Shown piece by piece: positions 1 through 64,000 of a stretch of DNA of 64,000 nucleotides (its first letter is position 1; the number at the start of each line of letters is the position of its first letter). A program made the position numbers and the translations under genes. The notes under the pieces are model-generated. The model did not search any database and was not told the origin of the DNA. It saw only the letters and a list, made by a program, of their open reading frames with translations. Location: contig JAFLSQ010000006.1 in NCBI GenBank assembly GCA_022510865.1, positions 1 to 64,000 of the forward strand, in the 5' to 3' direction. This DNA is from Treponema sp. GTDB lineage: Bacteria; Spirochaetota; Spirochaetia; Treponematales; Treponemataceae.

Positions 1-5
1 CGCAA

Positions 6-34
6 TTGACGCTCGCTTTGTTTTTTTGTATAGT
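6..34 (+). promoter_or_regulatory. sigma70-type promoter upstream of the rpsF operon
   Basis: TTGACG (6-11), 17-nt spacer, TATAGT (29-34). Confidence 0.7.
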
Positions 35-39
35 ATCAG

Positions 40-234
40 AACACCCCTTGGAAATCCCCAGAGGATTTTCCTTATGTCCAGAAGGAGGATTATCCTCCCG
101 AAAATTCAGGAGACATGGCAGGTTCTCTGCCACACGCGGATTTTACCGTCGGTAAGGCTGCGGACTGTCTCCTTGCACGACCGCACGGCAGTCCGGAAAA
201 CGGATTTTCCTGCGGAATTTTTTAGGAGATACTT
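40..234 (+). promoter_or_regulatory. structured 5' leader of the rpsF-ssb-rpsR operon
   Basis: About 195 nt untranslated region with several hairpins: GGAGGATTATCCTCC, TGGCAG/CTGCCA, TTACCGTCGGTAA, and CGGACTG...CAGTCCG at 161-195. Confidence 0.55.
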
Positions 235-528
235 ATGAGAAAGTATGAGCTTATGGCTATTTATCCGCTTGATGATGAAAAGTCAAAGAAAGGCATTGAG
301 AGCGTGAAGGGCACTCTCTCTGAATTCGGCGCGGAAATCACGGAGGAGAAGCACTTCGGTGACCGCGATCTTACCTACGAAATCGACAAGCAGAAGAGAG
401 GACGCTTCTATCTTTACACGATGAAGCTCAATCCGTCAAAAATCGTCGATATCGAGAGACAGTTCAAGATTAACATGAATCTTTTGAAGTACCAGTTCGT
501 GAGGCTTGACGAGAAAGACGCGAACTAA
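235..528 (+). CDS. rpsF: 30S ribosomal protein S6
   Basis: MRKYELMAIYPLDDEKSK...; S6 family; followed by ssb and rpsR. Confidence 0.95.
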   Translation: MRKYELMAIYPLDDEKSKKGIESVKGTLSEFGAEITEEKHFGDRDLTYEIDKQKRGRFYLYTMKLNPSKIVDIERQFKINMNLLKYQFVRLDEKDAN

Positions 529-557
529 GGCTGCGGGAAAATCGTTCGGAGGTATAT

Positions 558-1046
558 ATGACAGACTTAAATCATGTTGTTCTTATCGGCCGTCTCACCC
601 GGGACTTGGGTTCCGATGAAAGAAGTTTCGGCTATGTGGGGAACGGGCAGGCAAGGGCGAACGTGAGCATCGCTGTCAACCGGAGCAAGAAGAACGGTGA
701 CCAGTGGATTGACGAGGTTAATTACTTCGACATCACAATCTGGGGAAAGACCGCGGAGAATCTTAAACCATATCTTACAAAAGGAAAGCAGATTTGCGTT
801 GATGGGCATCTGCGACAGGACCGCTGGGAAAAAGACGGACAGAAGATGAGCAAGGTCACGGTCGTGGCCGATCAGGTTCAGCTTCTCGGGGGAAAAGGAG
901 ATGGCAGCGCCCAGGGCGCAGGGGGAGCTCCAAGATTCCAGTCCATGGGCCAGCAGCAGTCACAGAGCAACGGATACGCGGATAACTACCAGAGCGGGCC
1001 TTACGGCGACACTGGCAGCGATTTTCCGGAAGATATTCCATTCTAA
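558..1046 (+). CDS. ssb: single-stranded DNA-binding protein
   Basis: LNHVVLIGRLTRDLGSDE OB-fold start and acidic DFPEDIPF C-terminal tip. Confidence 0.95.
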   Translation: MTDLNHVVLIGRLTRDLGSDERSFGYVGNGQARANVSIAVNRSKKNGDQWIDEVNYFDITIWGKTAENLKPYLTKGKQICVDGHLRQDRWEKDGQKMSKVTVVADQVQLLGGKGDGSAQGAGGAPRFQSMGQQQSQSNGYADNYQSGPYGDTGSDFPEDIPF

Positions 1047-1064
1047 AACAAAGAGGTATAAACA

Positions 1065-1391
1065 ATGTCTGATGAGAATACACAGGAAATTGAGGAGAAA
1101 AAAGTTCCGGAGGCGGCTGTCGCCGACACATCCGCTTCTGAGGGACGTGATGATGACAAGGACGGCCGCGGAAAAGGCAAGACATATTTCCGCAAGAAAG
1201 TGTGCCGTTTCTGCGCCAACAAAACAAAGATTGACTACAAGGACGCGGACTCTCTGCGCCGTTATATGACGGAGCGCGGAAAAATCCTTCCGCGCCGCAT
1301 CACAGGAACCTGCGCGAAGCATCAGCGCGAGGTGGCAAGGGCAATCAAGAGGGCAAGGTCAATCAGTCTTCTTCCTTACGTCGCGGACTAA
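1065..1391 (+). CDS. rpsR: 30S ribosomal protein S18 with acidic N-terminal extension
   Basis: [65 protein letters not shown]. Confidence 0.95.
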
Positions 1392-1452
1392 TTTTGCTAG
1401 ACATGAGCGTTTCATACTCCGAAGCGCTCCAAAAAAATAAAAGGAGCTTGAA

Positions 1453-2007
1453 ATGAAAGTAATTCTTAACGTTGATGTGAAATCACTTGGAGAAGAGGGT
1501 GACGTGAAGAACGTCGCCAACGGATATGCGAGGAACTTCCTTCTTCCGCGCAAACTCGCCGTTCCTTACAACGATGCCACCGCCGCCATTTTTGAGGCGC
1601 GCAGGGCAGAGATTGAGGCGCGAAAAGAGCAGAAGAGGAAAGACTCTGCCAGCCTCAAAGAGAAACTTGAGGCGGCAACGGTGGAAATCGTCATGCCGGC
1701 AGCCGCGAACGGAAAACTGTATGCGGCGGTCACGTCTCATGTCGTGGCGGACACTCTCGCAAAGCTTGGCTTTGAGATTGAGAGAAAGCGGATTGAGATT
1801 CAAGGCTCATCAATCAAAATGGTGGGAACTTTCAAGGCGATAATCAAGCTGTATGAGGCGCAGACAGCGGAGATTCAGATTGCCGTGAAGGCGCAGCCTG
1901 TTGAGGGCAGCGCGCCGAAAGCTGATAAACCCGCAAAAGAAGAGAAATCATCAAAATCAGAGAATGCGGAGCAGTCAGCGCCCGCAGAAGAGCCAAAGGC
2001 TGAGTAA
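1453..2007 (+). CDS. rplI: 50S ribosomal protein L9 with Lys/Glu/Ala-rich C-terminal extension
   Basis: MKVILNVDVKSLGEEGDVKNVANGYARNFLLPRKLA signature. Confidence 0.95.
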   Translation: MKVILNVDVKSLGEEGDVKNVANGYARNFLLPRKLAVPYNDATAAIFEARRAEIEARKEQKRKDSASLKEKLEAATVEIVMPAAANGKLYAAVTSHVVADTLAKLGFEIERKRIEIQGSSIKMVGTFKAIIKLYEAQTAEIQIAVKAQPVEGSAPKADKPAKEEKSSKSENAEQSAPAEEPKAE

Positions 2008-2023
2008 TCCAGTCTGTGGAAAT

Positions 2024-2059
2024 TCGGAGGGGTCGGTTCTTGCCGGCTCCTTTTTTTCT
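2024..2059 (+). terminator. possible intrinsic terminator/attenuator between rplI and dnaB
   Basis: GGAGGGGTCGG-ttcttg-CCGGCTCC followed by TTTTTTT; stem is imperfect. Confidence 0.4.
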
Positions 2060-2075
2060 TTTTCAAGGGGATTTT

Positions 2076-3398
2076 ATGGACACGACGCTGGCAGACAAAG
2101 TTCCTCCGCACAATGTTGAGGCAGAGCAGGCCGTCCTTGGCGCGCTTCTTCTGAACTGGAGCGCGATGGCCGAGGTTGTCTCCATTCTCAAGGCGGACAG
2201 GTTCTACTCAATCCAGAACCAGATTATTTATGAGGCGATGCTGAGGCTGTACTCAAAGAGCATAGCGGGGGACACAATCTCTCTCATAAACGAGCTGACC
2301 AGCGAGGGCAAGCTGGAGCAGTCGGGCGGTGCAGCATACATCGCGTCGCTCACAGAGACCGTGCCTTCCGCCGCCAACATCGAGTATTACGCGCAGGTTG
2401 TGATAGACCGCGCGGCCCGCCGTGATTTAATCAAAATCTCCTCGGAGCTGAGGGCGTCATCATTCGACCTGTCAAAAAGCAGCGACAGCCTGCTTGACAG
2501 CGCGGAGCAGAGGATTTTCGCGCTGGCGGAAAGGAACGAGACCACCGAGATTCATTCCGCCAAGACAATCATGATACGGGAGATTGAGCTGATTGACGCG
2601 CGCACAAAATCGCGGAACTCTTTCACAGGAATTCCAACGGGATTCGGAAAACTTGACACCTACACGTCAGGCTTCCAGAATTCAGAGCTGATTATAATCG
2701 GGGCGCGGCCGTCAATCGGAAAGACCGCAATCGCGCTTTCAATGATGCAGTACATCGCGTGCGAGAAAAAAATCCCATGCGGATTTTTCTCACTTGAAAT
2801 GCCGTATGAATCAATCGGAATGCGCCTGCTGTCGCAGGAATCCAACGTCCACATGCAGAAAGTGCGCTCGGGAATGCTGCGCGTCTCTGATATCCAGAAG
2901 CTGCAGGACGCGGCCTCACGATGGTTCAACGCCCCGTTTTATGTAGTTGACACGCCCAACATGAGGCTCCTTGAGCTGAGGGCGATGGCCCGGCGGATGG
3001 TCACGAACCACGAGGTAAAAATCATCTTCATAGATTATATCGGTCTGATTACAACCGAGGATTCGTCACGGCCTGTCTACGATCAGGTCTCGGAAATCTC
3101 CAAGGCGCTCAAAGCGCTCGCGCGCGAGCTGGCTATCCCGATTGTTGCGCTGTGCCAGGTGGCGAGATCCGCGGAAGGCGAGGAGCCGAACCTTGCCCAG
3201 CTGCGCGGCTCAGGCTCAATCGAGCAGGATGCCGATGTCGTGATGTTCCTGCACCGAGACAGGCTCAAGGAGGAGGGGATTGAGGCGCAGGACGCCAAAC
3301 TGATTCTGGCCAAGCAGAGAAACGGCGCGACCGGAGAAATCCCGATTCTATTCCTTCCGCCTTACAGCAAGTTCGTCCCAAAATCGCAGGAGGACTGA
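2076..3398 (+). CDS. dnaB: replicative DNA helicase DnaB
   Basis: MDTTLADKVPPHNVEAEQAVLGALLL, Walker A GARPSIGKTAIAL; ATG 2076 with RBS AAGGGG. Confidence 0.95.
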   Translation: MDTTLADKVPPHNVEAEQAVLGALLLNWSAMAEVVSILKADRFYSIQNQIIYEAMLRLYSKSIAGDTISLINELTSEGKLEQSGGAAYIASLTETVPSAANIEYYAQVVIDRAARRDLIKISSELRASSFDLSKSSDSLLDSAEQRIFALAERNETTEIHSAKTIMIREIELIDARTKSRNSFTGIPTGFGKLDTYTSGFQNSELIIIGARPSIGKTAIALSMMQYIACEKKIPCGFFSLEMPYESIGMRLLSQESNVHMQKVRSGMLRVSDIQKLQDAASRWFNAPFYVVDTPNMRLLELRAMARRMVTNHEVKIIFIDYIGLITTEDSSRPVYDQVSEISKALKALARELAIPIVALCQVARSAEGEEPNLAQLRGSGSIEQDADVVMFLHRDRLKEEGIEAQDAKLILAKQRNGATGEIPILFLPPYSKFVPKSQED

Positions 3399-3424
3399 GC
3401 CGCGCAAAAAGCCGCTTGCGCGGC
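3399..3424. terminator. hairpin between convergent dnaB and P83/100 genes
   Basis: GCCGCGCAA-AAAGCCGC-TTGCGCGGC, 9-bp perfect stem. Confidence 0.55.
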
Positions 3425-3433
3425 TTCATCAAA

Positions 3434-5113
3434 TTATTTTCCGCCCGCAATATCGGACAAATCAGATTTATCCAGAACTTTGAACGTTCCGCGGCTGTCT
3501 GTCACAGAAATCGTGCTGCTTCCAATGGCAATCGGAGTGGCAGCCTTCACTTTCACCTGTGATTTGAGCTTCAGGCTTAAGTCCGCGCCGAATTTTCCGA
3601 CATAATACTCACCGCCGTCATCGATGACGCAGTAATATTCGCCGCCGTCCTGCACAAGGACGGAATCCGCCGCAATATTCAGCTCGCTTTCCATCGAAAT
3701 CTCCATGTTATCCGGAGAAATCAGCACGAGTTTTATTGCGCCGTTCTTTGAATTCTCGCCCGCAATGGCGATGTAACTGTCGCCGGCCTTGTAAATTGAG
3801 CGTCCGCGCAGAGTGGTCACCGGAGAATTCTTGACTACCTCGCCGGTCTGTGAATTGTAGCGGACCATTCGCGAGAGCACGGACTTGTCATCAAAAAGCA
3901 CGATTCCGTAATCAACTTTCATGTTCGCCTGAGCAGCCTCAATCTCCTGAATTTCCTGCTGATCCCTCGCGATTTCCTTGCGCTCAGCCTGAGCCTCAGC
4001 CTGCTTCTTGTCAGCAAGGGCCTGCTTCTCCTGGGCATCTTCCTTCGCATCATCCGCGCGCTGCTGGGCATCATCGGCTTTTTTCTGAGCGTCATCCGCC
4101 TCTTTCTGGGCATCATCGGCCTCTTTCTGAGCGTCATCCGCGCGTTTTGCGGCCTCGTCTGCCTCTGCCTGAGCCTGTTTCGCATCTTTCTGCGCCTGAG
4201 AGTCCCTGGGATTCTCAGCGGCCGCCTGTTTTGCATCGTCAGCCTTTTTCTGAGCGTCATCCGCCTCTTTCTGGGCGCTGTCTGCGGCTTTCTGAGCGTC
4301 ATCCGCGCGCTGCTGTGCATCATCGGCTTTTTTCTGCTCCTCATCGGCGGTCTTCTGCTCGGCAACCGCATCTTTCTGCGCCGCCTTCGCCGCCTCGGAA
4401 GCATCCTCGGACTCGCGCTCTTTTATATCGACCATGTTCTTGCGGCTCTCCACGTTGCGGTCATCGTCATCCTTCATTGACTCCACGACCTTCGAGTCGC
4501 TGATTACGGATGTGTCAACGGTTGACAGACCTCCGTTCTCTGCATCATAGACCGGAATTATAATCTGCGAGTGTCCCGGCCAGTCCCTGTAATTCACGGA
4601 AAGTCCGAAATCCGCTGATGTGACGTTATCAAGGACAATCTGCTTGTATTTTTTTCCCGCCTCATCGAGTTTTCCGCGGTAAACCGCGTTGTAGACTGTG
4701 ATGAAGACGGCAAGAGTGTCGGAATCATCTCTGCTGTAGCCGTAGGCGGCCTCAAGATAGCCCGCGATAATCCTGCGCAGGTTGTTTATGTGGTCAACCT
4801 CGGCGTCCGCCCCTATAATCAGAATATCGGCGTCAAGCCTGCCTTTCTCGGATGGGTCAACCGCGTGAATCACCGAATAACGCACGTTGCCTGCCCGTGA
4901 TGTGCTTCCGCGCGAACCGGAAATCACCGCGCCCATTCCGGAGCCGATTGACCTGATTGCCGCGGCGGAGTCTATGACCCGGTGCGGACCTGTGTAGTTG
5001 ATGAATTCGATTGCGGTCTGCGACACGCTCTGAAGCTCGGAGCGGTCAACTTCGAGGGAAAAAGCAGAACTGCATACAAAAAGTGTCACCGACAGTAAAA
5101 AAAGTTTTCTCAT
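3434..5113 (-). CDS. P83/100-like antigen with long coiled-coil of ADDAQKx heptads
   Basis: Signal peptide MRKLFLLSVTLFVCSSAFS; central ADDAQKE/ADDAQKK repeats; architecture of the Borrelia/Treponema P83/100 family. Confidence 0.75.
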   Translation of the reverse strand: MRKLFLLSVTLFVCSSAFSLEVDRSELQSVSQTAIEFINYTGPHRVIDSAAAIRSIGSGMGAVISGSRGSTSRAGNVRYSVIHAVDPSEKGRLDADILIIGADAEVDHINNLRRIIAGYLEAAYGYSRDDSDTLAVFITVYNAVYRGKLDEAGKKYKQIVLDNVTSADFGLSVNYRDWPGHSQIIIPVYDAENGGLSTVDTSVISDSKVVESMKDDDDRNVESRKNMVDIKERESEDASEAAKAAQKDAVAEQKTADEEQKKADDAQQRADDAQKAADSAQKEADDAQKKADDAKQAAAENPRDSQAQKDAKQAQAEADEAAKRADDAQKEADDAQKEADDAQKKADDAQQRADDAKEDAQEKQALADKKQAEAQAERKEIARDQQEIQEIEAAQANMKVDYGIVLFDDKSVLSRMVRYNSQTGEVVKNSPVTTLRGRSIYKAGDSYIAIAGENSKNGAIKLVLISPDNMEISMESELNIAADSVLVQDGGEYYCVIDDGGEYYVGKFGADLSLKLKSQVKVKAATPIAIGSSTISVTDSRGTFKVLDKSDLSDIAGGK

Positions 5114-5177
5114 AAAAATATCCTCTCTCTAAATATTCTAGCATAATAAATCAAATTTTGCCATCAGGTTTTGGGAT

Positions 5178-6929
5178 TTAAATGCCTCCGATTTTTTTGA
5201 GCGCGTTGCGGGCATAATCGCGGGTCCTGGCATCATAATTCGGCGACATGAATTTTATCAGTATGCCGCGTCCTTTTGAGAAATAGGCGGGGCTTCCCAT
5301 GTACGCGCAGACCGACACGACGGCATCGCAGATGCGCTCGATTGAGACAAGGCTCTTCCTGTCCGTCCGTGACGCGCGCTCCTCCAGTGCGGAAAGCATT
5401 TTTCCGTCGGGGTCATAACCGCACCCGGCTATGCCTTTTAAAACCGCATGGAGGATTGTGGGATCGTTCGTCCGCCTTATGATTGCGGACAGGCAGTCGG
5501 CGGAATCCGATGTGGCAAAGAACGGGATTTGCAGGATAATCCTCTCAAGCCCCGGAGCGTCCTCCGCAAAAACAAGGTTGCCCTCGTGCGCCCCGAGCGA
5601 TGCCCTGCCGAGCGCGGCGGAGTAGGCGTATGCGACAGAGAGCGCGTCTGATGCCCAGACTGCCTCCTTCTCGCCATAGAATCCGCCCTGAAGCCCGGAA
5701 ATCCGCCCGGAATCCGTCATGCTGCTCTCGAACGCGCCGTCAAGATAATCGAACTGAACGGTGTTTATGGTCACAAAATCAGGATATGCCAGACCTGATT
5801 TTCCCGGCTGCCTCCCCGGATTCGCCGGAATCTGGGCAAGGCGGAACGCGTCAATCGTCCAGTTCCTGCGGCACAGAAGAAGATTCCCGTCATCGGTGAG
5901 AAAAATATAGCTCGGAGCGGACTTTGACTTCTGATTCTCAAGCTCGCCCTCAAAAATCAAAGTGCCGTCGGTCCTGTAAAGCGCGCAGACCTTTGAATCG
6001 GCGAGGAAAAGCCCCGTGGAAATTAGGACGCATTTTGCCAGCCCGCCGATGCTGATGCCGCTCACGCTGAAATTCGCGGTTGAGTGTCCGGTCCGGCCGT
6101 CAATCACAAAGACCGTAAGCCCGGACGCGGACGGAACGATTGCGCACACGCAGTCCAGACTGCCGCTCACCGCGAAAGTGATTCCGGGGAATTTTGTGTC
6201 AAAGACCCACTTGTTCTCCGCGCGGCCTGTGTCCGAGGCAAGGGAGAAAAGTCCGCCCGTGCCGTCCTTGAAAGAAAGCAGGATTCCCGCATCGCACTGC
6301 CACGCGCCCACCATCTCGCCTGAGAAAGTGATTTCCTCCATCACCTGCCCGAAAGGACTTATCCTAAGCCCGCCGGTATTCCCGTCCGTCTCCGCCGTGA
6401 AAAAGACGACCGAGCCGTCCGGAAGCTCCGATGGCCTGATTTTTTTGAGGCTTAGCGAGGTGAGCTTCCAGCGGCACACTCCGTTCATTCCCCAGCACTG
6501 AATCTCGTCCATGGAGGCGATGAAAAACCGCCCGTCGCGCCCCGGAAAAATCTGTGACGCGCTCTCGATTTTCAGACCCGTGCTTTTTTCCCAGACGATT
6601 CCTCCGCTTGGATTTATGAGCCTCATGTTTTTTTTGTCGTTGTCAAAAAAAAGCAGGAAATCGGAGGGGAGGGAGGCAATCGCAACGTTTTTTGACCGCG
6701 AGAAAGATTTCTCCCAGATGATTTTTCCCGCGCCCGTCATGGATGTGACTGTCCGCGCGTCCGTCGCGATGCAGAATCCGTAGCTTGTGAGCGCAGGCTC
6801 GGCAATCACTGTGCCGCTGAGCACCGCTGACCAGGACGCGTTCCTGGTCTCAAGGATTTCCCGCGCAGAGACCTGGCAGAAAACAGAGCCGAGCAGGAAA
6901 ATCACGGAAAAAAGGGCTCTTGCGCGCAT
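5178..6929 (-). CDS. secreted PQQ/WD40-like beta-propeller protein, unknown function
   Basis: Signal peptide; repeated W-x-x-x and GGIVWEKS-type propeller motifs. Confidence 0.6.
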   Translation of the reverse strand: MRARALFSVIFLLGSVFCQVSAREILETRNASWSAVLSGTVIAEPALTSYGFCIATDARTVTSMTGAGKIIWEKSFSRSKNVAIASLPSDFLLFFDNDKKNMRLINPSGGIVWEKSTGLKIESASQIFPGRDGRFFIASMDEIQCWGMNGVCRWKLTSLSLKKIRPSELPDGSVVFFTAETDGNTGGLRISPFGQVMEEITFSGEMVGAWQCDAGILLSFKDGTGGLFSLASDTGRAENKWVFDTKFPGITFAVSGSLDCVCAIVPSASGLTVFVIDGRTGHSTANFSVSGISIGGLAKCVLISTGLFLADSKVCALYRTDGTLIFEGELENQKSKSAPSYIFLTDDGNLLLCRRNWTIDAFRLAQIPANPGRQPGKSGLAYPDFVTINTVQFDYLDGAFESSMTDSGRISGLQGGFYGEKEAVWASDALSVAYAYSAALGRASLGAHEGNLVFAEDAPGLERIILQIPFFATSDSADCLSAIIRRTNDPTILHAVLKGIAGCGYDPDGKMLSALEERASRTDRKSLVSIERICDAVVSVCAYMGSPAYFSKGRGILIKFMSPNYDARTRDYARNALKKIGGI

Positions 6930-8155
6930 CAGGCTTTCTCCAGAACGGCTAGGCTCTCTATGTGGCCTGTGTTGGGATAAAAATCAAGCAGGAGGATTTC
7001 TCTGAGCCGGTAGCCGCCGGAGCGCAGAAGACTGGCGCAGTCGCGGGCATGGGTCGCGGGGTCGCATGACAACGAGAGCACGAGCGGAATCCCGGAGCGG
7101 CAAAGATAATCGCGGACGGCCTCCTCCATTCCCGAGCGCGGCGGGTCAATCACGCAGACGTCGAATTCGGGGCAGGATGCGGCGCACTCCCTGACCCATG
7201 CCTCTCCGCTCATCCCGAAACTCATGTGGGATAATCCCGCAAGATTCCGCTCCGCATAGACAAGCGCGTCACGGTTATGCTCGACCATCACGACATTGCC
7301 GTATTTTTCCGCAAGGAACGCCGAGATTACTCCCGAGCCGGCGTACATATCAAGCGCGTTCGCGCCGCCCGGAAGCATTGAGCGGATGATTTCGAGCGTT
7401 TTCTCGAACACAAAAAGGTTTGACTGGAAAAATCCGCGGACATCAAAGAGAATGTCTTTTTCGCAGAGGGTGACTGCGGCGCAGTGCTCCGGCGAGAAAA
7501 TCGTTCCGGAAAAACGGCGGTTCTCCTTGAATCTATATTTTCTTCCTTTTGTGGAGGGCGGATTTCTCACCGTTCCGGCGGATTTATCATCACCTGCGCG
7601 TGAGATTATCACGTTCTGATGGCCGCCTGCATCCCGCATAAAAACGCTCCCGAAAACGTGCGTCCTGCCTTTTCCGCGTGTGCCGGAGGATGCGGCAAGA
7701 AAATCGTTTACAGGCTTCTCCGCGCAGAGGCAATGCCGCACCGGGACAATCTCGTTGGAACTCCTGCATGAAAGCCCGCCGTCTGTCAGCTGGAAGCGGG
7801 CGCGGTATCCGTAGTCCGGGCCGGAGATGATTTCAATCCCGCCGGGGATGTCAATGCCGTGCCGGGCAAAAACATCGCGGAGGACGGAGCGTCTCAGCTC
7901 ACGCTGGAAATCCGGATGGATGTGCATCATGTTGCAGCCGCCGCATTTTCCGTAATACTCGCACGGAGCGGGAACGCGGTGGGGCGACGGCTCGACAATC
8001 TTTGTGATTCTCGCGATGTCATAATCGCGCGCGGATTTCTCAACCTCGACCTCAAGCCTTTCTCCCGGAACCGCAAGCGGAACGAAAACGTTTTTTCCAT
8101 CGATTTTTCCTAAAGAATTTCCCCCAAAAACGATTTTCTCTGCTATAATTTCCAT
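6929..8155 (-). CDS. TrmA/RlmD-family class I SAM-dependent RNA methyltransferase
   Basis: TRAM-like N-terminus MEIIAEKIVFGGNSLGKIDGKNVFVPLAVPGE; CEYYGKCGGCNMMH; CVIDPPRSGMEEAV; SCDPATHARD. Confidence 0.85.
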   Translation of the reverse strand: MEIIAEKIVFGGNSLGKIDGKNVFVPLAVPGERLEVEVEKSARDYDIARITKIVEPSPHRVPAPCEYYGKCGGCNMMHIHPDFQRELRRSVLRDVFARHGIDIPGGIEIISGPDYGYRARFQLTDGGLSCRSSNEIVPVRHCLCAEKPVNDFLAASSGTRGKGRTHVFGSVFMRDAGGHQNVIISRAGDDKSAGTVRNPPSTKGRKYRFKENRRFSGTIFSPEHCAAVTLCEKDILFDVRGFFQSNLFVFEKTLEIIRSMLPGGANALDMYAGSGVISAFLAEKYGNVVMVEHNRDALVYAERNLAGLSHMSFGMSGEAWVRECAASCPEFDVCVIDPPRSGMEEAVRDYLCRSGIPLVLSLSCDPATHARDCASLLRSGGYRLREILLLDFYPNTGHIESLAVLEKA

Positions 8156-8210
8156 AAATGGGATTTTACCAGAACGCCCTGATTTTAACAATCGGGCACA
8201 GGAGCGCGAG

Positions 8211-9152
8211 ATGCAGACAAAGAATTTTTTTATGACAATGAGCGACGGAATGGACATCGCGGTGAACCGCTGGATGCCTGATTCCGAGGATGAGATAAAG
8301 GCGGTCGTGCAGCTTCATCACGGGCTGACGGAGCACTCAATGCGGTATGACAGGCTCGGCTCAATTCTTGCCGAGAACGGATTTGTGCTGAACGCCTATG
8401 ATATGCGCGGGCACGGGCGCACCGCGGACAATGCCGAGAGGAACAACAAAGGAAAATTCGGGAAGCTGGCAGACAGGAACGGCTTTGACAGGGTTGTGGA
8501 AGACCTTCACGAGATGATTGACTCGCTCAAAAACGAGTACAGCGGAAAGAAAATCGTGCTGCTGGGTCATTCGTTCGGCTCTTTTGTCTCGCAGGGTTAT
8601 ATCGAAAAATACGGCAAGGACATCAGCGGCTGCATTTTGTGCGGAACGGCTGGCCCAAGGCCCGCGCTTGTCTGGGGCGGAAACCAGCTCGCAAAAATCG
8701 TGAGGTTTTTCCGCGGAACGGACGCGGTTGTTCCCGCGCTCGCCAAGCTGACGTTCGGCTCATACAACAAGAGGATTGCCAATCCCATAAGCCCGAACGC
8801 ATGGCTTTCTGCCAGTGACGCGAACGTGCAGATGTACGAGGCTGACCAGTGGTGCGGACGGCCGCTCACGGTGTCATTTTTCTGCGATATGACAGACGGC
8901 CTCAGGCGCATCCACAAGATGAGGAATATCAGGGCAATCCCGAATGAACTGCCGGTTTTCTTCATTTTCGGGAACGAGGACCCTGTTGGAAGCTACGGCA
9001 GGACAATCCGCAGACTTTATGACATCTATCAGGACAAGGGGATGAAAAAAGTCTACATCAAGGAATATGACGGAGACCGCCACGAGATTCTGAACGAGGA
9101 CGACAAGGAGACCGTCGAGGCTGATATTGTCGGCTGGATCTCAAACCTCTAG
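8211..9152 (+). CDS. alpha/beta hydrolase (monoacylglycerol lipase-like)
   Basis: VQLHHGLTEHSMRYDRL, nucleophile elbow GHSFGS, C-terminal DRHEILNE. Confidence 0.85.
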   Translation: MQTKNFFMTMSDGMDIAVNRWMPDSEDEIKAVVQLHHGLTEHSMRYDRLGSILAENGFVLNAYDMRGHGRTADNAERNNKGKFGKLADRNGFDRVVEDLHEMIDSLKNEYSGKKIVLLGHSFGSFVSQGYIEKYGKDISGCILCGTAGPRPALVWGGNQLAKIVRFFRGTDAVVPALAKLTFGSYNKRIANPISPNAWLSASDANVQMYEADQWCGRPLTVSFFCDMTDGLRRIHKMRNIRAIPNELPVFFIFGNEDPVGSYGRTIRRLYDIYQDKGMKKVYIKEYDGDRHEILNEDDKETVEADIVGWISNL

Positions 9153-9161
9153 CCTGTGGTA

Positions 9162-9191
9162 TTGACCAGAGACTGCGATTAGGAATATTAT
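9162..9191 (+). promoter_or_regulatory. candidate promoter immediately upstream of pcnB
   Basis: TTGACC (9162-9167), 18-nt spacer, TATTAT (9186-9191). Confidence 0.5.
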
Positions 9192-9200
9192 TGGTTCATT

Positions 9201-10307
9201 GTGTTAGTTAGATATGGCACAGACGGAAGCGGCAGGCTGATTAAAAAGGCCGTTGTTTACACCAAATCTGAGCACTCAATATCATTAACGGACATAGACC
9301 CGGACGCGCTGCAAATCATCAGCCGGCTCAAAGATGCCGGATACACCGCATACATTGTCGGCGGGGCAGTCCGTGATCTGATAGTCGGGAACAAGCCCAA
9401 GGACTTTGATATTGTCACAGATGCCACACCGTCACGCATTAAAAGGATTTTCAGGAATTCGCGCATAATCGGAAGGAGGTTCCGCCTTGTCCACGTCGTA
9501 TTCGGCCCGAAAATCTTTGAGGTGAGCACGTTCCGCTCAATCTCGGAGGGCACGGTAGGCAACGAATTCGGCTCAATCGAGGAGGACGTGCAGCGCAGGG
9601 ACTTCACGATGAACGCCCTTTACTACGACCCGGGCCAGCAGCAGGTGATTGATTATGTCGGCGGAATGCGGGACATCAGAAAGCACATGCTCCGCCCTGT
9701 AATCGCGATGGACAGGATTTTTGTGGAGGACCCGGTGAGGATGCTCCGCGCCATAAAATATTCTGCGACAACACACGCAAGGATGCCGCACTCGCTGCGC
9801 CATAAAATCAGGGCGTCCGCGTCACTGCTGTCGCAAATCTCACCGTCACGGCTCACCGAGGAGCTTCTGAAAATCGTGAACAGCCCCTATGCATACGAGA
9901 TTGTGTGCGAGGCGATGGACACAGACCTTTTCATGTACCTGCAGCCCGCCGCCACCGGCATGATTTACGATGACAAGGACTTTGAGAGAGATTACATGGA
10001 CAGCATGAGGGAGCTTGGCGAGCTGAACAAAAAAACTCCTGATGTAAGGCTCGGCAGGAAACTCGTCTATTTTATCCGCGATTTCACAAAAAACCTCACG
10101 GACTGGGAGAAAGAGATTAAGGGAAAGACCGCGTTCACAGAGCTTTACGGAAGGACATGGGCGGAATGCAGGAATTTCGTGCTGCCGATGAACCCCGTCA
10201 GAAAAGAGCTGGAATTCGCGGTGAGATCCGTGCTGATGTCGCTTGGCGTGAAATCAAACCAGAAAATGAGCGCGAAGCCGAAGCCGCAGAGAAAAAATCA
10301 GGGCTAG
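9201..10307 (+). CDS. pcnB: poly(A) polymerase/tRNA nucleotidyltransferase family (PcnB-like)
   Basis: AYIVGGAVRDLIVGNKPKDFDIVTDATP; RRDFTMNALYYDP; EDPVRMLRAIKYSA; basic C-terminus. Confidence 0.85.
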   Translation: MLVRYGTDGSGRLIKKAVVYTKSEHSISLTDIDPDALQIISRLKDAGYTAYIVGGAVRDLIVGNKPKDFDIVTDATPSRIKRIFRNSRIIGRRFRLVHVVFGPKIFEVSTFRSISEGTVGNEFGSIEEDVQRRDFTMNALYYDPGQQQVIDYVGGMRDIRKHMLRPVIAMDRIFVEDPVRMLRAIKYSATTHARMPHSLRHKIRASASLLSQISPSRLTEELLKIVNSPYAYEIVCEAMDTDLFMYLQPAATGMIYDDKDFERDYMDSMRELGELNKKTPDVRLGRKLVYFIRDFTKNLTDWEKEIKGKTAFTELYGRTWAECRNFVLPMNPVRKELEFAVRSVLMSLGVKSNQKMSAKPKPQRKNQG

Positions 10308-11179
10308 TTTTTTGTAATCTTGTCGATTATTATGCTCACTTCCTCAATCAGAATGCCCGTGAAAGATTCGATTTTATCGATGATGTACTGCTGAAGACGG
10401 TAAACCTTGCCGGTAAGCTGCGTTCCGAACGGAACATCAATCGTGACTACAAGGCGGTAGCCCCTTGCATCGGTTTTTATGGCAATCTTTTTTATGCGCA
10501 CCTCGGGGTCGCACTCGCTGACGCAGTGCATGACCATCTGCGTGAGGGCGGCCTCGGAAATCTCCACGCGGCCTTTTTTTGAGAATTCCGGCTGCACAAC
10601 GGATTTCTCAATCATCTTGCCGGACGCGCCTTTTTTTCCCGCGAAACGCCTCTGCTTGCTGAAAAAATCGCGCATTGACGCGGAGAAAATCTGCGGATAT
10701 TTCTTCTTCACCTCGATTGACGGGACTGGAATCACGTGCTTGCCCTCGACGTGGCGGGATTTCACCGCCTTCTCAATCTCCTCTTTTGTTGCGATGTCCT
10801 CAATCCGGATGATTTTCTGCGGTTGCGGCAGCTGAAGCCTCATCGCGATTTTTGAGACCATTTTCTCTGATGTCCCGAGCAGCAGGATTTTCCTGATGTG
10901 CGTTTTTCTTAAGACCCTTGCCACAGAATCACGGTGATCCTTGTCATCAAAAAGCGCGACGCGGACCGCGCCCATGTAGGTTTTCTCGCGCTTCGCGGAG
11001 CGGCCCGCGACAATCTTGTCGTCCTGAATCAGAAGTCCGTCATCGATAATCGCATGAATGCCGTGCTCCTCCGCAAGCAGTTTTGAGCGGAATGATTTGC
11101 CGGTCCCGCTTTCTCCGACAAGAGCGTAGACCTGCACAGGCTTGAACAGAAATTTTATGGAATCAAGGGTTTTGCTCAT
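10304..11179 (-). CDS. P-loop ATPase-like domain fused to an Asp23/Gls24-like C-terminal domain
   Basis: Walker A GESGTGKS at N-terminus; C-terminus VEISEAALTQMVMHCV...YRLVVTIDVPFGTQLTGKVYRLQQYIIDKIESFTGILIEEVSIIID resembles Asp23/Gls24. Confidence 0.6.
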   Translation of the reverse strand: MSKTLDSIKFLFKPVQVYALVGESGTGKSFRSKLLAEEHGIHAIIDDGLLIQDDKIVAGRSAKREKTYMGAVRVALFDDKDHRDSVARVLRKTHIRKILLLGTSEKMVSKIAMRLQLPQPQKIIRIEDIATKEEIEKAVKSRHVEGKHVIPVPSIEVKKKYPQIFSASMRDFFSKQRRFAGKKGASGKMIEKSVVQPEFSKKGRVEISEAALTQMVMHCVSECDPEVRIKKIAIKTDARGYRLVVTIDVPFGTQLTGKVYRLQQYIIDKIESFTGILIEEVSIIIDKITKN

Positions 11180-11186
11180 CCGCCCA

Positions 11187-12227
11187 TTATAACCCTATTT
11201 TTTTAATATCACAATATTTTATTATGTCAAAAAATTCAGCGTCAGCATCAAGCGACAAAAAAGGCGGAAAGCCCGCGGGATTATCGGAGAATTCCTCGGG
11301 CAGAGCAAGCGAGGTCGCGGCAAGATAAAAATCCCGGGCATGACCGGAGGGAAGCGGGGGAGAGCCATACGCCGTGTCCCCAAGAAGAGGATACCCGTGC
11401 GAGGCGCATTGCGCGCGGATCTGGTGCTTTCTTCCCGTCTGGATTGAGACCTCCGCCAAAGTCACATCCATGCCGTCATGCTGCCCGTAACCTTCCGGGC
11501 TAGCGGATGTCAAAGCGATTTTCCATGCCGCGCCCGGCCTCTCATTCCTGCATTCCACGGTGTGAAATCCATCTCCGCTGGAATTATCGCAGAGAATATA
11601 ATCCTTCCATTTTTTTTCTTTCGGAAGATGGCCCAGAATCACGGCATGATAAGTTTTCTTTACAGAGCGGGTTCTGACGCGCTCGCTGAACCATCTGGCT
11701 CCGGCAAGGCTTTTTGAGAAGACAATCAGTCCGCTGGTTTTTCTGTCCAGCCTGTGGAGCGGCCCCGGAGAAAAAGAGACTGAGCGTGAGAGCGCGCCCG
11801 AATCAGAAAGATATTCCCGAACCATCACGTCCAAAGCGGATTTTCCTGCCCGGCCGCCTGAGTGCACTGGAACATCATAGGGCTTGTTCAGGACAAGAAA
11901 ATTGTCGTTCTCAAAAACAATGTTGAGGCTGCGCGACTCCGCTGATTTCTCCGGCCCGGCTGCGCAGGAAAAAGAGTCTTTCTCGGATGGACGCGGCTTA
12001 TCCGCCGAACCGGGGGAAAAATCGAGCAAGAAAGAGGGCAGGGAAATCACATCGCCGGAGGAAATCCTTAGATTCGCGGCGGCTCTCTTCCCGTTCACGC
12101 GCAGCAATCCTTTTCTGAGGCACTTGTAAATCTCTGAGAGCGGGACGCGCTCCGCGAGCGAGCGGGCAATCTTGTCAAGGCGGCGGCCGCCGTCATCATC
12201 ACCCGCCGTAAAATCAAGGAAATCCAT
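11187..12227 (-). CDS. RluA-family pseudouridine synthase with S4 domain
   Basis: PGPLHRLDRKTSGLIVFSK catalytic motif; SIQTGRKHQIRAQCASHGYPLLGDTAYG. Confidence 0.9.
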   Translation of the reverse strand: MDFLDFTAGDDDGGRRLDKIARSLAERVPLSEIYKCLRKGLLRVNGKRAAANLRISSGDVISLPSFLLDFSPGSADKPRPSEKDSFSCAAGPEKSAESRSLNIVFENDNFLVLNKPYDVPVHSGGRAGKSALDVMVREYLSDSGALSRSVSFSPGPLHRLDRKTSGLIVFSKSLAGARWFSERVRTRSVKKTYHAVILGHLPKEKKWKDYILCDNSSGDGFHTVECRNERPGAAWKIALTSASPEGYGQHDGMDVTLAEVSIQTGRKHQIRAQCASHGYPLLGDTAYGSPPLPSGHARDFYLAATSLALPEEFSDNPAGFPPFLSLDADAEFFDIIKYCDIKKIGL

Positions 12228-12303
12228 CGCCTTATAATAATTAAAATGAGAGAATGCTACTAGTAAATTTCGTCTTTTAGTGTTAAAATTACCGGGATTT
12301 TTT

Positions 12304-12795
12304 ATGAACACGATTTTGCCAACTTTCAGAGAACAAATGCACCTGTTTTTCAGGAATCAGGTTCTTCTCTCATGTATTTTCAGCTGGTTCGGGGCGCAGT
12401 TTCTTAAAACAGCGATAAACCTCATTTACGGCAGGATTCATTCTCTTGGCGAGCTTTTTGAGATGATGATATGGCGCACCGGAGGAATGCCGTCCAGCCA
12501 CTCCGCGCTTGTGACATCTTTGTGCACTACAATCGGATTCAAGGACGGCATCCATTCTGATATTTTCATCCTGTCGCTGTGCTTTTTCCTCGTCGTGATA
12601 AGGGATGCCTTCGGAGTCCGCAGGTCAAGCGGAATCCAGACAAAAAAGCTCAACGAGATTGGCAGGGAACTGGACGAGAAAAAAATTCTTGACCACTACG
12701 AGACTATGAAAGAGGTGAACGGGCACACGCCGATGGAAGTGCTCTGCGGATGCATTCTGGGATTTTTCATCGCCCTGGCGTTCTCGCTTCTGTGA
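12304..12795 (+). CDS. divergent PAP2-family/DUF212 membrane protein
   Basis: GGMPSSHSALVTSLCTTIG and DAFGVRR; HTPMEVLCGCILG. Confidence 0.85.
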   Translation: MNTILPTFREQMHLFFRNQVLLSCIFSWFGAQFLKTAINLIYGRIHSLGELFEMMIWRTGGMPSSHSALVTSLCTTIGFKDGIHSDIFILSLCFFLVVIRDAFGVRRSSGIQTKKLNEIGRELDEKKILDHYETMKEVNGHTPMEVLCGCILGFFIALAFSLL

Positions 12796-12799
12796 TATT

Positions 12800-14176
12800 A
12801 TGAGAAGATATTTAAAAATTGCCGCGCCGGTCATAACTCTGCTGTCTCTTGCAATAATATTCGCGCTGAGGACGTTGCCGGCGGGCAAATTATGGAAAGA
12901 ATACGCTGTGATTTACGTTCCGTCAGACTCATCCGACGCTGACGCGATGCAGGCCATCTCTGATGCCGGGATAAACGGGGCGGTGTCGCTTTCCGGGCAG
13001 TTCCTGCCATCAAACCTGACGCAGAATTCAATCGAATACTCAATTTATAAAATCCGTGCGGATTCCCCGGCTTCGGACTACATTCAGAAACGCGCGGCCT
13101 ATTTTTTTGACCGCACGCGCAATTACAGGCTTTATTACATTCCGTCCGCGGAAAAATCAAAAATCCCGGACGCACTCTCGAATCTGTCCGCGCGCTCAAT
13201 CGCCGGCGGAGCCGATATATCGGCATCCTATCCGTGGATTCTGCCGCTGATATCCGCACTGCTTGTGATTGTCCTCGCTTTTTTCTCAAAGAACAGGATG
13301 ATTTTCCTTGCCTCCGCGCTCATTCCGGTCGCGAACCTTTTCTGCAATCCGTTTTACCAGATGGCGGAGGCAACCTGCCTTATTCTGCTCTGCCTTTTTT
13401 TCATCTCCAACGTGTGGCGCAGGAAAGGCGCGGGCAAGTATCTTCTCGGAAACCATTCAGTGCCCGCAATGATTATCGTTGCCGTGCTCTGCGCGTTCAC
13501 CTGCGCTCCAAAATCAGGGGCAATGCTGATTGTCGCCCTTTTTGGCACAGCCTGCGGCCTGCTCTCAATCTACGAGGCGGAGCGATTCTTCGAGTCAAAA
13601 TCATCGTTCGTTCCGGTGTATATCCGGCCGGCAAAAAAAATCCCCGTATCGGGCAAAAACGCCGCCACCACGACGGGAACTGCCGCCGCTTCCGCGCTGA
13701 TAATTCTCGCCGTGATTCTGATTTCATCGCTCGGAACAAAAGGCGCGAAATCATCATCAAGGATTTTCCTGCCCGCCAACGCACACGCGGACGAGTCGCT
13801 CGGTCAGCTGGAGGATTTTTACCGCTGGACGTGGGATTTCCGGACTGCGCCCTACCGCTCGCTGAACAAAGCCCAGGATGACTTTTTTGTGGAATTCCCA
13901 AGGTTCACCGAAAACAACGGGACAATCGCACAGACGAACGTCATAATGTCCTATGACCAGAATTTCCGGGATTCAGCATACGACGGCATAGATGACTTCG
14001 GCTTTGAGTCAATAGAGAAAGTGCTGAAATCAGAAGGGAAGGATTTCAAGGGCGGATATTCGGTCACAAATTCATACCCAGTCGGTCTGCTCGGCGTAAT
14101 TATGAGCCTGATTTGCGTTTTTGTATTACTTTTTCTTTATGTTTCCACTATTATTAGGAAAGGGATAAAAAAATGA
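12800..14176 (+). CDS. multi-pass membrane protein of unknown function, coupled to the Rnf-like operon
   Basis: Multiple TM segments; ATGA 4-nt overlap with the downstream rnfC-like gene. Confidence 0.6.
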   Translation: MRRYLKIAAPVITLLSLAIIFALRTLPAGKLWKEYAVIYVPSDSSDADAMQAISDAGINGAVSLSGQFLPSNLTQNSIEYSIYKIRADSPASDYIQKRAAYFFDRTRNYRLYYIPSAEKSKIPDALSNLSARSIAGGADISASYPWILPLISALLVIVLAFFSKNRMIFLASALIPVANLFCNPFYQMAEATCLILLCLFFISNVWRRKGAGKYLLGNHSVPAMIIVAVLCAFTCAPKSGAMLIVALFGTACGLLSIYEAERFFESKSSFVPVYIRPAKKIPVSGKNAATTTGTAAASALIILAVILISSLGTKGAKSSSRIFLPANAHADESLGQLEDFYRWTWDFRTAPYRSLNKAQDDFFVEFPRFTENNGTIAQTNVIMSYDQNFRDSAYDGIDDFGFESIEKVLKSEGKDFKGGYSVTNSYPVGLLGVIMSLICVFVLLFLYVSTIIRKGIKK

Positions 14177-15492
14177 GCATGAGCATTCCGGCAGTATCTT
14201 CTGCACTCAAAAACTATTCTTCCTCGCAGAATTCTTTCATCTCAAAATTCGTGACGATTCCGCTTGCGCAGGAATACGGACGCTCATACCGCGCGCTTGT
14301 GAAGGCGGGGGACAGAGTTCAGGAGGGCGACAGGATTGCGGTCTGCAACACCGGCGGACACTCCACATACATTCACGCATCTGTTCCCGGCGAGGTCACA
14401 GAAATCTGCTCGTGCATCCTTCAGAACGGAAGGCAGGAATTCGCAATCAGAATAAAATTCGGGGGAAGCTTCAAATATCTGGGGAAAATCGCGGAGGAGG
14501 CGAGCGCAGATTCTCTAAGCCCGCTTTCTGTCACCGAATCTCTTTTTGATAAGGGCGTGGTCAACACGTTCACGTCAAGCCATCCCGAGAGCCTTGGCCT
14601 GCAAATCAGAATGATTAAAAGCTGCCGGTGCATTGTAGTCAGAATGTTCGATGAGGATCCGTACTGCATGACCGACTCGCTTGTGACAAAATTTTATTTT
14701 GAGAGAATCGTGAGCGCGGCAAAAGTGATTGCAAGGACTCTGAATGCAGGAATGATTCTTCTTGCCATAGACCAGAAAATGCAGGACAAACCGCTCGCGA
14801 AGTCTTTTGAGAGCGACACGGTGCGGCTCCTTGAGATGAACATAAGCCGATATCCGTGCGGCACTCCGGGCGAGATGATTGCGGCTCTTGCCAAAAGCGG
14901 CCCGAAAAAATCGCAGGATATAACGCTTTGCGCGCAGGATTTGTTCATAGACGCATCGTCCATGCTGGAAGTCTACAACGCCGTCCTGCTCGACACGCCC
15001 GCAATCTCGCGGAACGTGCATTTCTCGGGGAACTGCCTCTGGTCATCCTGCATTCTGAATGTAAAAGTCGGCACCCCGATCAAAGATATTGTCGCGCAGC
15101 TTGGAGGATTCGCAAAGCCGCCCGCGCTTGTGATTGTGAACGGGGAGCTGTGCGGCTCATCGGCGCAGAATCTTGAGCAGCCGGTAACAAAGGACATAAA
15201 ATCCGTGAGGTTCGTCTCATCAAGGAAATTCACGGACGAGCAGATTTATTCCTGCGTGAGCTGCGGGCACTGCCGCCACATCTGCCCGGCACGAATATCG
15301 CCGGATCTGATTTACAGCGCCGTGCTCGGGGAGACCGCCCTTGACGAGACGCTGGAGAAATCGGTGATGATATGCAGCTCGTGCGGACTTTGCAGCACTG
15401 TCTGCCAGGCAAGGCTTCCGCTGTCGCACACAATCACCGTGCTGAGAGAGAATATTCAGAGCAATTCCGCGCAATGGAGCATACAGGACTGA
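14173..15492 (+). CDS. RnfC-like subunit
   Basis: Two CxxCxxxC clusters CVSCGHCRHICPARISP and CSSCGLCSTVCQARLPLS; VNGELCGSSAQNLEQPVTKDI; first gene of an Rnf-order operon. Confidence 0.8.
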   Translation: MSMSIPAVSSALKNYSSSQNSFISKFVTIPLAQEYGRSYRALVKAGDRVQEGDRIAVCNTGGHSTYIHASVPGEVTEICSCILQNGRQEFAIRIKFGGSFKYLGKIAEEASADSLSPLSVTESLFDKGVVNTFTSSHPESLGLQIRMIKSCRCIVVRMFDEDPYCMTDSLVTKFYFERIVSAAKVIARTLNAGMILLAIDQKMQDKPLAKSFESDTVRLLEMNISRYPCGTPGEMIAALAKSGPKKSQDITLCAQDLFIDASSMLEVYNAVLLDTPAISRNVHFSGNCLWSSCILNVKVGTPIKDIVAQLGGFAKPPALVIVNGELCGSSAQNLEQPVTKDIKSVRFVSSRKFTDEQIYSCVSCGHCRHICPARISPDLIYSAVLGETALDETLEKSVMICSSCGLCSTVCQARLPLSHTITVLRENIQSNSAQWSIQD

Positions 15493-15494
15493 AA

Positions 15495-16574
15495 ATGAGC
15501 AAGAGAGAATTTGACGACTATAAAATCAAGGAGAGGCAGCTGGCGGTCAGTCCGTTCATATACAGCGCGCCGTCAATATCATCCATATCAATCAGGTTCA
15601 TTGTGCTCCTGTCGCTGCAGGTCCTTATGCTTGCGCTCACAGGCTCGTACAAATCGCTGATAATTGTGCTGTGCTCGCTGGCAGGCTCGCTTGCGGCCGC
15701 CGCGCTCAGCTATTTTATCCGCAGATACGAGCGTTACCAGATTATGAGCATCGCGATTCAGGGGCTGATAATCGGCCTTCTGATTCCGGAGGGATATCCG
15801 CCGGTCCCGGTTTTCTTCATCTCTTTTCTGACGCTTTTTTTCTCGCGGATGCTTGTCTTCAAGGGCGTGAGCACATGGCTGAACATGAGCGCGTTCGCGG
15901 GGATTGTCGCGTGGATAATCGGGCGTAGCTATTTTCCGCCGTTCCTCGTGAATTCCGAGATTGCGGCGCTCGGGAACAGCTCGGTGTATCTTCTGCAGAA
16001 CGGGATATTCCCCATCCATCACTTTGACAACGCGGTGACATCGTTTCTGAATTCCACGGTTTTCTCGGTTTTCCGCGTCACAGTTCCGGAGGGATTTGTG
16101 AGCCTTCTCTGGGATTCCAGAAGCGCGATTCCGGCGTTCCGCTTCACGCTCCTGACGATTGTCTCGTCAATCATAGTTTTCTCGGACAACACGTTCTCCG
16201 GAATAATCCCGTCGGTTTTCCTCCTGACCTACACGCTGCTTGTCAGGCTGTTCGCCCCGATGTTCTTCGGCGGGCTGATAAATCAGGGGGATGTGATTCT
16301 CGCGCTCTCATCAAGCGGAATTCTTTTCTGCACGGTTTTTATGATACAGTGCTTCGGGACAGTTCCTGTGACGGTATCCGGGAAGGTAATCTCCGCGCTC
16401 TGCATGGGAGTCTGCGCGTTCCTCATCATAGGCTGCGGCACATCTCCAATCGGGATGATGTACACAATCCTCATAAACAACGTAATCACGCTGTTCATCC
16501 GCTCGGCAGAGGAGCAGAAAAATCGCTCTGACATATCCAAAGTCGTGTCAAATGCATCAGGAGCAGGAATATGA
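15495..16574 (+). CDS. RnfD/NqrB-like membrane subunit
   Basis: MSKREFDDYKIKERQLAVSPFIYSAPSIS; C-terminal DVILALSSSGILFCTVFM...GMMYTILINNVITLFIR matches the RnfD C-terminus. Confidence 0.75.
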   Translation: MSKREFDDYKIKERQLAVSPFIYSAPSISSISIRFIVLLSLQVLMLALTGSYKSLIIVLCSLAGSLAAAALSYFIRRYERYQIMSIAIQGLIIGLLIPEGYPPVPVFFISFLTLFFSRMLVFKGVSTWLNMSAFAGIVAWIIGRSYFPPFLVNSEIAALGNSSVYLLQNGIFPIHHFDNAVTSFLNSTVFSVFRVTVPEGFVSLLWDSRSAIPAFRFTLLTIVSSIIVFSDNTFSGIIPSVFLLTYTLLVRLFAPMFFGGLINQGDVILALSSSGILFCTVFMIQCFGTVPVTVSGKVISALCMGVCAFLIIGCGTSPIGMMYTILINNVITLFIRSAEEQKNRSDISKVVSNASGAGI

Positions 16575-17032
16575 GAGAGCCAATCTCATACAAGAAATTT
16601 TTCATGAATTACGGGATTTTTGTCGGGATTCTTGCGGTCCTGATGGGGCTTCTGGTCTATGTCACAAAAATCACGCAGAGAAGCTGGTCAAAGAACCTGA
16701 GGAAGAGCGTGGAGCTTGTGCTTGACGAGGCCGAGCCGAGCACCTGGTTTGTCACGAACGAGCTTAGAATCAGCAATGCGTTCACGCTGAGCGCAGCCTG
16801 CTACGAGGCGCGCAACAAAAAGGACGGACAGATTTACAAGGCTGTGATTATCAGCACGCAGACAATTTACGGGCCGGTTCCGTCCGTCTTCACGGTTGAC
16901 AAGGACGGTCAGGCAAGGTTCATGGGCTACAGCAATGTGCACGGCCGCGTCCAGAATCAGCTGATGAGCGACACATCGAACAAGAGAATCCAGTACTGGA
17001 CAAAAAAAATCCCGTACATCATCGGGAGCTAG
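16571..17032 (+). CDS. RnfG-like subunit lacking the SGAT flavinylation motif
   Basis: Single N-terminal TM, periplasmic domain, position between RnfD and RnfE; IYGPVPSVFTVDKDGQARFMGYSNVHG. Confidence 0.6.
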   Translation: MREPISYKKFFMNYGIFVGILAVLMGLLVYVTKITQRSWSKNLRKSVELVLDEAEPSTWFVTNELRISNAFTLSAACYEARNKKDGQIYKAVIISTQTIYGPVPSVFTVDKDGQARFMGYSNVHGRVQNQLMSDTSNKRIQYWTKKIPYIIGS

Positions 17033-17041
17033 GAGGGCAAA

Positions 17042-17662
17042 ATGCGAATGATTGAGAGAGACCTGTTCTTCAAATATCTTCCCCTGCACATCGTGCTCAT
17101 AATCCCGATTCCCGGCCGATTCGTGTTCGGCATCACGATTGTGCTTGAGCACATCCTGCTGACGCTCGTCGGAACGCTCATAAATTCCCTTGTGGACACG
17201 CTCAGGCTCAAGGAGCTTAAGACCGTGATTATAATGCTCGCGATTATCAGCGCATCTGTCCTTTTCCGCCAGATTCTCGTGGTCACTTACACAGAAATCG
17301 CGCTGACGCTCGGCTATCTGATTTTTCTGCCGGCGGTATCGCTTTTTCTCATCCAGATTGTCTACTCGGATCTGGAGAATCCGCTCGGTGTGCGGCTCAG
17401 GGAGAATCTGATTCAGACCGCGGTTTTCTCGGTCGGCACTCTGATTCTTTTTCTTTTCCGGGACATCGCGGGCTACGGGACTTTCACGTTCTACTCAAAG
17501 AATCACACGTTCTCGGAGAAAATTCTTTTTGAGCGGGAGAGCGCGGGAATCCTATCGTTCTTCGCGACATTGCCGGGCATCCTGCTGATTGTCGCGCTGA
17601 TGCTTTTCGCAAGCCTGCGGTTCCACGAGAAAATCAACCGGGAATTCGGAGAGTCAAAATGA
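17042..17662 (+). CDS. RnfE/NqrD-like membrane subunit
   Basis: Multi-TM; LGYLIFLPAVSLFLIQIVYSDLENPLG...FRDIAGYGTFTF matches the RnfE layout; no cysteine in the protein. Confidence 0.65.
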   Translation: MRMIERDLFFKYLPLHIVLIIPIPGRFVFGITIVLEHILLTLVGTLINSLVDTLRLKELKTVIIMLAIISASVLFRQILVVTYTEIALTLGYLIFLPAVSLFLIQIVYSDLENPLGVRLRENLIQTAVFSVGTLILFLFRDIAGYGTFTFYSKNHTFSEKILFERESAGILSFFATLPGILLIVALMLFASLRFHEKINREFGESK

Positions 17663-18222
17663 TTTACCTGCACACTTTCCTGTATTACACGGTGTTCTCG
17701 TCAATCGTCCTGTTTTATGGAATAGGGCTGAGCCAGATTTCGGTGAGCGGGGAGAGGCGTCAGAATCAGATTATCTTTTTTTTCAAGACGATGCTCTCGA
17801 TTTTCCTCACAGCGATTCTCACGTACCTTGTCGTAGCGTTCATCCTGGTTCCGCTCGCTTTGGTTGAGATTTTCCCCGTAATCTGCCTGCTGATTTTCAT
17901 AACGATAAATTCGTTCACGGAAGGCCTTGTGAGGCTCACGACCGGCACCGCGACAACAGAATTCGCGGTCTCCTTTCTGATTGTCCTGCTCTCGATTTTC
18001 CAGAGCGACACAATCCTTGACACAATGGTCATCTGCCTCAGCTGCATCTGCGGATTTCTCGTGCTCGTTCCGTTCGTGCGCGTGCTCCGGAACAGGCTTG
18101 TGATGAACGGCCGCTTTTATTTTGAGAAATACATCTGCATGCTGTTTGTGTTCCTCGCCGTCCTTCTGATGATTATCTCTGTTTTCGATATTACATGGCT
18201 GAACGGAGGCATGATAAAATGA
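17659..18222 (+). CDS. RnfA/NqrE-like membrane subunit
   Basis: Multi-TM protein of RnfA size in RnfA position; SSIVLFYGIGLSQISVSG resembles NNFVLSRFLGICPFLGVS. Confidence 0.6.
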   Translation: MIYLHTFLYYTVFSSIVLFYGIGLSQISVSGERRQNQIIFFFKTMLSIFLTAILTYLVVAFILVPLALVEIFPVICLLIFITINSFTEGLVRLTTGTATTEFAVSFLIVLLSIFQSDTILDTMVICLSCICGFLVLVPFVRVLRNRLVMNGRFYFEKYICMLFVFLAVLLMIISVFDITWLNGGMIK

Positions 18223-18836
18223 TTTTGGCGACAATCCTCCTCATACTGATTCCCCTGCTGCTCTCGCTGATTATCCTTTTCTCGTTCTACATTTTTCTGC
18301 CGTCGCTTGATGCCGGCAACCTTGACAAAGACGCGATTATATCCGAGCGTGAGAAAACGTTCTCAATCAAAAAAGAAAGCAAGGCCCAGGTCTCGGACAG
18401 GCGGGCAGTCGTGCTCTGCTCGTGCAGGAAGAGCTTTTCCACAGACAGAAGCCGCTTCAACGAGGCGTACACGTGCTATATGATAAAAAACATGAGCGAC
18501 ACAGGCACTGACTGCAAGTACGCCTGCATAGGTCACGGGGACTGCGCCCGCGCCTGTGCCCAGAACGCGATAATCATCAGAAACAGGACCGCGGTGGTCA
18601 CAAACCTCTGCTGCGGCTGCGGAAAATGCGCGCAGGTCTGCCCGCAGAAAATCATCACGCTGGTTCAGAAAGACAAGGACAGCATGATTTTGTGCGCCAA
18701 CCCGGACATCACATCGCTCACGACGTGCACGCACAGGCGCAAAGACGAAAAAATTGAATGGATTGCAAAAAAAGACTTTAAAATATGGTCGTATTGCTAT
18801 AAAATATTGGACAGGATAAATAATTTCATCAGATAG
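18219..18836 (+). CDS. RnfB-like ferredoxin subunit, short form
   Basis: N-terminal TM; RAVVLCSCRK...DCKYACIGHGDCARACAQNAI...CCGCGKCAQVCPQKIITL. Confidence 0.8.
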   Translation: MILATILLILIPLLLSLIILFSFYIFLPSLDAGNLDKDAIISEREKTFSIKKESKAQVSDRRAVVLCSCRKSFSTDRSRFNEAYTCYMIKNMSDTGTDCKYACIGHGDCARACAQNAIIIRNRTAVVTNLCCGCGKCAQVCPQKIITLVQKDKDSMILCANPDITSLTTCTHRRKDEKIEWIAKKDFKIWSYCYKILDRINNFIR

Positions 18837-18899
18837 TTCTGCGACCTAATATAAAAGGAGATTTCAGGCAAAGCGGGTGGGGTATGCTGTTTTTGGCTG

Positions 18900-20885
18900 A
18901 TGTGCTCGGTTCATGTTTGCTTTCATCTAAACTCACTCTCGCTGTATCCCGCCGGTGATGACACTCCCGACAAGAGAATCCAGACTGTCTACAAGCCTCT
19001 GGCAAAATTCCTTTACGCGCACCCGGAATTTCCGTTCTCAATGTCCGTAAGCGCGGAGCTTCTTCAAATCCTAAAGAAACGCAGGAACGAGCTGATTGCC
19101 GTACTCAAAGAGATGGCGGAAAGAAATCAGCTGGAGATAACAGGCGGCGCGTATCACAACGCTCCGCTGCCGCTTCTTTTCCCGGCGGACAGGAGCGCGC
19201 AGATAGAGACGCTCTCCACAGAGATAAGGCAGGCAATCGGGAAGCGTCCGCGCGGAATGACAATTTTTGCCGACGCGTGGGACTCATCCCTGATTGGAAG
19301 CCTGAGCACGAACGGGATGGAATACGTGATTCTGGACAGCAGCGTAATCCGGGGCAGCGGGGAGGCGTTCCTTGGCCTTGTGATGAGCGAGCTTGGGAAA
19401 TCCGTGGAGATTTTCCCGTCATACGCGGAATTCATCCCCAAGGCGGACACAGAGCCCAAGGACTTCATCCAGATGATAAAAAAGGCGGCCGGAAAATCGC
19501 AGAAAAAATCCCAGTACATCCAGATGGAGCCGAACCGCATGATTGTGATTTCCCTGGAGCACGAGCAGATTCTTCCGCTCATCGAGGGAAAATTCTTCGA
19601 GCGGCTTTCGGATTATCTTGCGGAGACGCAGAAAGACGCCGGAATAACGCTCAGCACGCCGGGCATTTACAGGAAAAGCGAGATTATCAGGCTTCCGGTC
19701 TATATACCGTGCGGAATAAACGGACGGCTCACCGCTCAGCGAGCGCATAATCCCGCCGCGCAAAGCATTCCGTCGTTCCAGAATTACCTTGAGCACTATG
19801 CCGAGGGATTCGCGCTCTACAGGAAAATCATTTTCACGAACACCCTTGTGAACCAGTACAAAGGCGATAAAATCAGAAAGAAATGCGCGAGGGAGAAGCT
19901 TTATCTTGCGCAGGAAGGCGGGGCTTTGATCTGGAATCCGGCGGATATTCCCGGCAACATCGCAAGAAGGCAGGCCGCATACAAGAACCTGATTGAGGCG
20001 GAGAAAATCCTTGCGGAGGATTCCGTGTTCCGCGAGACAATCACGAGCTTTGACTATGATTTTGACGGTCTCAATGAGTACGTCTGCCGGATGCGCAATT
20101 TTTTCATCATAATCTCGCTTGTGAGCGGCGCGATGACCGAGCTTGACGTTCTGAAAGGCGGTGGAAACTACGCAGACAACATGAGCCTCCGCGAGCAGTG
20201 GGATGGCGAGGACGACAGGTATCACCGGGGAATTTTCGTTGACCACGTGCTGAGCGAGGCGCAGTTCGCGAGGTACGCGGCGGGGAAATCAGCGGGAGAC
20301 GGCGTTTTCTCCAGAATCCACTACACCGAGGAGAAATACTCGCAGTCGCGCAGGGAAATCCAGATGAGCGCGAGAGCGGTCACATCAGAGGGGCAGAGTA
20401 TTTTTCTGAGGAAAAAGTATGTAATCAGCACTGACGGGCTTTACGTCCAGTACATTCTGCGCAACGAGAGCAGCAGGAAAATCGCACTGAAATTCGCGGT
20501 GGAGTCCAATCTCGCGCTCGTTTCGGCGGATGCAGGCAACGGGCGGTTCAAGCTTGAGCTGATTGACGGGGATGAGAAAATCACTGCGGACGAGAATTTC
20601 TGTGTGACCGACGCTTATTCAAAAGGAAAACTGCGTGATGTCACGACCGTGCAAATCACAGACATCAGGAACAGCGTCTCATTCGTGTTCGAGCCGAACG
20701 AGACCTGCGGATATTTTTTCAGGAACATTGAATTCAAGCGGCCCGACCTGCAGGGCAGCCTCAGGACCGCGCAGACCACGCTTGTATCGACTTTGTTCTG
20801 GGATATTGAGCTTGAGCCTGGGATGGAGACAGAGAAGAACATCAACCTTGCGATTTTCCTTGCGAAAAAGGCAAAAAAATCCTAG
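18900..20885 (+). CDS. glycoside hydrolase family 57-like (4-alpha-glucanotransferase/alpha-amylase-like) protein
   Basis: ITGGAYHNAPLPLLFPADRSAQIETL and RPRGMTIFADAWDSSLI align to GH57 motifs; REQWDGEDDRYHRGIFVDHVL resembles the C-terminal DUF1926/GH57 region. Confidence 0.75.
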   Translation: MCSVHVCFHLNSLSLYPAGDDTPDKRIQTVYKPLAKFLYAHPEFPFSMSVSAELLQILKKRRNELIAVLKEMAERNQLEITGGAYHNAPLPLLFPADRSAQIETLSTEIRQAIGKRPRGMTIFADAWDSSLIGSLSTNGMEYVILDSSVIRGSGEAFLGLVMSELGKSVEIFPSYAEFIPKADTEPKDFIQMIKKAAGKSQKKSQYIQMEPNRMIVISLEHEQILPLIEGKFFERLSDYLAETQKDAGITLSTPGIYRKSEIIRLPVYIPCGINGRLTAQRAHNPAAQSIPSFQNYLEHYAEGFALYRKIIFTNTLVNQYKGDKIRKKCAREKLYLAQEGGALIWNPADIPGNIARRQAAYKNLIEAEKILAEDSVFRETITSFDYDFDGLNEYVCRMRNFFIIISLVSGAMTELDVLKGGGNYADNMSLREQWDGEDDRYHRGIFVDHVLSEAQFARYAAGKSAGDGVFSRIHYTEEKYSQSRREIQMSARAVTSEGQSIFLRKKYVISTDGLYVQYILRNESSRKIALKFAVESNLALVSADAGNGRFKLELIDGDEKITADENFCVTDAYSKGKLRDVTTVQITDIRNSVSFVFEPNETCGYFFRNIEFKRPDLQGSLRTAQTTLVSTLFWDIELEPGMETEKNINLAIFLAKKAKKS

Positions 20886-22321
20886 CGCGCGTTCTCAGAA
20901 AGTGTTTTTATCAGCGCCTTCAGCTCGTCAAGCTTTGCGTGTGTTATCAGCGGATTCAGGAGCGTGAATTTAAGGAAAACTTTCCCGTCGCTCACAGTCT
21001 GGCCAATCACAACCCCGTGACTGTGAATCAGGGCGCGGCGCACCCGCTTGTTCACCTCATCGCAGGCGTTGTAGCGGAACACCACGGAACTGATTTCAGG
21101 CTCGCAGAGAACCTCAAAGCTGCTGTCCGCGCTCAGAATGCCGTGGAAATAGCGGGCGTTGTCCATACTTGTCTCGATAATCCGGCTCCAGCCGTCCTTT
21201 CCGCGCATCTGAAAGCTCGTCCAGACTTTCAGCGCGTCAAAACGGCGGGTTGTCTGCAAGGATTTGTCAACGAGGTTTATGTAGCCGTCCTCCTCATCCT
21301 CCTCGCGGTTAAGATAATCCGCATGGATTGTCAGGGCATCAAAATCCTCCGAGCGTCTGACCAGAAGCGCGCCGCACGAGATTGTCATCAGGAACATCTT
21401 GTGAAAGTCCACGGTGATGGAATCGCAGAGAGAAAGATTTTTGAGGCAGCCGGAATATTTGTCAGACATCACGACACCAGCGCCATAAGCGGCATCCGCA
21501 TGAAGCCACATTCCGTTCTCGTGCGCGACCTGCGCGAGCGAGTCCAGCGGGTCAATGCTGCCAAAATCAGTAGTGCCAACCGTGCCGACGATCAGAAACG
21601 GGATTTTCCCGGCTTTCCTGTCCGCCTCAACAAGCGAGCGCAGAGCCTGCGCGTCCATCCGCTTTTTTGAGTCAACAGGAACTTTCACAACCGACTGATA
21701 GCCCAGCCCGAGCACATGCGCTGATTTTTCCATGGAAAAATGCGAGATTTCGCTCGTGTACATTCTGAGCCTCGAACAATCCTCGTTAAGTCCACTTTTT
21801 TTGACATCATGTTTAAGCGCGTTGTTGCAGAACCAGTCACGCGCAAGAATGAGAGCGGTCATGTTGGACTGGCTTCCGCCGCTTGAGAAAACGCCGTCAG
21901 AGCCATCGCCATAACCAAAAAGCGAGCAGAGATGCCGCACGACATCCTCCTCAATCTCCGTGGCGACCGGCGACTGATCCCAGCTGTCCATTGACTGATT
22001 GAAAGTCGAGATGACAAGCTCGGACACCACGGACTCAAGGAGCGACGGGCCGTGCAGATGGGCCATGTAATTCACCGAGGATGTCCGCAGAAGGTTCGGG
22101 AGGATTCTCTCCCGCATCAGAGAGAAAGTGCGCTCCCAGCCAAGCCCGCTCTCCGGAAGAATCGAGTTTTGCCGGACAATCTCCCTCAGCTCATTCGGGG
22201 TGGGGCCGGAGTACGCGCTGTCATCGCAGAAAACACTGGCGATGGCATCCGCGGCCTGGGAAATCAGATTTTTATAGGCTTCCTTTGATTTTTCGTCGCT
22301 TGTAAGAAAAAAATCCTGCAT
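20882..22321 (-). CDS. PLP-dependent decarboxylase, probably L-2,4-diaminobutyrate decarboxylase
   Basis: Group II decarboxylase: VDFHKMFLMTISCGALLVR; GVFSSGGSQSNMTAL; WLHADAAYGAG; adjacent to a DABA aminotransferase-like gene. Confidence 0.8.
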   Translation of the reverse strand: MQDFFLTSDEKSKEAYKNLISQAADAIASVFCDDSAYSGPTPNELREIVRQNSILPESGLGWERTFSLMRERILPNLLRTSSVNYMAHLHGPSLLESVVSELVISTFNQSMDSWDQSPVATEIEEDVVRHLCSLFGYGDGSDGVFSSGGSQSNMTALILARDWFCNNALKHDVKKSGLNEDCSRLRMYTSEISHFSMEKSAHVLGLGYQSVVKVPVDSKKRMDAQALRSLVEADRKAGKIPFLIVGTVGTTDFGSIDPLDSLAQVAHENGMWLHADAAYGAGVVMSDKYSGCLKNLSLCDSITVDFHKMFLMTISCGALLVRRSEDFDALTIHADYLNREEDEEDGYINLVDKSLQTTRRFDALKVWTSFQMRGKDGWSRIIETSMDNARYFHGILSADSSFEVLCEPEISSVVFRYNACDEVNKRVRRALIHSHGVVIGQTVSDGKVFLKFTLLNPLITHAKLDELKALIKTLSENAR

Positions 22322-22333
22322 TTTGTCCGGCCC

Positions 22334-23692
22334 TCAGCCGCGCTTGGCATATTCCTTGTCAACCGCAAGGACTGCCTGCTCAAAAATCTTCCAGGCGGAT
22401 TTCAAGTCCTCGTCCGTGATGTTCAGGGCGCACAGGCAGCGCATCACAGAGCCGTTCCGTCCGCCTTTCTCCACGATGAGGCCGTGCTCAAAGCAGTGCC
22501 GCTGGACTTTCCCGGCAATCTCGCCGCTCGCAGGCAGAGAGCCGATGCAGTCCCTCTCGCCGTCCGGGTCAACGAACTCAACGCCCGCCATCAGGCCTTT
22601 TCCGCGCACATCGCCGATTATCCGCACGCGGTCTTTAAGCTCACGGAGAGCCGCGCGCACGGCATCGCCTTTTCTTGTGACATCAGCAAGAAAATCAGGA
22701 TTGCTTACGCGGTTCAAAACGATTGTCCCGGCTTTCATGGCAAGCTGGTTTCCCCTGAAAGTTCCGGCATGAGCACCGGACGTCCACTTGTCAAGCGATT
22801 TGTCGTAGACAACGACCGCAAGAGGCTGGGATCCGCCGATTGCCTTGGAGATGAGAATCACATCCGGGATAATCTGCGCATACTCAAAAGCAAAGAGCTT
22901 TCCGCTGCGCCCCATACCGCACTGAATCTCATCGACGACAAGCGGAATATCAAGCTCTTTTGTCACCCTGCGGACGCATTGCAGGAATTCAACCGGGGCT
23001 GGAATCACGCCGCCCTCGCCCTGAATAGGCTCCAGAATCACGCAGGCGGGCTTTGTAATCCCGCTCTCGGGGTCTTTCAGGGTGCGCTCAAAAAAGTTGC
23101 ACGCTGCCCTCACTCCGTCCTCGCCGCCAAGCCCGAACGGGTCACGGTAAGCGTAGGGATAGGGAAAGCTGTGGACATCCGGCATGAGGCCTGTAACAGC
23201 GGATTTTGCGTGCAGGTTTCCCATGCAGGCAAGCGGTCCCTGGCCCATCCCGTGGTAGCCGCCGGCAAAAGAAATCACGCTGGAACGCCCGGTGGCGGTC
23301 TTGCAGAGTTTTATGGCGGCATCAGAGGCATCAGTCCCGCTTGGCGAGCAGAATTGTATTTTGCAGTCTTTTCCCATTCCGTAAGGAAGGGCAGAAAGAA
23401 GCGTGTGCACGAATTCATCTTTTACGGGAGTTGTCAAATCAAGGGTGTGCAGCGGAAGATTGTCCGAGAGCATCCGAATCATCGCCTGATTCACCTGCTC
23501 GTCATTGTGACCAAGCGCCAGAGTTCCGGCGCCACACAAAAAATCCAGATATTTGTTTCCCTCTACGTCCTCAACCCATGAGCCTCTGGCTTTTGCAATC
23601 GCGAACGGGAATTTCCGCGGATAGCTTCGGGCATTAGATTCTGTGGAATCCTGTCTGGTAATGTAATACTGATTGGTGTCTTTTTCTGACAT
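22334..23692 (-). CDS. diaminobutyrate--2-oxoglutarate aminotransferase-like class III aminotransferase
   Basis: SNARSYPRKFPFAIAKARGSWVEDVEGNKYLDFLCGAGTLALGHN; VDEIQCGMGRSGKLFAFE; SKAIGGSQPLAVVVYDKSLDKW. Confidence 0.85.
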   Translation of the reverse strand: MSEKDTNQYYITRQDSTESNARSYPRKFPFAIAKARGSWVEDVEGNKYLDFLCGAGTLALGHNDEQVNQAMIRMLSDNLPLHTLDLTTPVKDEFVHTLLSALPYGMGKDCKIQFCSPSGTDASDAAIKLCKTATGRSSVISFAGGYHGMGQGPLACMGNLHAKSAVTGLMPDVHSFPYPYAYRDPFGLGGEDGVRAACNFFERTLKDPESGITKPACVILEPIQGEGGVIPAPVEFLQCVRRVTKELDIPLVVDEIQCGMGRSGKLFAFEYAQIIPDVILISKAIGGSQPLAVVVYDKSLDKWTSGAHAGTFRGNQLAMKAGTIVLNRVSNPDFLADVTRKGDAVRAALRELKDRVRIIGDVRGKGLMAGVEFVDPDGERDCIGSLPASGEIAGKVQRHCFEHGLIVEKGGRNGSVMRCLCALNITDEDLKSAWKIFEQAVLAVDKEYAKRG

Positions 23693-23791
23693 CGACGTTC
23701 TCCAAAACCTAAACTGAACCGCACAAAAGTGCCATATAATCATAATGAAAAACCGATTGTGGGGCAAGGCATTTTTTCCGATAATCCGCCT

Positions 23792-25552
23792 ATGAGAAAA
23801 ATTTTATTTGTGATTATGACCTTGATTGTGCCGCTAGTTCCGGTTGCGGCGCAGTCACCGCTGAGCCATCCGCTTGATACCGGGGGAAATTCCAGCGCGG
23901 TGATTTCATACAAGGGCCGCAAGAACTATTCTTTCACGGAGCGCAGCGACCTGCGCGTCTACCAGAACGGCCGCTATGTCGGATTGCAGAGCAAACTGGT
24001 GAGCGCGTTCATAATTCCGTTCGCAACCGAGAGAGGGCTTGTGTACGAGGGCGATTTTTTTGTGCATCAGGACACATCAAGAAACAGCCGCGCTCTGGCA
24101 GGCGGAACTCACGGCGCGATTGCCTCATCATTTATGATTGGCGATGACGGTAAACTCACGATGATTGTGGACAACGGATATCCGAGCTTCCGGAGTTTTC
24201 CCGCATACTCAACGCACACGCTGAAAAAAGGCGATGTCTGGCAGGCGCAGGCGACGCGGGCAGTCGATCCGCTTTCAAAAGGCGTGGTCACAAAAATGCC
24301 GATTTACGTGCAGTACACCTACAAAGGCGAGGATGTCTTCAACGGCGAGAGCGTTCATCTGATTGACGCGGAATGGGCGACGCGATACGGCATGAACTCA
24401 ATCACGCACTTCATTGATTTTGGCGGAGACAAGGAGCTTGAGAAGGCGCAGGGAAGCCACAAGGCGACGATAATCGTGAGCAAGAGAACCGGAGCGGCCC
24501 TTGTTATCCGCGATAACGTTGACGAGACGTTCTGGTACGCGGACGGCAACAGCTATCAGTTCAAGGGGACAATCACGCTGTTCACCGAATATCCTCCGGC
24601 GGTAGACAGGTCAAAACTGATAGACGCAATAAAACGGATTGTAAAACTTGATGACGCTGAGGCGGCCGCTCTTGCAAATCCCCCAGCGGGATTCTCTGAC
24701 AAAAACCATGCGGGCATCGCATCGGAAAAAAATGTGAATTCCGTGGCAGACAGCAGAGGCATCGGCGCGAACGATGGCACGGGCGGGTCAGGAAAATCCC
24801 AATCCGCGGATGGATTGCCTGACCGCAGCGGAAACGGCATGGCGGCCGCAAAAGACGGCGGAACATCAGAAGGCGGGGGCAATCCTGCTGATGAGGGCGG
24901 CGCAGAAAAGGCAAAAAAACTGAGTGCGGAAAGCGGCGGGAAAGCGGTCGCAGGAAAATCAGAAAGCGGAGATGGGGCTTCCGGGGATGGCATCGGCGGC
25001 TCCTCCTCCGGGGTCTCTTTCGCGGAACATAGCCCCGACGCAAAAACAGGCGCGGAAAAATCAGGGGGAAAAGAGAGAATTGCATCTGTCGCAGACAACA
25101 TCGGCAGAGACGAGCGCGGCGGAAAAACATCAGCAGGCAAGACGAAACAGGAAAATCCCGGTTCTGCGAAAGACGGCGCAAGGAGCATCAGCGTGGACAA
25201 CACGGACGCGGGAATCCGCCTGACAATCCAGAACCTGAGGTTCAAGGCGGACAGCGATGAGCTTCTGCCCGAGGAGCGCGGACGGCTTGAGCAGATTGCG
25301 CAGATTCTGAGGAGCGCGGACGGCGCGAAATTCCTGATTGAGGGGCACACCGCGTCAACGGGAAACCCCAGAGGCGAGATGAATCTTTCTGTGCAGCGAG
25401 CCAGAAGCATCGCGCAGTCGCTTGAGAGGCTTGGAATTGACGGCGGGCGGTTCATCTGCAAGGGAAGCGGAGGAACAAAACCCGTCGCCCCGAACACCAC
25501 GGAGGAAGGCAAGGCAAAAAACCGCCGTGTTGAAATCACTATATTGGAATAA
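23792..25552 (+). CDS. OmpA-family outer-membrane/periplasmic protein with Gly/Ser/Ala-rich linker
   Basis: Signal peptide MRKILFVIMTLIVPLVPVAAQ; C-terminal LRFKADSDELLPEERGRLEQIAQIL...IEGHTASTGNPRGEMNLSVQRARSIAQSL. Confidence 0.85.
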   Translation: MRKILFVIMTLIVPLVPVAAQSPLSHPLDTGGNSSAVISYKGRKNYSFTERSDLRVYQNGRYVGLQSKLVSAFIIPFATERGLVYEGDFFVHQDTSRNSRALAGGTHGAIASSFMIGDDGKLTMIVDNGYPSFRSFPAYSTHTLKKGDVWQAQATRAVDPLSKGVVTKMPIYVQYTYKGEDVFNGESVHLIDAEWATRYGMNSITHFIDFGGDKELEKAQGSHKATIIVSKRTGAALVIRDNVDETFWYADGNSYQFKGTITLFTEYPPAVDRSKLIDAIKRIVKLDDAEAAALANPPAGFSDKNHAGIASEKNVNSVADSRGIGANDGTGGSGKSQSADGLPDRSGNGMAAAKDGGTSEGGGNPADEGGAEKAKKLSAESGGKAVAGKSESGDGASGDGIGGSSSGVSFAEHSPDAKTGAEKSGGKERIASVADNIGRDERGGKTSAGKTKQENPGSAKDGARSISVDNTDAGIRLTIQNLRFKADSDELLPEERGRLEQIAQILRSADGAKFLIEGHTASTGNPRGEMNLSVQRARSIAQSLERLGIDGGRFICKGSGGTKPVAPNTTEEGKAKNRRVEITILE

Positions 25553-25578
25553 ACGCCGCAGTGTGATACAATACCGCT

Positions 25579-26217
25579 ATGAACGAAGCGATTGTAAAAC
25601 GAAACGCCCTTCTTGGGCAGAAAGTTGTTGAGGCGCTGACCAGGCGTCATTTTGAGGCATATTACGCCGGCAGCAGGGAGGAAGCCCTTGCAAAGGCCCT
25701 TGAGCTGATTCCAAAAAACCACAGCGTGGGATGGGGCGGCTCTGTGAGCGTGGATGAGCTTGGACTTAAAGCCGTGCTCGAAGAGAGAGGGTATACTTTA
25801 ATAGACAGGAGCAGGGCTAAAAATCGCGAGGAATCCCTTGAGATTATGCGACAGGCTCTTGTGTGCGGCACTTTCCTTATGAGCGCGAACGCAATCACAG
25901 AGGACGGCGAGCTTGTCAACATCGACGGAAACGGCAACCGTCTGGCCGCTCTGTGCTTCGGCCCGCAGAACGTCCTTGTAATCGCGGGGATGAACAAAGT
26001 TGTCCGCGACCTGGACGCGGCATGGTCACGCGCGCGAAATTACGCCGCACCGGTGAACGCGCAGAGGTTCGGCCTTGACACGCCGTGCTGCAAGAACGGA
26101 AAATGCGGCGACTGCCTCTCTGAGCAGACGATATGCGCGCAGTTCGTGCGGACGAGGGTCTCGAAACCCGTGGGAAGAATCAAGGTGATTCTCGTTGACG
26201 AGGAGCTTGGATTCTAA
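25579..26217 (+). CDS. LUD-domain (LutC/DUF162-like) protein
   Basis: HSVGWGGSVSVDELGLKAVLEERGY; GTFLMSANAITEDGELVNIDGNGNRLAALCFGPQNVLVIAGMNKVV. Confidence 0.85.
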   Translation: MNEAIVKRNALLGQKVVEALTRRHFEAYYAGSREEALAKALELIPKNHSVGWGGSVSVDELGLKAVLEERGYTLIDRSRAKNREESLEIMRQALVCGTFLMSANAITEDGELVNIDGNGNRLAALCFGPQNVLVIAGMNKVVRDLDAAWSRARNYAAPVNAQRFGLDTPCCKNGKCGDCLSEQTICAQFVRTRVSKPVGRIKVILVDEELGF

Positions 26218-26256
26218 GGTGCGGGACTGAAATCGGATTTCTGGTCTGGAAAGAAA

Positions 26257-26284
26257 GGCAGGAAAATCCGCTGATTTTTCTGCC
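26257..26284 (+). terminator. 11-bp hairpin downstream of the LUD gene
   Basis: GGCAGGAAAAT-CCGCTG-ATTTTTCTGCC with one G-U pair. Confidence 0.5.
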
Positions 26285-26324
26285 CTGAATTTTAATAATA
26301 CTAAAGTTTTTCAGCAGGGCTGTA

Positions 26325-26353
26325 TTGCACAATGAAAATGTTTCTTGTATATT
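26325..26353 (+). promoter_or_regulatory. candidate sigma70 promoter of the oxidoreductase operon
   Basis: TTGCAC (26325-26330), 17-nt spacer, TATATT (26348-26353). Confidence 0.65.
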
Positions 26354-26375
26354 ATTTGTGCACAGGAGGATTCAA

Positions 26376-26588
26376 TTGGCTAAGGGAAGACCTTTAATCA
26401 ACAAGGAGCGGTGCAAGGGATGCGGACTTTGCATCCGCGTTTGCCCAAAAAATATCCTTGAGATGTCCAAAGAGACGAACGGGCAGGGCGTGAGTTTCCC
26501 TGTATGTACTGATGAGGCAATCTGCATTGCCTGCGCATTCTGCGCCACAATGTGCCCGGACTGCGTGATTGAGATAGAGGCGGAATGA
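26376..26588 (+). CDS. 4Fe-4S ferredoxin subunit (delta) of 2-oxoacid:ferredoxin oxidoreductase
   Basis: TTG start with RBS AGGAGG; two CxxCxxCxxxCP clusters. Confidence 0.85.
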   Translation: MAKGRPLINKERCKGCGLCIRVCPKNILEMSKETNGQGVSFPVCTDEAICIACAFCATMCPDCVIEIEAE

Positions 26589-27646
26589 TGGCAGACAAAG
26601 TTTTGATGAAAGGAAACGAGGCGATAGGTGAGGCGGCGGTTCGCGCCGGATGCCGTTTTTATTTTGCGTATCCTATCACCCCGCAGAATGAGATTCCGGC
26701 GTACATGGCGAAGAGGCTTCCGGAAGTTGGCGGAACATTCCTTCAGGCAGAGAGCGAGCTTGCCGCAATCAACATGGTGATGGGCGCGAGCGCGGCGGGA
26801 GCCAGATGCATGACATCCTCATCCTCGCCGGGAATATCATTGAAGCAGGAGGGAATCTCCTATATCTCAGGCGCGCAGCTTCCGGCAGTCGTCGTGAACA
26901 TGATGCGCGGAGGCCCGGGCCTCGGGAACATCTCAGGAGCGCAGGGCGATTACTTTCAGGCAACGCGGGGAGGCGGAAACGGAGACTATCACGTTGTTGT
27001 GATTGCCCCGGGAACCGTGCAGGAGATGGCGGATTACACGCTCAAAGCCTTTGAGATTGCCGACAAATACCGCGTGATGTGCATGATTCTTGGCGACGGC
27101 TACCTTGGCCAGATGTCAGAGCCGTGCGTCCTCCCGGATTTCATCGAGAAATTCCCGGAGAAACCATGGGCGCTCACAGGAAAGCCCGCCGGCCGCAAGC
27201 AGAACAAACTGATGTCGCTGAAGCTCTCCGGCGTTGACGGCGAGCTTAACGCTCACACAAAGGCGCTCTTCGAGAATTATCAGAGGATTCAGGACAACGA
27301 GACTATGAGCGAGACTTTCATGTGCGATGACGCCGAGTTTGTCCTCACAGGATACGGAACATGCGCTAGGGTCTGCAAAAAAGCGGTGAAAATCCTGCGC
27401 GGTCAGGGAATCAAAGCGGGACTTTTCCGCCCCATCACGCTCTGGCCGTTCCCGGAGAAAGAGCTTGAGGCATCATGCGCGTCCGCAAAAAAAATCCTGA
27501 CGGTCGAGATGTCGATGGGGCAGATGGTGCAGGACATCAGGCTGTACTCAGGTCACAAAGTCAGCGATGTGGATTTTTACGGCGAGCCAGGCGGAATCAT
27601 TCCTTCGGTGGACGCTGTCATAGAGAGGGTTAAGAGCTATGTCTAA
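26585..27646 (+). CDS. 2-oxoacid:ferredoxin oxidoreductase alpha subunit (VorB/KorA type)
   Basis: KGNEAIGEAAVRAGCRFYFAYPITPQNEIPAYMAKRLPEVGGTFLQAESE. Confidence 0.9.
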   Translation: MMADKVLMKGNEAIGEAAVRAGCRFYFAYPITPQNEIPAYMAKRLPEVGGTFLQAESELAAINMVMGASAAGARCMTSSSSPGISLKQEGISYISGAQLPAVVVNMMRGGPGLGNISGAQGDYFQATRGGGNGDYHVVVIAPGTVQEMADYTLKAFEIADKYRVMCMILGDGYLGQMSEPCVLPDFIEKFPEKPWALTGKPAGRKQNKLMSLKLSGVDGELNAHTKALFENYQRIQDNETMSETFMCDDAEFVLTGYGTCARVCKKAVKILRGQGIKAGLFRPITLWPFPEKELEASCASAKKILTVEMSMGQMVQDIRLYSGHKVSDVDFYGEPGGIIPSVDAVIERVKSYV

Positions 27647-28427
27647 GAAATACGAATTTCCAAAATCACAGATTGACGTTCCCACCCATTACTGCGGTGG
27701 ATGCGGTCACGGAATCGTGCACAAGCTCATCTGCCAGGTGATTGACGAGATGGACATCCAGCAGGACGTTCTTCTGGTCGCGCCTGTGGGATGCGCTGTC
27801 TACGCATACAACTACATCGATGTTGACTCGTGCGAGGCGGCCCACGGCCGCGCCCCTGCAGTGGCGACGGGAATGAAGCGCGTCCACCCGGACAAGCTTG
27901 TAATCAGCTATCAGGGTGACGGAGACTTGCTTGCGATTGGAACAGCCGAGACCGTCCATGCGGCGAACCGCGGCGAGAACATCACCGTGATTTTCATCAA
28001 CAATGCGATTTACGGCATGACCGGCGGACAGATGGCCCCGACATCGCTTGTGGGTCAGGTGACGAAGACAACGCCGTTCGGACGCAATGCGGACGAGGTA
28101 GGCTATCCAATCCGTGCGTGCGAGCTTCTGAACTCTCTGGTCGAGCCGAAATACATTGAGCGGTGCGCGGTCTATGATGTCCAGCACATAAACAAGACAA
28201 AGGCCGCAATCAAAAAGGCGCTCACATATCAGAAAGAGGGGAAAGGCTACAGTTTTGTGGAGATTCTCTCGATGTGCCCGACAAACTGGGGAGTCGCTCC
28301 CACGGTTGCCGCGGACTGGGTAAAGGAGCAGATGGAGCCGTATTATCCGCTTGGAGTTTTCCGTGATGTGCCATCAGGAAATGTTCCCGAGGCGGCCACA
28401 CCAAAAGCGGGGGTAGTTACAAAATGA
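27639..28427 (+). CDS. 2-oxoacid:ferredoxin oxidoreductase beta (TPP) subunit
   Basis: THYCGGCGHGIVHKLI; YQGDGDLLAIGTAETVHAANRGENITVIFINNAIYGMTGGQMAPTS. Confidence 0.92.
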   Translation: MSKKYEFPKSQIDVPTHYCGGCGHGIVHKLICQVIDEMDIQQDVLLVAPVGCAVYAYNYIDVDSCEAAHGRAPAVATGMKRVHPDKLVISYQGDGDLLAIGTAETVHAANRGENITVIFINNAIYGMTGGQMAPTSLVGQVTKTTPFGRNADEVGYPIRACELLNSLVEPKYIERCAVYDVQHINKTKAAIKKALTYQKEGKGYSFVEILSMCPTNWGVAPTVAADWVKEQMEPYYPLGVFRDVPSGNVPEAATPKAGVVTK

Positions 28428-28975
28428 CGACAGAGATAATTTTCGCGGGATTCGGCGGGCAGGGCGTGATTCTGGCCGGAAAAATCCTCGCGCTTGCAGG
28501 AATGAGAGAGGACAAATATGTGTCGCACATCCCGTCTTACGGCGCGGAGATGCGCGGAGGCACGGCGAACTGCTCCGTAATCGTAAGTGATGAGGAGGTC
28601 GCCTCTCCTGTAATAGAGAAGCCGGATGTCGTGATTGCCCTGAACAAGCCTTCCATGACAAAGTTCGAGCAGTGGCTGAAGCCCGGCGGACTTCTGATTT
28701 ACAACTCGTCACTGATTGACATAAAGCCCGGCCGCACGGACATCCGCACTCTGGCGCTTCCCGCGAACGACATTGCCGCGCAGACGAACAATGCCCGCGG
28801 CACGAACATGGTCGCGCTCGGCTGTCTTGCGAAAGTGAGTCCCGGGCTGGTCAGCGGGGTCAAGCCGTTCGAATTCGCGCTGGACGAGGCAATCTCGGCA
28901 AGGAACAAGAAATTCAATCCTGTTAATATCGCGACGATTGAGGCCGCGTACAACAGGGATTATGAGATTAAATGA
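28424..28975 (+). CDS. 2-oxoacid:ferredoxin oxidoreductase gamma subunit
   Basis: IIFAGFGGQGVILAGKILALAGMRE; SYGAEMRGGTANCSVIVSD. Confidence 0.92.
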   Translation: MTTEIIFAGFGGQGVILAGKILALAGMREDKYVSHIPSYGAEMRGGTANCSVIVSDEEVASPVIEKPDVVIALNKPSMTKFEQWLKPGGLLIYNSSLIDIKPGRTDIRTLALPANDIAAQTNNARGTNMVALGCLAKVSPGLVSGVKPFEFALDEAISARNKKFNPVNIATIEAAYNRDYEIK

Positions 28976-29013
28976 CTTCCGCATGAGAGTCACGCAGAAA
29001 AAGAGGTGAGAAA

Positions 29014-29589
29014 ATGAGTGAGAAAAATAAAATCGGGGCGAAAGTCAGGCTCGTCCGCGAGAGCAGGAAACTTTCGGTTGAGGATGTGTCGGAGCGCACG
29101 AATCTGAGCGTCCAGCAGATTTCAAGCATTGAGGACGGCTCTCTTGTCCCGAACCTCACGCCGCTGATTAAAATCGCGCGGGTTCTTGGGGTCAGGCTCG
29201 GGACTTTCATGGACGATGACGAGAACCTTGGGCCTGTGGTGACAAAATCCCAGGACAAGAAGGAAGTCACGAGGTTCAGCGACAGAGGAAACGCCGTGAA
29301 TTCCGACCTTGATTTCTACACGCTCGCGCACAACAAGGCGGGCCGTCACATGGATCCGTTCATAATCGATATTTTCCCCACGTCCGAGGAGGAAATCAAA
29401 CTCTCAACGCATGAGGGCGAGGAATTCATCTATGTGCTGGACGGCGAGGTTGAGATAAAGTACGGAAAGGACACTTACGTGCTGGAGAAAGGCGACTCAA
29501 TCTACTACGAGTCCATCGTGGCGCACCACGTTCACAGCCACGGAAGCGGGAACGCCAAGATTCTTGCCGTGGTCTACACACCCGCGTGA
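29014..29589 (+). CDS. XRE-family regulator with C-terminal cupin
   Basis: HTH: KVRLVRESRKLSVEDVSERTNLSVQQISSIEDG; cupin: STHEGEEFIYVLDGEVEIKYG. Confidence 0.9.
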   Translation: MSEKNKIGAKVRLVRESRKLSVEDVSERTNLSVQQISSIEDGSLVPNLTPLIKIARVLGVRLGTFMDDDENLGPVVTKSQDKKEVTRFSDRGNAVNSDLDFYTLAHNKAGRHMDPFIIDIFPTSEEEIKLSTHEGEEFIYVLDGEVEIKYGKDTYVLEKGDSIYYESIVAHHVHSHGSGNAKILAVVYTPA

Positions 29590-29792
29590 TGGACGACAAG
29601 GAATACTACAGCCTGACAAACCGACGCTCATCCTGGGCAGTGCGTCAGGCGTTGAGACAGCAAGGCAATCCGGACGCAAAATCCGCAGGAGACGCGGTAT
29701 CTGCTCTGCAATCATACAAAAATCTTGAGGTCAGGCAGGGCAGGGCGGACGCTGAGATGCTGACAGAAAAATCGGAGAGATTCAGCGGATGA
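29589..29792 (+). CDS. small uncharacterised ORF between regulator and ligase
   Basis: ATG overlaps the stop of the upstream cupin gene (TGATG); no family recognised. Confidence 0.3.
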   Translation: MDDKEYYSLTNRRSSWAVRQALRQQGNPDAKSAGDAVSALQSYKNLEVRQGRADAEMLTEKSERFSG

Positions 29793-29831
29793 CACAGGTC
29801 TTGTCATCCGCCATTTTAAGGAGCGGACTGC

Positions 29832-31478
29832 ATGATAGAATTGACTTTAAGCCAGTTGTTGCGTGAGAAAACAAAAGAGAATCCGGAGCATGAGTTCATG
29901 GTTTATTCTGACCGTGACCTGCGCTTCACTTATGCCCAGTTTGACAAACGTGTTGATGACATGGCCTGCGGACTTTATGCGATTGGCGTGCGGAAAGGCG
30001 ACAATGTCGGAATCTGGGCGACGAACGTCCCCGACTGGCTCACTTATATGTTCGCGTGCGCACGTCTTGGCGCGGTCGCAGTCACAGTGAACACATCCTA
30101 CAAACTGCACGAGCTTGAGTACCTTGTGAAGCAGGCGGATTTGACGACCCTCTGTCTTACCGACGGCGTCAAGGACTCAAATTATGTGGCGATGATAAAG
30201 GAGCTTGTCCCGGAGCTTGACGAGTACGAGCGCGGCTGCCTAAAATCCGCGAGGTTTCCTTATCTCAAGAACGTGGTCTTCATGGGACCCGAGAAGCACC
30301 GCGGGCTTTACTCCACGCCGGAGCTTCTGCTGCTCGGCCAGCACGTTGACATCGCGATTATCCATAAAATCGAGTCGGAGGTCTCACAGAACGATGTGGT
30401 GAACATGCAGTACACTTCCGGCACTACAGGCTTCCCAAAAGGCGTGATGCTCACAAGCCGCAACATCATCAACAACGGCTTCTCAATCGGCGAGTGTATG
30501 CGCTACACATCAAGCGAGCGAGTCTGCCTTCCGGTCCCGCTTTTCCACTGCTTCGGAATCGTCCTTGGCGTGATGGCTGTGCTGAGCCACGGAGCGACGC
30601 ACGTCCTTCTGGAAAGCTTTGACCCGCTGCTCGCGCTCGCGTCAATCCACAAGGAGAAGTGCACGGCAATCTACGGAGTGCCCACAATGTACATCGCCGA
30701 GCTGAACCATCCGATGTTCAGCATGTTCGATATGTCCTCGCTGCGCACGGGAATCATGGCGGGCGCGCTCTGCCCGGTTGAGCTGATGAAGCAGGTGATG
30801 GACAAAATGAACATGAAGGAAATCACATCGGTCTACGGCCTGACAGAGACATCACCAGGAATGACGCAGAGCCACTGGGATGACAGCCTTGAGGTGAAGG
30901 CCACGACAGTCGGACGGGAGCTTCCTGAGATTGAGGTGCGCGTGATTGACCCCGAGACCGGCGAGGAATGCCCGGTAGGAGTGCAGGGCGAGATGTGCTG
31001 CCGCGGCTACAACATCATGAAAGGCTACTACAAGATGCCCGAGGCGACCGCGGAGATAATCGACAAGGACGGCTTCCTGCATTCCGGCGACCTTGGCGTC
31101 AAAGGCGAGGACGGAAACTACCGCATCACAGGGCGCATAAAAGACATGATTATCCGCGGCGGCGAGAACATCTATCCGCGTGAGATTGAGGAATTCCTGT
31201 CGGCAATCCCGGAAATCAAGGATATTCAGGTGGCGGCCGTGAAATCAAAGCGTTACGGCGAGATTACCGGTGCGTTCGTGATTCTGCACGAGGGAAAAAC
31301 TCTCACGGAGCAGGACATCATCGAATTCTGCCGGGACAAGCTGTCAAAATACAAATGGCCGCAGCTCGTGATGTTCCTGGACGAATTCCCGATGACGGGG
31401 AGCGGGAAAATCCAGAAATTCAAGCTCACGGAGATTGGCACAAAATACAGGCGCGAGACTCTGAAAGTGGACGATTAG
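29832..31478 (+). CDS. AMP-forming acyl-CoA synthetase
   Basis: [79 protein letters not shown]. Confidence 0.92.
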
Positions 31479-31532
31479 CCAGCCGTCAACTTTAATTATA
31501 CTGAAATTCTTTAATAAATTTTAATTTTTCTG

Positions 31533-31561
31533 TTGAAATTCAGGCTGATTTCATGTAATAT
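31533..31561 (+). promoter_or_regulatory. candidate sigma70 promoter upstream of the second XRE-cupin gene
   Basis: TTGAAA (31533-31538), 17-nt spacer, TAATAT (31556-31561). Confidence 0.65.
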
Positions 31562-31589
31562 GCTCACGTAGCATTTACAAATTCAAGAG

Positions 31590-32147
31590 GTGATTATGAA
31601 CGAGGAGATTAAAGCTGTAGCAGACCGTCTGATTGGTCTGCGTGAAATTATGGATGTGTCCGTCGAGGAGGCGGCCCGTGTCTGCGGAGTATCAGCCGAG
31701 CAGTACAAGGCGTTCGAGAGCGGAACCGTGGATATTCCGGTCGGAATCCTGCAATCCATGTCAAAAAAATATGGGATTGACCTTGGAACTCTCATCTCCG
31801 GAAAAGAGCCTCACATGCACTCGTACTGCCTTACAAAAAAAGACCGCGGGCTTTCCATTGACAGAAGAAGCGACTACAAATATCAGGCGCTGGCATCGGG
31901 TTTCCAGCACCGCAAGGCAGATCCGTTCCTTGTGACAATCACGCCGGAGGAGACAAAGGAAATCCACTTCAACTCGCATCCCGGGCATGAGTTCGAGTAC
32001 ATGATTGAGGGCGCGATGCGGCTTGTGATTGACGGCAAGGAGCTTACGGTGGAGGAGGGCGACAGCGTTTATTTTGACGCCACGAAACCGCACGGAATGC
32101 AGGCCCTGAACAACGCCAAGGCAAAATTCCTGGCGATAATAATCTGA
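31590..32147 (+). CDS. XRE-family regulator with C-terminal cupin (paralogue of 29014-29589)
   Basis: HTH plus SHPGHEFEYMIEGAMRLVIDGKELTVEEGDSVYFDATKPHGM. Confidence 0.9.
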   Translation: MIMNEEIKAVADRLIGLREIMDVSVEEAARVCGVSAEQYKAFESGTVDIPVGILQSMSKKYGIDLGTLISGKEPHMHSYCLTKKDRGLSIDRRSDYKYQALASGFQHRKADPFLVTITPEETKEIHFNSHPGHEFEYMIEGAMRLVIDGKELTVEEGDSVYFDATKPHGMQALNNAKAKFLAIII

Positions 32148-32188
32148 CTGTCTGGCAACAGCAGGAAAATCAATTTGAGGAAAATGAT

Positions 32189-33883
32189 ATGTTGGAAGAA
32201 TTTCTAGAGAGAACCGAATTCGCAGATTACGATGATTTTTTTGCGAACTACAAGATAAAAGTGCCGGAGAATTTCAACTTCGGCTATGATGTCGTGGACG
32301 CAATCGCGAAAAAGACCCCGGATGCCACCGCCTTCATCTGGTGCAATGACAATGACGAGGAGCTGCGCATGACGTTCGGCGAGCTGAAAGAGCGCACGGA
32401 TCGTACTGCCGCGTATTTCAGGAGCATAGGAATCAGGCGCGGGGATTTTGTCATGCTGATTCTGCAGCGCCGCTATGAGTTCTGGCTGTCAATCGTCGCG
32501 CTTCACAAAATCGGGGCGTCGGTCATTCCCGCGACTCACATGCTCACAAAAGAGGACATTGTGTTCCGCTGCAACGCCGCGTCAATCAAAGCGGTTGCCG
32601 CCGTGGATTACCGTGATTTGTTCAATTACATTGAGGAGGCGCAGAAAGAGTGCCCGTCGCTCAAGACGCTGGTCGCTGTGCCGCCGTTCGGAGTGGACGA
32701 GGGCATGAGCGCGGAGTTCAAGAAAAATCATCCCGCATGGCTTGATTTCACCGAGGGATGCAGGAATATCAGCGATGCCGCTCTGAGCGATTTTCACAGC
32801 CAGAAACGTGAGGAAATCAGCAGGAACGATGATATTCTTCTGGCATATTTCACATCGGGAACAACAAGCCATCCCAAGCTCGTGTCGCACAACTTTCTTT
32901 ATCCGCTCGGGCACATTGCGACGGCAAGTTACTGGCAGCAAGTTCAGAAAGGCGGACTTCACCTCACTGTGGCCGACACCGGATGGGGCAAGGCGGTCTG
33001 GGGCAAACTTTACGGCCAGTGGATTGCGGAATGCTCGGTTTTCATCTATGACTATCACGACAAATTCAAGCCGATTGACCTCATCAAGCAGATTGAGAAG
33101 CACCACATCACGTCATTCTGCGCGCCGCCGACAATCTACCGCTTCTTGATTCAGGAGGATTTGACAAAATACAATTTCTCAAGCTGTCTACATTGGTCTA
33201 CAGCAGGAGAGCCGCTCAGTGACGAGGTTTTCAATAAATGGAAGCAGATTACCGGCAAGGAAATCCGCGAGGGATTCGGCCAGACCGAGACGACGCTCTC
33301 GCTGTTCAATTACGGCAATGAGCGCATAAAGCCCGGAAGCCTTGGGAAACCCGCGCCGTATTATAACGTCACGCTGATTGACGAGGACGGCAACGAGGTT
33401 GTTGACGGTGAGGTCGGAGAGATTGTGGTCGATATGAGAAACGGCAACTTCCCCGGACTTTTCATGGAATATTTTGGCGATGAGGAGCGCACGAAAGCTG
33501 TGATGCATGACGGCTACTACCACACTGGCGACAACGCATGGCGCGATGAGGACGGCTACTTCTGGTTCACAGGGCGCAACGACGATGTCATCAAATGCTC
33601 GGGCTACAGAATCGGAACGTTCGAGGTTGAGTCAGTTCTGATGCAGCATCCGGCGGTGGTGGAGTGCGCTGTGACGGCAGCCCCGGATCAGGTGCGCGGT
33701 CAGGTTGTGAAAGCGACAATCATCCTTGCGAAGGACTATGAGCCGAGCGATGAGCTTAAAAAAGACATCCAGGATTTTGTGAAGCGGACAACCGCGCCGT
33801 ACAAGTATCCGCGAATAATCGATTTTGTGAAGGAGCTTCCTAAGACAATCTCCGGAAAAATCAAACGCAAGGATATAAAATAG
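32189..33883 (+). CDS. AMP-forming acyl-CoA/acetyl-CoA synthetase-like ligase
   Basis: AYFTSGTTSHPKLVSHNF; EGFGQTETTLSLFNYG; TGRNDDVIKCSGYRIGTFEVESVL; TISGKIKRKDIK. Confidence 0.92.
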   Translation: MLEEFLERTEFADYDDFFANYKIKVPENFNFGYDVVDAIAKKTPDATAFIWCNDNDEELRMTFGELKERTDRTAAYFRSIGIRRGDFVMLILQRRYEFWLSIVALHKIGASVIPATHMLTKEDIVFRCNAASIKAVAAVDYRDLFNYIEEAQKECPSLKTLVAVPPFGVDEGMSAEFKKNHPAWLDFTEGCRNISDAALSDFHSQKREEISRNDDILLAYFTSGTTSHPKLVSHNFLYPLGHIATASYWQQVQKGGLHLTVADTGWGKAVWGKLYGQWIAECSVFIYDYHDKFKPIDLIKQIEKHHITSFCAPPTIYRFLIQEDLTKYNFSSCLHWSTAGEPLSDEVFNKWKQITGKEIREGFGQTETTLSLFNYGNERIKPGSLGKPAPYYNVTLIDEDGNEVVDGEVGEIVVDMRNGNFPGLFMEYFGDEERTKAVMHDGYYHTGDNAWRDEDGYFWFTGRNDDVIKCSGYRIGTFEVESVLMQHPAVVECAVTAAPDQVRGQVVKATIILAKDYEPSDELKKDIQDFVKRTTAPYKYPRIIDFVKELPKTISGKIKRKDIK

Positions 33884-33900
33884 ACTAGAGCAATCTGCGG

Positions 33901-33935
33901 AAAGCGCGTCCTTAAAACGGGGATGCGCTTTTATT
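33901..33935 (+). terminator. intrinsic terminator after the acyl-CoA ligase operon
   Basis: AAAGCGCGTCC...GGATGCGCTTTT then TTATTATA; one G-U pair. Confidence 0.65.
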
Positions 33936-34031
33936 ATACCCCAAATTACTTATCATAATGCGCATTCTGTCTACCAAAGCACTGGAAAATCCCTTCCTCG
34001 CCCGGACAAGCAAGGCAATCCTCTTTTTGTT

Positions 34032-35345
34032 TTATTTCAGCTCGTTCTTGCGGCAGTTCACGCTCATCACAAATCCCATGCAGGCCATCGCCGTGAGAAG
34101 AGACGAGCCGCCGTATGAAAGGAACAGGAGAGGAATTCCTGTGATTGGCATGAGGCCCATGACCATGCCGACGTTCACAATGAAATGGAACATGAACATT
34201 CCGAAAATGCCGGAGCAGACATAGCAGCCATATCGGTTAGGACATTTCCTGATAATCAGGAGGATTTTCACGAGAATCATAAAATAAATGGCGAAGACAA
34301 TCACGCCGCCGACAAAGCCGAATTCCTCAGACAGAATGCTGAAAATAAAATCCGTGCTCTGCTGCGGAAGAAAACGGTAATGGCTCTGCGAGCCCATGAG
34401 GTAGCCCTGCCCTCTGATTCCGCCGGCTCCAATCGCGACCAGCGACTGTATGATGTTCCAGCCGGCCCCCAGGCGGTCTGCCTCCGGGTTCATGAAAATA
34501 ATCAGACGCTTAATCTGGTAGTCTTTGAGCAGTTTTCCAAGAAGCAGCGAGAAAATCAGCGCGAGCGAGATTATGGACGCGAAGTAGGAAATCCAGAAGA
34601 TGTAGTCCGGAAAATTGAAATATCTGCGCAGGACAATCCCGATGAGCGTAATCATGACGACGGCCACAATCAGGATGATTCTGAGCCGCATATTCGTGAG
34701 GATGCTGATTACGGCAAGCGGGCTGGACGTAATCTCCGCGTTCCACACCGGCAGGATTGCGAACACAATCGTCAGAAGCCCGAAAAACAGCAGATACATG
34801 ATGTAGCGCAGCGGAACTCCCGCAATGAAGCACATCACGAGGAAAACCGGAAGATAAACGCTGGACGTGCCCAAATCAGGCTGGATGAGGATGAGACCCA
34901 TCGGGGCAATCAGAATCGCGGTCGCAATGATGAAGCGGCGCAGGGGACGCTCGTTCACGGACTTGTCAAGGTATCTGGCAAGAAAGAGCATGAAAAAAAT
35001 CTTTCCGAATTCGGAGGGCTGCACGCCGAATTCCCCGATTCCAATCCAGCTTTTTGCTCCGTTCACGTAACGGCCGAAAATCCGCGTGTAAATCAGCAGG
35101 AAAATCAGGGCGATGTAAAGATATGGTGACAGCGGCTCAGTCCGCCTGTAATCATAGAAAGTGAGGAAAATCATTATGACAAAGCCGATTGATGCCCAGA
35201 TTATCTGCTTGATATGCTCGTTTGTCACAAGAACTGAGTCTGCGTTCACGCCTGATGAGTAGATGAACAGGATTCCGATTGTGACAAGAACAAGAACCGC
35301 AAGAACGGACACATAATCTATCATCGCATACCATTTGTTTCTCAT
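34032..35345 (-). CDS. rodA: rod-shape determining protein RodA (SEDS family)
   Basis: SEDS signature; ends with PITGIPLLFLSYGGSSLLTAMACMGFVMSV; adjacent to mrdA. Confidence 0.93.
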   Translation of the reverse strand: MRNKWYAMIDYVSVLAVLVLVTIGILFIYSSGVNADSVLVTNEHIKQIIWASIGFVIMIFLTFYDYRRTEPLSPYLYIALIFLLIYTRIFGRYVNGAKSWIGIGEFGVQPSEFGKIFFMLFLARYLDKSVNERPLRRFIIATAILIAPMGLILIQPDLGTSSVYLPVFLVMCFIAGVPLRYIMYLLFFGLLTIVFAILPVWNAEITSSPLAVISILTNMRLRIILIVAVVMITLIGIVLRRYFNFPDYIFWISYFASIISLALIFSLLLGKLLKDYQIKRLIIFMNPEADRLGAGWNIIQSLVAIGAGGIRGQGYLMGSQSHYRFLPQQSTDFIFSILSEEFGFVGGVIVFAIYFMILVKILLIIRKCPNRYGCYVCSGIFGMFMFHFIVNVGMVMGLMPITGIPLLFLSYGGSSLLTAMACMGFVMSVNCRKNELK

Positions 35346-35354
35346 GCGCCCACC

Positions 35355-37220
35355 CTATTCCTGCCTTGACCTGTTGTTGGTCAGATAATTAAAGCCGAGG
35401 GCGCGCGTCGCCTCCTCGCAAGTCTGATGCGCGAAAATCCCCTGGATTATGATGTTCGTCGCATAAGGCGCCCACCATTCCCATTCGTTCACGGCCTCAA
35501 CAATCGTCGCCACGCAGACGCGCTCTTCCGGCGGAGCGTCATAAGGCGCATACGCCACAAGCCATGAGTGCCAGCTGTCCTTGAAGCCGTCAACCTCGGC
35601 GGTGCCGGTCTTGCAGGCAATCTTCACAAGCCTGTTGTGCATCGGATACTGAGGCGTTCCGTCAGTGACAGTGTAGCGCATGGATTCCTGAATCTGATCC
35701 CAAATCTCAGGCTCGATTGTGGACTGCGTGAGGACCTCAGGTCTGACTTCCTGAATGACCTCATTTGTTACAGGATCGCGGATTTCTTTCAGAAGATGCG
35801 GCTTATAAATCACGCCCTTGTTCGAGACCATCGCGACCATGTTCGCAAGCTGCAACGGCGTAGCCTCCATGTAGCCCTGGCCGATGGAGACCGACATTGT
35901 GTCGCCGCCCAGCCACCTTGAGTGATATTTTTTCTCTTTCCATTCTGATGTGGGGACAAGCCCCGCGACCTGGCTTGGCAAATCAATCTGCGAGCTTTTC
36001 CCGAAACCGAACTCACGCGCATACGACGCGATTTTCTCAATTCCAAGGTAGTCGCGTCCGATAGTCCAGTAATAAACATCGCATGACTGCGCCATCGCGT
36101 TCCTCATGTCAAGCCATCCGTGGCCCGGCTCATGCACATGGCAGTGGAAAATGCGGCCGCCGTAGGACATCCTGCCTCGGCACTCAATTTTTTTTGCGGG
36201 AGAGAAAACGCCTTCCTGTAGCATCGCCGTTGACATCACGATTTTGAATGTTGATGCGGGCGGATATGACAGCTGCACCGCGCGGTTAATCAGCGGCTTT
36301 GAGGTGTCGTTCACAAGCTTGGCGTACTCCGCGGACGAATTGTCCGAGTTGAAAATGTTCGAGTCAAAATACGGGTATGAGACCATGGCAAGAATCTCGC
36401 CGGTGGCGGGCTTCAATACGACCGATGCCCCTACCCTGTTCCCGAGCGCATCCTCCACAAGCTTCTGGATATCCGAGTCGATTGTGAGGACAAGGCTGTT
36501 GCCCATCTTGGGAGGCTCGACGCTCACCTCATTCGAGACGACGCGCCCATGCACGTCCACCGTGGAAATCTCACGGCCTGCGGTTCCCTGCAAGAACGAG
36601 TCGTACTGTTTCTCAATCCCAGTCTTCCCCACGACAGAATTCCTCGTGTACCCCTGATTGTAGAGGGCGGTCATCTCCTCCTGATTTATATCGCCAACAT
36701 AGCCCACAATGTGCGACAGTGACGGAGTGTGAAGATAATTGCGCACAGGCTTTGAAATCCACGAGACGCCGGGCAAATCTGATTTATTCTCCGCGATGTT
36801 CGAGATTACCGAGAACGGCACATTCTGCTTGACCTGAATGGTCGTGTATGAGAGGCGCACGTTCTTCGGGATTTTCCTGTCGATTTCGGTGCGGCTTGTA
36901 CCAAGATACTGCGCCAGTCGCGCGATTACGGTGTCATATCTGTCTTTGGGAATCTCGCCGGGAGTAACCTCCACGGCAAAACTGTCCGTGTTGATGACCA
37001 TGGGAAGCTCGGCGTGGCGGTCAAAAATCTCCCCGCGCTGCGGAAAAATTGTCGTGACCTGCGAGGAAATTCGCCTGGACTGCGTGCGGTACTGCTCGCC
37101 GTTAATCACCTGCAAGGAGAACAGCTTGTAGATGTACGCAAGGAAAATCAGGGCAACCAGAACCATCAGAATGAAAACTTTCGTTCCTTTTGAGAAAATG
37201 TCCTCCGCCTGCTTATACAT
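35355..37220 (-). CDS. mrdA: penicillin-binding protein 2
   Basis: PBP dimerisation region; STFK (PPASTFKIVMSTAML), KTGTAE motifs. Confidence 0.93.
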   Translation of the reverse strand: MYKQAEDIFSKGTKVFILMVLVALIFLAYIYKLFSLQVINGEQYRTQSRRISSQVTTIFPQRGEIFDRHAELPMVINTDSFAVEVTPGEIPKDRYDTVIARLAQYLGTSRTEIDRKIPKNVRLSYTTIQVKQNVPFSVISNIAENKSDLPGVSWISKPVRNYLHTPSLSHIVGYVGDINQEEMTALYNQGYTRNSVVGKTGIEKQYDSFLQGTAGREISTVDVHGRVVSNEVSVEPPKMGNSLVLTIDSDIQKLVEDALGNRVGASVVLKPATGEILAMVSYPYFDSNIFNSDNSSAEYAKLVNDTSKPLINRAVQLSYPPASTFKIVMSTAMLQEGVFSPAKKIECRGRMSYGGRIFHCHVHEPGHGWLDMRNAMAQSCDVYYWTIGRDYLGIEKIASYAREFGFGKSSQIDLPSQVAGLVPTSEWKEKKYHSRWLGGDTMSVSIGQGYMEATPLQLANMVAMVSNKGVIYKPHLLKEIRDPVTNEVIQEVRPEVLTQSTIEPEIWDQIQESMRYTVTDGTPQYPMHNRLVKIACKTGTAEVDGFKDSWHSWLVAYAPYDAPPEERVCVATIVEAVNEWEWWAPYATNIIIQGIFAHQTCEEATRALGFNYLTNNRSRQE

Positions 37221-37737
37221 CGTCCACCCTGTCCTTCGTGGTCCTTATGACCAGATATTTTCTGAAAAATCCCAGGAATTTGAAAACAAACGGGGCCAGA
37301 ATCACATTCTCCATGAACTCAAAAAGAAAGTGATATGATATGATTCCCGTCACGTAAATGTTCACGTTCGGAAAAAACAGCGCGATGAGCTGCACCAGAA
37401 GCGTTTTTGCCACCGTTCCGATTGCCACGCTCAGAACCGGAACCATAATCCCGGAGATGATGATTGTGCTGGAGAAAAGCCCGTAAAGATACCCGAGGAG
37501 ACTGCGGTAAAGGCAGTTGAAGCCAAGCGGCACACCCGTGATGAAGTCCATTAGAAGCCCGGAGATGAAGCCGTTTGTGACCCCGGCTGTCTTTCCGTTC
37601 AGAAGAGAGAAATAGACCGCGCAAATCAGCACCAAATCCGGCACCACATACAGGACTGAAATGTTCGACAATATTGACGATTCTATGACCGTCACACACA
37701 GAAAGATGAAAGTGCTTAACAAAACCGAGCGCGCCAT
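37213..37737 (-). CDS. mreD: rod-shape determining protein MreD
   Basis: Multi-TM protein in mreBCD context. Confidence 0.85.
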   Translation of the reverse strand: MARSVLLSTFIFLCVTVIESSILSNISVLYVVPDLVLICAVYFSLLNGKTAGVTNGFISGLLMDFITGVPLGFNCLYRSLLGYLYGLFSSTIIISGIMVPVLSVAIGTVAKTLLVQLIALFFPNVNIYVTGIISYHFLFEFMENVILAPFVFKFLGFFRKYLVIRTTKDRVDDV

Positions 37738-38612
37738 CAGTATTCCTCCGCAGACCTGTCGTTCAGCTCTTTCTGATTCACGACAATCACAGTCTCAAGC
37801 CTCGCAAAATCAAGAATCGGAGTGACCTCAATGCTCAGCGATGAGTTGTAATCCAGCACCGTGATTTTTGAGATTGTCCCGATTGGAATATCACGCATAT
37901 AGTTGTTGTTCTCGCCGGACGTGACGATTATATCGCCGTAATTAAGCTCATCAAGGACGCGCTTTCTGATGTGCTGCAGGAGCAGCGGCTGGCTCTGGCT
38001 TCCAAGTCCGTTAATCAGCCCGAGGTCACGGGTATTCTGAATTCTTGCGGACACAGAGTTGTCGATGTTGTAGACTGGCATAATCTGGCTTGTGAACGCG
38101 CCCACCTGCACTACTTTGCCCACAAGCCCCTGGTTTCCGTTCTGGAACGCGACCACCGGCATATTTTTTCTCACGCCGTTCACGCTGCCCTTGTCAATAG
38201 TAAGATATGAGTATGCGTTGTCCAGATCCCGGGCGATAATCTGCGCCGGAAAATTCTTCTCTTCCATCGCCACAGAGAATCCAAGCTGCTCGCGCAGACG
38301 CTCGTTCTCCTTCGTTATATCCGCGTTCGCGCGCTGAAGCTGCTCGTACCGCTCAAGTTTCACGACAAGCTCGTTATAATCCTTCTTGAGTTTATGAAGC
38401 TCGCCCACGGCGTTCACCGTGCCGACAACCCCGTCCGCGACGGCATGAACGCCCTTGTCGATTGTGGAGACAAAAGTGAAGCCGATTTTCTTGAGATTGA
38501 GGACAAAACTCCCGGAGCTGAAAGCCAATGAGACTGACGAGACAAGCACCAGAGCAATCAGGAGGAATTCTGAGAAACCGAAACGGAAGGAGAATCGCTT
38601 TTTTTCAGCCAT
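37737..38612 (-). CDS. mreC: rod-shape determining protein MreC
   Basis: TM plus coiled-coil plus beta domain: AQIIARDLDNAYSYLTIDKGSVNGVRKNMPVV. Confidence 0.92.
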   Translation of the reverse strand: MAEKKRFSFRFGFSEFLLIALVLVSSVSLAFSSGSFVLNLKKIGFTFVSTIDKGVHAVADGVVGTVNAVGELHKLKKDYNELVVKLERYEQLQRANADITKENERLREQLGFSVAMEEKNFPAQIIARDLDNAYSYLTIDKGSVNGVRKNMPVVAFQNGNQGLVGKVVQVGAFTSQIMPVYNIDNSVSARIQNTRDLGLINGLGSQSQPLLLQHIRKRVLDELNYGDIIVTSGENNNYMRDIPIGTISKITVLDYNSSLSIEVTPILDFARLETVIVVNQKELNDRSAEEY

Positions 38613-38622
38613 AATTCAACTG

Positions 38623-39660
38623 TCAGTCGTTAAGGCTGTCGTATATTGAGCGCTCTGACGACATATCCTTGAACAGGCCGAACGCCTCGCCCGCCCCAAG
38701 AGCCACGCACTCAAGCGGCCTCTCAACAAGGATGACAGGAACGCCGGTCTCTTTTGATATGAGTTTAGGAAGCTCGCGGAGCATTGAGCCGCCGCCGGTC
38801 ATCACAATTCCGCGCTCGATAATATCAGAGGCAAGTTCCGGCGGGGTCTCGCTAAGGACAATCTTTATCTCCTCAACGATTTTTGTGACCGGGTCTTTGA
38901 GAGCCTCGCGGACCTCAACGCTGTCTATCTCAAGCCTGCGCGGAAGCCCTGTGATTGCGTCCGTGCCCTTAAGCTCCATTTTCTCGATTGTCTTCTCCGG
39001 GGCCGCGTTTCCAATCTGAATCTTAAGCCGCTCCGCGGCGGGCTGTCCTATAATCAGGTTGTGGACGCTCCTGACGTGCTTAACAATCGCCTCATCGAAC
39101 CTGTCTCCGCCAATGCGGATTGAGTGCGTGACGACCATGCCGCCCAGGGAAATCACGGAGACTTCGGTTGTTCCGCCGCCAATATCGCAAATCATGTGAC
39201 CGGCAGGCTCAAAAATCGGGATTTTCGCGCCGATTGCCGCAGCCAGAGACTCGGCAATCACCTCAACTTCCTTCGCGCCGGCTTTCAGAGCAGCCTCAAT
39301 CACAGCCCTGCGCTCAACATCTGTGATGCAGGACGGAATTCCGATTTTCATACGCACGGATTTAAAGAACTGATGCCGCCTGATGATTTTTGAGAGGAAG
39401 TATTTTATCATCTTCTCGGTGCTGTCAATATCCGCAATGACACCGTCCGCAAGCGGTCTGATGGCTATGATGTTTCCGGGGGTTTTGTCAAGCATTCGCT
39501 TTGCGTCAGAGCCGACCGCCACGATTTTTTTTGTTCCGCGCTCAACTGCGATTACGGACGGCTCGTCTATGACCATGCCCTTGTCACGAACATAAATGAG
39601 CGTATTGCAAGTGCCAAGGTCAATACCTATATCTGTGGTAAAACTGTCAAAAAATCCCAT
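38623..39660 (-). CDS. mreB: rod-shape determining protein MreB
   Basis: [42 protein letters not shown]. Confidence 0.96.
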
Positions 39661-39680
39661 TAAAATCCTCCCAAAGATTT

Positions 39681-40637
39681 CTAATTATTTGCCATCTTCT
39701 TCAGAGCATCGGCATGATTCACCTGAAGTTTTAGGGCCTGCCGCCATTCGGCACGTGCTTTCACTATATTTCCCTGCTTCTCATATACTACACCAATTCC
39801 ATAATGCGCGTCAGCAGAATTTTCATTTTTTTTCAAAACATTGTTGAATTCCTCAAGCGCGGAATCATATTCCTCACGGTTTATGTATATGTTTCCAAGC
39901 AGTACATGGCTTCTTATCAGAATATCGTCATTCTCCGAGCTTTTGATGATTCTGTACAGGTACTGCTCGGCGGCACTGTACTCGGACGCGTTGAAATACT
40001 GCTCCGCGATTGAAAGCAGCAGCGCGTCGGACTCGCGGACAAGCAGGGCCTCGGTGAACGCGGATATGCTCTCCATCGTCATTCCAAGGGCCGCATAGCT
40101 CAATCCAAGGTATTCGGGAATATCGGGCGCATCGTATCCGTTCTCTTTCGCAAGAAGCAGGTATTTTATCGCCAGATCAGCGTAATAATGCGTTGAGATT
40201 GTGTTCTTGTAAAAATATGCCCTGCCCAGCATGTACTGCAGCTGAGGGACAAGGCTTCTGCTCGCGGAGTACAGCGCGATTCTGAGCGAGTTGATTGACT
40301 CGTCCAGATATTCCTGCGCGAACTGACTCTCTGACTGCGCCTGTGACAGGAAAAAACACGCATAGGCATAATAAGTGAGCACAGTGTTGTTGTACGGCTC
40401 GCCCTGCAAGAACGAGAAAGTCTGCTCGTACACGTTCTGATAATCATACTCAGACCAGGCTTTTTTAATCGATTTTATTGAGATTCTTCCGGACCGGAAT
40501 TTCTGAATCCCAAGAAAGGCGAGAACGCCGATTCCCGCGATGACGATGACAAGGACAGCCGAGACAATCAAATTTCTCAGCCATTTATTATGTCTTTTTG
40601 CGAAAGTGTTGTTTTCAATCTCAAAGTCATTTTTCAT
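39681..40637 (-). CDS. membrane-anchored TPR protein
   Basis: N-terminal TM; repeated TPR units, e.g. [31 protein letters not shown]. Confidence 0.8.
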
Positions 40638-40656
40638 CGCCGTACAAAAAATAAAA

Positions 40657-41070
40657 AACAAACGGGACGATAAGCCGGGTTCTGTCTGGCAGAGGCTTGG
40701 AATCAGTCCCCGTCAGTAACCATCTATCCGCGCCGGAAGTCACCTTCCGGCTCCAGCGATTTACCCGCAGTATTGCTCGGGACAGCACGACTGCTGCTTA
40801 ATCTTGCTCCAAATGAGGTTTGCAAGCCGTCCCTGTTACCAGGAACGCGGTAGTCTCTTACACTGCCTTTTCACCCTTGCCCGGAATACAAGAAACCAGG
40901 CGGTACGATTTCTGTTGCACTTTCTGTCGCCGGCCGGGCTGCGCAAGAAATTATGCTGCTTCCGGTCTGCGCCCGGTGATTACCCGGCATTTTTCCCGAA
41001 GGAGCCCGGACTTTCCTCACCGCCAGAACCTGTCATCAGGAGGTGGCGGAGCGGTTACATCCCGTTTGTT
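40657..41070 (-). ncRNA. rnpB: RNase P RNA (bacterial)
   Basis: Reverse complement contains GGCGGTGAGGAAAGTCCGGGCTCC and 3' GACAGAACCCGGCTTATCGTC; P1 helix ACAAACGGGA/TCCCGTTTGT closes the ends, followed by TTTTTTATTTTT. Confidence 0.93.
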
Positions 41071-41095
41071 AAAATTCTATCTGATTTCTCAGGAT

Positions 41096-42034
41096 TTACT
41101 CCTCATCCTCCTCAATATCCTCTTCTGACTCTTCGTCGCTGTCGGCGGAATCAGAGTCATCATCATCCGAGTCCGAGCTATCATACTCGCCAAGACCGCC
41201 ATCTCTCTCGTCGTCATCCTCGGTCTCGTCCTCGTCATCAAAATCCTCGTCGAATCCGGCAAGGCTTCCCGCAACACCGATGTCGAAATAATCCTCCTGC
41301 TGATCCTCGCTCACTTCCTCGTAATAAAGGATTCTGCTGCAATACGGGCAGAAAAGGATGTCCTTGTCGCCGTTGTTCTCCGCCTCCCGGACCTCGTTCG
41401 CAAAATTGGCAGGAAGAATCATGTGGCAGCCGGTGCAGACACCGTTGCGCACCGCCACGATTCCCTCCGAGTTGCGCTGGATAATCCGCTGGAATTTGAA
41501 CAGGGTCTCCTGCTTGAGATTCGGGGTGATTTTATCCTCCTCCTCTCGCAGCTGTGAGAGCCTCTCGTTGTAGCCGGCAATCTCATTGTCGATGGACTCG
41601 CGGCTTGTCCGAAGCTCCTGCTCAGAAAAATTGATTGATTCCTCTGTGATTTTGAGACGCTCATCAAGCGCGAGAAGCTCCTTCTCCTCTTTCTGAAGCT
41701 CGCGGCGGACATCATCCTCCTTGTCCTTCGCCTCGCTTATCTGCTTCTCAAGAGCCTCGTACTCGCGGTGGGTCGTGCTGTTGGCAACGCCCTTCTCGCC
41801 CTCCTCGCGGGAGCGCACGGCCTCATCAAGCTCCACTTTCAGCCTGCTGACTTTATCAGAAATCAAATCATAGGCGTTTTTCTGCTCGATGAATTCCTTG
41901 CGCGTCTTTGAGAGCAGCTCCTCCTGATTGCTCAGCTGTTTCGGGGCGTCACTCACCTTTTTCTCAAGGTCATATTTCTGCACAAGAATTTCCTGCAAGT
42001 TCTTCAAATTCTCAAAAGTCTCTGCTGTTGCCAT
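41096..42034 (-). CDS. coiled-coil C4 zinc-ribbon protein with polyacidic C-terminus
   Basis: VCTGCHMILPANFANEV...ILFCPYCSRILYY; C-terminus dominated by D/E/S. Confidence 0.85.
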   Translation of the reverse strand: MATAETFENLKNLQEILVQKYDLEKKVSDAPKQLSNQEELLSKTRKEFIEQKNAYDLISDKVSRLKVELDEAVRSREEGEKGVANSTTHREYEALEKQISEAKDKEDDVRRELQKEEKELLALDERLKITEESINFSEQELRTSRESIDNEIAGYNERLSQLREEEDKITPNLKQETLFKFQRIIQRNSEGIVAVRNGVCTGCHMILPANFANEVREAENNGDKDILFCPYCSRILYYEEVSEDQQEDYFDIGVAGSLAGFDEDFDDEDETEDDDERDGGLGEYDSSDSDDDDSDSADSDEESEEDIEEDEE

Positions 42035-42092
42035 TTAAATCCTCATTTAAAATAATATAAAATATACAAGAAAAATTGTTTCTAGTCTATCA

Positions 42093-43946
42093 CTAGGTCT
42101 CAATGTAGTCACGCAGCCCGTTCGCACGGCGCGGATGGCGCAGACGGCGCAGCGCCTTCGCCTCAATCTGACGGATTCGCTCCCTTGTGACATCAAAATA
42201 AAGACCAACCTCCTCAAGCGTAAGCGAGTATCCGTCCTCAAGTCCGAAGCGCATTTTCAGGACCTCCTGCTCACGCTGCGGCAATGTGTTCAGCACGGTG
42301 CGCAGCTGCTCCTGCAGCAATGTGAACGCGGTCTGCGTCGCGGGATTCTCCACATCCTTGTCCTCGATGAAATCCCCCAGAATCGAGTCCTCCTCCTCGC
42401 CAATCGGAGTCTCAAGAGAAATCGGCTCGCGCGCAACGTTCTTCACCTGCTTGACGCGCGAAAGCGGCCACCCGAGCTGCTGCGCAATCTCGTCATCAGT
42501 CGGCTCGCGGCCAAGTTTCTGCATCAGCTGGCGGCTCTCGCGCACGACCTTGTTTATCTGCTCTATCATGTGCACCGGCACGCGGATTGTCCTCGCCTGG
42601 TCTGAGATTGAGCGTGTGATTGCCTGGCGAATCCACCATGTGGCGTAAGTCGAGAATTTGAAGCCTTTGCGGTACTCGAATTTCTCGACCGCCTTTATAA
42701 GACCGATGTTCCCCTCCTGAACCAAATCAAAGAAGTGAAGCCCGCGGTTCGTGTATTTTTTCGCGATTGAGACGACAAGGCGCAGGTTCGCGTTGATGAG
42801 CCGGTTCTTCGCCTTCTCCATCATCTGCCGTCCGTAATCGATGTCCTTCGCCATCTTCTGAATCTGGTCAACGTCGTTCTCAAACTCATATTCCAGATAA
42901 AGCAGCTTCCTGTCGATTTTCTGAATCTGGGTGAAAATCTCACGGATTTCATCCGCGCTCATGTTCAGCTCCTGCTCAAGCCTGGTTGCCTGCGAGCGGA
43001 TCGAGATTTTTCTTCCAAGACTCCTAAGCTCCGAGGAACTGGTAATCCGCAGCTCCTTCATCTTTTTCTCTTTCTTCTGATTGTACTCCTCTATCTTTCT
43101 GGTAGCCTCGCGGTACTTCTGGGTGAACTTGTCAAGCTCCTCCGTCTCAATATCGATTTTTTTAAGCTCCGCAAGAATATCGCCGCGAAGCCTCACAAGC
43201 TGGGGATTATCAAAAATCCTGCTGGACTGCTCCGCCTCGAACAGCTGGCGCTTGGTCTCCATGTACTGCTTCATCTCGGGAAGAACGGGCTTTATGTGCT
43301 CGCCATAGGAATTCTTAAGGCGGCGCTTGTCGGCCATCTCCTCGTTTATCTCCTTGCGTGTTTTCCCGGACTCGTGCAGGTCAATCCGCCTGAACGCTTT
43401 CTGGGCAATCGCGAAGAACTCTGGAATCATGATGCCGGAATTCTTGATGACATCCTTGATTATGTTGTTCCCCTCCTCCATCGTCTTGGAAAGCTCCACC
43501 TCCTGCTCGGCGGTAAGAAGGCTCTCTTTTCCGATTTCCCGGAGATACAGCCGGATTGGGTCATCCACGCTGGAATCCTTGTCGCTGTTCACAAGCCTGC
43601 TTTTCTGGGACGCGAGCTTCTCCTCGCGCTCAATCTCGGAGACGGACTCATCGCTCTCGGAAAGCTCCTCATCGTCCGGCTCCAGCATGATGTCATCGTC
43701 CTCGTCGCCCTCAACAAGAGCGTCCTCCTCATCGTCCACGCCGATGATGTCCGTCTCAACAGGCTCCTTTCCGATGTCCTTAAGAAGATTGAGCACCGGC
43801 TCCATTTTCTCATCAGAATTGATGAAATCACGCCCGATGTACTCCTCAACCTCATCCCACGTAATGATATTTTTTGTCTTAGCAAACGCCAGCAGCTTGT
43901 CAACAAGCTCTTTTTCCGCTGATGTCATATTGCCTGATTCTTCCAT
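42093..43946 (-). CDS. rpoD: primary RNA polymerase sigma factor
   Basis: [47 protein letters not shown]-terminal sigma4 region. Confidence 0.96.
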
Positions 43947-43953
43947 AACCGGT

Positions 43954-45762
43954 TCACCTACTTTCCAGGCTCTGAATCTGCCTGTCCAAATTCATTTTTT
44001 CCTCCAGAAGCTGATTGAGCTGCCTCTGATCCTCCTGGGTCACAACATCATACCGCTTGATTCTCTGCACAAGCGCATTTCTCTGGGCATCAAGTCTGTT
44101 TCTCTTCACATATTTTATGGTGTCCTGAACTACGGCACCAGCTGTATTCCCTTGGTAAACTCCAGATGAAATGTCCTCTGTGATAAGACGGGCGAATTCC
44201 TGCTCACCGCAGCGGGCAAGAATATCTTTTATTGTGAGCGTTCCTGAATCATAGCACTCTGCCAGAATAGCGAACAACTTTCTGGCTCCGGGATTGATAA
44301 AATCGGATTCCTCCAACTCATCACGCATCATCTTGAACTGGTCTAAATCTGAGGTAACTGCGATAAGTCCGCGCAATTCTGCGTCCACCTTAATCTGCGT
44401 CCCTTGTCCTGTCTGATTATTGTTTAGCCGGGTGTCTGTGCGTTCTTGGGCTTGTCTCCGATTGTCAAAATCCCTTTTTACAGCCTCCGGTCTTAGATTG
44501 AATGTCTGGCTTAACTGATCCAGACACGACTCCTTCTGAATATCCGACTGGAGCGCGTCAACATACTGAAAATATTCTAGGGCTGCCTTGGCTTTTCCCT
44601 CAGGAATATCAACAGGATATTTTTCCCCTAGCCTAGTCAGAAGATAGTCACTATCTAATATAGCATTTTTTACCTGCGCAGTCAAGGTTTCTTTTCCAAA
44701 ATTCAGCATAATTTCAGCAGGATCTTTTCCGCCTCTAAGTCTGATGACCTTCACGGTCAGGTTCTGCCGCCGGCACATCAGAATCGCGCGGAGCGTGGCG
44801 TTCTGGCCGGCCTCATCAGAATCAAAGGAAAGGTAGACCGTCTCCACGAACCCGCGGATCATCCTCACCTGCTCGTCCGTGAGAGCTGTTCCGAGCGGAG
44901 CGACCGCATACTCAATCCCGCACTGATGGTACGCGATGCAGTCCATGTAGCCCTCGCAGAAAATCACCGATTTTGTCTCACGCATGGCTTTCTTCGCGAA
45001 ATTCATTGCAAAAAGCGTCTCTTTTTTCCTGAACTGAACCAAATCTCCGGAATTCAGGTATTTCCTGTCGTCCGCGCCCTGCGGATGAAGAATCCTGCCG
45101 CCGAAAGCGACTACCTTGCCGTTGCGGTTAAAAATCGGGAACATCAGGCGGTCGGAGAAAAACGCCACATCCGGATACTTCCTGCTGAAAAGCCCGGACT
45201 TAGCGAGGAAATCATCGCTGAAATTCTTTTTTCTGAGGAAAGTTTTCAGCCACCTGCGGTCCGCCGGCGAGTATCCCAGGCGGAATTTCCGGATTATCTC
45301 CGGTGTGATTCCCCTGCCGGTTATGTAATCAAGCGCGGATTTTCCCTGCTCGGTCTCAAGGAGAATGTAATGGAACATTGAGGCGGTGCGCTCGTAAAGC
45401 TCGATGTACCGCTCAATCTCATCGCTCCTGTTGTAGTCTGCCGGAGGCCTCTGCCCGTCCTTGAACCTGACCTCAATCCCGCCGCGCTTGGCAAGCGAAG
45501 TGACCACATCGACGAAGCCGGTCTTCTCCATCTCCATCACAAAAGTGATTACATTCCCGCCCTTGTGACAGCCGAAGCAGTGGAAGAATTTGTTGTCGCC
45601 GTCCACGTGAAATGACGGCGTTTTCTCCCCGTGGAAAGGACAGCAGCCCCACCAGTCGTTTCCTCCGCGCCGCTCAAGGCGCGTGTACTCGCCGACCACG
45701 GACACAATATCCGTCGCAGAGAGAACCGCGTCAACTGTATCATCAGAGAGATAGCCCGCCAC
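43954..45762 (-). CDS. dnaG: DNA primase
   Basis: Zinc finger [29 protein letters not shown]; Toprim [17 protein letters not shown]. Confidence 0.95.
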
Positions 45763-45765
45763 TTT

Positions 45766-46875
45766 CTAGTTTCCCGCGGCCTTTTTTGTGTAGACTCTGT
45801 TAATCTTGTGCTCCTCAAAAGTTGATGTGAACACGTGCCGCCCTTCCGCAGGATTTATGACCTGGAAAAAATAATAATTCGTGCCCGGCGTGTTTGTCGC
45901 GGCATCAAGCGCAATCAGCCCGGGGTTCGAGATTGGTCCCGGAGGAAGCCCCGCCCATTTGTACGTGTTGTACGGGCTGTTTATCTGAGTGTCGGAAATC
46001 AGAATCACATCAGGATGAGGCTTGCCCTGAATCTCGGTGATGATGTACTCAATCGTGGCGCAGGAATACAAACCGATGTTGTCCGCCAGCCTGTTCTTGA
46101 ACACGCTCGCAATCAGCGGGGCCTCGTCATCAACACGGTACTCGCGCTCCACGATTGAGGCGAGCGTGACGGTCTCAAAAAGCTCGTCCGCGGATTTCCC
46201 GCCAAGATTCTGCACCTGTGCGGTTTTCCTGAAAAAATTGTCCACCATGATTCTCACGACGCTCTCCGCGCTCATACCGAAATTAAGGTAGTATGTGTCC
46301 GGGAAAAGAAAGCCCTCGCAGGTCCTTATTTTTCCCTCGTCAAAAAGCCCGCGCAAAGGATAACCGGAGAAAACCTCGGGATTCCTGCATGCGGCAATAA
46401 AATCCTCTTTCGGGCAGATTTGGGCGGACTCCATCACCGCGGCGATTTTCGAGATGGTCAGCCCCTCCAGAACAGAGACTTTGATGTACTCGGTCTCGCC
46501 CTCGGCGAACATCCGGATTATCTCCACGGAAGAAAGCCTGCCGCTCAGAAGATACACGCCGCTTCTGAGGGCGAACGAGCGGATCGCAGGCTCGGACGGA
46601 AAAAGCACGCGCAGAGCCTTGGGATAGCGCGCGGCATAATAAAAGAGCCTCGCATTTTTTATTATGCCCTCCTCCGCGAGAGCCTCCGAGACCGCGTACA
46701 AGGAAGTTCCGTAAGGAATCTCAAAGCGGATTGTCTCGCCGGAAGAGCCGTCAGGAGCGGATTTCTGAACCGGAAGAAACTGGCTTCGCAGGAAAACAAA
46801 GGCAGCGGCGCAAAGAAGCGCGGCAATCACAAGGGCAAGAGAAAAAATCCTCAGGACTTTTTTAATGGTTTTCAT
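45766..46875 (-). CDS. mltG: endolytic transglycosylase MltG (YceG-like)
   Basis: TLASIVEREYRVDDEAPLIASVFKNRL; LPPGPISNPGLIALDAATNT. Confidence 0.92.
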   Translation of the reverse strand: MKTIKKVLRIFSLALVIAALLCAAAFVFLRSQFLPVQKSAPDGSSGETIRFEIPYGTSLYAVSEALAEEGIIKNARLFYYAARYPKALRVLFPSEPAIRSFALRSGVYLLSGRLSSVEIIRMFAEGETEYIKVSVLEGLTISKIAAVMESAQICPKEDFIAACRNPEVFSGYPLRGLFDEGKIRTCEGFLFPDTYYLNFGMSAESVVRIMVDNFFRKTAQVQNLGGKSADELFETVTLASIVEREYRVDDEAPLIASVFKNRLADNIGLYSCATIEYIITEIQGKPHPDVILISDTQINSPYNTYKWAGLPPGPISNPGLIALDAATNTPGTNYYFFQVINPAEGRHVFTSTFEEHKINRVYTKKAAGN

Positions 46876-47060
46876 GAATAGAATCTTTTAACCTCTTCCA
46901 ATGTAAGCGATTTATAGACCGTGTCCTCCAGAGCGCGGCAAAAATCATCCAGCCCCTCCGGAAGCTCCTCCTGCTTTTTCCTGAGGAATTTCGCGAGCAA
47001 AAAAAGCTCCTGCTTTGAGAACGAGTAAGTCAGGCCATCATCATCAACCGTGCCGCTCAT
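46872..47060 (-). CDS. small conserved-looking protein, unknown function
   Basis: 62-aa ORF with 4-nt start/stop overlaps on both sides (mltG and MBL genes). Confidence 0.6.
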   Translation of the reverse strand: MSGTVDDDGLTYSFSKQELFLLAKFLRKKQEELPEGLDDFCRALEDTVYKSLTLEEVKRFYS

Positions 47061-47992
47061 AGCTCTATCTCCAGCGATTCCCTTGCCAGCTGAATATCCA
47101 CATCAGAATGCTCGATGTAGCGCGCGTACCACCTTGCGGCCTGCAAAATTGAATTCAGTTTCTTGTCGTCGTAAGTCGGCTCGTGGTGAAACAGGTACAT
47201 TTTCTTTATTTTCCAGAAAATCGCGAAATCGACGGCATAGCAGAACGCCGAGTGCCCCCAGTTCTCCTTGCGGTATGATTCCTCAACCGTGTACTGCGAG
47301 TCAATCACAATCACATCCGCGCCGCTGAAAACCCTCTCCGCCTCGGGCGAGTGCACAAAATCAGTCGCCTTCAGCTCCACATCGGTGGCATAGACGAATT
47401 TCGCGCCGTTATGCTCGAACGAGAAACTGTGCGAGACACCCGGATGAGACATCGCGCAGGCGTTCACAATCACGTCATTTATATTGAACTGCTTCCCCGC
47501 CTGAATCTGATGAAAATTGAAACGCTTTGTGAGAGAATCGAAAGGAACCGGATAGAACGGCTGGGACATCTGCCTCTCAAGGAAAGCCCGCGTGTCACCG
47601 GCCGCGGAATAGACATCAAAAACAGCGTCGGAATTGTAGGCCGCGTCAAAGAACGGAAGCCCCTGAATATGATCCCAGTGAAAATGCGACAGCACAAGAT
47701 GATAGTGATTGCCCAGAGGTCTGTGCCCGCACTTTCCCAGCACCCGGATTCCGGTCCCCGCGTCAAGGATTATCTCGGTGTCGCCCGCCTGAAGCTCCAC
47801 GCAAGAGGTGTTCCCGCCCGTAGTTCCAAAAATCCACGTCGGGAGGGATGAAACGAACTTTGCCCTTGATTCCGCTGAGTCCAAATCTGACGGAGTTACG
47901 CGCTGTATTGCCGCCATTATCTTAGACTGAACCTGCTCAGGCGTCAGCGGCGATGGCAGAGAACCGCGGACTCCCCAAAATCGAATTTTCAC
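47057..47992 (-). CDS. MBL-fold metallohydrolase
   Basis: MKIRFWGVRGSLPSP; VLSHFHWDHIQGLPFF; YLFHHEPTYDD. Confidence 0.88.
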   Translation of the reverse strand: MKIRFWGVRGSLPSPLTPEQVQSKIMAAIQRVTPSDLDSAESRAKFVSSLPTWIFGTTGGNTSCVELQAGDTEIILDAGTGIRVLGKCGHRPLGNHYHLVLSHFHWDHIQGLPFFDAAYNSDAVFDVYSAAGDTRAFLERQMSQPFYPVPFDSLTKRFNFHQIQAGKQFNINDVIVNACAMSHPGVSHSFSFEHNGAKFVYATDVELKATDFVHSPEAERVFSGADVIVIDSQYTVEESYRKENWGHSAFCYAVDFAIFWKIKKMYLFHHEPTYDDKKLNSILQAARWYARYIEHSDVDIQLARESLEIEL

Positions 47993-48074
47993 TGAATCCC
48001 CTCTTACGTTTCTCGTGTCCTATAAATTTAAAGCATAGATAAGAAAATGTCAAAGCAATTATTGCCAATTCAAT

Positions 48075-48105
48075 AAAAAAGAGCCGGAATGTCCGGCTCT
48101 TTTTG
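48075..48105. terminator. terminator downstream of the tRNA pair
   Basis: AAAAAAGAGCCGGA-AT-GTCCGGCTCTTTTT; A and T tracts on both sides. Confidence 0.75.
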
Positions 48106-48108
48106 GTT

Positions 48109-48190
48109 TGGGGAGTTGAGGATTCGAACCTCAGAAGGCGATGCCAACAGATTTACAGTCTGTCCTATTTGACCACTCTAGAAACTCCCC
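48109..48190 (-). tRNA. tRNA-Tyr (anticodon GTA)
   Basis: GGGGAGT...CTGTAAA...GGTTCGAATCC...ACTCCCC; long variable arm; CCA not encoded. Confidence 0.92.
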
Positions 48191-48194
48191 GGGA

Positions 48195-48267
48195 AGCTGC
48201 TTGTAGGATTTGGACCCACGACCCCGAGATTACAAATCACGTGCTCTACCAGCTGAGCTAAAGCAGC
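48195..48267 (-). tRNA. tRNA-Thr (anticodon TGT)
   Basis: GCTGCTTTAGCTCAGCTGGTAGAGCACGTGATTTGTAATCTCGGGGTCGTGGGTCCAAATCCTACAAGCAGC. Confidence 0.92.
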
Positions 48268-48310
48268 GAATGTTCTGAAAATATATATTTTCCAAGGCAA
48301 TTAGTCAATA

Positions 48311-49930
48311 TCAAATCCTTGATTTTTTAAGAATTTCTTTAAAAAACGGAACATACTTTTTCTGAATCACGTTTTTCCAAAGATACTCGTGATGGACTGA
48401 CGACGCGCCCGCCTTTATCATCCTTGTGATTGCGGACGGCCTCAGCAGTTTCATCGTGATTACCTCAGAAAGCTTTGCGGTCAGCGCGCCGGAGCTGTTT
48501 CCGTCGTACAGGAAGCCGGTCTTTCCGTCAACAATTTTGTTCAGGCCGCCGGTTCTGTGCGCCACGGGAACTGTCCCGAAAGCCTGCGCGATGAAATCCT
48601 CAAGACCGCACGGCTCAAAGAAACTCGGCAGAACGGCAAAGTCCGAGACCGCGGTGACAAGCCGCACAACAGTCTGGTTGTATCCGTTCAGAAAAGCGAT
48701 TTTGCCGGGGAATTTCCTGGCAAGGTCTATAATCTCGTTCTCAAGGAAACTCTCGCCCTGCCCCGCGAGCACGAATCGGACGTTCTGGAAATTCCCCAGG
48801 ATATCAGGAATCGCCTCTGTGAGGACTGAGATTCCTTTCTGACTGGTTATCCTTCCGTGGTAGGCTATGAAAATCTCCTTGGTGAGGTCCGTGGAGCAGT
48901 CAAGATGACCGTATTTTTTGATTCCGAATGAGTCGTAGTTGTTCGTGTTCACGATGTTCTGCACAAGGAATTTCCTGCATTTGAGCTTCCCGTCAAGGTC
49001 GCCAGACTCGGGCGAATACTCAAACGGAAGCCTTGAGCATTCCTTGTCCACGGGATTATATCGGTCAAAATCAAAGCCGTTGGTCATCCCTTTGATTGGA
49101 ATCTGCTTCCTCGCGAAAATGTATGACAGTCCGTCTGTGAGCTGCATATTCGCGGGATCCATCAGCTCGCCGGCATAATGCTCGGATACGGTTGTGAGGT
49201 GCGCGCCGGCACGCGCGGCAATCAGAAACGGCTCCACGTTCGAGCCGTTCATGGAATCCTCCAGAATCTCTGCGTCAAGGCCGGTGTACCATGCCGCCTC
49301 GCCGATGCTTGAGAATTCGTGATGATAGAACGGCCCCGCGTTGTGGATTGTCACCACGCTGACTGTCTTCTTGAACGCCCTGTTCCCGGCGATGTACGCG
49401 GGAAGAACCGCCGTTGAAGCGTCCTGGCAATGAAGAATATCCGGTATGTCAGTGCGAGGCACAAGGTTTCCGTAGGCGCAGACGGCCTTCTGCAAAAGAG
49501 CGTCGAGGTAAAGCGCGTCCGTGTGGCCGGTGCCCTTTATGTGCGCGGAATCGGAGGCCTGCTCGGATTCCGTGTACGTGTAAACAGCCTCTTTCTCGGA
49601 AAAACGCGGATTGTTCACGAGAACGACATCGAATCCGCCTGATGTGCTGATATACCGCGTGAAAATCACGGTCTCTTTTTTTCCGCAGAGAGCGACCTCC
49701 GCGCTCAGGCTCTCTGCCTCACCCGCAGGAACGGCAGGGCTATCGGCCTCATCCGGGCATACGGATTTTTTCTCAAGATTGTCGAAGCTCGTGCATCCGA
49801 ACACCGGGATGAAAAGCGTGACCGCATGCCTAAGCTCGGCGAATTCCTTGCACAGTGAGTAAGTCACGTTCTTGACGCCGCCCGCCTCGGCAATCCCCGC
49901 GCATTCCATGCTAACAACCCAAAGTCTCAT
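48311..49930 (-). CDS. glgA: glycogen synthase
   Basis: MRLWVVSMECAGIAEAGGVKNVTYSLCKEF; GT5 C-terminal PSFFEPCGLEDFIAQAFGTVPVAHRTGGLNKIVDG. Confidence 0.9.
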   Translation of the reverse strand: MRLWVVSMECAGIAEAGGVKNVTYSLCKEFAELRHAVTLFIPVFGCTSFDNLEKKSVCPDEADSPAVPAGEAESLSAEVALCGKKETVIFTRYISTSGGFDVVLVNNPRFSEKEAVYTYTESEQASDSAHIKGTGHTDALYLDALLQKAVCAYGNLVPRTDIPDILHCQDASTAVLPAYIAGNRAFKKTVSVVTIHNAGPFYHHEFSSIGEAAWYTGLDAEILEDSMNGSNVEPFLIAARAGAHLTTVSEHYAGELMDPANMQLTDGLSYIFARKQIPIKGMTNGFDFDRYNPVDKECSRLPFEYSPESGDLDGKLKCRKFLVQNIVNTNNYDSFGIKKYGHLDCSTDLTKEIFIAYHGRITSQKGISVLTEAIPDILGNFQNVRFVLAGQGESFLENEIIDLARKFPGKIAFLNGYNQTVVRLVTAVSDFAVLPSFFEPCGLEDFIAQAFGTVPVAHRTGGLNKIVDGKTGFLYDGNSSGALTAKLSEVITMKLLRPSAITRMIKAGASSVHHEYLWKNVIQKKYVPFFKEILKKSRI

Positions 49931-49947
49931 AGTCTCACCATCACCTG

Positions 49948-50322
49948 TTATTTGCCTACAAAATCAGGACGAAGCCTTTCCGCCCCGTTTATGTAGATGT
50001 TCTTTATCACAGCAAACTGCTCCATGTATGTGTGGACCAGAACCCGCACGACAAAAGGAAGCGCGCCGTCAATGTCCGCCTCCTGTGTGCAGAACAGCGC
50101 GATGTCAGAGACGTTTATTCTGACGTTACCTTTCCGCAGCGCGGTGGCCGGATTGAGCGAGGTTATGTCGCTTGTCACCGAAAACTGGATTGAGATGATG
50201 TCCTCCGCGTTAAGACTGTTCTGCAAGACAATCTCATTGAACATCATGCACACGCAGTCCGTTATGCTGTCCTTCGTGTTCTCGCAGCAAGTCGCGCCGC
50301 GGATTGCCCTAACTCTCTTCAT
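49948..50322 (-). CDS. aroH: AroH-type chorismate mutase
   Basis: MKRVRAIRGATCCENTKDSITDCVCMMFNEIVLQNSLNAEDIISIQFSVTSDITSLNPA; internal ATG at 50322 is the likely start. Confidence 0.85.
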   Translation of the reverse strand: MKRVRAIRGATCCENTKDSITDCVCMMFNEIVLQNSLNAEDIISIQFSVTSDITSLNPATALRKGNVRINVSDIALFCTQEADIDGALPFVVRVLVHTYMEQFAVIKNIYINGAERLRPDFVGK

Positions 50323-50950
50323 TTTCGGCACTCTCCTGCTCATAGAATAAATGTGTCCTGTATCTGCGGTAAAGCTCAAAATCAGGAAGTTTTGATGATG
50401 TGAGGGCGAACACCGTAAGCTCAAGCTCGGGAAAATCCTCATACATCCTGATGACTCTGAGCAAGTCATCGCGCCTTACGGACTCAGGCCTGAAATCCTG
50501 ATTCTCCGACGCTTTCTTAAGATAATAATCCGCCGCAAGCTGCGAGACGGTCTTTGCCGCCTGCTCCATGTACGAGCGCAGGTCATCGCTGTCGGTCACG
50601 CGGTTAAGTTTCACAAGCCGCACAAGGTTCTCAGGCGAGACTGTGAGCGAGACCGCGAAAGTGAAGCTGTACGAGCCGTAAGCGCCCCCGGCCGAAAGCT
50701 CGCCGGCAACGCTCTCCGTCACATTCAGCGGCTTTATCGAGAAAGTCCTGAGCGTGGCGTTGCCCGGAACAAGGAACTGCCAGTGCCAGGAGAAAACCCC
50801 GTTCTCAACCGGAACCTCGCTCACGCCGCTCGTCTTTGAGATGACCACACCGACATTTTCTGCCTTTACTTTAAACTGCGTCCATCCGATAAAAAAAACA
50901 ACTGCGGAAAGCGGAATGAGGATGAGCATAGCGATTGCAAATTTTCTCAT
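50309..50950 (-). CDS. membrane-anchored protein of unknown function
   Basis: N-terminal TM, 14-nt overlap with the aroH start; SPFH/stomatin-like character is possible but unproven. Confidence 0.6.
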   Translation of the reverse strand: MRKFAIAMLILIPLSAVVFFIGWTQFKVKAENVGVVISKTSGVSEVPVENGVFSWHWQFLVPGNATLRTFSIKPLNVTESVAGELSAGGAYGSYSFTFAVSLTVSPENLVRLVKLNRVTDSDDLRSYMEQAAKTVSQLAADYYLKKASENQDFRPESVRRDDLLRVIRMYEDFPELELTVFALTSSKLPDFELYRRYRTHLFYEQESAENEES

Positions 50951-50991
50951 GGACTAATAGTATATCAGCAGAATTCACGATTCATCAAGTA

Positions 50992-51366
50992 ATGATAAAA
51001 AAATTTTTAAAAAACACAGGCTCCAGATTCTCGAACTCGCTGACTTACAAAGTCACCATGACAATCAACTGGATTTTCGTGGTTTTCTGCGTCCTGCTCC
51101 TCATCCTGTACATCATCGGGAACTACCAGAATTTCCAGGACAGGAGCCAGCAGATAATCCTGTCCGCGCTGTCATACGCATCGGTTTTCTCCGCCCTGCT
51201 CTCGCTCGTGCTTCTGATTGAGAGCATCGTGAAGATTTTCACGGAGAGGCACAAGATTCAGAGCGCGGTCAACGCCATCCTGCTGGCAATCGCAATAGTT
51301 TTCTGCGTCTCCAGCACGGCAATAGCGGGAATAATCGGATTTCTATCACTGGGGATTTCACAATGA
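50992..51366 (+). CDS. small multi-TM membrane protein
   Basis: MIKKFLKNTGSRFSNSLTYKVTMTINWIFVVFCVLLLILYI...; ATGA overlap with the downstream gene. Confidence 0.6.
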   Translation: MIKKFLKNTGSRFSNSLTYKVTMTINWIFVVFCVLLLILYIIGNYQNFQDRSQQIILSALSYASVFSALLSLVLLIESIVKIFTERHKIQSAVNAILLAIAIVFCVSSTAIAGIIGFLSLGISQ

Positions 51367-52829
51367 CAAAATCAAAGATTCACATTCCGGAGACTCTCAG
51401 AAAATTCAATGCGATTTTTGAGGCCCGCAACTTCAAGGCATATCTTGTAGGCGGCGCGGTGCGCGATATTTTTCTTGGCAAAACGCCGTCCGACTGGGAT
51501 GTTGCCACGAACGCGACTCCGCAGGACGTGATGTCCATGTTCAGGTTCGTCGTTCCCACCGGAATCGAGCACGGCACTGTCACAGTCCATTTCATGCACG
51601 AGGAGATTGAGGTGACGACCTTCAGGACCGAGAGCGGATATTCTGATGGCCGCAGACCGGACAGCGTGAACTACGCCGCCACAATCGAGGAGGATTTGTC
51701 ACGGCGCGACTTCACGATGAACGCAATCGCGGTGAGCCTTGCGGACGGCTCTGTGACAGACCCTTACGGCGGCCGCGCGGATATAAAAAACAGGATTATC
51801 AGGACAGTCGGGTGCGCTCACGAGCGTTTCATGGAGGACGGGCTCCGTCCTATAAGAGCCGTAAGATTCTCGGGAAGCCTCGGTTTTAGTATAGAAAAGT
51901 TGACATATAAAGAACTTTTCAACAGCGATGTCCAGCAAAAAACCGCCTCAATCTCGTCGGAACGCTTCCGGGACGAGCTTGAGAAAATAATCATAACCGC
52001 AAAGCCGTCGGCAAGCCTTGGAATTCTTGAGGAGACGGGAATCCTCTGGCTTTTCATCCCGGAATTCCGGGCTTGCAGGGGGTGCGTACAGGCAGACCGC
52101 CGGGCGTTCCACAAATTCGATGTGCTTGACCATCTTTTTTATTCGTGCGACGGCGCAGCAAAAATCACGGAGCAAAATGACAGGAAATCAAAGCTGATAA
52201 TCCGCCTGGCAGCCCTCTTCCACGACATCGGGAAACCGGAAGTCCGGAAAATCGTCTTGCAGGATGTCATGGACGAGAGCGGCGTCAAAAAATCCGCCGA
52301 GACAATCACTTTCTACAATCACGAGAGCGCGGGCGAGAGAATCACCGGAAAACTGATGGCCCGCCTGAAATTCTCCAACGAGATGACCGGCGCGGTGTGC
52401 CATCTTGTGCGGGAGCACATGTTCCATTACGAGAGCGCATGGAGCGATGTCGCGGTGCGCCGCTTCATAATCCGCGTGAGACCTGACTGCATCGATGATT
52501 TGTTTGCCCTGCGTCTGTCCGATATGTTCGGAATGAGAAACGACGACTTGGATTTGCGCGGCAGCGAGCAGGTGCGGCTTCTTGACGAGCTGCGCGGGAG
52601 AATCAGCGCGGTCATGGAAAGCCGGAGCGCGCTCTCGCTAAAGGACCTTGCCGTGAACGGCCGGGATTTAATCGCGATGGGAATTCCGCCCGGAAAAAAA
52701 ATCGGGGTCATTTTGAATGAGCTTATGAGCTGTGTAATTGAGGACCCGCAGATGAACACGAGGGAGAGGCTTCTGGAGGTTGCCAAAAAAATCAGCGGGG
52801 AATATAATAAAATGGATGAGCGCGATTGA
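51363..52829 (+). CDS. cca: CCA tRNA nucleotidyltransferase with HD domain
   Basis: YLVGGAVRDIFLGKTPSDWDVATNATP; RRDFTMNAIAV; HD motif LAALFHDIGKPEV. Confidence 0.88.
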   Translation: MTKSKIHIPETLRKFNAIFEARNFKAYLVGGAVRDIFLGKTPSDWDVATNATPQDVMSMFRFVVPTGIEHGTVTVHFMHEEIEVTTFRTESGYSDGRRPDSVNYAATIEEDLSRRDFTMNAIAVSLADGSVTDPYGGRADIKNRIIRTVGCAHERFMEDGLRPIRAVRFSGSLGFSIEKLTYKELFNSDVQQKTASISSERFRDELEKIIITAKPSASLGILEETGILWLFIPEFRACRGCVQADRRAFHKFDVLDHLFYSCDGAAKITEQNDRKSKLIIRLAALFHDIGKPEVRKIVLQDVMDESGVKKSAETITFYNHESAGERITGKLMARLKFSNEMTGAVCHLVREHMFHYESAWSDVAVRRFIIRVRPDCIDDLFALRLSDMFGMRNDDLDLRGSEQVRLLDELRGRISAVMESRSALSLKDLAVNGRDLIAMGIPPGKKIGVILNELMSCVIEDPQMNTRERLLEVAKKISGEYNKMDERD

Positions 52830-54183
52830 CGACTTCCTTGAGTGGCTTGACTCCTACCTGAACTTTGAGCGTAAGCCGCAGAAAAACATATTCTGGCTCG
52901 ACACAATCGATTATCTGTGCAAAAGGTTCAATAATCCGCAGGATTGCGCGCCGTGCGTCCATGTCGCCGGGTCAAAAGGAAAAGGCTCTGTCTCAAAGAT
53001 GATTGCCTCAATCCTGAACGAGGCCGGGTACTCGGTCGGGCTGTACACATCGCCTCACATCTCTGATTTCAGGGAGAGAATCGGCAGTGCGGACGGATTT
53101 TTTGACGATGCTGTCTACGAGCGCGCAATCAAGGAGATAATGCCGAAAGTCGAGTCCATCCTCCCAGAGAACCTGCCCGCGGAGCGGCCGCTCACCTGGT
53201 TCGAGCTTGTGACGCTGTACGCATTCCTGTGCTTCCGCACCGCAAAGACCGACTGGAACGTATTCGAGGTTGGACTTGGCGGCAGGCTCGATGCAACGAA
53301 CATCGTCCGGCCGAAAATCTGCTGCATCACACCGATTGAGCTGGAGCACACAGAATTCCTTGGCGACACGCTTGAGAGAATCGCCGCGGAGAAAGCGGGA
53401 ATCATCAAAAACTGCACGCCCGTCCTGATTGCCCGCCAGCAGAGCGACAGCGTGAGCATAGTCCTGCGAGAGAAAGCGTTCACCCGCCACGCGCCGCATT
53501 ATTTTGTGGATGATTTCATAAGCCGCTCGTCATACTCATTCAGCGCGGAAAGCCACAGGATGCGCGTCCACATTGAGAGCACGATGCTAAGCCGTCCCGT
53601 TGACGCAGACATGACTCTTCTTGGCGGAATGCAGGCCCAGAACGCGCAGATGGCATGCATCGCGGTGAAAAAAATCCTTCCGAACGTGGACGAGTCTGTG
53701 ATTGAGCGCGGGCTTGAGAAATCAAGGCTGCCCGGCCGCTTTGAAATCAGGCAGGATATAAGGGCTTTCCCCTCCCTCACGCTCATCCTTGACGGGGCGC
53801 ACACACTGAACAGCATAAGCCTTACACTCGGAACGCTTGGCGAGATTTTCGGTGGCAGGCAGGCGAACCTGCTTTTCGCCTGCGCCGCGGACAAGGACGC
53901 CGATGAAATCGCAGGGCTTTTCAGAGGCAGGTTCTCAAGGATTTTTATCACCCGCCCGGGAGACAAGAAGCAGTCTGATTTGAATGCCCTAGAACGCGCC
54001 TTCAGGTCATCCGCACTGGATTTCACCTCCGGCGCGGATTACAGGAAAATCATCAGGACAGCGATTGAGACCTCCGCGGATGAGGATGCCGTCCTGCTTG
54101 TGACAGGCTCGTTCTATCTTGTGTCCGAGGTTGAGAAAATCCTCGGCGAGTGGGCCGCAAAAGAAGGCGGGGAAATCCGCTAG
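52816..54183 (+). CDS. folC: folylpolyglutamate/dihydrofolate synthase
   Basis: VHVAGSKGKGSVSKMIASILNEAGYSVGLYTSPHISDFRERI. Confidence 0.92.
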   Translation: MSAIDDFLEWLDSYLNFERKPQKNIFWLDTIDYLCKRFNNPQDCAPCVHVAGSKGKGSVSKMIASILNEAGYSVGLYTSPHISDFRERIGSADGFFDDAVYERAIKEIMPKVESILPENLPAERPLTWFELVTLYAFLCFRTAKTDWNVFEVGLGGRLDATNIVRPKICCITPIELEHTEFLGDTLERIAAEKAGIIKNCTPVLIARQQSDSVSIVLREKAFTRHAPHYFVDDFISRSSYSFSAESHRMRVHIESTMLSRPVDADMTLLGGMQAQNAQMACIAVKKILPNVDESVIERGLEKSRLPGRFEIRQDIRAFPSLTLILDGAHTLNSISLTLGTLGEIFGGRQANLLFACAADKDADEIAGLFRGRFSRIFITRPGDKKQSDLNALERAFRSSALDFTSGADYRKIIRTAIETSADEDAVLLVTGSFYLVSEVEKILGEWAAKEGGEIR

Positions 54184-55337
54184 ATGAGGTACCTTCCAAC
54201 CCTTTTTGATATTGACGTGAGCACCTCGTAGGAGATTGTGCCGCCCAGAACGGCAAGGTCATCCGCAGTGTGAAGCGCGCCGCTTTCCTTCGGCCCGAAA
54301 ATCACCGCCCTGTCCCAGAGCCTCACATCAGGATTATCCCTGCCGATGTCAACCATGCACTGATCCATGCAGATTCTGCCCACAACGGGATAATTCCTGC
54401 CGTTGATTGTCACCTCCACGCCGGGCGAGAACCTGCGCAGAAGCCCGTCCGCATAGCCCACTGGAAGCACCGCGATGTCTGTCTCGCGCGGGGCAGTCCA
54501 TGTGCGCCCGTATGAGGCCGATTTTCCGGCCGGAAACCGCCTGATTGCCAAGACCTCGCTCTCAAACGAGAGCACTGGCCTCAAATCGATTTGAATTCCA
54601 AGCGCGGCAAGATAATCCCGCGTCACCTCGTCAGGATAGTATCCATAGGCGATGATTCCCGGGCGGACCATATCAAAATGCATCTCCGGGTGGGCGAGCA
54701 AAGCCGCGCTGTTCGCGCACGAGCAGATTCCGGGGCTGATTCCCGCGGAGCGGACTGACTGGACGGCCCGCACAAAATCATCATACTGATTCCGTGTGAA
54801 ATCCTGCGCCTCAGATGAAATGCCGTCCGAGAGCGCGAAATGCGTCATCATCCCGCCAAGAGCCAGATGCGGCGATGAGGAAATCATCTCTGCCTGATGT
54901 GCGGCCTCATCGCAGAGGCAGCCAAGCCGCCCCATTCCTGTGTCCACGGCAAGATGAACCTCGTGGCGCGCGCTTGTGCCGCCAAAATAGGAGTCCGCGC
55001 AGTCGGACAGGCATTTTATGTAATCCTGAGAGAAAACAAGCGGCGTGATTCTGTGCTCAAAAAGAAGCGGCATCTCCTGCGGCGTGCAGAGGCTCAGAAG
55101 AATGATTCCCGCGCTCACGCCACGCTCACGCAACTCGATTCCCTCATCCACCGTGGCGACGGCAAGAAAATCCGCCCCGAATTCCTGTGCGATTTTCGCG
55201 ACCGCGACCGCGTTATGACCGTAAGCGTCCGCTTTCACAGCAAGGCAGATTTTTGTGCCCGGCCGCAGATGTTTTTTTATCTCGCCAAGATTGTGCCTCA
55301 GATTGTCCTGAAAAATATAAGCCCTTGTTCCGCGCAT
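54180..55337 (-). CDS. alr: alanine racemase
   Basis: CLAVKADAYGHNAVAVAKIA; RPGIIAYGYYPD; VGRICMDQCMVDIG. Confidence 0.95.
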   Translation of the reverse strand: MRGTRAYIFQDNLRHNLGEIKKHLRPGTKICLAVKADAYGHNAVAVAKIAQEFGADFLAVATVDEGIELRERGVSAGIILLSLCTPQEMPLLFEHRITPLVFSQDYIKCLSDCADSYFGGTSARHEVHLAVDTGMGRLGCLCDEAAHQAEMISSSPHLALGGMMTHFALSDGISSEAQDFTRNQYDDFVRAVQSVRSAGISPGICSCANSAALLAHPEMHFDMVRPGIIAYGYYPDEVTRDYLAALGIQIDLRPVLSFESEVLAIRRFPAGKSASYGRTWTAPRETDIAVLPVGYADGLLRRFSPGVEVTINGRNYPVVGRICMDQCMVDIGRDNPDVRLWDRAVIFGPKESGALHTADDLAVLGGTISYEVLTSISKRVGRYLI

Positions 55338-55346
55338 ACCCCACCC

Positions 55347-55375
55347 GATTTGCAGTGATTTTGATATTGCAAATC
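55347..55375. promoter_or_regulatory. inverted repeat in the alr/lipoprotein divergent region
   Basis: GATTTGCA (55347-55354) / TGCAAATC (55368-55375), plus direct repeat ATTGCAAA at 55366 and 55378. Confidence 0.4.
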
Positions 55376-55429
55376 TTATTGCAAAAAAAGCGTTTACACA
55401 ATAAAATATGAAGAAAATCAGATTTGATT

Positions 55430-56365
55430 ATGAAAACGAAGCAGACTTTTTTCTCCGTATTTTTGATTTCTCTGACCGCGCTCTTCCCCGCAGTCTTTTC
55501 CTGCGCGACGACATCCGCCGTGAGCGACACACAGGTAAAACCCGAGGCATCCCCGGCGGATGTTTACGCCGATATTCTTCAGAACGATGTCAGCATCACC
55601 GTGGTCTCAGGCCCGGGCGCTGTGACGGTCAACAGAAAATTCGCGGCTCCGTTTGTGTTCGCGGTGCGCCACAGTGACGGCTCGCCCTACGCGGATTTTG
55701 ACATTGAGCTGACGTACCCGGCCCAGAAAAATCAGGGAATTGTGGAATATAAATCAGAGATTTTTAAAACCGGCTCCGACGGGCTTGTGACTTTTGCGCC
55801 GGAGACCCCGGCTTTTGCCGCCGCGGATAAAGTCACGGTCAGGCCGGCCGTCCTTTACAACAAGAAGGCTGTCAAAGAGGCTTGCGATGCGCTCGCGATG
55901 AGCGCGCCCTTTCTTGTGCGCTCGGACATTGCGGCAAAAGGCGCGGTTCTTTTTATCTGGGATTTCAACGAGAAAGGCAGCCCGACGACCAACTTCACAC
56001 AAATCCAGAGCGAGCTTAGAGCGCGCGGAATCACGCTTGTGGGCAACGGCCCTGTGAACGAAATCTCGTACATCGGGAAAGACAAGGAGCTTTACCGCGA
56101 CACTTACGCGGCAATCGGCGGGAACGCTTATGGCTATCTTATTAGCGGGACGGTCAAGTATGAGCGTCCTGTTGAATCTGACGCGGACGGCTATGTCTGC
56201 GCGATGACAGCCGATATCCGCGGAATACGGATGAGAGACGGCGAGGTGGTTTTCTCGGGGACTTTCACGCAGGAGCGCCGCGGGAAAAACCGGAACATCA
56301 GCATACAAAATTGCAAGGAATCGATTGCGGGGCAAATCGTTGACGCCCTGATTTTCGGGCTTTAA
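55430..56365 (+). CDS. putative lipoprotein
   Basis: MKTKQTFFSVFLISLTALFPAVFSC: signal peptide ending in a lipobox-like cysteine. Confidence 0.65.
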   Translation: MKTKQTFFSVFLISLTALFPAVFSCATTSAVSDTQVKPEASPADVYADILQNDVSITVVSGPGAVTVNRKFAAPFVFAVRHSDGSPYADFDIELTYPAQKNQGIVEYKSEIFKTGSDGLVTFAPETPAFAAADKVTVRPAVLYNKKAVKEACDALAMSAPFLVRSDIAAKGAVLFIWDFNEKGSPTTNFTQIQSELRARGITLVGNGPVNEISYIGKDKELYRDTYAAIGGNAYGYLISGTVKYERPVESDADGYVCAMTADIRGIRMRDGEVVFSGTFTQERRGKNRNISIQNCKESIAGQIVDALIFGL

Positions 56366-56380
56366 TCATAGAGGGGACTT

Positions 56381-57793
56381 ATGGTTTACACAGACACAAG
56401 AGACAGCAGCATAAAAGTTGATTTCAGAACCGCGGTTATGGGCGGTATGAACCAGGCGACAGGCGGACTTTACATTCCGGTCGAATTTCCGAAGCTTGAC
56501 AAAACGCTTCTGAACAAAGACCCGGCTCCGTCATTCCGTGACATCGCGCTGAATATGGCAAAACCTTATGTTGAGGGCGAGATTCCAGAGGCCGATCTTG
56601 CGGCAATAATTCAGGACGCATATCCGTTCCAGCCGAAAGTCGTTCCGGCGGACTCAATCTCCTACATAATGGAGCTGTTCCACGGCCCAACCTGCGCATT
56701 CAAGGACTTCGGAGCGCGTTTCATGGCAAGGACGATGTCATACTTCAACCGCAGCGAGGACACTCCGCTCCACATCCTGGTCGCGACATCTGGAGACACC
56801 GGCTCAGCTGTGGGAAGCGCGTTCCACAACGTTCCCGGGCTTGACGTGACGATTCTGTACCCGGACGGGAAAATCAGTCCGCTTCAGGAAAAGCAGCTGT
56901 CAACTTTCACGGGAAATGTCCGCGCGCTCAAAGTCAAAGGCACTTTTGATGACTGCCAGCGTCTTGTGAAGACCGCGTTCACCGACACCGATTTACGAAA
57001 AACACTGCGGCTGTCATCCGCGAATTCAATCAACATCGCAAGGCTTCTGCCGCAGAGTTTCTATTATATGTACAGCGCGCTCACAGTGCGGAACAGAAGC
57101 CAGATGGACAACAAGCTGCTTGATCCGGCGATTATCATGGTCGTTCCGTCGGGAAATTTCGGAAACCTCACATCGGGTCTTATTGCCCGCGAGATGGGCG
57201 CGCCAATCGCAGGATTTGTGGCTGCCACGAACTCAAACAAGACAATCCCCGACTGGATTGCCACCGGCGAATACAAGCCCCGGCCGTCCGTGGAGACTTA
57301 CGCGAACGCGATGGACGTTGGTGCGCCGAGCAATTATGAGAGAATCCGCGCGATGTACTCGCTTGAGCAGGTGCGCTCGCTGTTCGCATCCTACTGGCTT
57401 GACAACGAGGGCACAAAATCCGCAATCAGGAACTGCAACGACAAGACCGGATACATCATCGACCCGCACGGAGCAATCGGATATCAGGCTTGGGATGACA
57501 TAAGAAGCGGCGCGATGGAGAGACTGATTGACGGAGAGAAAGGCGACTGGAACAAGCCCGGCCTCACCCCGAACGTGCCGGACTGGGGGCGCGAGATTGT
57601 CGCGCGGAACGCTGTCGGCGTGATTCTTGAGACCGCCTCGCCCGCGAAATTCGGCCAGATTGTGAAGGACGCAATCGGAAAAGAGCCGCCGATGCCAGAC
57701 AGACTGGAGGCTGTGATGAGGCTTCCGGACAACGCCATCCCGATGGAAAACGATTACGAGAAATTCAAGGAATGGCTGACCGCAAGCCTGTAA
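56381..57793 (+). CDS. thrC: threonine synthase
   Basis: ELFHGPTCAFKDFGARFMARTM; VATSGDTGSAVGSAFHNVPGLDVTILYPDGKISPLQEKQL. Confidence 0.95.
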   Translation: MVYTDTRDSSIKVDFRTAVMGGMNQATGGLYIPVEFPKLDKTLLNKDPAPSFRDIALNMAKPYVEGEIPEADLAAIIQDAYPFQPKVVPADSISYIMELFHGPTCAFKDFGARFMARTMSYFNRSEDTPLHILVATSGDTGSAVGSAFHNVPGLDVTILYPDGKISPLQEKQLSTFTGNVRALKVKGTFDDCQRLVKTAFTDTDLRKTLRLSSANSINIARLLPQSFYYMYSALTVRNRSQMDNKLLDPAIIMVVPSGNFGNLTSGLIAREMGAPIAGFVAATNSNKTIPDWIATGEYKPRPSVETYANAMDVGAPSNYERIRAMYSLEQVRSLFASYWLDNEGTKSAIRNCNDKTGYIIDPHGAIGYQAWDDIRSGAMERLIDGEKGDWNKPGLTPNVPDWGREIVARNAVGVILETASPAKFGQIVKDAIGKEPPMPDRLEAVMRLPDNAIPMENDYEKFKEWLTASL

Positions 57794-57836
57794 TCAGTTT
57801 TAAAATTCTGCGGATTAAAACGCGCGGATTTGCAGG

Positions 57837-58385
57837 TCAGTCCAGAAATCCGCGTGTCTTAAGCTCCGCAAGGATAATCCCGACTATCTCATCCGGGGTC
57901 TTGTCGTTCACATCGATAATCAGGTCGCAGAAAGAATAGTCGTTGTTGTCGATGCCGTAAAATTCTTTGTAGCGTCTTGTGTCCTCGCTGTCGCGCATCG
58001 CGGTGAAGTCTTTTATCTGCCGCAGGTCGCCGCCCTCACGCTTGAAGACGCGCTGCGCCCGGGTCTCATCGCTGGCATAAAGATAGACTTTCAGGTCGGC
58101 ATCGGTGAGCATCCAGACCGCAAGGCGGCTTCCAAGCACGCACGGCTCGGCGCGCGCAAGCTCCACCTGATGCGCATCAACGTACTTGTCATAGGAGTCG
58201 TCGTTTTTCGCGGCCTCAATTACATCCGCAAGCGTCATTCCCCGCTCCGAGGCAAGCTGCCGGAACGTATAGTTGATAAGCGTCACCCCCAGTGCCTCGG
58301 CAAGCAACCCGCTCACCGTGGTGTTCCCACACCCGGATTTCCCGCTGATTGCGACCCTGATCGTTTTTTTAGGTTTCACAGTCAC
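57837..58385 (-). CDS. cytidylate kinase-like protein
   Basis: VAISGKSGCGNTTVSGLLAEALGVTLINYTFRQLASERGM; probable GTG start near 58385. Confidence 0.8.
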   Translation of the reverse strand: MTVKPKKTIRVAISGKSGCGNTTVSGLLAEALGVTLINYTFRQLASERGMTLADVIEAAKNDDSYDKYVDAHQVELARAEPCVLGSRLAVWMLTDADLKVYLYASDETRAQRVFKREGGDLRQIKDFTAMRDSEDTRRYKEFYGIDNNDYSFCDLIIDVNDKTPDEIVGIILAELKTRGFLD

Positions 58386-58410
58386 AAAATCCTCCTTAAA
58401 TCTGATAATC

Positions 58411-59283
58411 CTACTCGATGTTGCGGCTCTGCTCGCGGATGTTCTCAAGGCTGTCCTTCGCCGTGATTACGACCGCGCCAACTTCCGCGGACTGGTTCTT
58501 GCTTCCGATTGTGTTAATCTCGCGGTTCATCTCCTGGCAGATGAAATCCAGCCGTTTTCCCGGAGCCGGATTGCCCGAAATCTCGTCACGCATGGCGGAA
58601 ATGTGGCTCTGAAGCCTGACAATCTCCTCGTTTATCGTGTATTTCACGAGCATGGCGGCGGTCTCGGTCATAATGCGGTTCTCATCGGCCTTGTCCTCCA
58701 GAAGCTCGCGGAACTTTGAGGCAATCTGCTCCTTGAAAAGAGACTCCATCTTCGGCTGATACCGTGCAAAAAAGTGCGCACATTCAGACAGCTTCTCAAG
58801 TTTGCTCTCCAAATCACGGCGCAGGTTCTCGCCCTCGCGCATCCTGTCCTCAATGAAACGGGACAATGCCCTGTCAAAAACAGGCTCAATCATCAGAAAG
58901 TATTTCTCGACATCGTAATTTTTCCTGATGTTGAGCACACCAGGCTGCGAGATAATCAGCCCTAGCGGAACATCGCCGGAAAATCCTGTGGCATCCGCGA
59001 TTTTTCTGATTGCGCTCACATAAGCGGCGGCGGCGGATGTGTCCGCGCTCACCTCGCAGTCGGTCTCGCTCTCCCTGATTCGGATAAAAACATCGACTTT
59101 GCCGCGCAGGACTTTCTCTGTGATTTTCGCCCGGAACCGGCTCTCAATCGGATTTAAAAACGGCGGAAGATTGATTGCAAGGTCAAGGAACCTTGAATTC
59201 ACGGATTTTATCTCAACGGAGATGTCCGCGCCATCCCCGCACAATTCCTCATAGGCGTATCCAGTCATCGATGTCATGCTCAC
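58411..59283 (-). CDS. YicC family protein
   Basis: MTSMTGYAYEE...EIKSVNSRFLDLAINLPPFL; KRLDFICQEMNREINTIGSKNQ. Confidence 0.92.
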   Translation of the reverse strand: MSMTSMTGYAYEELCGDGADISVEIKSVNSRFLDLAINLPPFLNPIESRFRAKITEKVLRGKVDVFIRIRESETDCEVSADTSAAAAYVSAIRKIADATGFSGDVPLGLIISQPGVLNIRKNYDVEKYFLMIEPVFDRALSRFIEDRMREGENLRRDLESKLEKLSECAHFFARYQPKMESLFKEQIASKFRELLEDKADENRIMTETAAMLVKYTINEEIVRLQSHISAMRDEISGNPAPGKRLDFICQEMNREINTIGSKNQSAEVGAVVITAKDSLENIREQSRNIE

Positions 59284-60791
59284 CTCCTGTCCAGAACAGC
59301 GCGGCCAAGCCTCCAGTTGTCGCCCGCGCCCATCGTCACAAAAAGATATCCGTCCGGGAATTCCTTCCCGGGCGGATTATCAAGCAGATTGCGGACAAAA
59401 TCCTCCGCGTCAAGAACTTCCTCAAAATAAGAGACATTTTTCTGCCCGGCTGCCAGAACCGCCTCATAAAGCGAGCGGCCGGTCACATCAAAATCCGCAG
59501 GATTCTCGCGGGCAGAGCTGTAGATTTTATGCAGAATCAGCTCGTCGGCCGAAGTGAAGCACCGCGCGAAATCAGGAAGAAGCGCGAGCGTGCGCGAGTA
59601 AGTGTGGCTCATAAAATCAACGACGATTTTCCTGCCCTTGTAGAATTCACGGTAGCCTTCCAGCGTAGTGCGGACTGCCGTAGGATGATGGCCATAATCA
59701 TCGATTACAAGCACGTCATCGCCGTTCTTATTGCAGAAATGCCCGACAATCTCGCTGCGCCGCTTTCCCCCGCAAAAAGCCAGAAGCCCGGACTTTATCT
59801 TCGCGTAATAGTCGTGCGGATTTTTCCCGAACGTCACGAGCAGACGGCAAACAAGGGCGACTGCCCCGGCCGCGTCCAGAACCTCATGATGACCGGGCAT
59901 CGTCAGCGCGAATTCCCTTGCGCTGCCAAAAAGTGAGAGCGAGAAAACATTTCTCTCGCCGCGCACACCGCAAAAGCGCACAGAAAAATCCCCGGGCGCG
60001 CTCGCGCCATAAGGAATCATCACGATGTCAGGCCGAAGCGAACGGACAATCATCACGGTGTCGCACGCGCCCTTGTCATCGGCGCAGTAAATCAGCTCGC
60101 CGCCGGGCGGAAGTTTGCAGATGTAATCGACGAACGCCTGACGGATATCCTCGTATGTCGGGAAAAAATCCTCGTGGTCAGGCTCAACGGAAGTGAGGAT
60201 GATTTTTTTTGGCATAAAACTCATAAAATGCCGCTGATACTCGCAGGTCTCCGCGACAAAAACCGACTGCCCGCCGGCATTCTCCGCAACAAGCGGCGAG
60301 GTGTACGTGCACGTTCCGCCGAACGAATTTATCACGCTGCCCGCAAGGATCTGGGACGGAATATCATCAATCTCCTTGAGGATTGTCCCGGCAAGCCCCG
60401 TAGTAGAGGTTTTCCCGTGAACGCCGCAGACACCGCACGAATATGCGCGGCCGCTGTAACTGCCCAGAGCCTCCGTGTAAAGAAGGCACGGAACGCCGCG
60501 GCGCAGCGCCTCAATCAAATCCGGGTTCTGGTCTGTCTTGTATGCGGATGAGTAAATCACATACTGAACCTTGTCGGTGATGTTTTTTGCGGAGAAAGGA
60601 AGCGCGGAAATCCCGAGCCGGTCAAGCACATCGTCCGTGTAAAAACGCTCGGAGACATCAGAACCGGTGATGACCGCGCCTTTGTGCGAGAGAATCTCGA
60701 CAAGAGCCGCCATTCCCGTCCCCTTGATCCCGACAAAATGTATGTGCACGCCCCTGAAATCCCCGGGCAAAGAAATATCATCGCTTTGCAT
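59280..60791 (-). CDS. murC: UDP-N-acetylmuramate--alanine ligase (MurC-type Mur ligase)
   Basis: HFVGIKGTGMAALVEILSHKGAVITGSDV; CGVHGKTSTTG; DDYGHHPTAVRTTLEGYRE. Confidence 0.88.
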   Translation of the reverse strand: MQSDDISLPGDFRGVHIHFVGIKGTGMAALVEILSHKGAVITGSDVSERFYTDDVLDRLGISALPFSAKNITDKVQYVIYSSAYKTDQNPDLIEALRRGVPCLLYTEALGSYSGRAYSCGVCGVHGKTSTTGLAGTILKEIDDIPSQILAGSVINSFGGTCTYTSPLVAENAGGQSVFVAETCEYQRHFMSFMPKKIILTSVEPDHEDFFPTYEDIRQAFVDYICKLPPGGELIYCADDKGACDTVMIVRSLRPDIVMIPYGASAPGDFSVRFCGVRGERNVFSLSLFGSAREFALTMPGHHEVLDAAGAVALVCRLLVTFGKNPHDYYAKIKSGLLAFCGGKRRSEIVGHFCNKNGDDVLVIDDYGHHPTAVRTTLEGYREFYKGRKIVVDFMSHTYSRTLALLPDFARCFTSADELILHKIYSSARENPADFDVTGRSLYEAVLAAGQKNVSYFEEVLDAEDFVRNLLDNPPGKEFPDGYLFVTMGAGDNWRLGRAVLDRR

Positions 60792-60980
60792 GGCGATATT
60801 CTATCACAATCCGGGGCAGTTGCCAATCATAATCAGCGGGATGACAGGACGCAGATTTCATCACTGCGATTCTCCGGCTTTTGAACAGACAGAGACGGGC
60901 AATCAGGACGATTTTAGGCCTTAGAATCGGTTGACAGCTTTCTGCGGGAGTTTTAAAATCAACCGGGAGCGGAGGTCAAG

Positions 60981-61367
60981 ATGAGATATTTTCGGATACA
61001 CACACAGGACATCGCGTACATCACGGGGCAGCCGCGCGGAATTTTCACGGCGGTGGGCAAACTGGTTGACGCCGGGAAACTGACCGAGGAGGAGACCGCC
61101 GAATACTGGCGGAACCGCGAGTATTTTGAGAAAGTCCTGCCGGTCCCGCCGTTTTACGCGCAAGGAAACCCAGACAGGGCCGTAACATGGTTCAAGGACA
61201 CGCCGCAGGGCCTTGACATCTGGAATCAGATGGATTTTTACCGCCGGATTGCCGGAAAATACGGCTTGGCTCTCCACCGCTCCGAGTGCGACACGCCGCC
61301 TGGAACTGTGATTTATGAGGATGATTTTCAGATTGCCGTCAAGCCAGACGCGAAAGTTTCTCCCTGA
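60981..61367 (+). CDS. uncharacterised protein
   Basis: 129-codon ORF with an AGGTCAAG region upstream; no family recognised. Confidence 0.6.
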   Translation: MRYFRIHTQDIAYITGQPRGIFTAVGKLVDAGKLTEEETAEYWRNREYFEKVLPVPPFYAQGNPDRAVTWFKDTPQGLDIWNQMDFYRRIAGKYGLALHRSECDTPPGTVIYEDDFQIAVKPDAKVSP

Positions 61368-64000
61368 TGAATTCCGACTTCTCCTTCAGCCCGATTTTCC
61401 CAAGTTTTATGAAAATGACGTTCGGAAGCTGCTGGTTCAGCCTCACAACCCCGGGATTGTCCTTAATCAGCCTAAGAATCTTGTCGATTGACAGGTTCGC
61501 CGTCTGCCTGAATTCAACCGCCACCTCGCCCTGACGCTCTTTTATGGAGCTGATTGACAGAGTGCGGCAGATTATGCGGATTTCCGCGAGCGCGAGCAGG
61601 CTTGACACCTCGTCCGGAATCGGGCCGAAACGGTCAGAAAGCTCGCCGAGCACAGCGTCAAATTCCTGCTCATCCGTCACCGCGGCGATTTTCTTGTAAA
61701 TCTCCATCTTAATCTGCGGATTTATGATGTAAGAGTCCGGAATGAATCCCGTGTACTCAAGCTCCATCAGAACCTCAGGATTCTCCTGATAGTCGCCCTG
61801 CATCGTAAGACGGTTCACGGCCTCGTTCAGAAGCCGGACGTACATATCAAAGCCAACGGAATATACATCCCCGGACTGGTCGCGCCCAAGAAGATTGCCC
61901 GCCCCGCGAATCTCCATATCTTTCATGGCGATTTTAAAGCCGCTTCCAAGCTCCGTAAAATCACTGATTACTTGCAGGCGTTTCATCGCAACCTCGGACA
62001 GGGCCTTGTTCTCTGGGTAAAGCAGATAAGCATAAGCCTGGCGGTCACTGCGGCCAACACGCCCCCGCAGCTGATACAACTGCGACACGCCGTACATATC
62101 CGCGCGGTCAATTATGATTGTGTTGACGTTCGGGATGTCAATCCCGTTCTCAATAATCGTCGTCGCGATGAGGACGTGGAATCCGCCCATCTTGAAACGC
62201 TGGAAAATCTCCTCCAGCTGCGCGCTCGTCATCTGGCCATGCGCCACATCCACAATAACCTCCGGGACAATACGCTCTATGCGGTGGCGCACCTCCATCA
62301 GCGACTCCACCCGGTTATGCAGATAAAAGACCTGACCGCCCCGCTCTATCTCCCGTCTGATTGCCACGGCGACCCGCTCATCAGTGTACTCGTCCACGAC
62401 AGTCTCGATTGCCTGGCGGTTCTGCGGCGGAGTCGTCAGAAGAGACATATCGCGGATTTTCAGGAGGCTCATGTGCAGGGTGCGCGGAATCGGGGTGGCG
62501 GACAGAGTGAGGCAATCGACATTGTTCTTCATCACTTTTAGCCGCTCCTTGTCCTTCACGCCGAACCTCTGCTCCTCGTCAATAATCATGAGGCCAAGAT
62601 TCTTGAATCTGACATCCTTCTGGATTATCCTGTGAGTGCCGACAAGGACATCAACCTCGCCCTTGGAAAGCCGCTCCAGCATTTTTTTCTGCTCTGATGG
62701 CGCGACAAACCGCGAGAGTCGCTCGATTCTGACCGGAAAATTCTTGAACCGCTCGATGCACGTCTCGTAATGCTGCTCGGCAAGAATCGTGGTGGGCGCA
62801 AGGAAGGCAACCTGCTTTCCGCCCATCACGGCCTTGAACGCGGCACGCATGGCAATCTCCGTTTTTCCGTATCCCACATCGCCGCACACAAGCCGGTCCA
62901 TCGGAACAGGACGCTCCATGTCATTTTTTATCTCCTCGGTGACGGTAATCTGGTCGGGGGTGTCCTCGTAGGGAAATGATGCCTCGAACGCGGCCTGCCA
63001 CTCAGTCTCCTTCGGAAAGGCATATCCCGCCGATGCCTGCCGCCTTGAATACAAGTCTATGAGTTTCTGCGCAAGATCCTCAACCGCCTGACGAACCTTG
63101 CTCTTCCGGCTCTCCCATGATTTGCTTCCGATTCTGTCAAGCCTTGGCTTGTCGCCCTCATTTCCGATGTACCGCTGGACAAGGTTCACCTGCTCAATCG
63201 GAACGAACGCGAATTCCTTGTCCGCATACTCAAGCTTGATGTAATCACGCTCGTTTCCAAGCGAGCGCACCCTCTCAATCCCGTGAAAAAGCGCGATTCC
63301 CCAGTTCACGTGCACGACATAATCGCCGGGACTAAGCTCCACGAACGTGTCTATCGCGCGGCTCTTCACCTTGCTCACGGATTTTGACACATACTTCCGC
63401 CGCCCGAAAATCTCGTTCTCCTGAATCACAAGCAGCTTCAGGTCAGGGATGCAGAATCCGGCAGAAATGGGGCGCGGAATCAGAACAAGCGGATTGCCCG
63501 GCCTGTCGCCGTCCGCAAAATCCTTGAAAATCTCGTGGATTCTAAGCTGCTGGTTCTCATTATCAGTGTAAATGACGATTTTCCAGCCGTCGCCCTGCAG
63601 ATTGGCGAATTCCTCCTTGATGTAGTTTATGTTCCCGAAAAAACTCCTAGGAGGGTCGCAGCTGACAGTCACGGCCGCGGAATCCAAATCATCAGTTTTC
63701 TGGAGTGTCCTAAAAAGCAGACGTCTTGAGATTCTCTCTGCGAGCGCGTCAAAGTCAAGCAGCATCGTGTCAACCGGAAGCGCGGGAAAAACCTCGCGGC
63801 TCGTGCGGTAAAGCCTCTCGTATTCCCGGCGGATTACAAGCCTGCCGTTCTCCAGTTTGTCGTAATTGAAAAAAAAGACAAAAGAATCCGGGTTGAGATA
63901 GTCAAGCACGGTGTGATGGTCATCCCACAAAAGCGGATAGAAAAACTCCTCACCCTCGCACCCGCCTGACACAGAAAGCTCGGAAATCATCCTGTCTTTC
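61339..64000 (-). CDS. mfd: transcription-repair coupling factor, N-terminus outside the window
   Basis: CarD-like domain SPGDYVVHVNWGIALFHGIERV; Walker A CGDVGYGKTEIAMRAAFKAV; DEEQRFGV; RGRVGRSDRQAYAYLLYP. Confidence 0.95.
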   Translation of the reverse strand, partial: KDRMISELSVSGGCEGEEFFYPLLWDDHHTVLDYLNPDSFVFFFNYDKLENGRLVIRREYERLYRTSREVFPALPVDTMLLDFDALAERISRRLLFRTLQKTDDLDSAAVTVSCDPPRSFFGNINYIKEEFANLQGDGWKIVIYTDNENQQLRIHEIFKDFADGDRPGNPLVLIPRPISAGFCIPDLKLLVIQENEIFGRRKYVSKSVSKVKSRAIDTFVELSPGDYVVHVNWGIALFHGIERVRSLGNERDYIKLEYADKEFAFVPIEQVNLVQRYIGNEGDKPRLDRIGSKSWESRKSKVRQAVEDLAQKLIDLYSRRQASAGYAFPKETEWQAAFEASFPYEDTPDQITVTEEIKNDMERPVPMDRLVCGDVGYGKTEIAMRAAFKAVMGGKQVAFLAPTTILAEQHYETCIERFKNFPVRIERLSRFVAPSEQKKMLERLSKGEVDVLVGTHRIIQKDVRFKNLGLMIIDEEQRFGVKDKERLKVMKNNVDCLTLSATPIPRTLHMSLLKIRDMSLLTTPPQNRQAIETVVDEYTDERVAVAIRREIERGGQVFYLHNRVESLMEVRHRIERIVPEVIVDVAHGQMTSAQLEEIFQRFKMGGFHVLIATTIIENGIDIPNVNTIIIDRADMYGVSQLYQLRGRVGRSDRQAYAYLLYPENKALSEVAMKRLQVISDFTELGSGFKIAMKDMEIRGAGNLLGRDQSGDVYSVGFDMYVRLLNEAVNRLTMQGDYQENPEVLMELEYTGFIPDSYIINPQIKMEIYKKIAAVTDEQEFDAVLGELSDRFGPIPDEVSSLLALAEIRIICRTLSISSIKERQGEVAVEFRQTANLSIDKILRLIKDNPGVVRLNQQLPNVIFIKLGKIGLKEKSEFIREKLSRLA

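Follow-up and report, generated by a model that had tools for sequence, protein, structure and literature searches.

A short protein without a flavinylation site at the RnfG position of a divergent, Rnf-derived operon in Treponema

Gene content of the locus

Counterparts of the Rnf subunits C, D, G, E, A and B lie together in one operon, ordered U458-rnfC-D-G-E-A-B, within the 64,000 nt stretch of Treponema sp. DNA analyzed here (hereafter, the window; Table 1). The C-D-G-E-A-B succession is shared with canonical Rnf, the ferredoxin:NAD+ oxidoreductase of A. woodii, C. tetanomorphum and A. vinelandii. C, D, E, A and B are homologous to their canonical namesakes by profile, with hhalign returning E 1.5e-25 for RnfD, E 8.5e-23 for RnfB, E 1.9e-8 (prob 95) for RnfE and E 1.1e-6 (prob 91) for RnfA, while G shares place and fold. 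On the downstream side, a pyridoxal-dependent decarboxylase gene (20885-22321, opposite strand) adjoins the GH57 gene.

Table 1. Features of the divergent Rnf-like locus, in window coordinates.
Feature	Position	Strand	Remarks
DUF212, divergent PAP2 family, conserved upstream neighbor	12280..12795	+	Also flanks the locus in G061 (taken as T. pallidum)
U458, first operon gene, 458 aa membrane protein	12800..14176	+	Two periplasmic domains, about 8 TM helices
RnfC-like, 439 aa	14173..15492	+	RnfC_N 1e-11; TIGR01945 1e-53 but under cut-off
RnfC first [4Fe-4S] motif CVSCGHCRHICP	15253..15288	+	Cluster Cys invariant in aligned divergent RnfC
RnfC second [4Fe-4S] motif CSSCGLCSTVCQ	15373..15408	+	Motif census
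RnfD-like, 359 aa, covalent-FMN SGAT site absent	15495..16574	+	PF03116 6e-25
IPAFRF, new invariant motif of divergent RnfD	16128..16145	+	Invariant columns; aligns with canonical GCMGETSILLIL
RnfG-position protein, 153 aa, no flavinylation site	16571..17032	+	One TM helix and a small periplasmic beta domain
RnfE-like, 206 aa, both [2Fe-2S] cysteines absent	17042..17662	+	Profile comparison
RnfA-like, 187 aa, both [2Fe-2S] cysteines absent	17659..18222	+	Profile comparison
RnfB-like	18195..18836	+	NF005503 9e-17; start may be 18219 by homology
GH57 / 4-alpha-glucanotransferase-like, conserved downstream neighbor	18900..20885	+	Also flanks the locus in G061

The leading gene, U458, matched nothing in Pfam or NCBIfam. 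A Foldseek search with its AlphaFold model (pLDDT 86.7) returned MmpL4 first (E 4e-4, prob 0.99), followed by MmpL3, SecDF and AcrB, with TM-scores of only about 0.3, so that the modeled fold bears a weak likeness to one half of an RND/MmpL-type transporter in truncated form. Alignment with a spirochaete MMPL profile (hhalign) was not significant and gave an RND identity no support from sequence profiles.

The RnfG-position protein

The 153-aa product had been described in a first-pass annotation as an RnfG-like protein with an N-terminal transmembrane segment and no [S/T]GAT anywhere. Both structural details hold: a TM helix is predicted at residues 7-54, and the wider pattern [S/T/A]G[A/S][T/S] does not occur in any frame of 16401-17700. 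The Pfam FMN_bind model (PF04205), which that annotation had proposed as the check on an intact S-G-A-T, does not match the protein even at E 10, nor is the protein among the matches of a whole-genome FMN_bind search. The same is seen beyond this genome, with none of 64 family members of the short RnfG matched by FMN_bind at E ≤ 1 and the flavinylation motif present in 0 of 79 named-genome orthologues. The column of the canonical FMN-threonine itself was left out of our census, given that the short protein stops before it and any alignment there is forced.

A truncated or frameshifted full-length RnfG was also considered and rejected. The reading frame is intact and ends in IIGS followed by the stop codon; its start overlaps the stop of the RnfD-like gene, the RnfE-like gene begins 10 bases downstream, and homologues in 30 congeners have open frames of 150-178 aa.

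Likeness to RnfG is borne out by gene order and by fold, not by sequence profile alone. Searching the PDB with the structure model (pLDDT 90.9) gave just four Foldseek matches at E < 0.3, all of them RnfG chains from A. vinelandii and C. tetanomorphum (prob 0.87-0.97, E 5e-3 to 2e-2, TM-scores about 0.3). The profile of the short G against canonical RnfG reached only a non-significant E of 0.055 (hhalign), a PDB sequence search with the profile of the short RnfG-like protein matched neither RnfG nor NqrC, and a bridge through the RnfG of an early-branching relative (L117, see below) was likewise not significant. Place and modeled fold thus support assigning the protein as the RnfG-position subunit.

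Cofactor sites lost and kept across the complex

Absence of the flavinylation motif is real, yet it is not peculiar to RnfG, as the complex as a whole has been stripped of nearly all its transmembrane cofactor sites. Set beside canonical Rnf, the operon of the window is missing the covalent-FMN threonine in D as well as in G, the [2Fe-2S] cysteines of RnfA and RnfE (two each), the RnfC FMN/NADH motifs (GMGGASFPAHVKL and NAAECEPYLT) and the N-terminal RnfB cluster (CGGCG..GC). RnfB is shorter than its canonical counterpart, having also lost the second ferredoxin domain and kept one 2x[4Fe-4S] ferredoxin; U458, in turn, is an addition. What remains in the window is the pair of RnfC [4Fe-4S] motifs plus the single RnfB dicluster. 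A. woodii mutants altered in the FMN-G, A/E cluster or riboflavin residues no longer reduced NAD+ in a ferredoxin-dependent manner and failed to grow on H2+CO2 (PMC11889175).

Residue counts extend this picture to the divergent family, where the RnfD FMN-threonine is found in 0 of 116 rows, the RnfC GGA motif is gone and no member has the complete four-cysteine RnfA/E set (zero of four in the window). An SGAT in the RnfD of one locus (L143) was rejected as a flavinylation site since it lies at residue 302 of 362, the wrong position.

Two sites resist this loss and lend themselves to another reading, that of a shortened electron chain in which the [4Fe-4S] clusters of RnfC (and RnfB) feed a riboflavin held non-covalently by RnfD, and this in turn a membrane-soluble or other acceptor, much as the NqrB riboflavin passes electrons to quinone. 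The cluster cysteines of RnfC are invariant (8/8) in 130 aligned divergent rows, drawn from partly overlapping sets, and the riboflavin asparagine of RnfD is retained in 75 of 77. At the second riboflavin position, Asp or Glu occupies 7 of 8 family rows from outside the window's genus, T. pallidum included, whereas within the genus Asp has given way to Trp in 69 of 77. Loss of the RnfC FMN/NADH motifs would moreover leave both donor and acceptor unaccounted for, and quinone biosynthesis is reported missing in T. pallidum (PMC7512555). A half chain ending at the RnfD riboflavin is possible, chiefly outside the window's genus; as a general account of the complex we consider it unlikely.

Treponemes with no other Rnf detected

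The genome that we take as T. pallidum (G061; 1,139,633 bp in one contig) carries an orthologous and syntenic locus, in the order GH57, A, E, G, D, C, DUF212. Its divergent RnfD is tp0151, part of what has been called a noncanonical Rnf: a published tp0151/RnfD variant at 174177 in SS14 coordinates (PMC6103504) falls in the region of the G061 D gene (173940-174908). Reduction went further here than in the window, since U458 and RnfB are also absent along with the FMN sites and the paired A/E cysteine set. Genome-wide, no PF02508 protein and no second RnfD were found, and the search for RnfB gave a sole weak match, to a ferredoxin domain within a reading frame of 1189 aa. The divergent operon is then the sole 'Rnf' of T. 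pallidum, one with neither canonical RnfA/D/E nor RnfB. An FMN_bind protein with the motif DVVTGATVSS does occur near 192 kb, consistent with TP0171, a known flavinylation substrate (PMC12052999), and therefore the T. pallidum ApbE has a client besides Rnf.

A flavin-driven RNF redox pump has been proposed for T. pallidum (PMC7512555, PMC10194888). As read from its sequence, the content of the operon conflicts with that model. The proposal could be rescued if the complex were a working, non-canonical Rnf-type redox ion pump with its flavins bound in some other way, and the conserved C-D-G-E-A subunit set is what such a pump would call for. No column of D, E or A stands out as a substitute for the lost ligands, none exceeding 68% for Cys or 51% for His; T. 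pallidum, furthermore, has no RnfB. The operon is also present in two congeners, G018 (99% complete) and G034 (96%), in which canonical Rnf, any FMN_bind protein and ApbE all went undetected. Absence from drafts is not proof, but both of these nearly complete ones agree, hinting that the divergent operon may persist independently of flavinylation. We therefore regard a non-canonical pump as improbable.

Coexistence with canonical Rnf

A complete canonical Rnf operon resides elsewhere in the window's genome (contig C68, L062:7095-12297), with DAISGATITS in RnfG, SSAT in RnfD and every A/E cysteine in place. This co-occurrence of divergent and canonical Rnf, repeated in most relatives, might suggest that the divergent complex assists the canonical one, as an accessory or in its assembly. 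Whole-genome searches detected no canonical Rnf in several nearly complete congeners (G018, G020, G028 and G034), and the divergent operon is retained in G018, G028 and G034 as in T. pallidum, with canonical RnfA/D/E undetected in all four, which makes a partnership of this kind very improbable.

Conservation and phylogeny

Seven-gene synteny extends over 30 congeners, with identities of about 22-57%; in a few of them RnfB went undetected where it should lie. Genes missing in some genomes may reflect draft assembly alone. Close pairs gave dN/dS of 0.03-0.18 (medians of more distant pairs, saturated or misaligned, were set aside), and RnfD has 62 columns conserved at ≥ 90%. Judged from these sequence comparisons, the operon is shown to be conserved and under purifying selection. 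That it consists of decaying pseudogenes, as the serial loss of cofactor sites and the disappearance of RnfB and U458 from some lineages might otherwise intimate, is a negligible prospect, given that the seven frames are open across 30 genomes, that dN/dS takes such values and that RnfD has conserved columns and a new invariant motif.

A scan of named genomes returned 165 relatives, the best 80 of which all belong to Treponema (T. bryantii, T. socranskii and T. parvum among them) or to MAGs of Spirochaetaceae, Spirochaetales or Spirochaetia. In an order-wide sample, every family genome at least 90% complete had a match at E ≤ 6e-35. All divergent sequences form one clade in the RnfC tree (SH-aLRT 100), where L117 branches first; this was a rapid reconstruction that leaves several forks open.

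Related divergent Rnf-like loci from other families of the order (L117-L134), several of them without RnfB, retain the cofactor sites to graded extents. L117 keeps VSGAT in RnfD and the full set of four A/E cysteines, and its RnfG ends in DGVAGATVTF; L121 keeps SGAT in RnfD and DALAGATES in RnfG; in some others all sites are gone. Because early-branching members of the order retain more sites, a stepwise dismantling of the electron wire is suggested, the order of its inner losses being provisional.

Discussion

The complex encoded in the window is very probably not a canonical Rnf pump and its RnfG-position subunit not flavinylated. Since covalent FMN, [2Fe-2S] and RnfC FMN/NADH residues are absent, electrons would be unable to traverse the membrane through it; and if there is no transmembrane electron transfer, there would consequently be no Rnf-type ion pumping. 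As far as sequence can tell, non-covalent flavins may still be bound.

On balance we favor, with some confidence, the reading that the 153-aa protein fills the RnfG position in a second complex derived from Rnf, one whose membrane body has been repurposed and which does not work as a ferredoxin:NAD+ ion pump. The body made of D, A and E, capped by a small G free of flavin, would have been retained for another job, and it may be gated by, or report to, the Fe-S module on the cytoplasmic RnfC (plus RnfB where present). The likeliest job, which we propose with considerable doubt, would be that of a machine that conducts ions or solutes, or serves the envelope, gated or informed by that cytoplasmic Fe-S module.

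Partial Rnf/Nqr complexes are not without precedent, as the NQR/RNF-like partial systems of a flavinylation survey (PMC8238504) are likewise incomplete. What defined them was a flavinylation gene cluster with an RnfD-NqrF fusion; the divergent Treponema complex has instead lost flavinylation. We tentatively put forward, short of holding it probable, an order-wide class of Rnf-derived complexes in Treponema and related families that have lost the transmembrane electron path and were recruited, together with the RND-like U458, for a membrane function that is non-redox or gated by Fe-S. Such a complex would be the only 'Rnf' of T. pallidum, and the flavin-driven pump proposed for that organism could not work as drawn.

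The redox chain is what defines Rnf, and a membrane body under selection without that chain raises the question of the body's own role, for whose study the divergent family offers a natural series of intermediates. Membrane energization in T. pallidum becomes testable as well, given that the complex assigned to it is missing residues on which the Rnf of A. woodii depends, and the congeners with no detected canonical Rnf raise the same question of how their membranes are energized.
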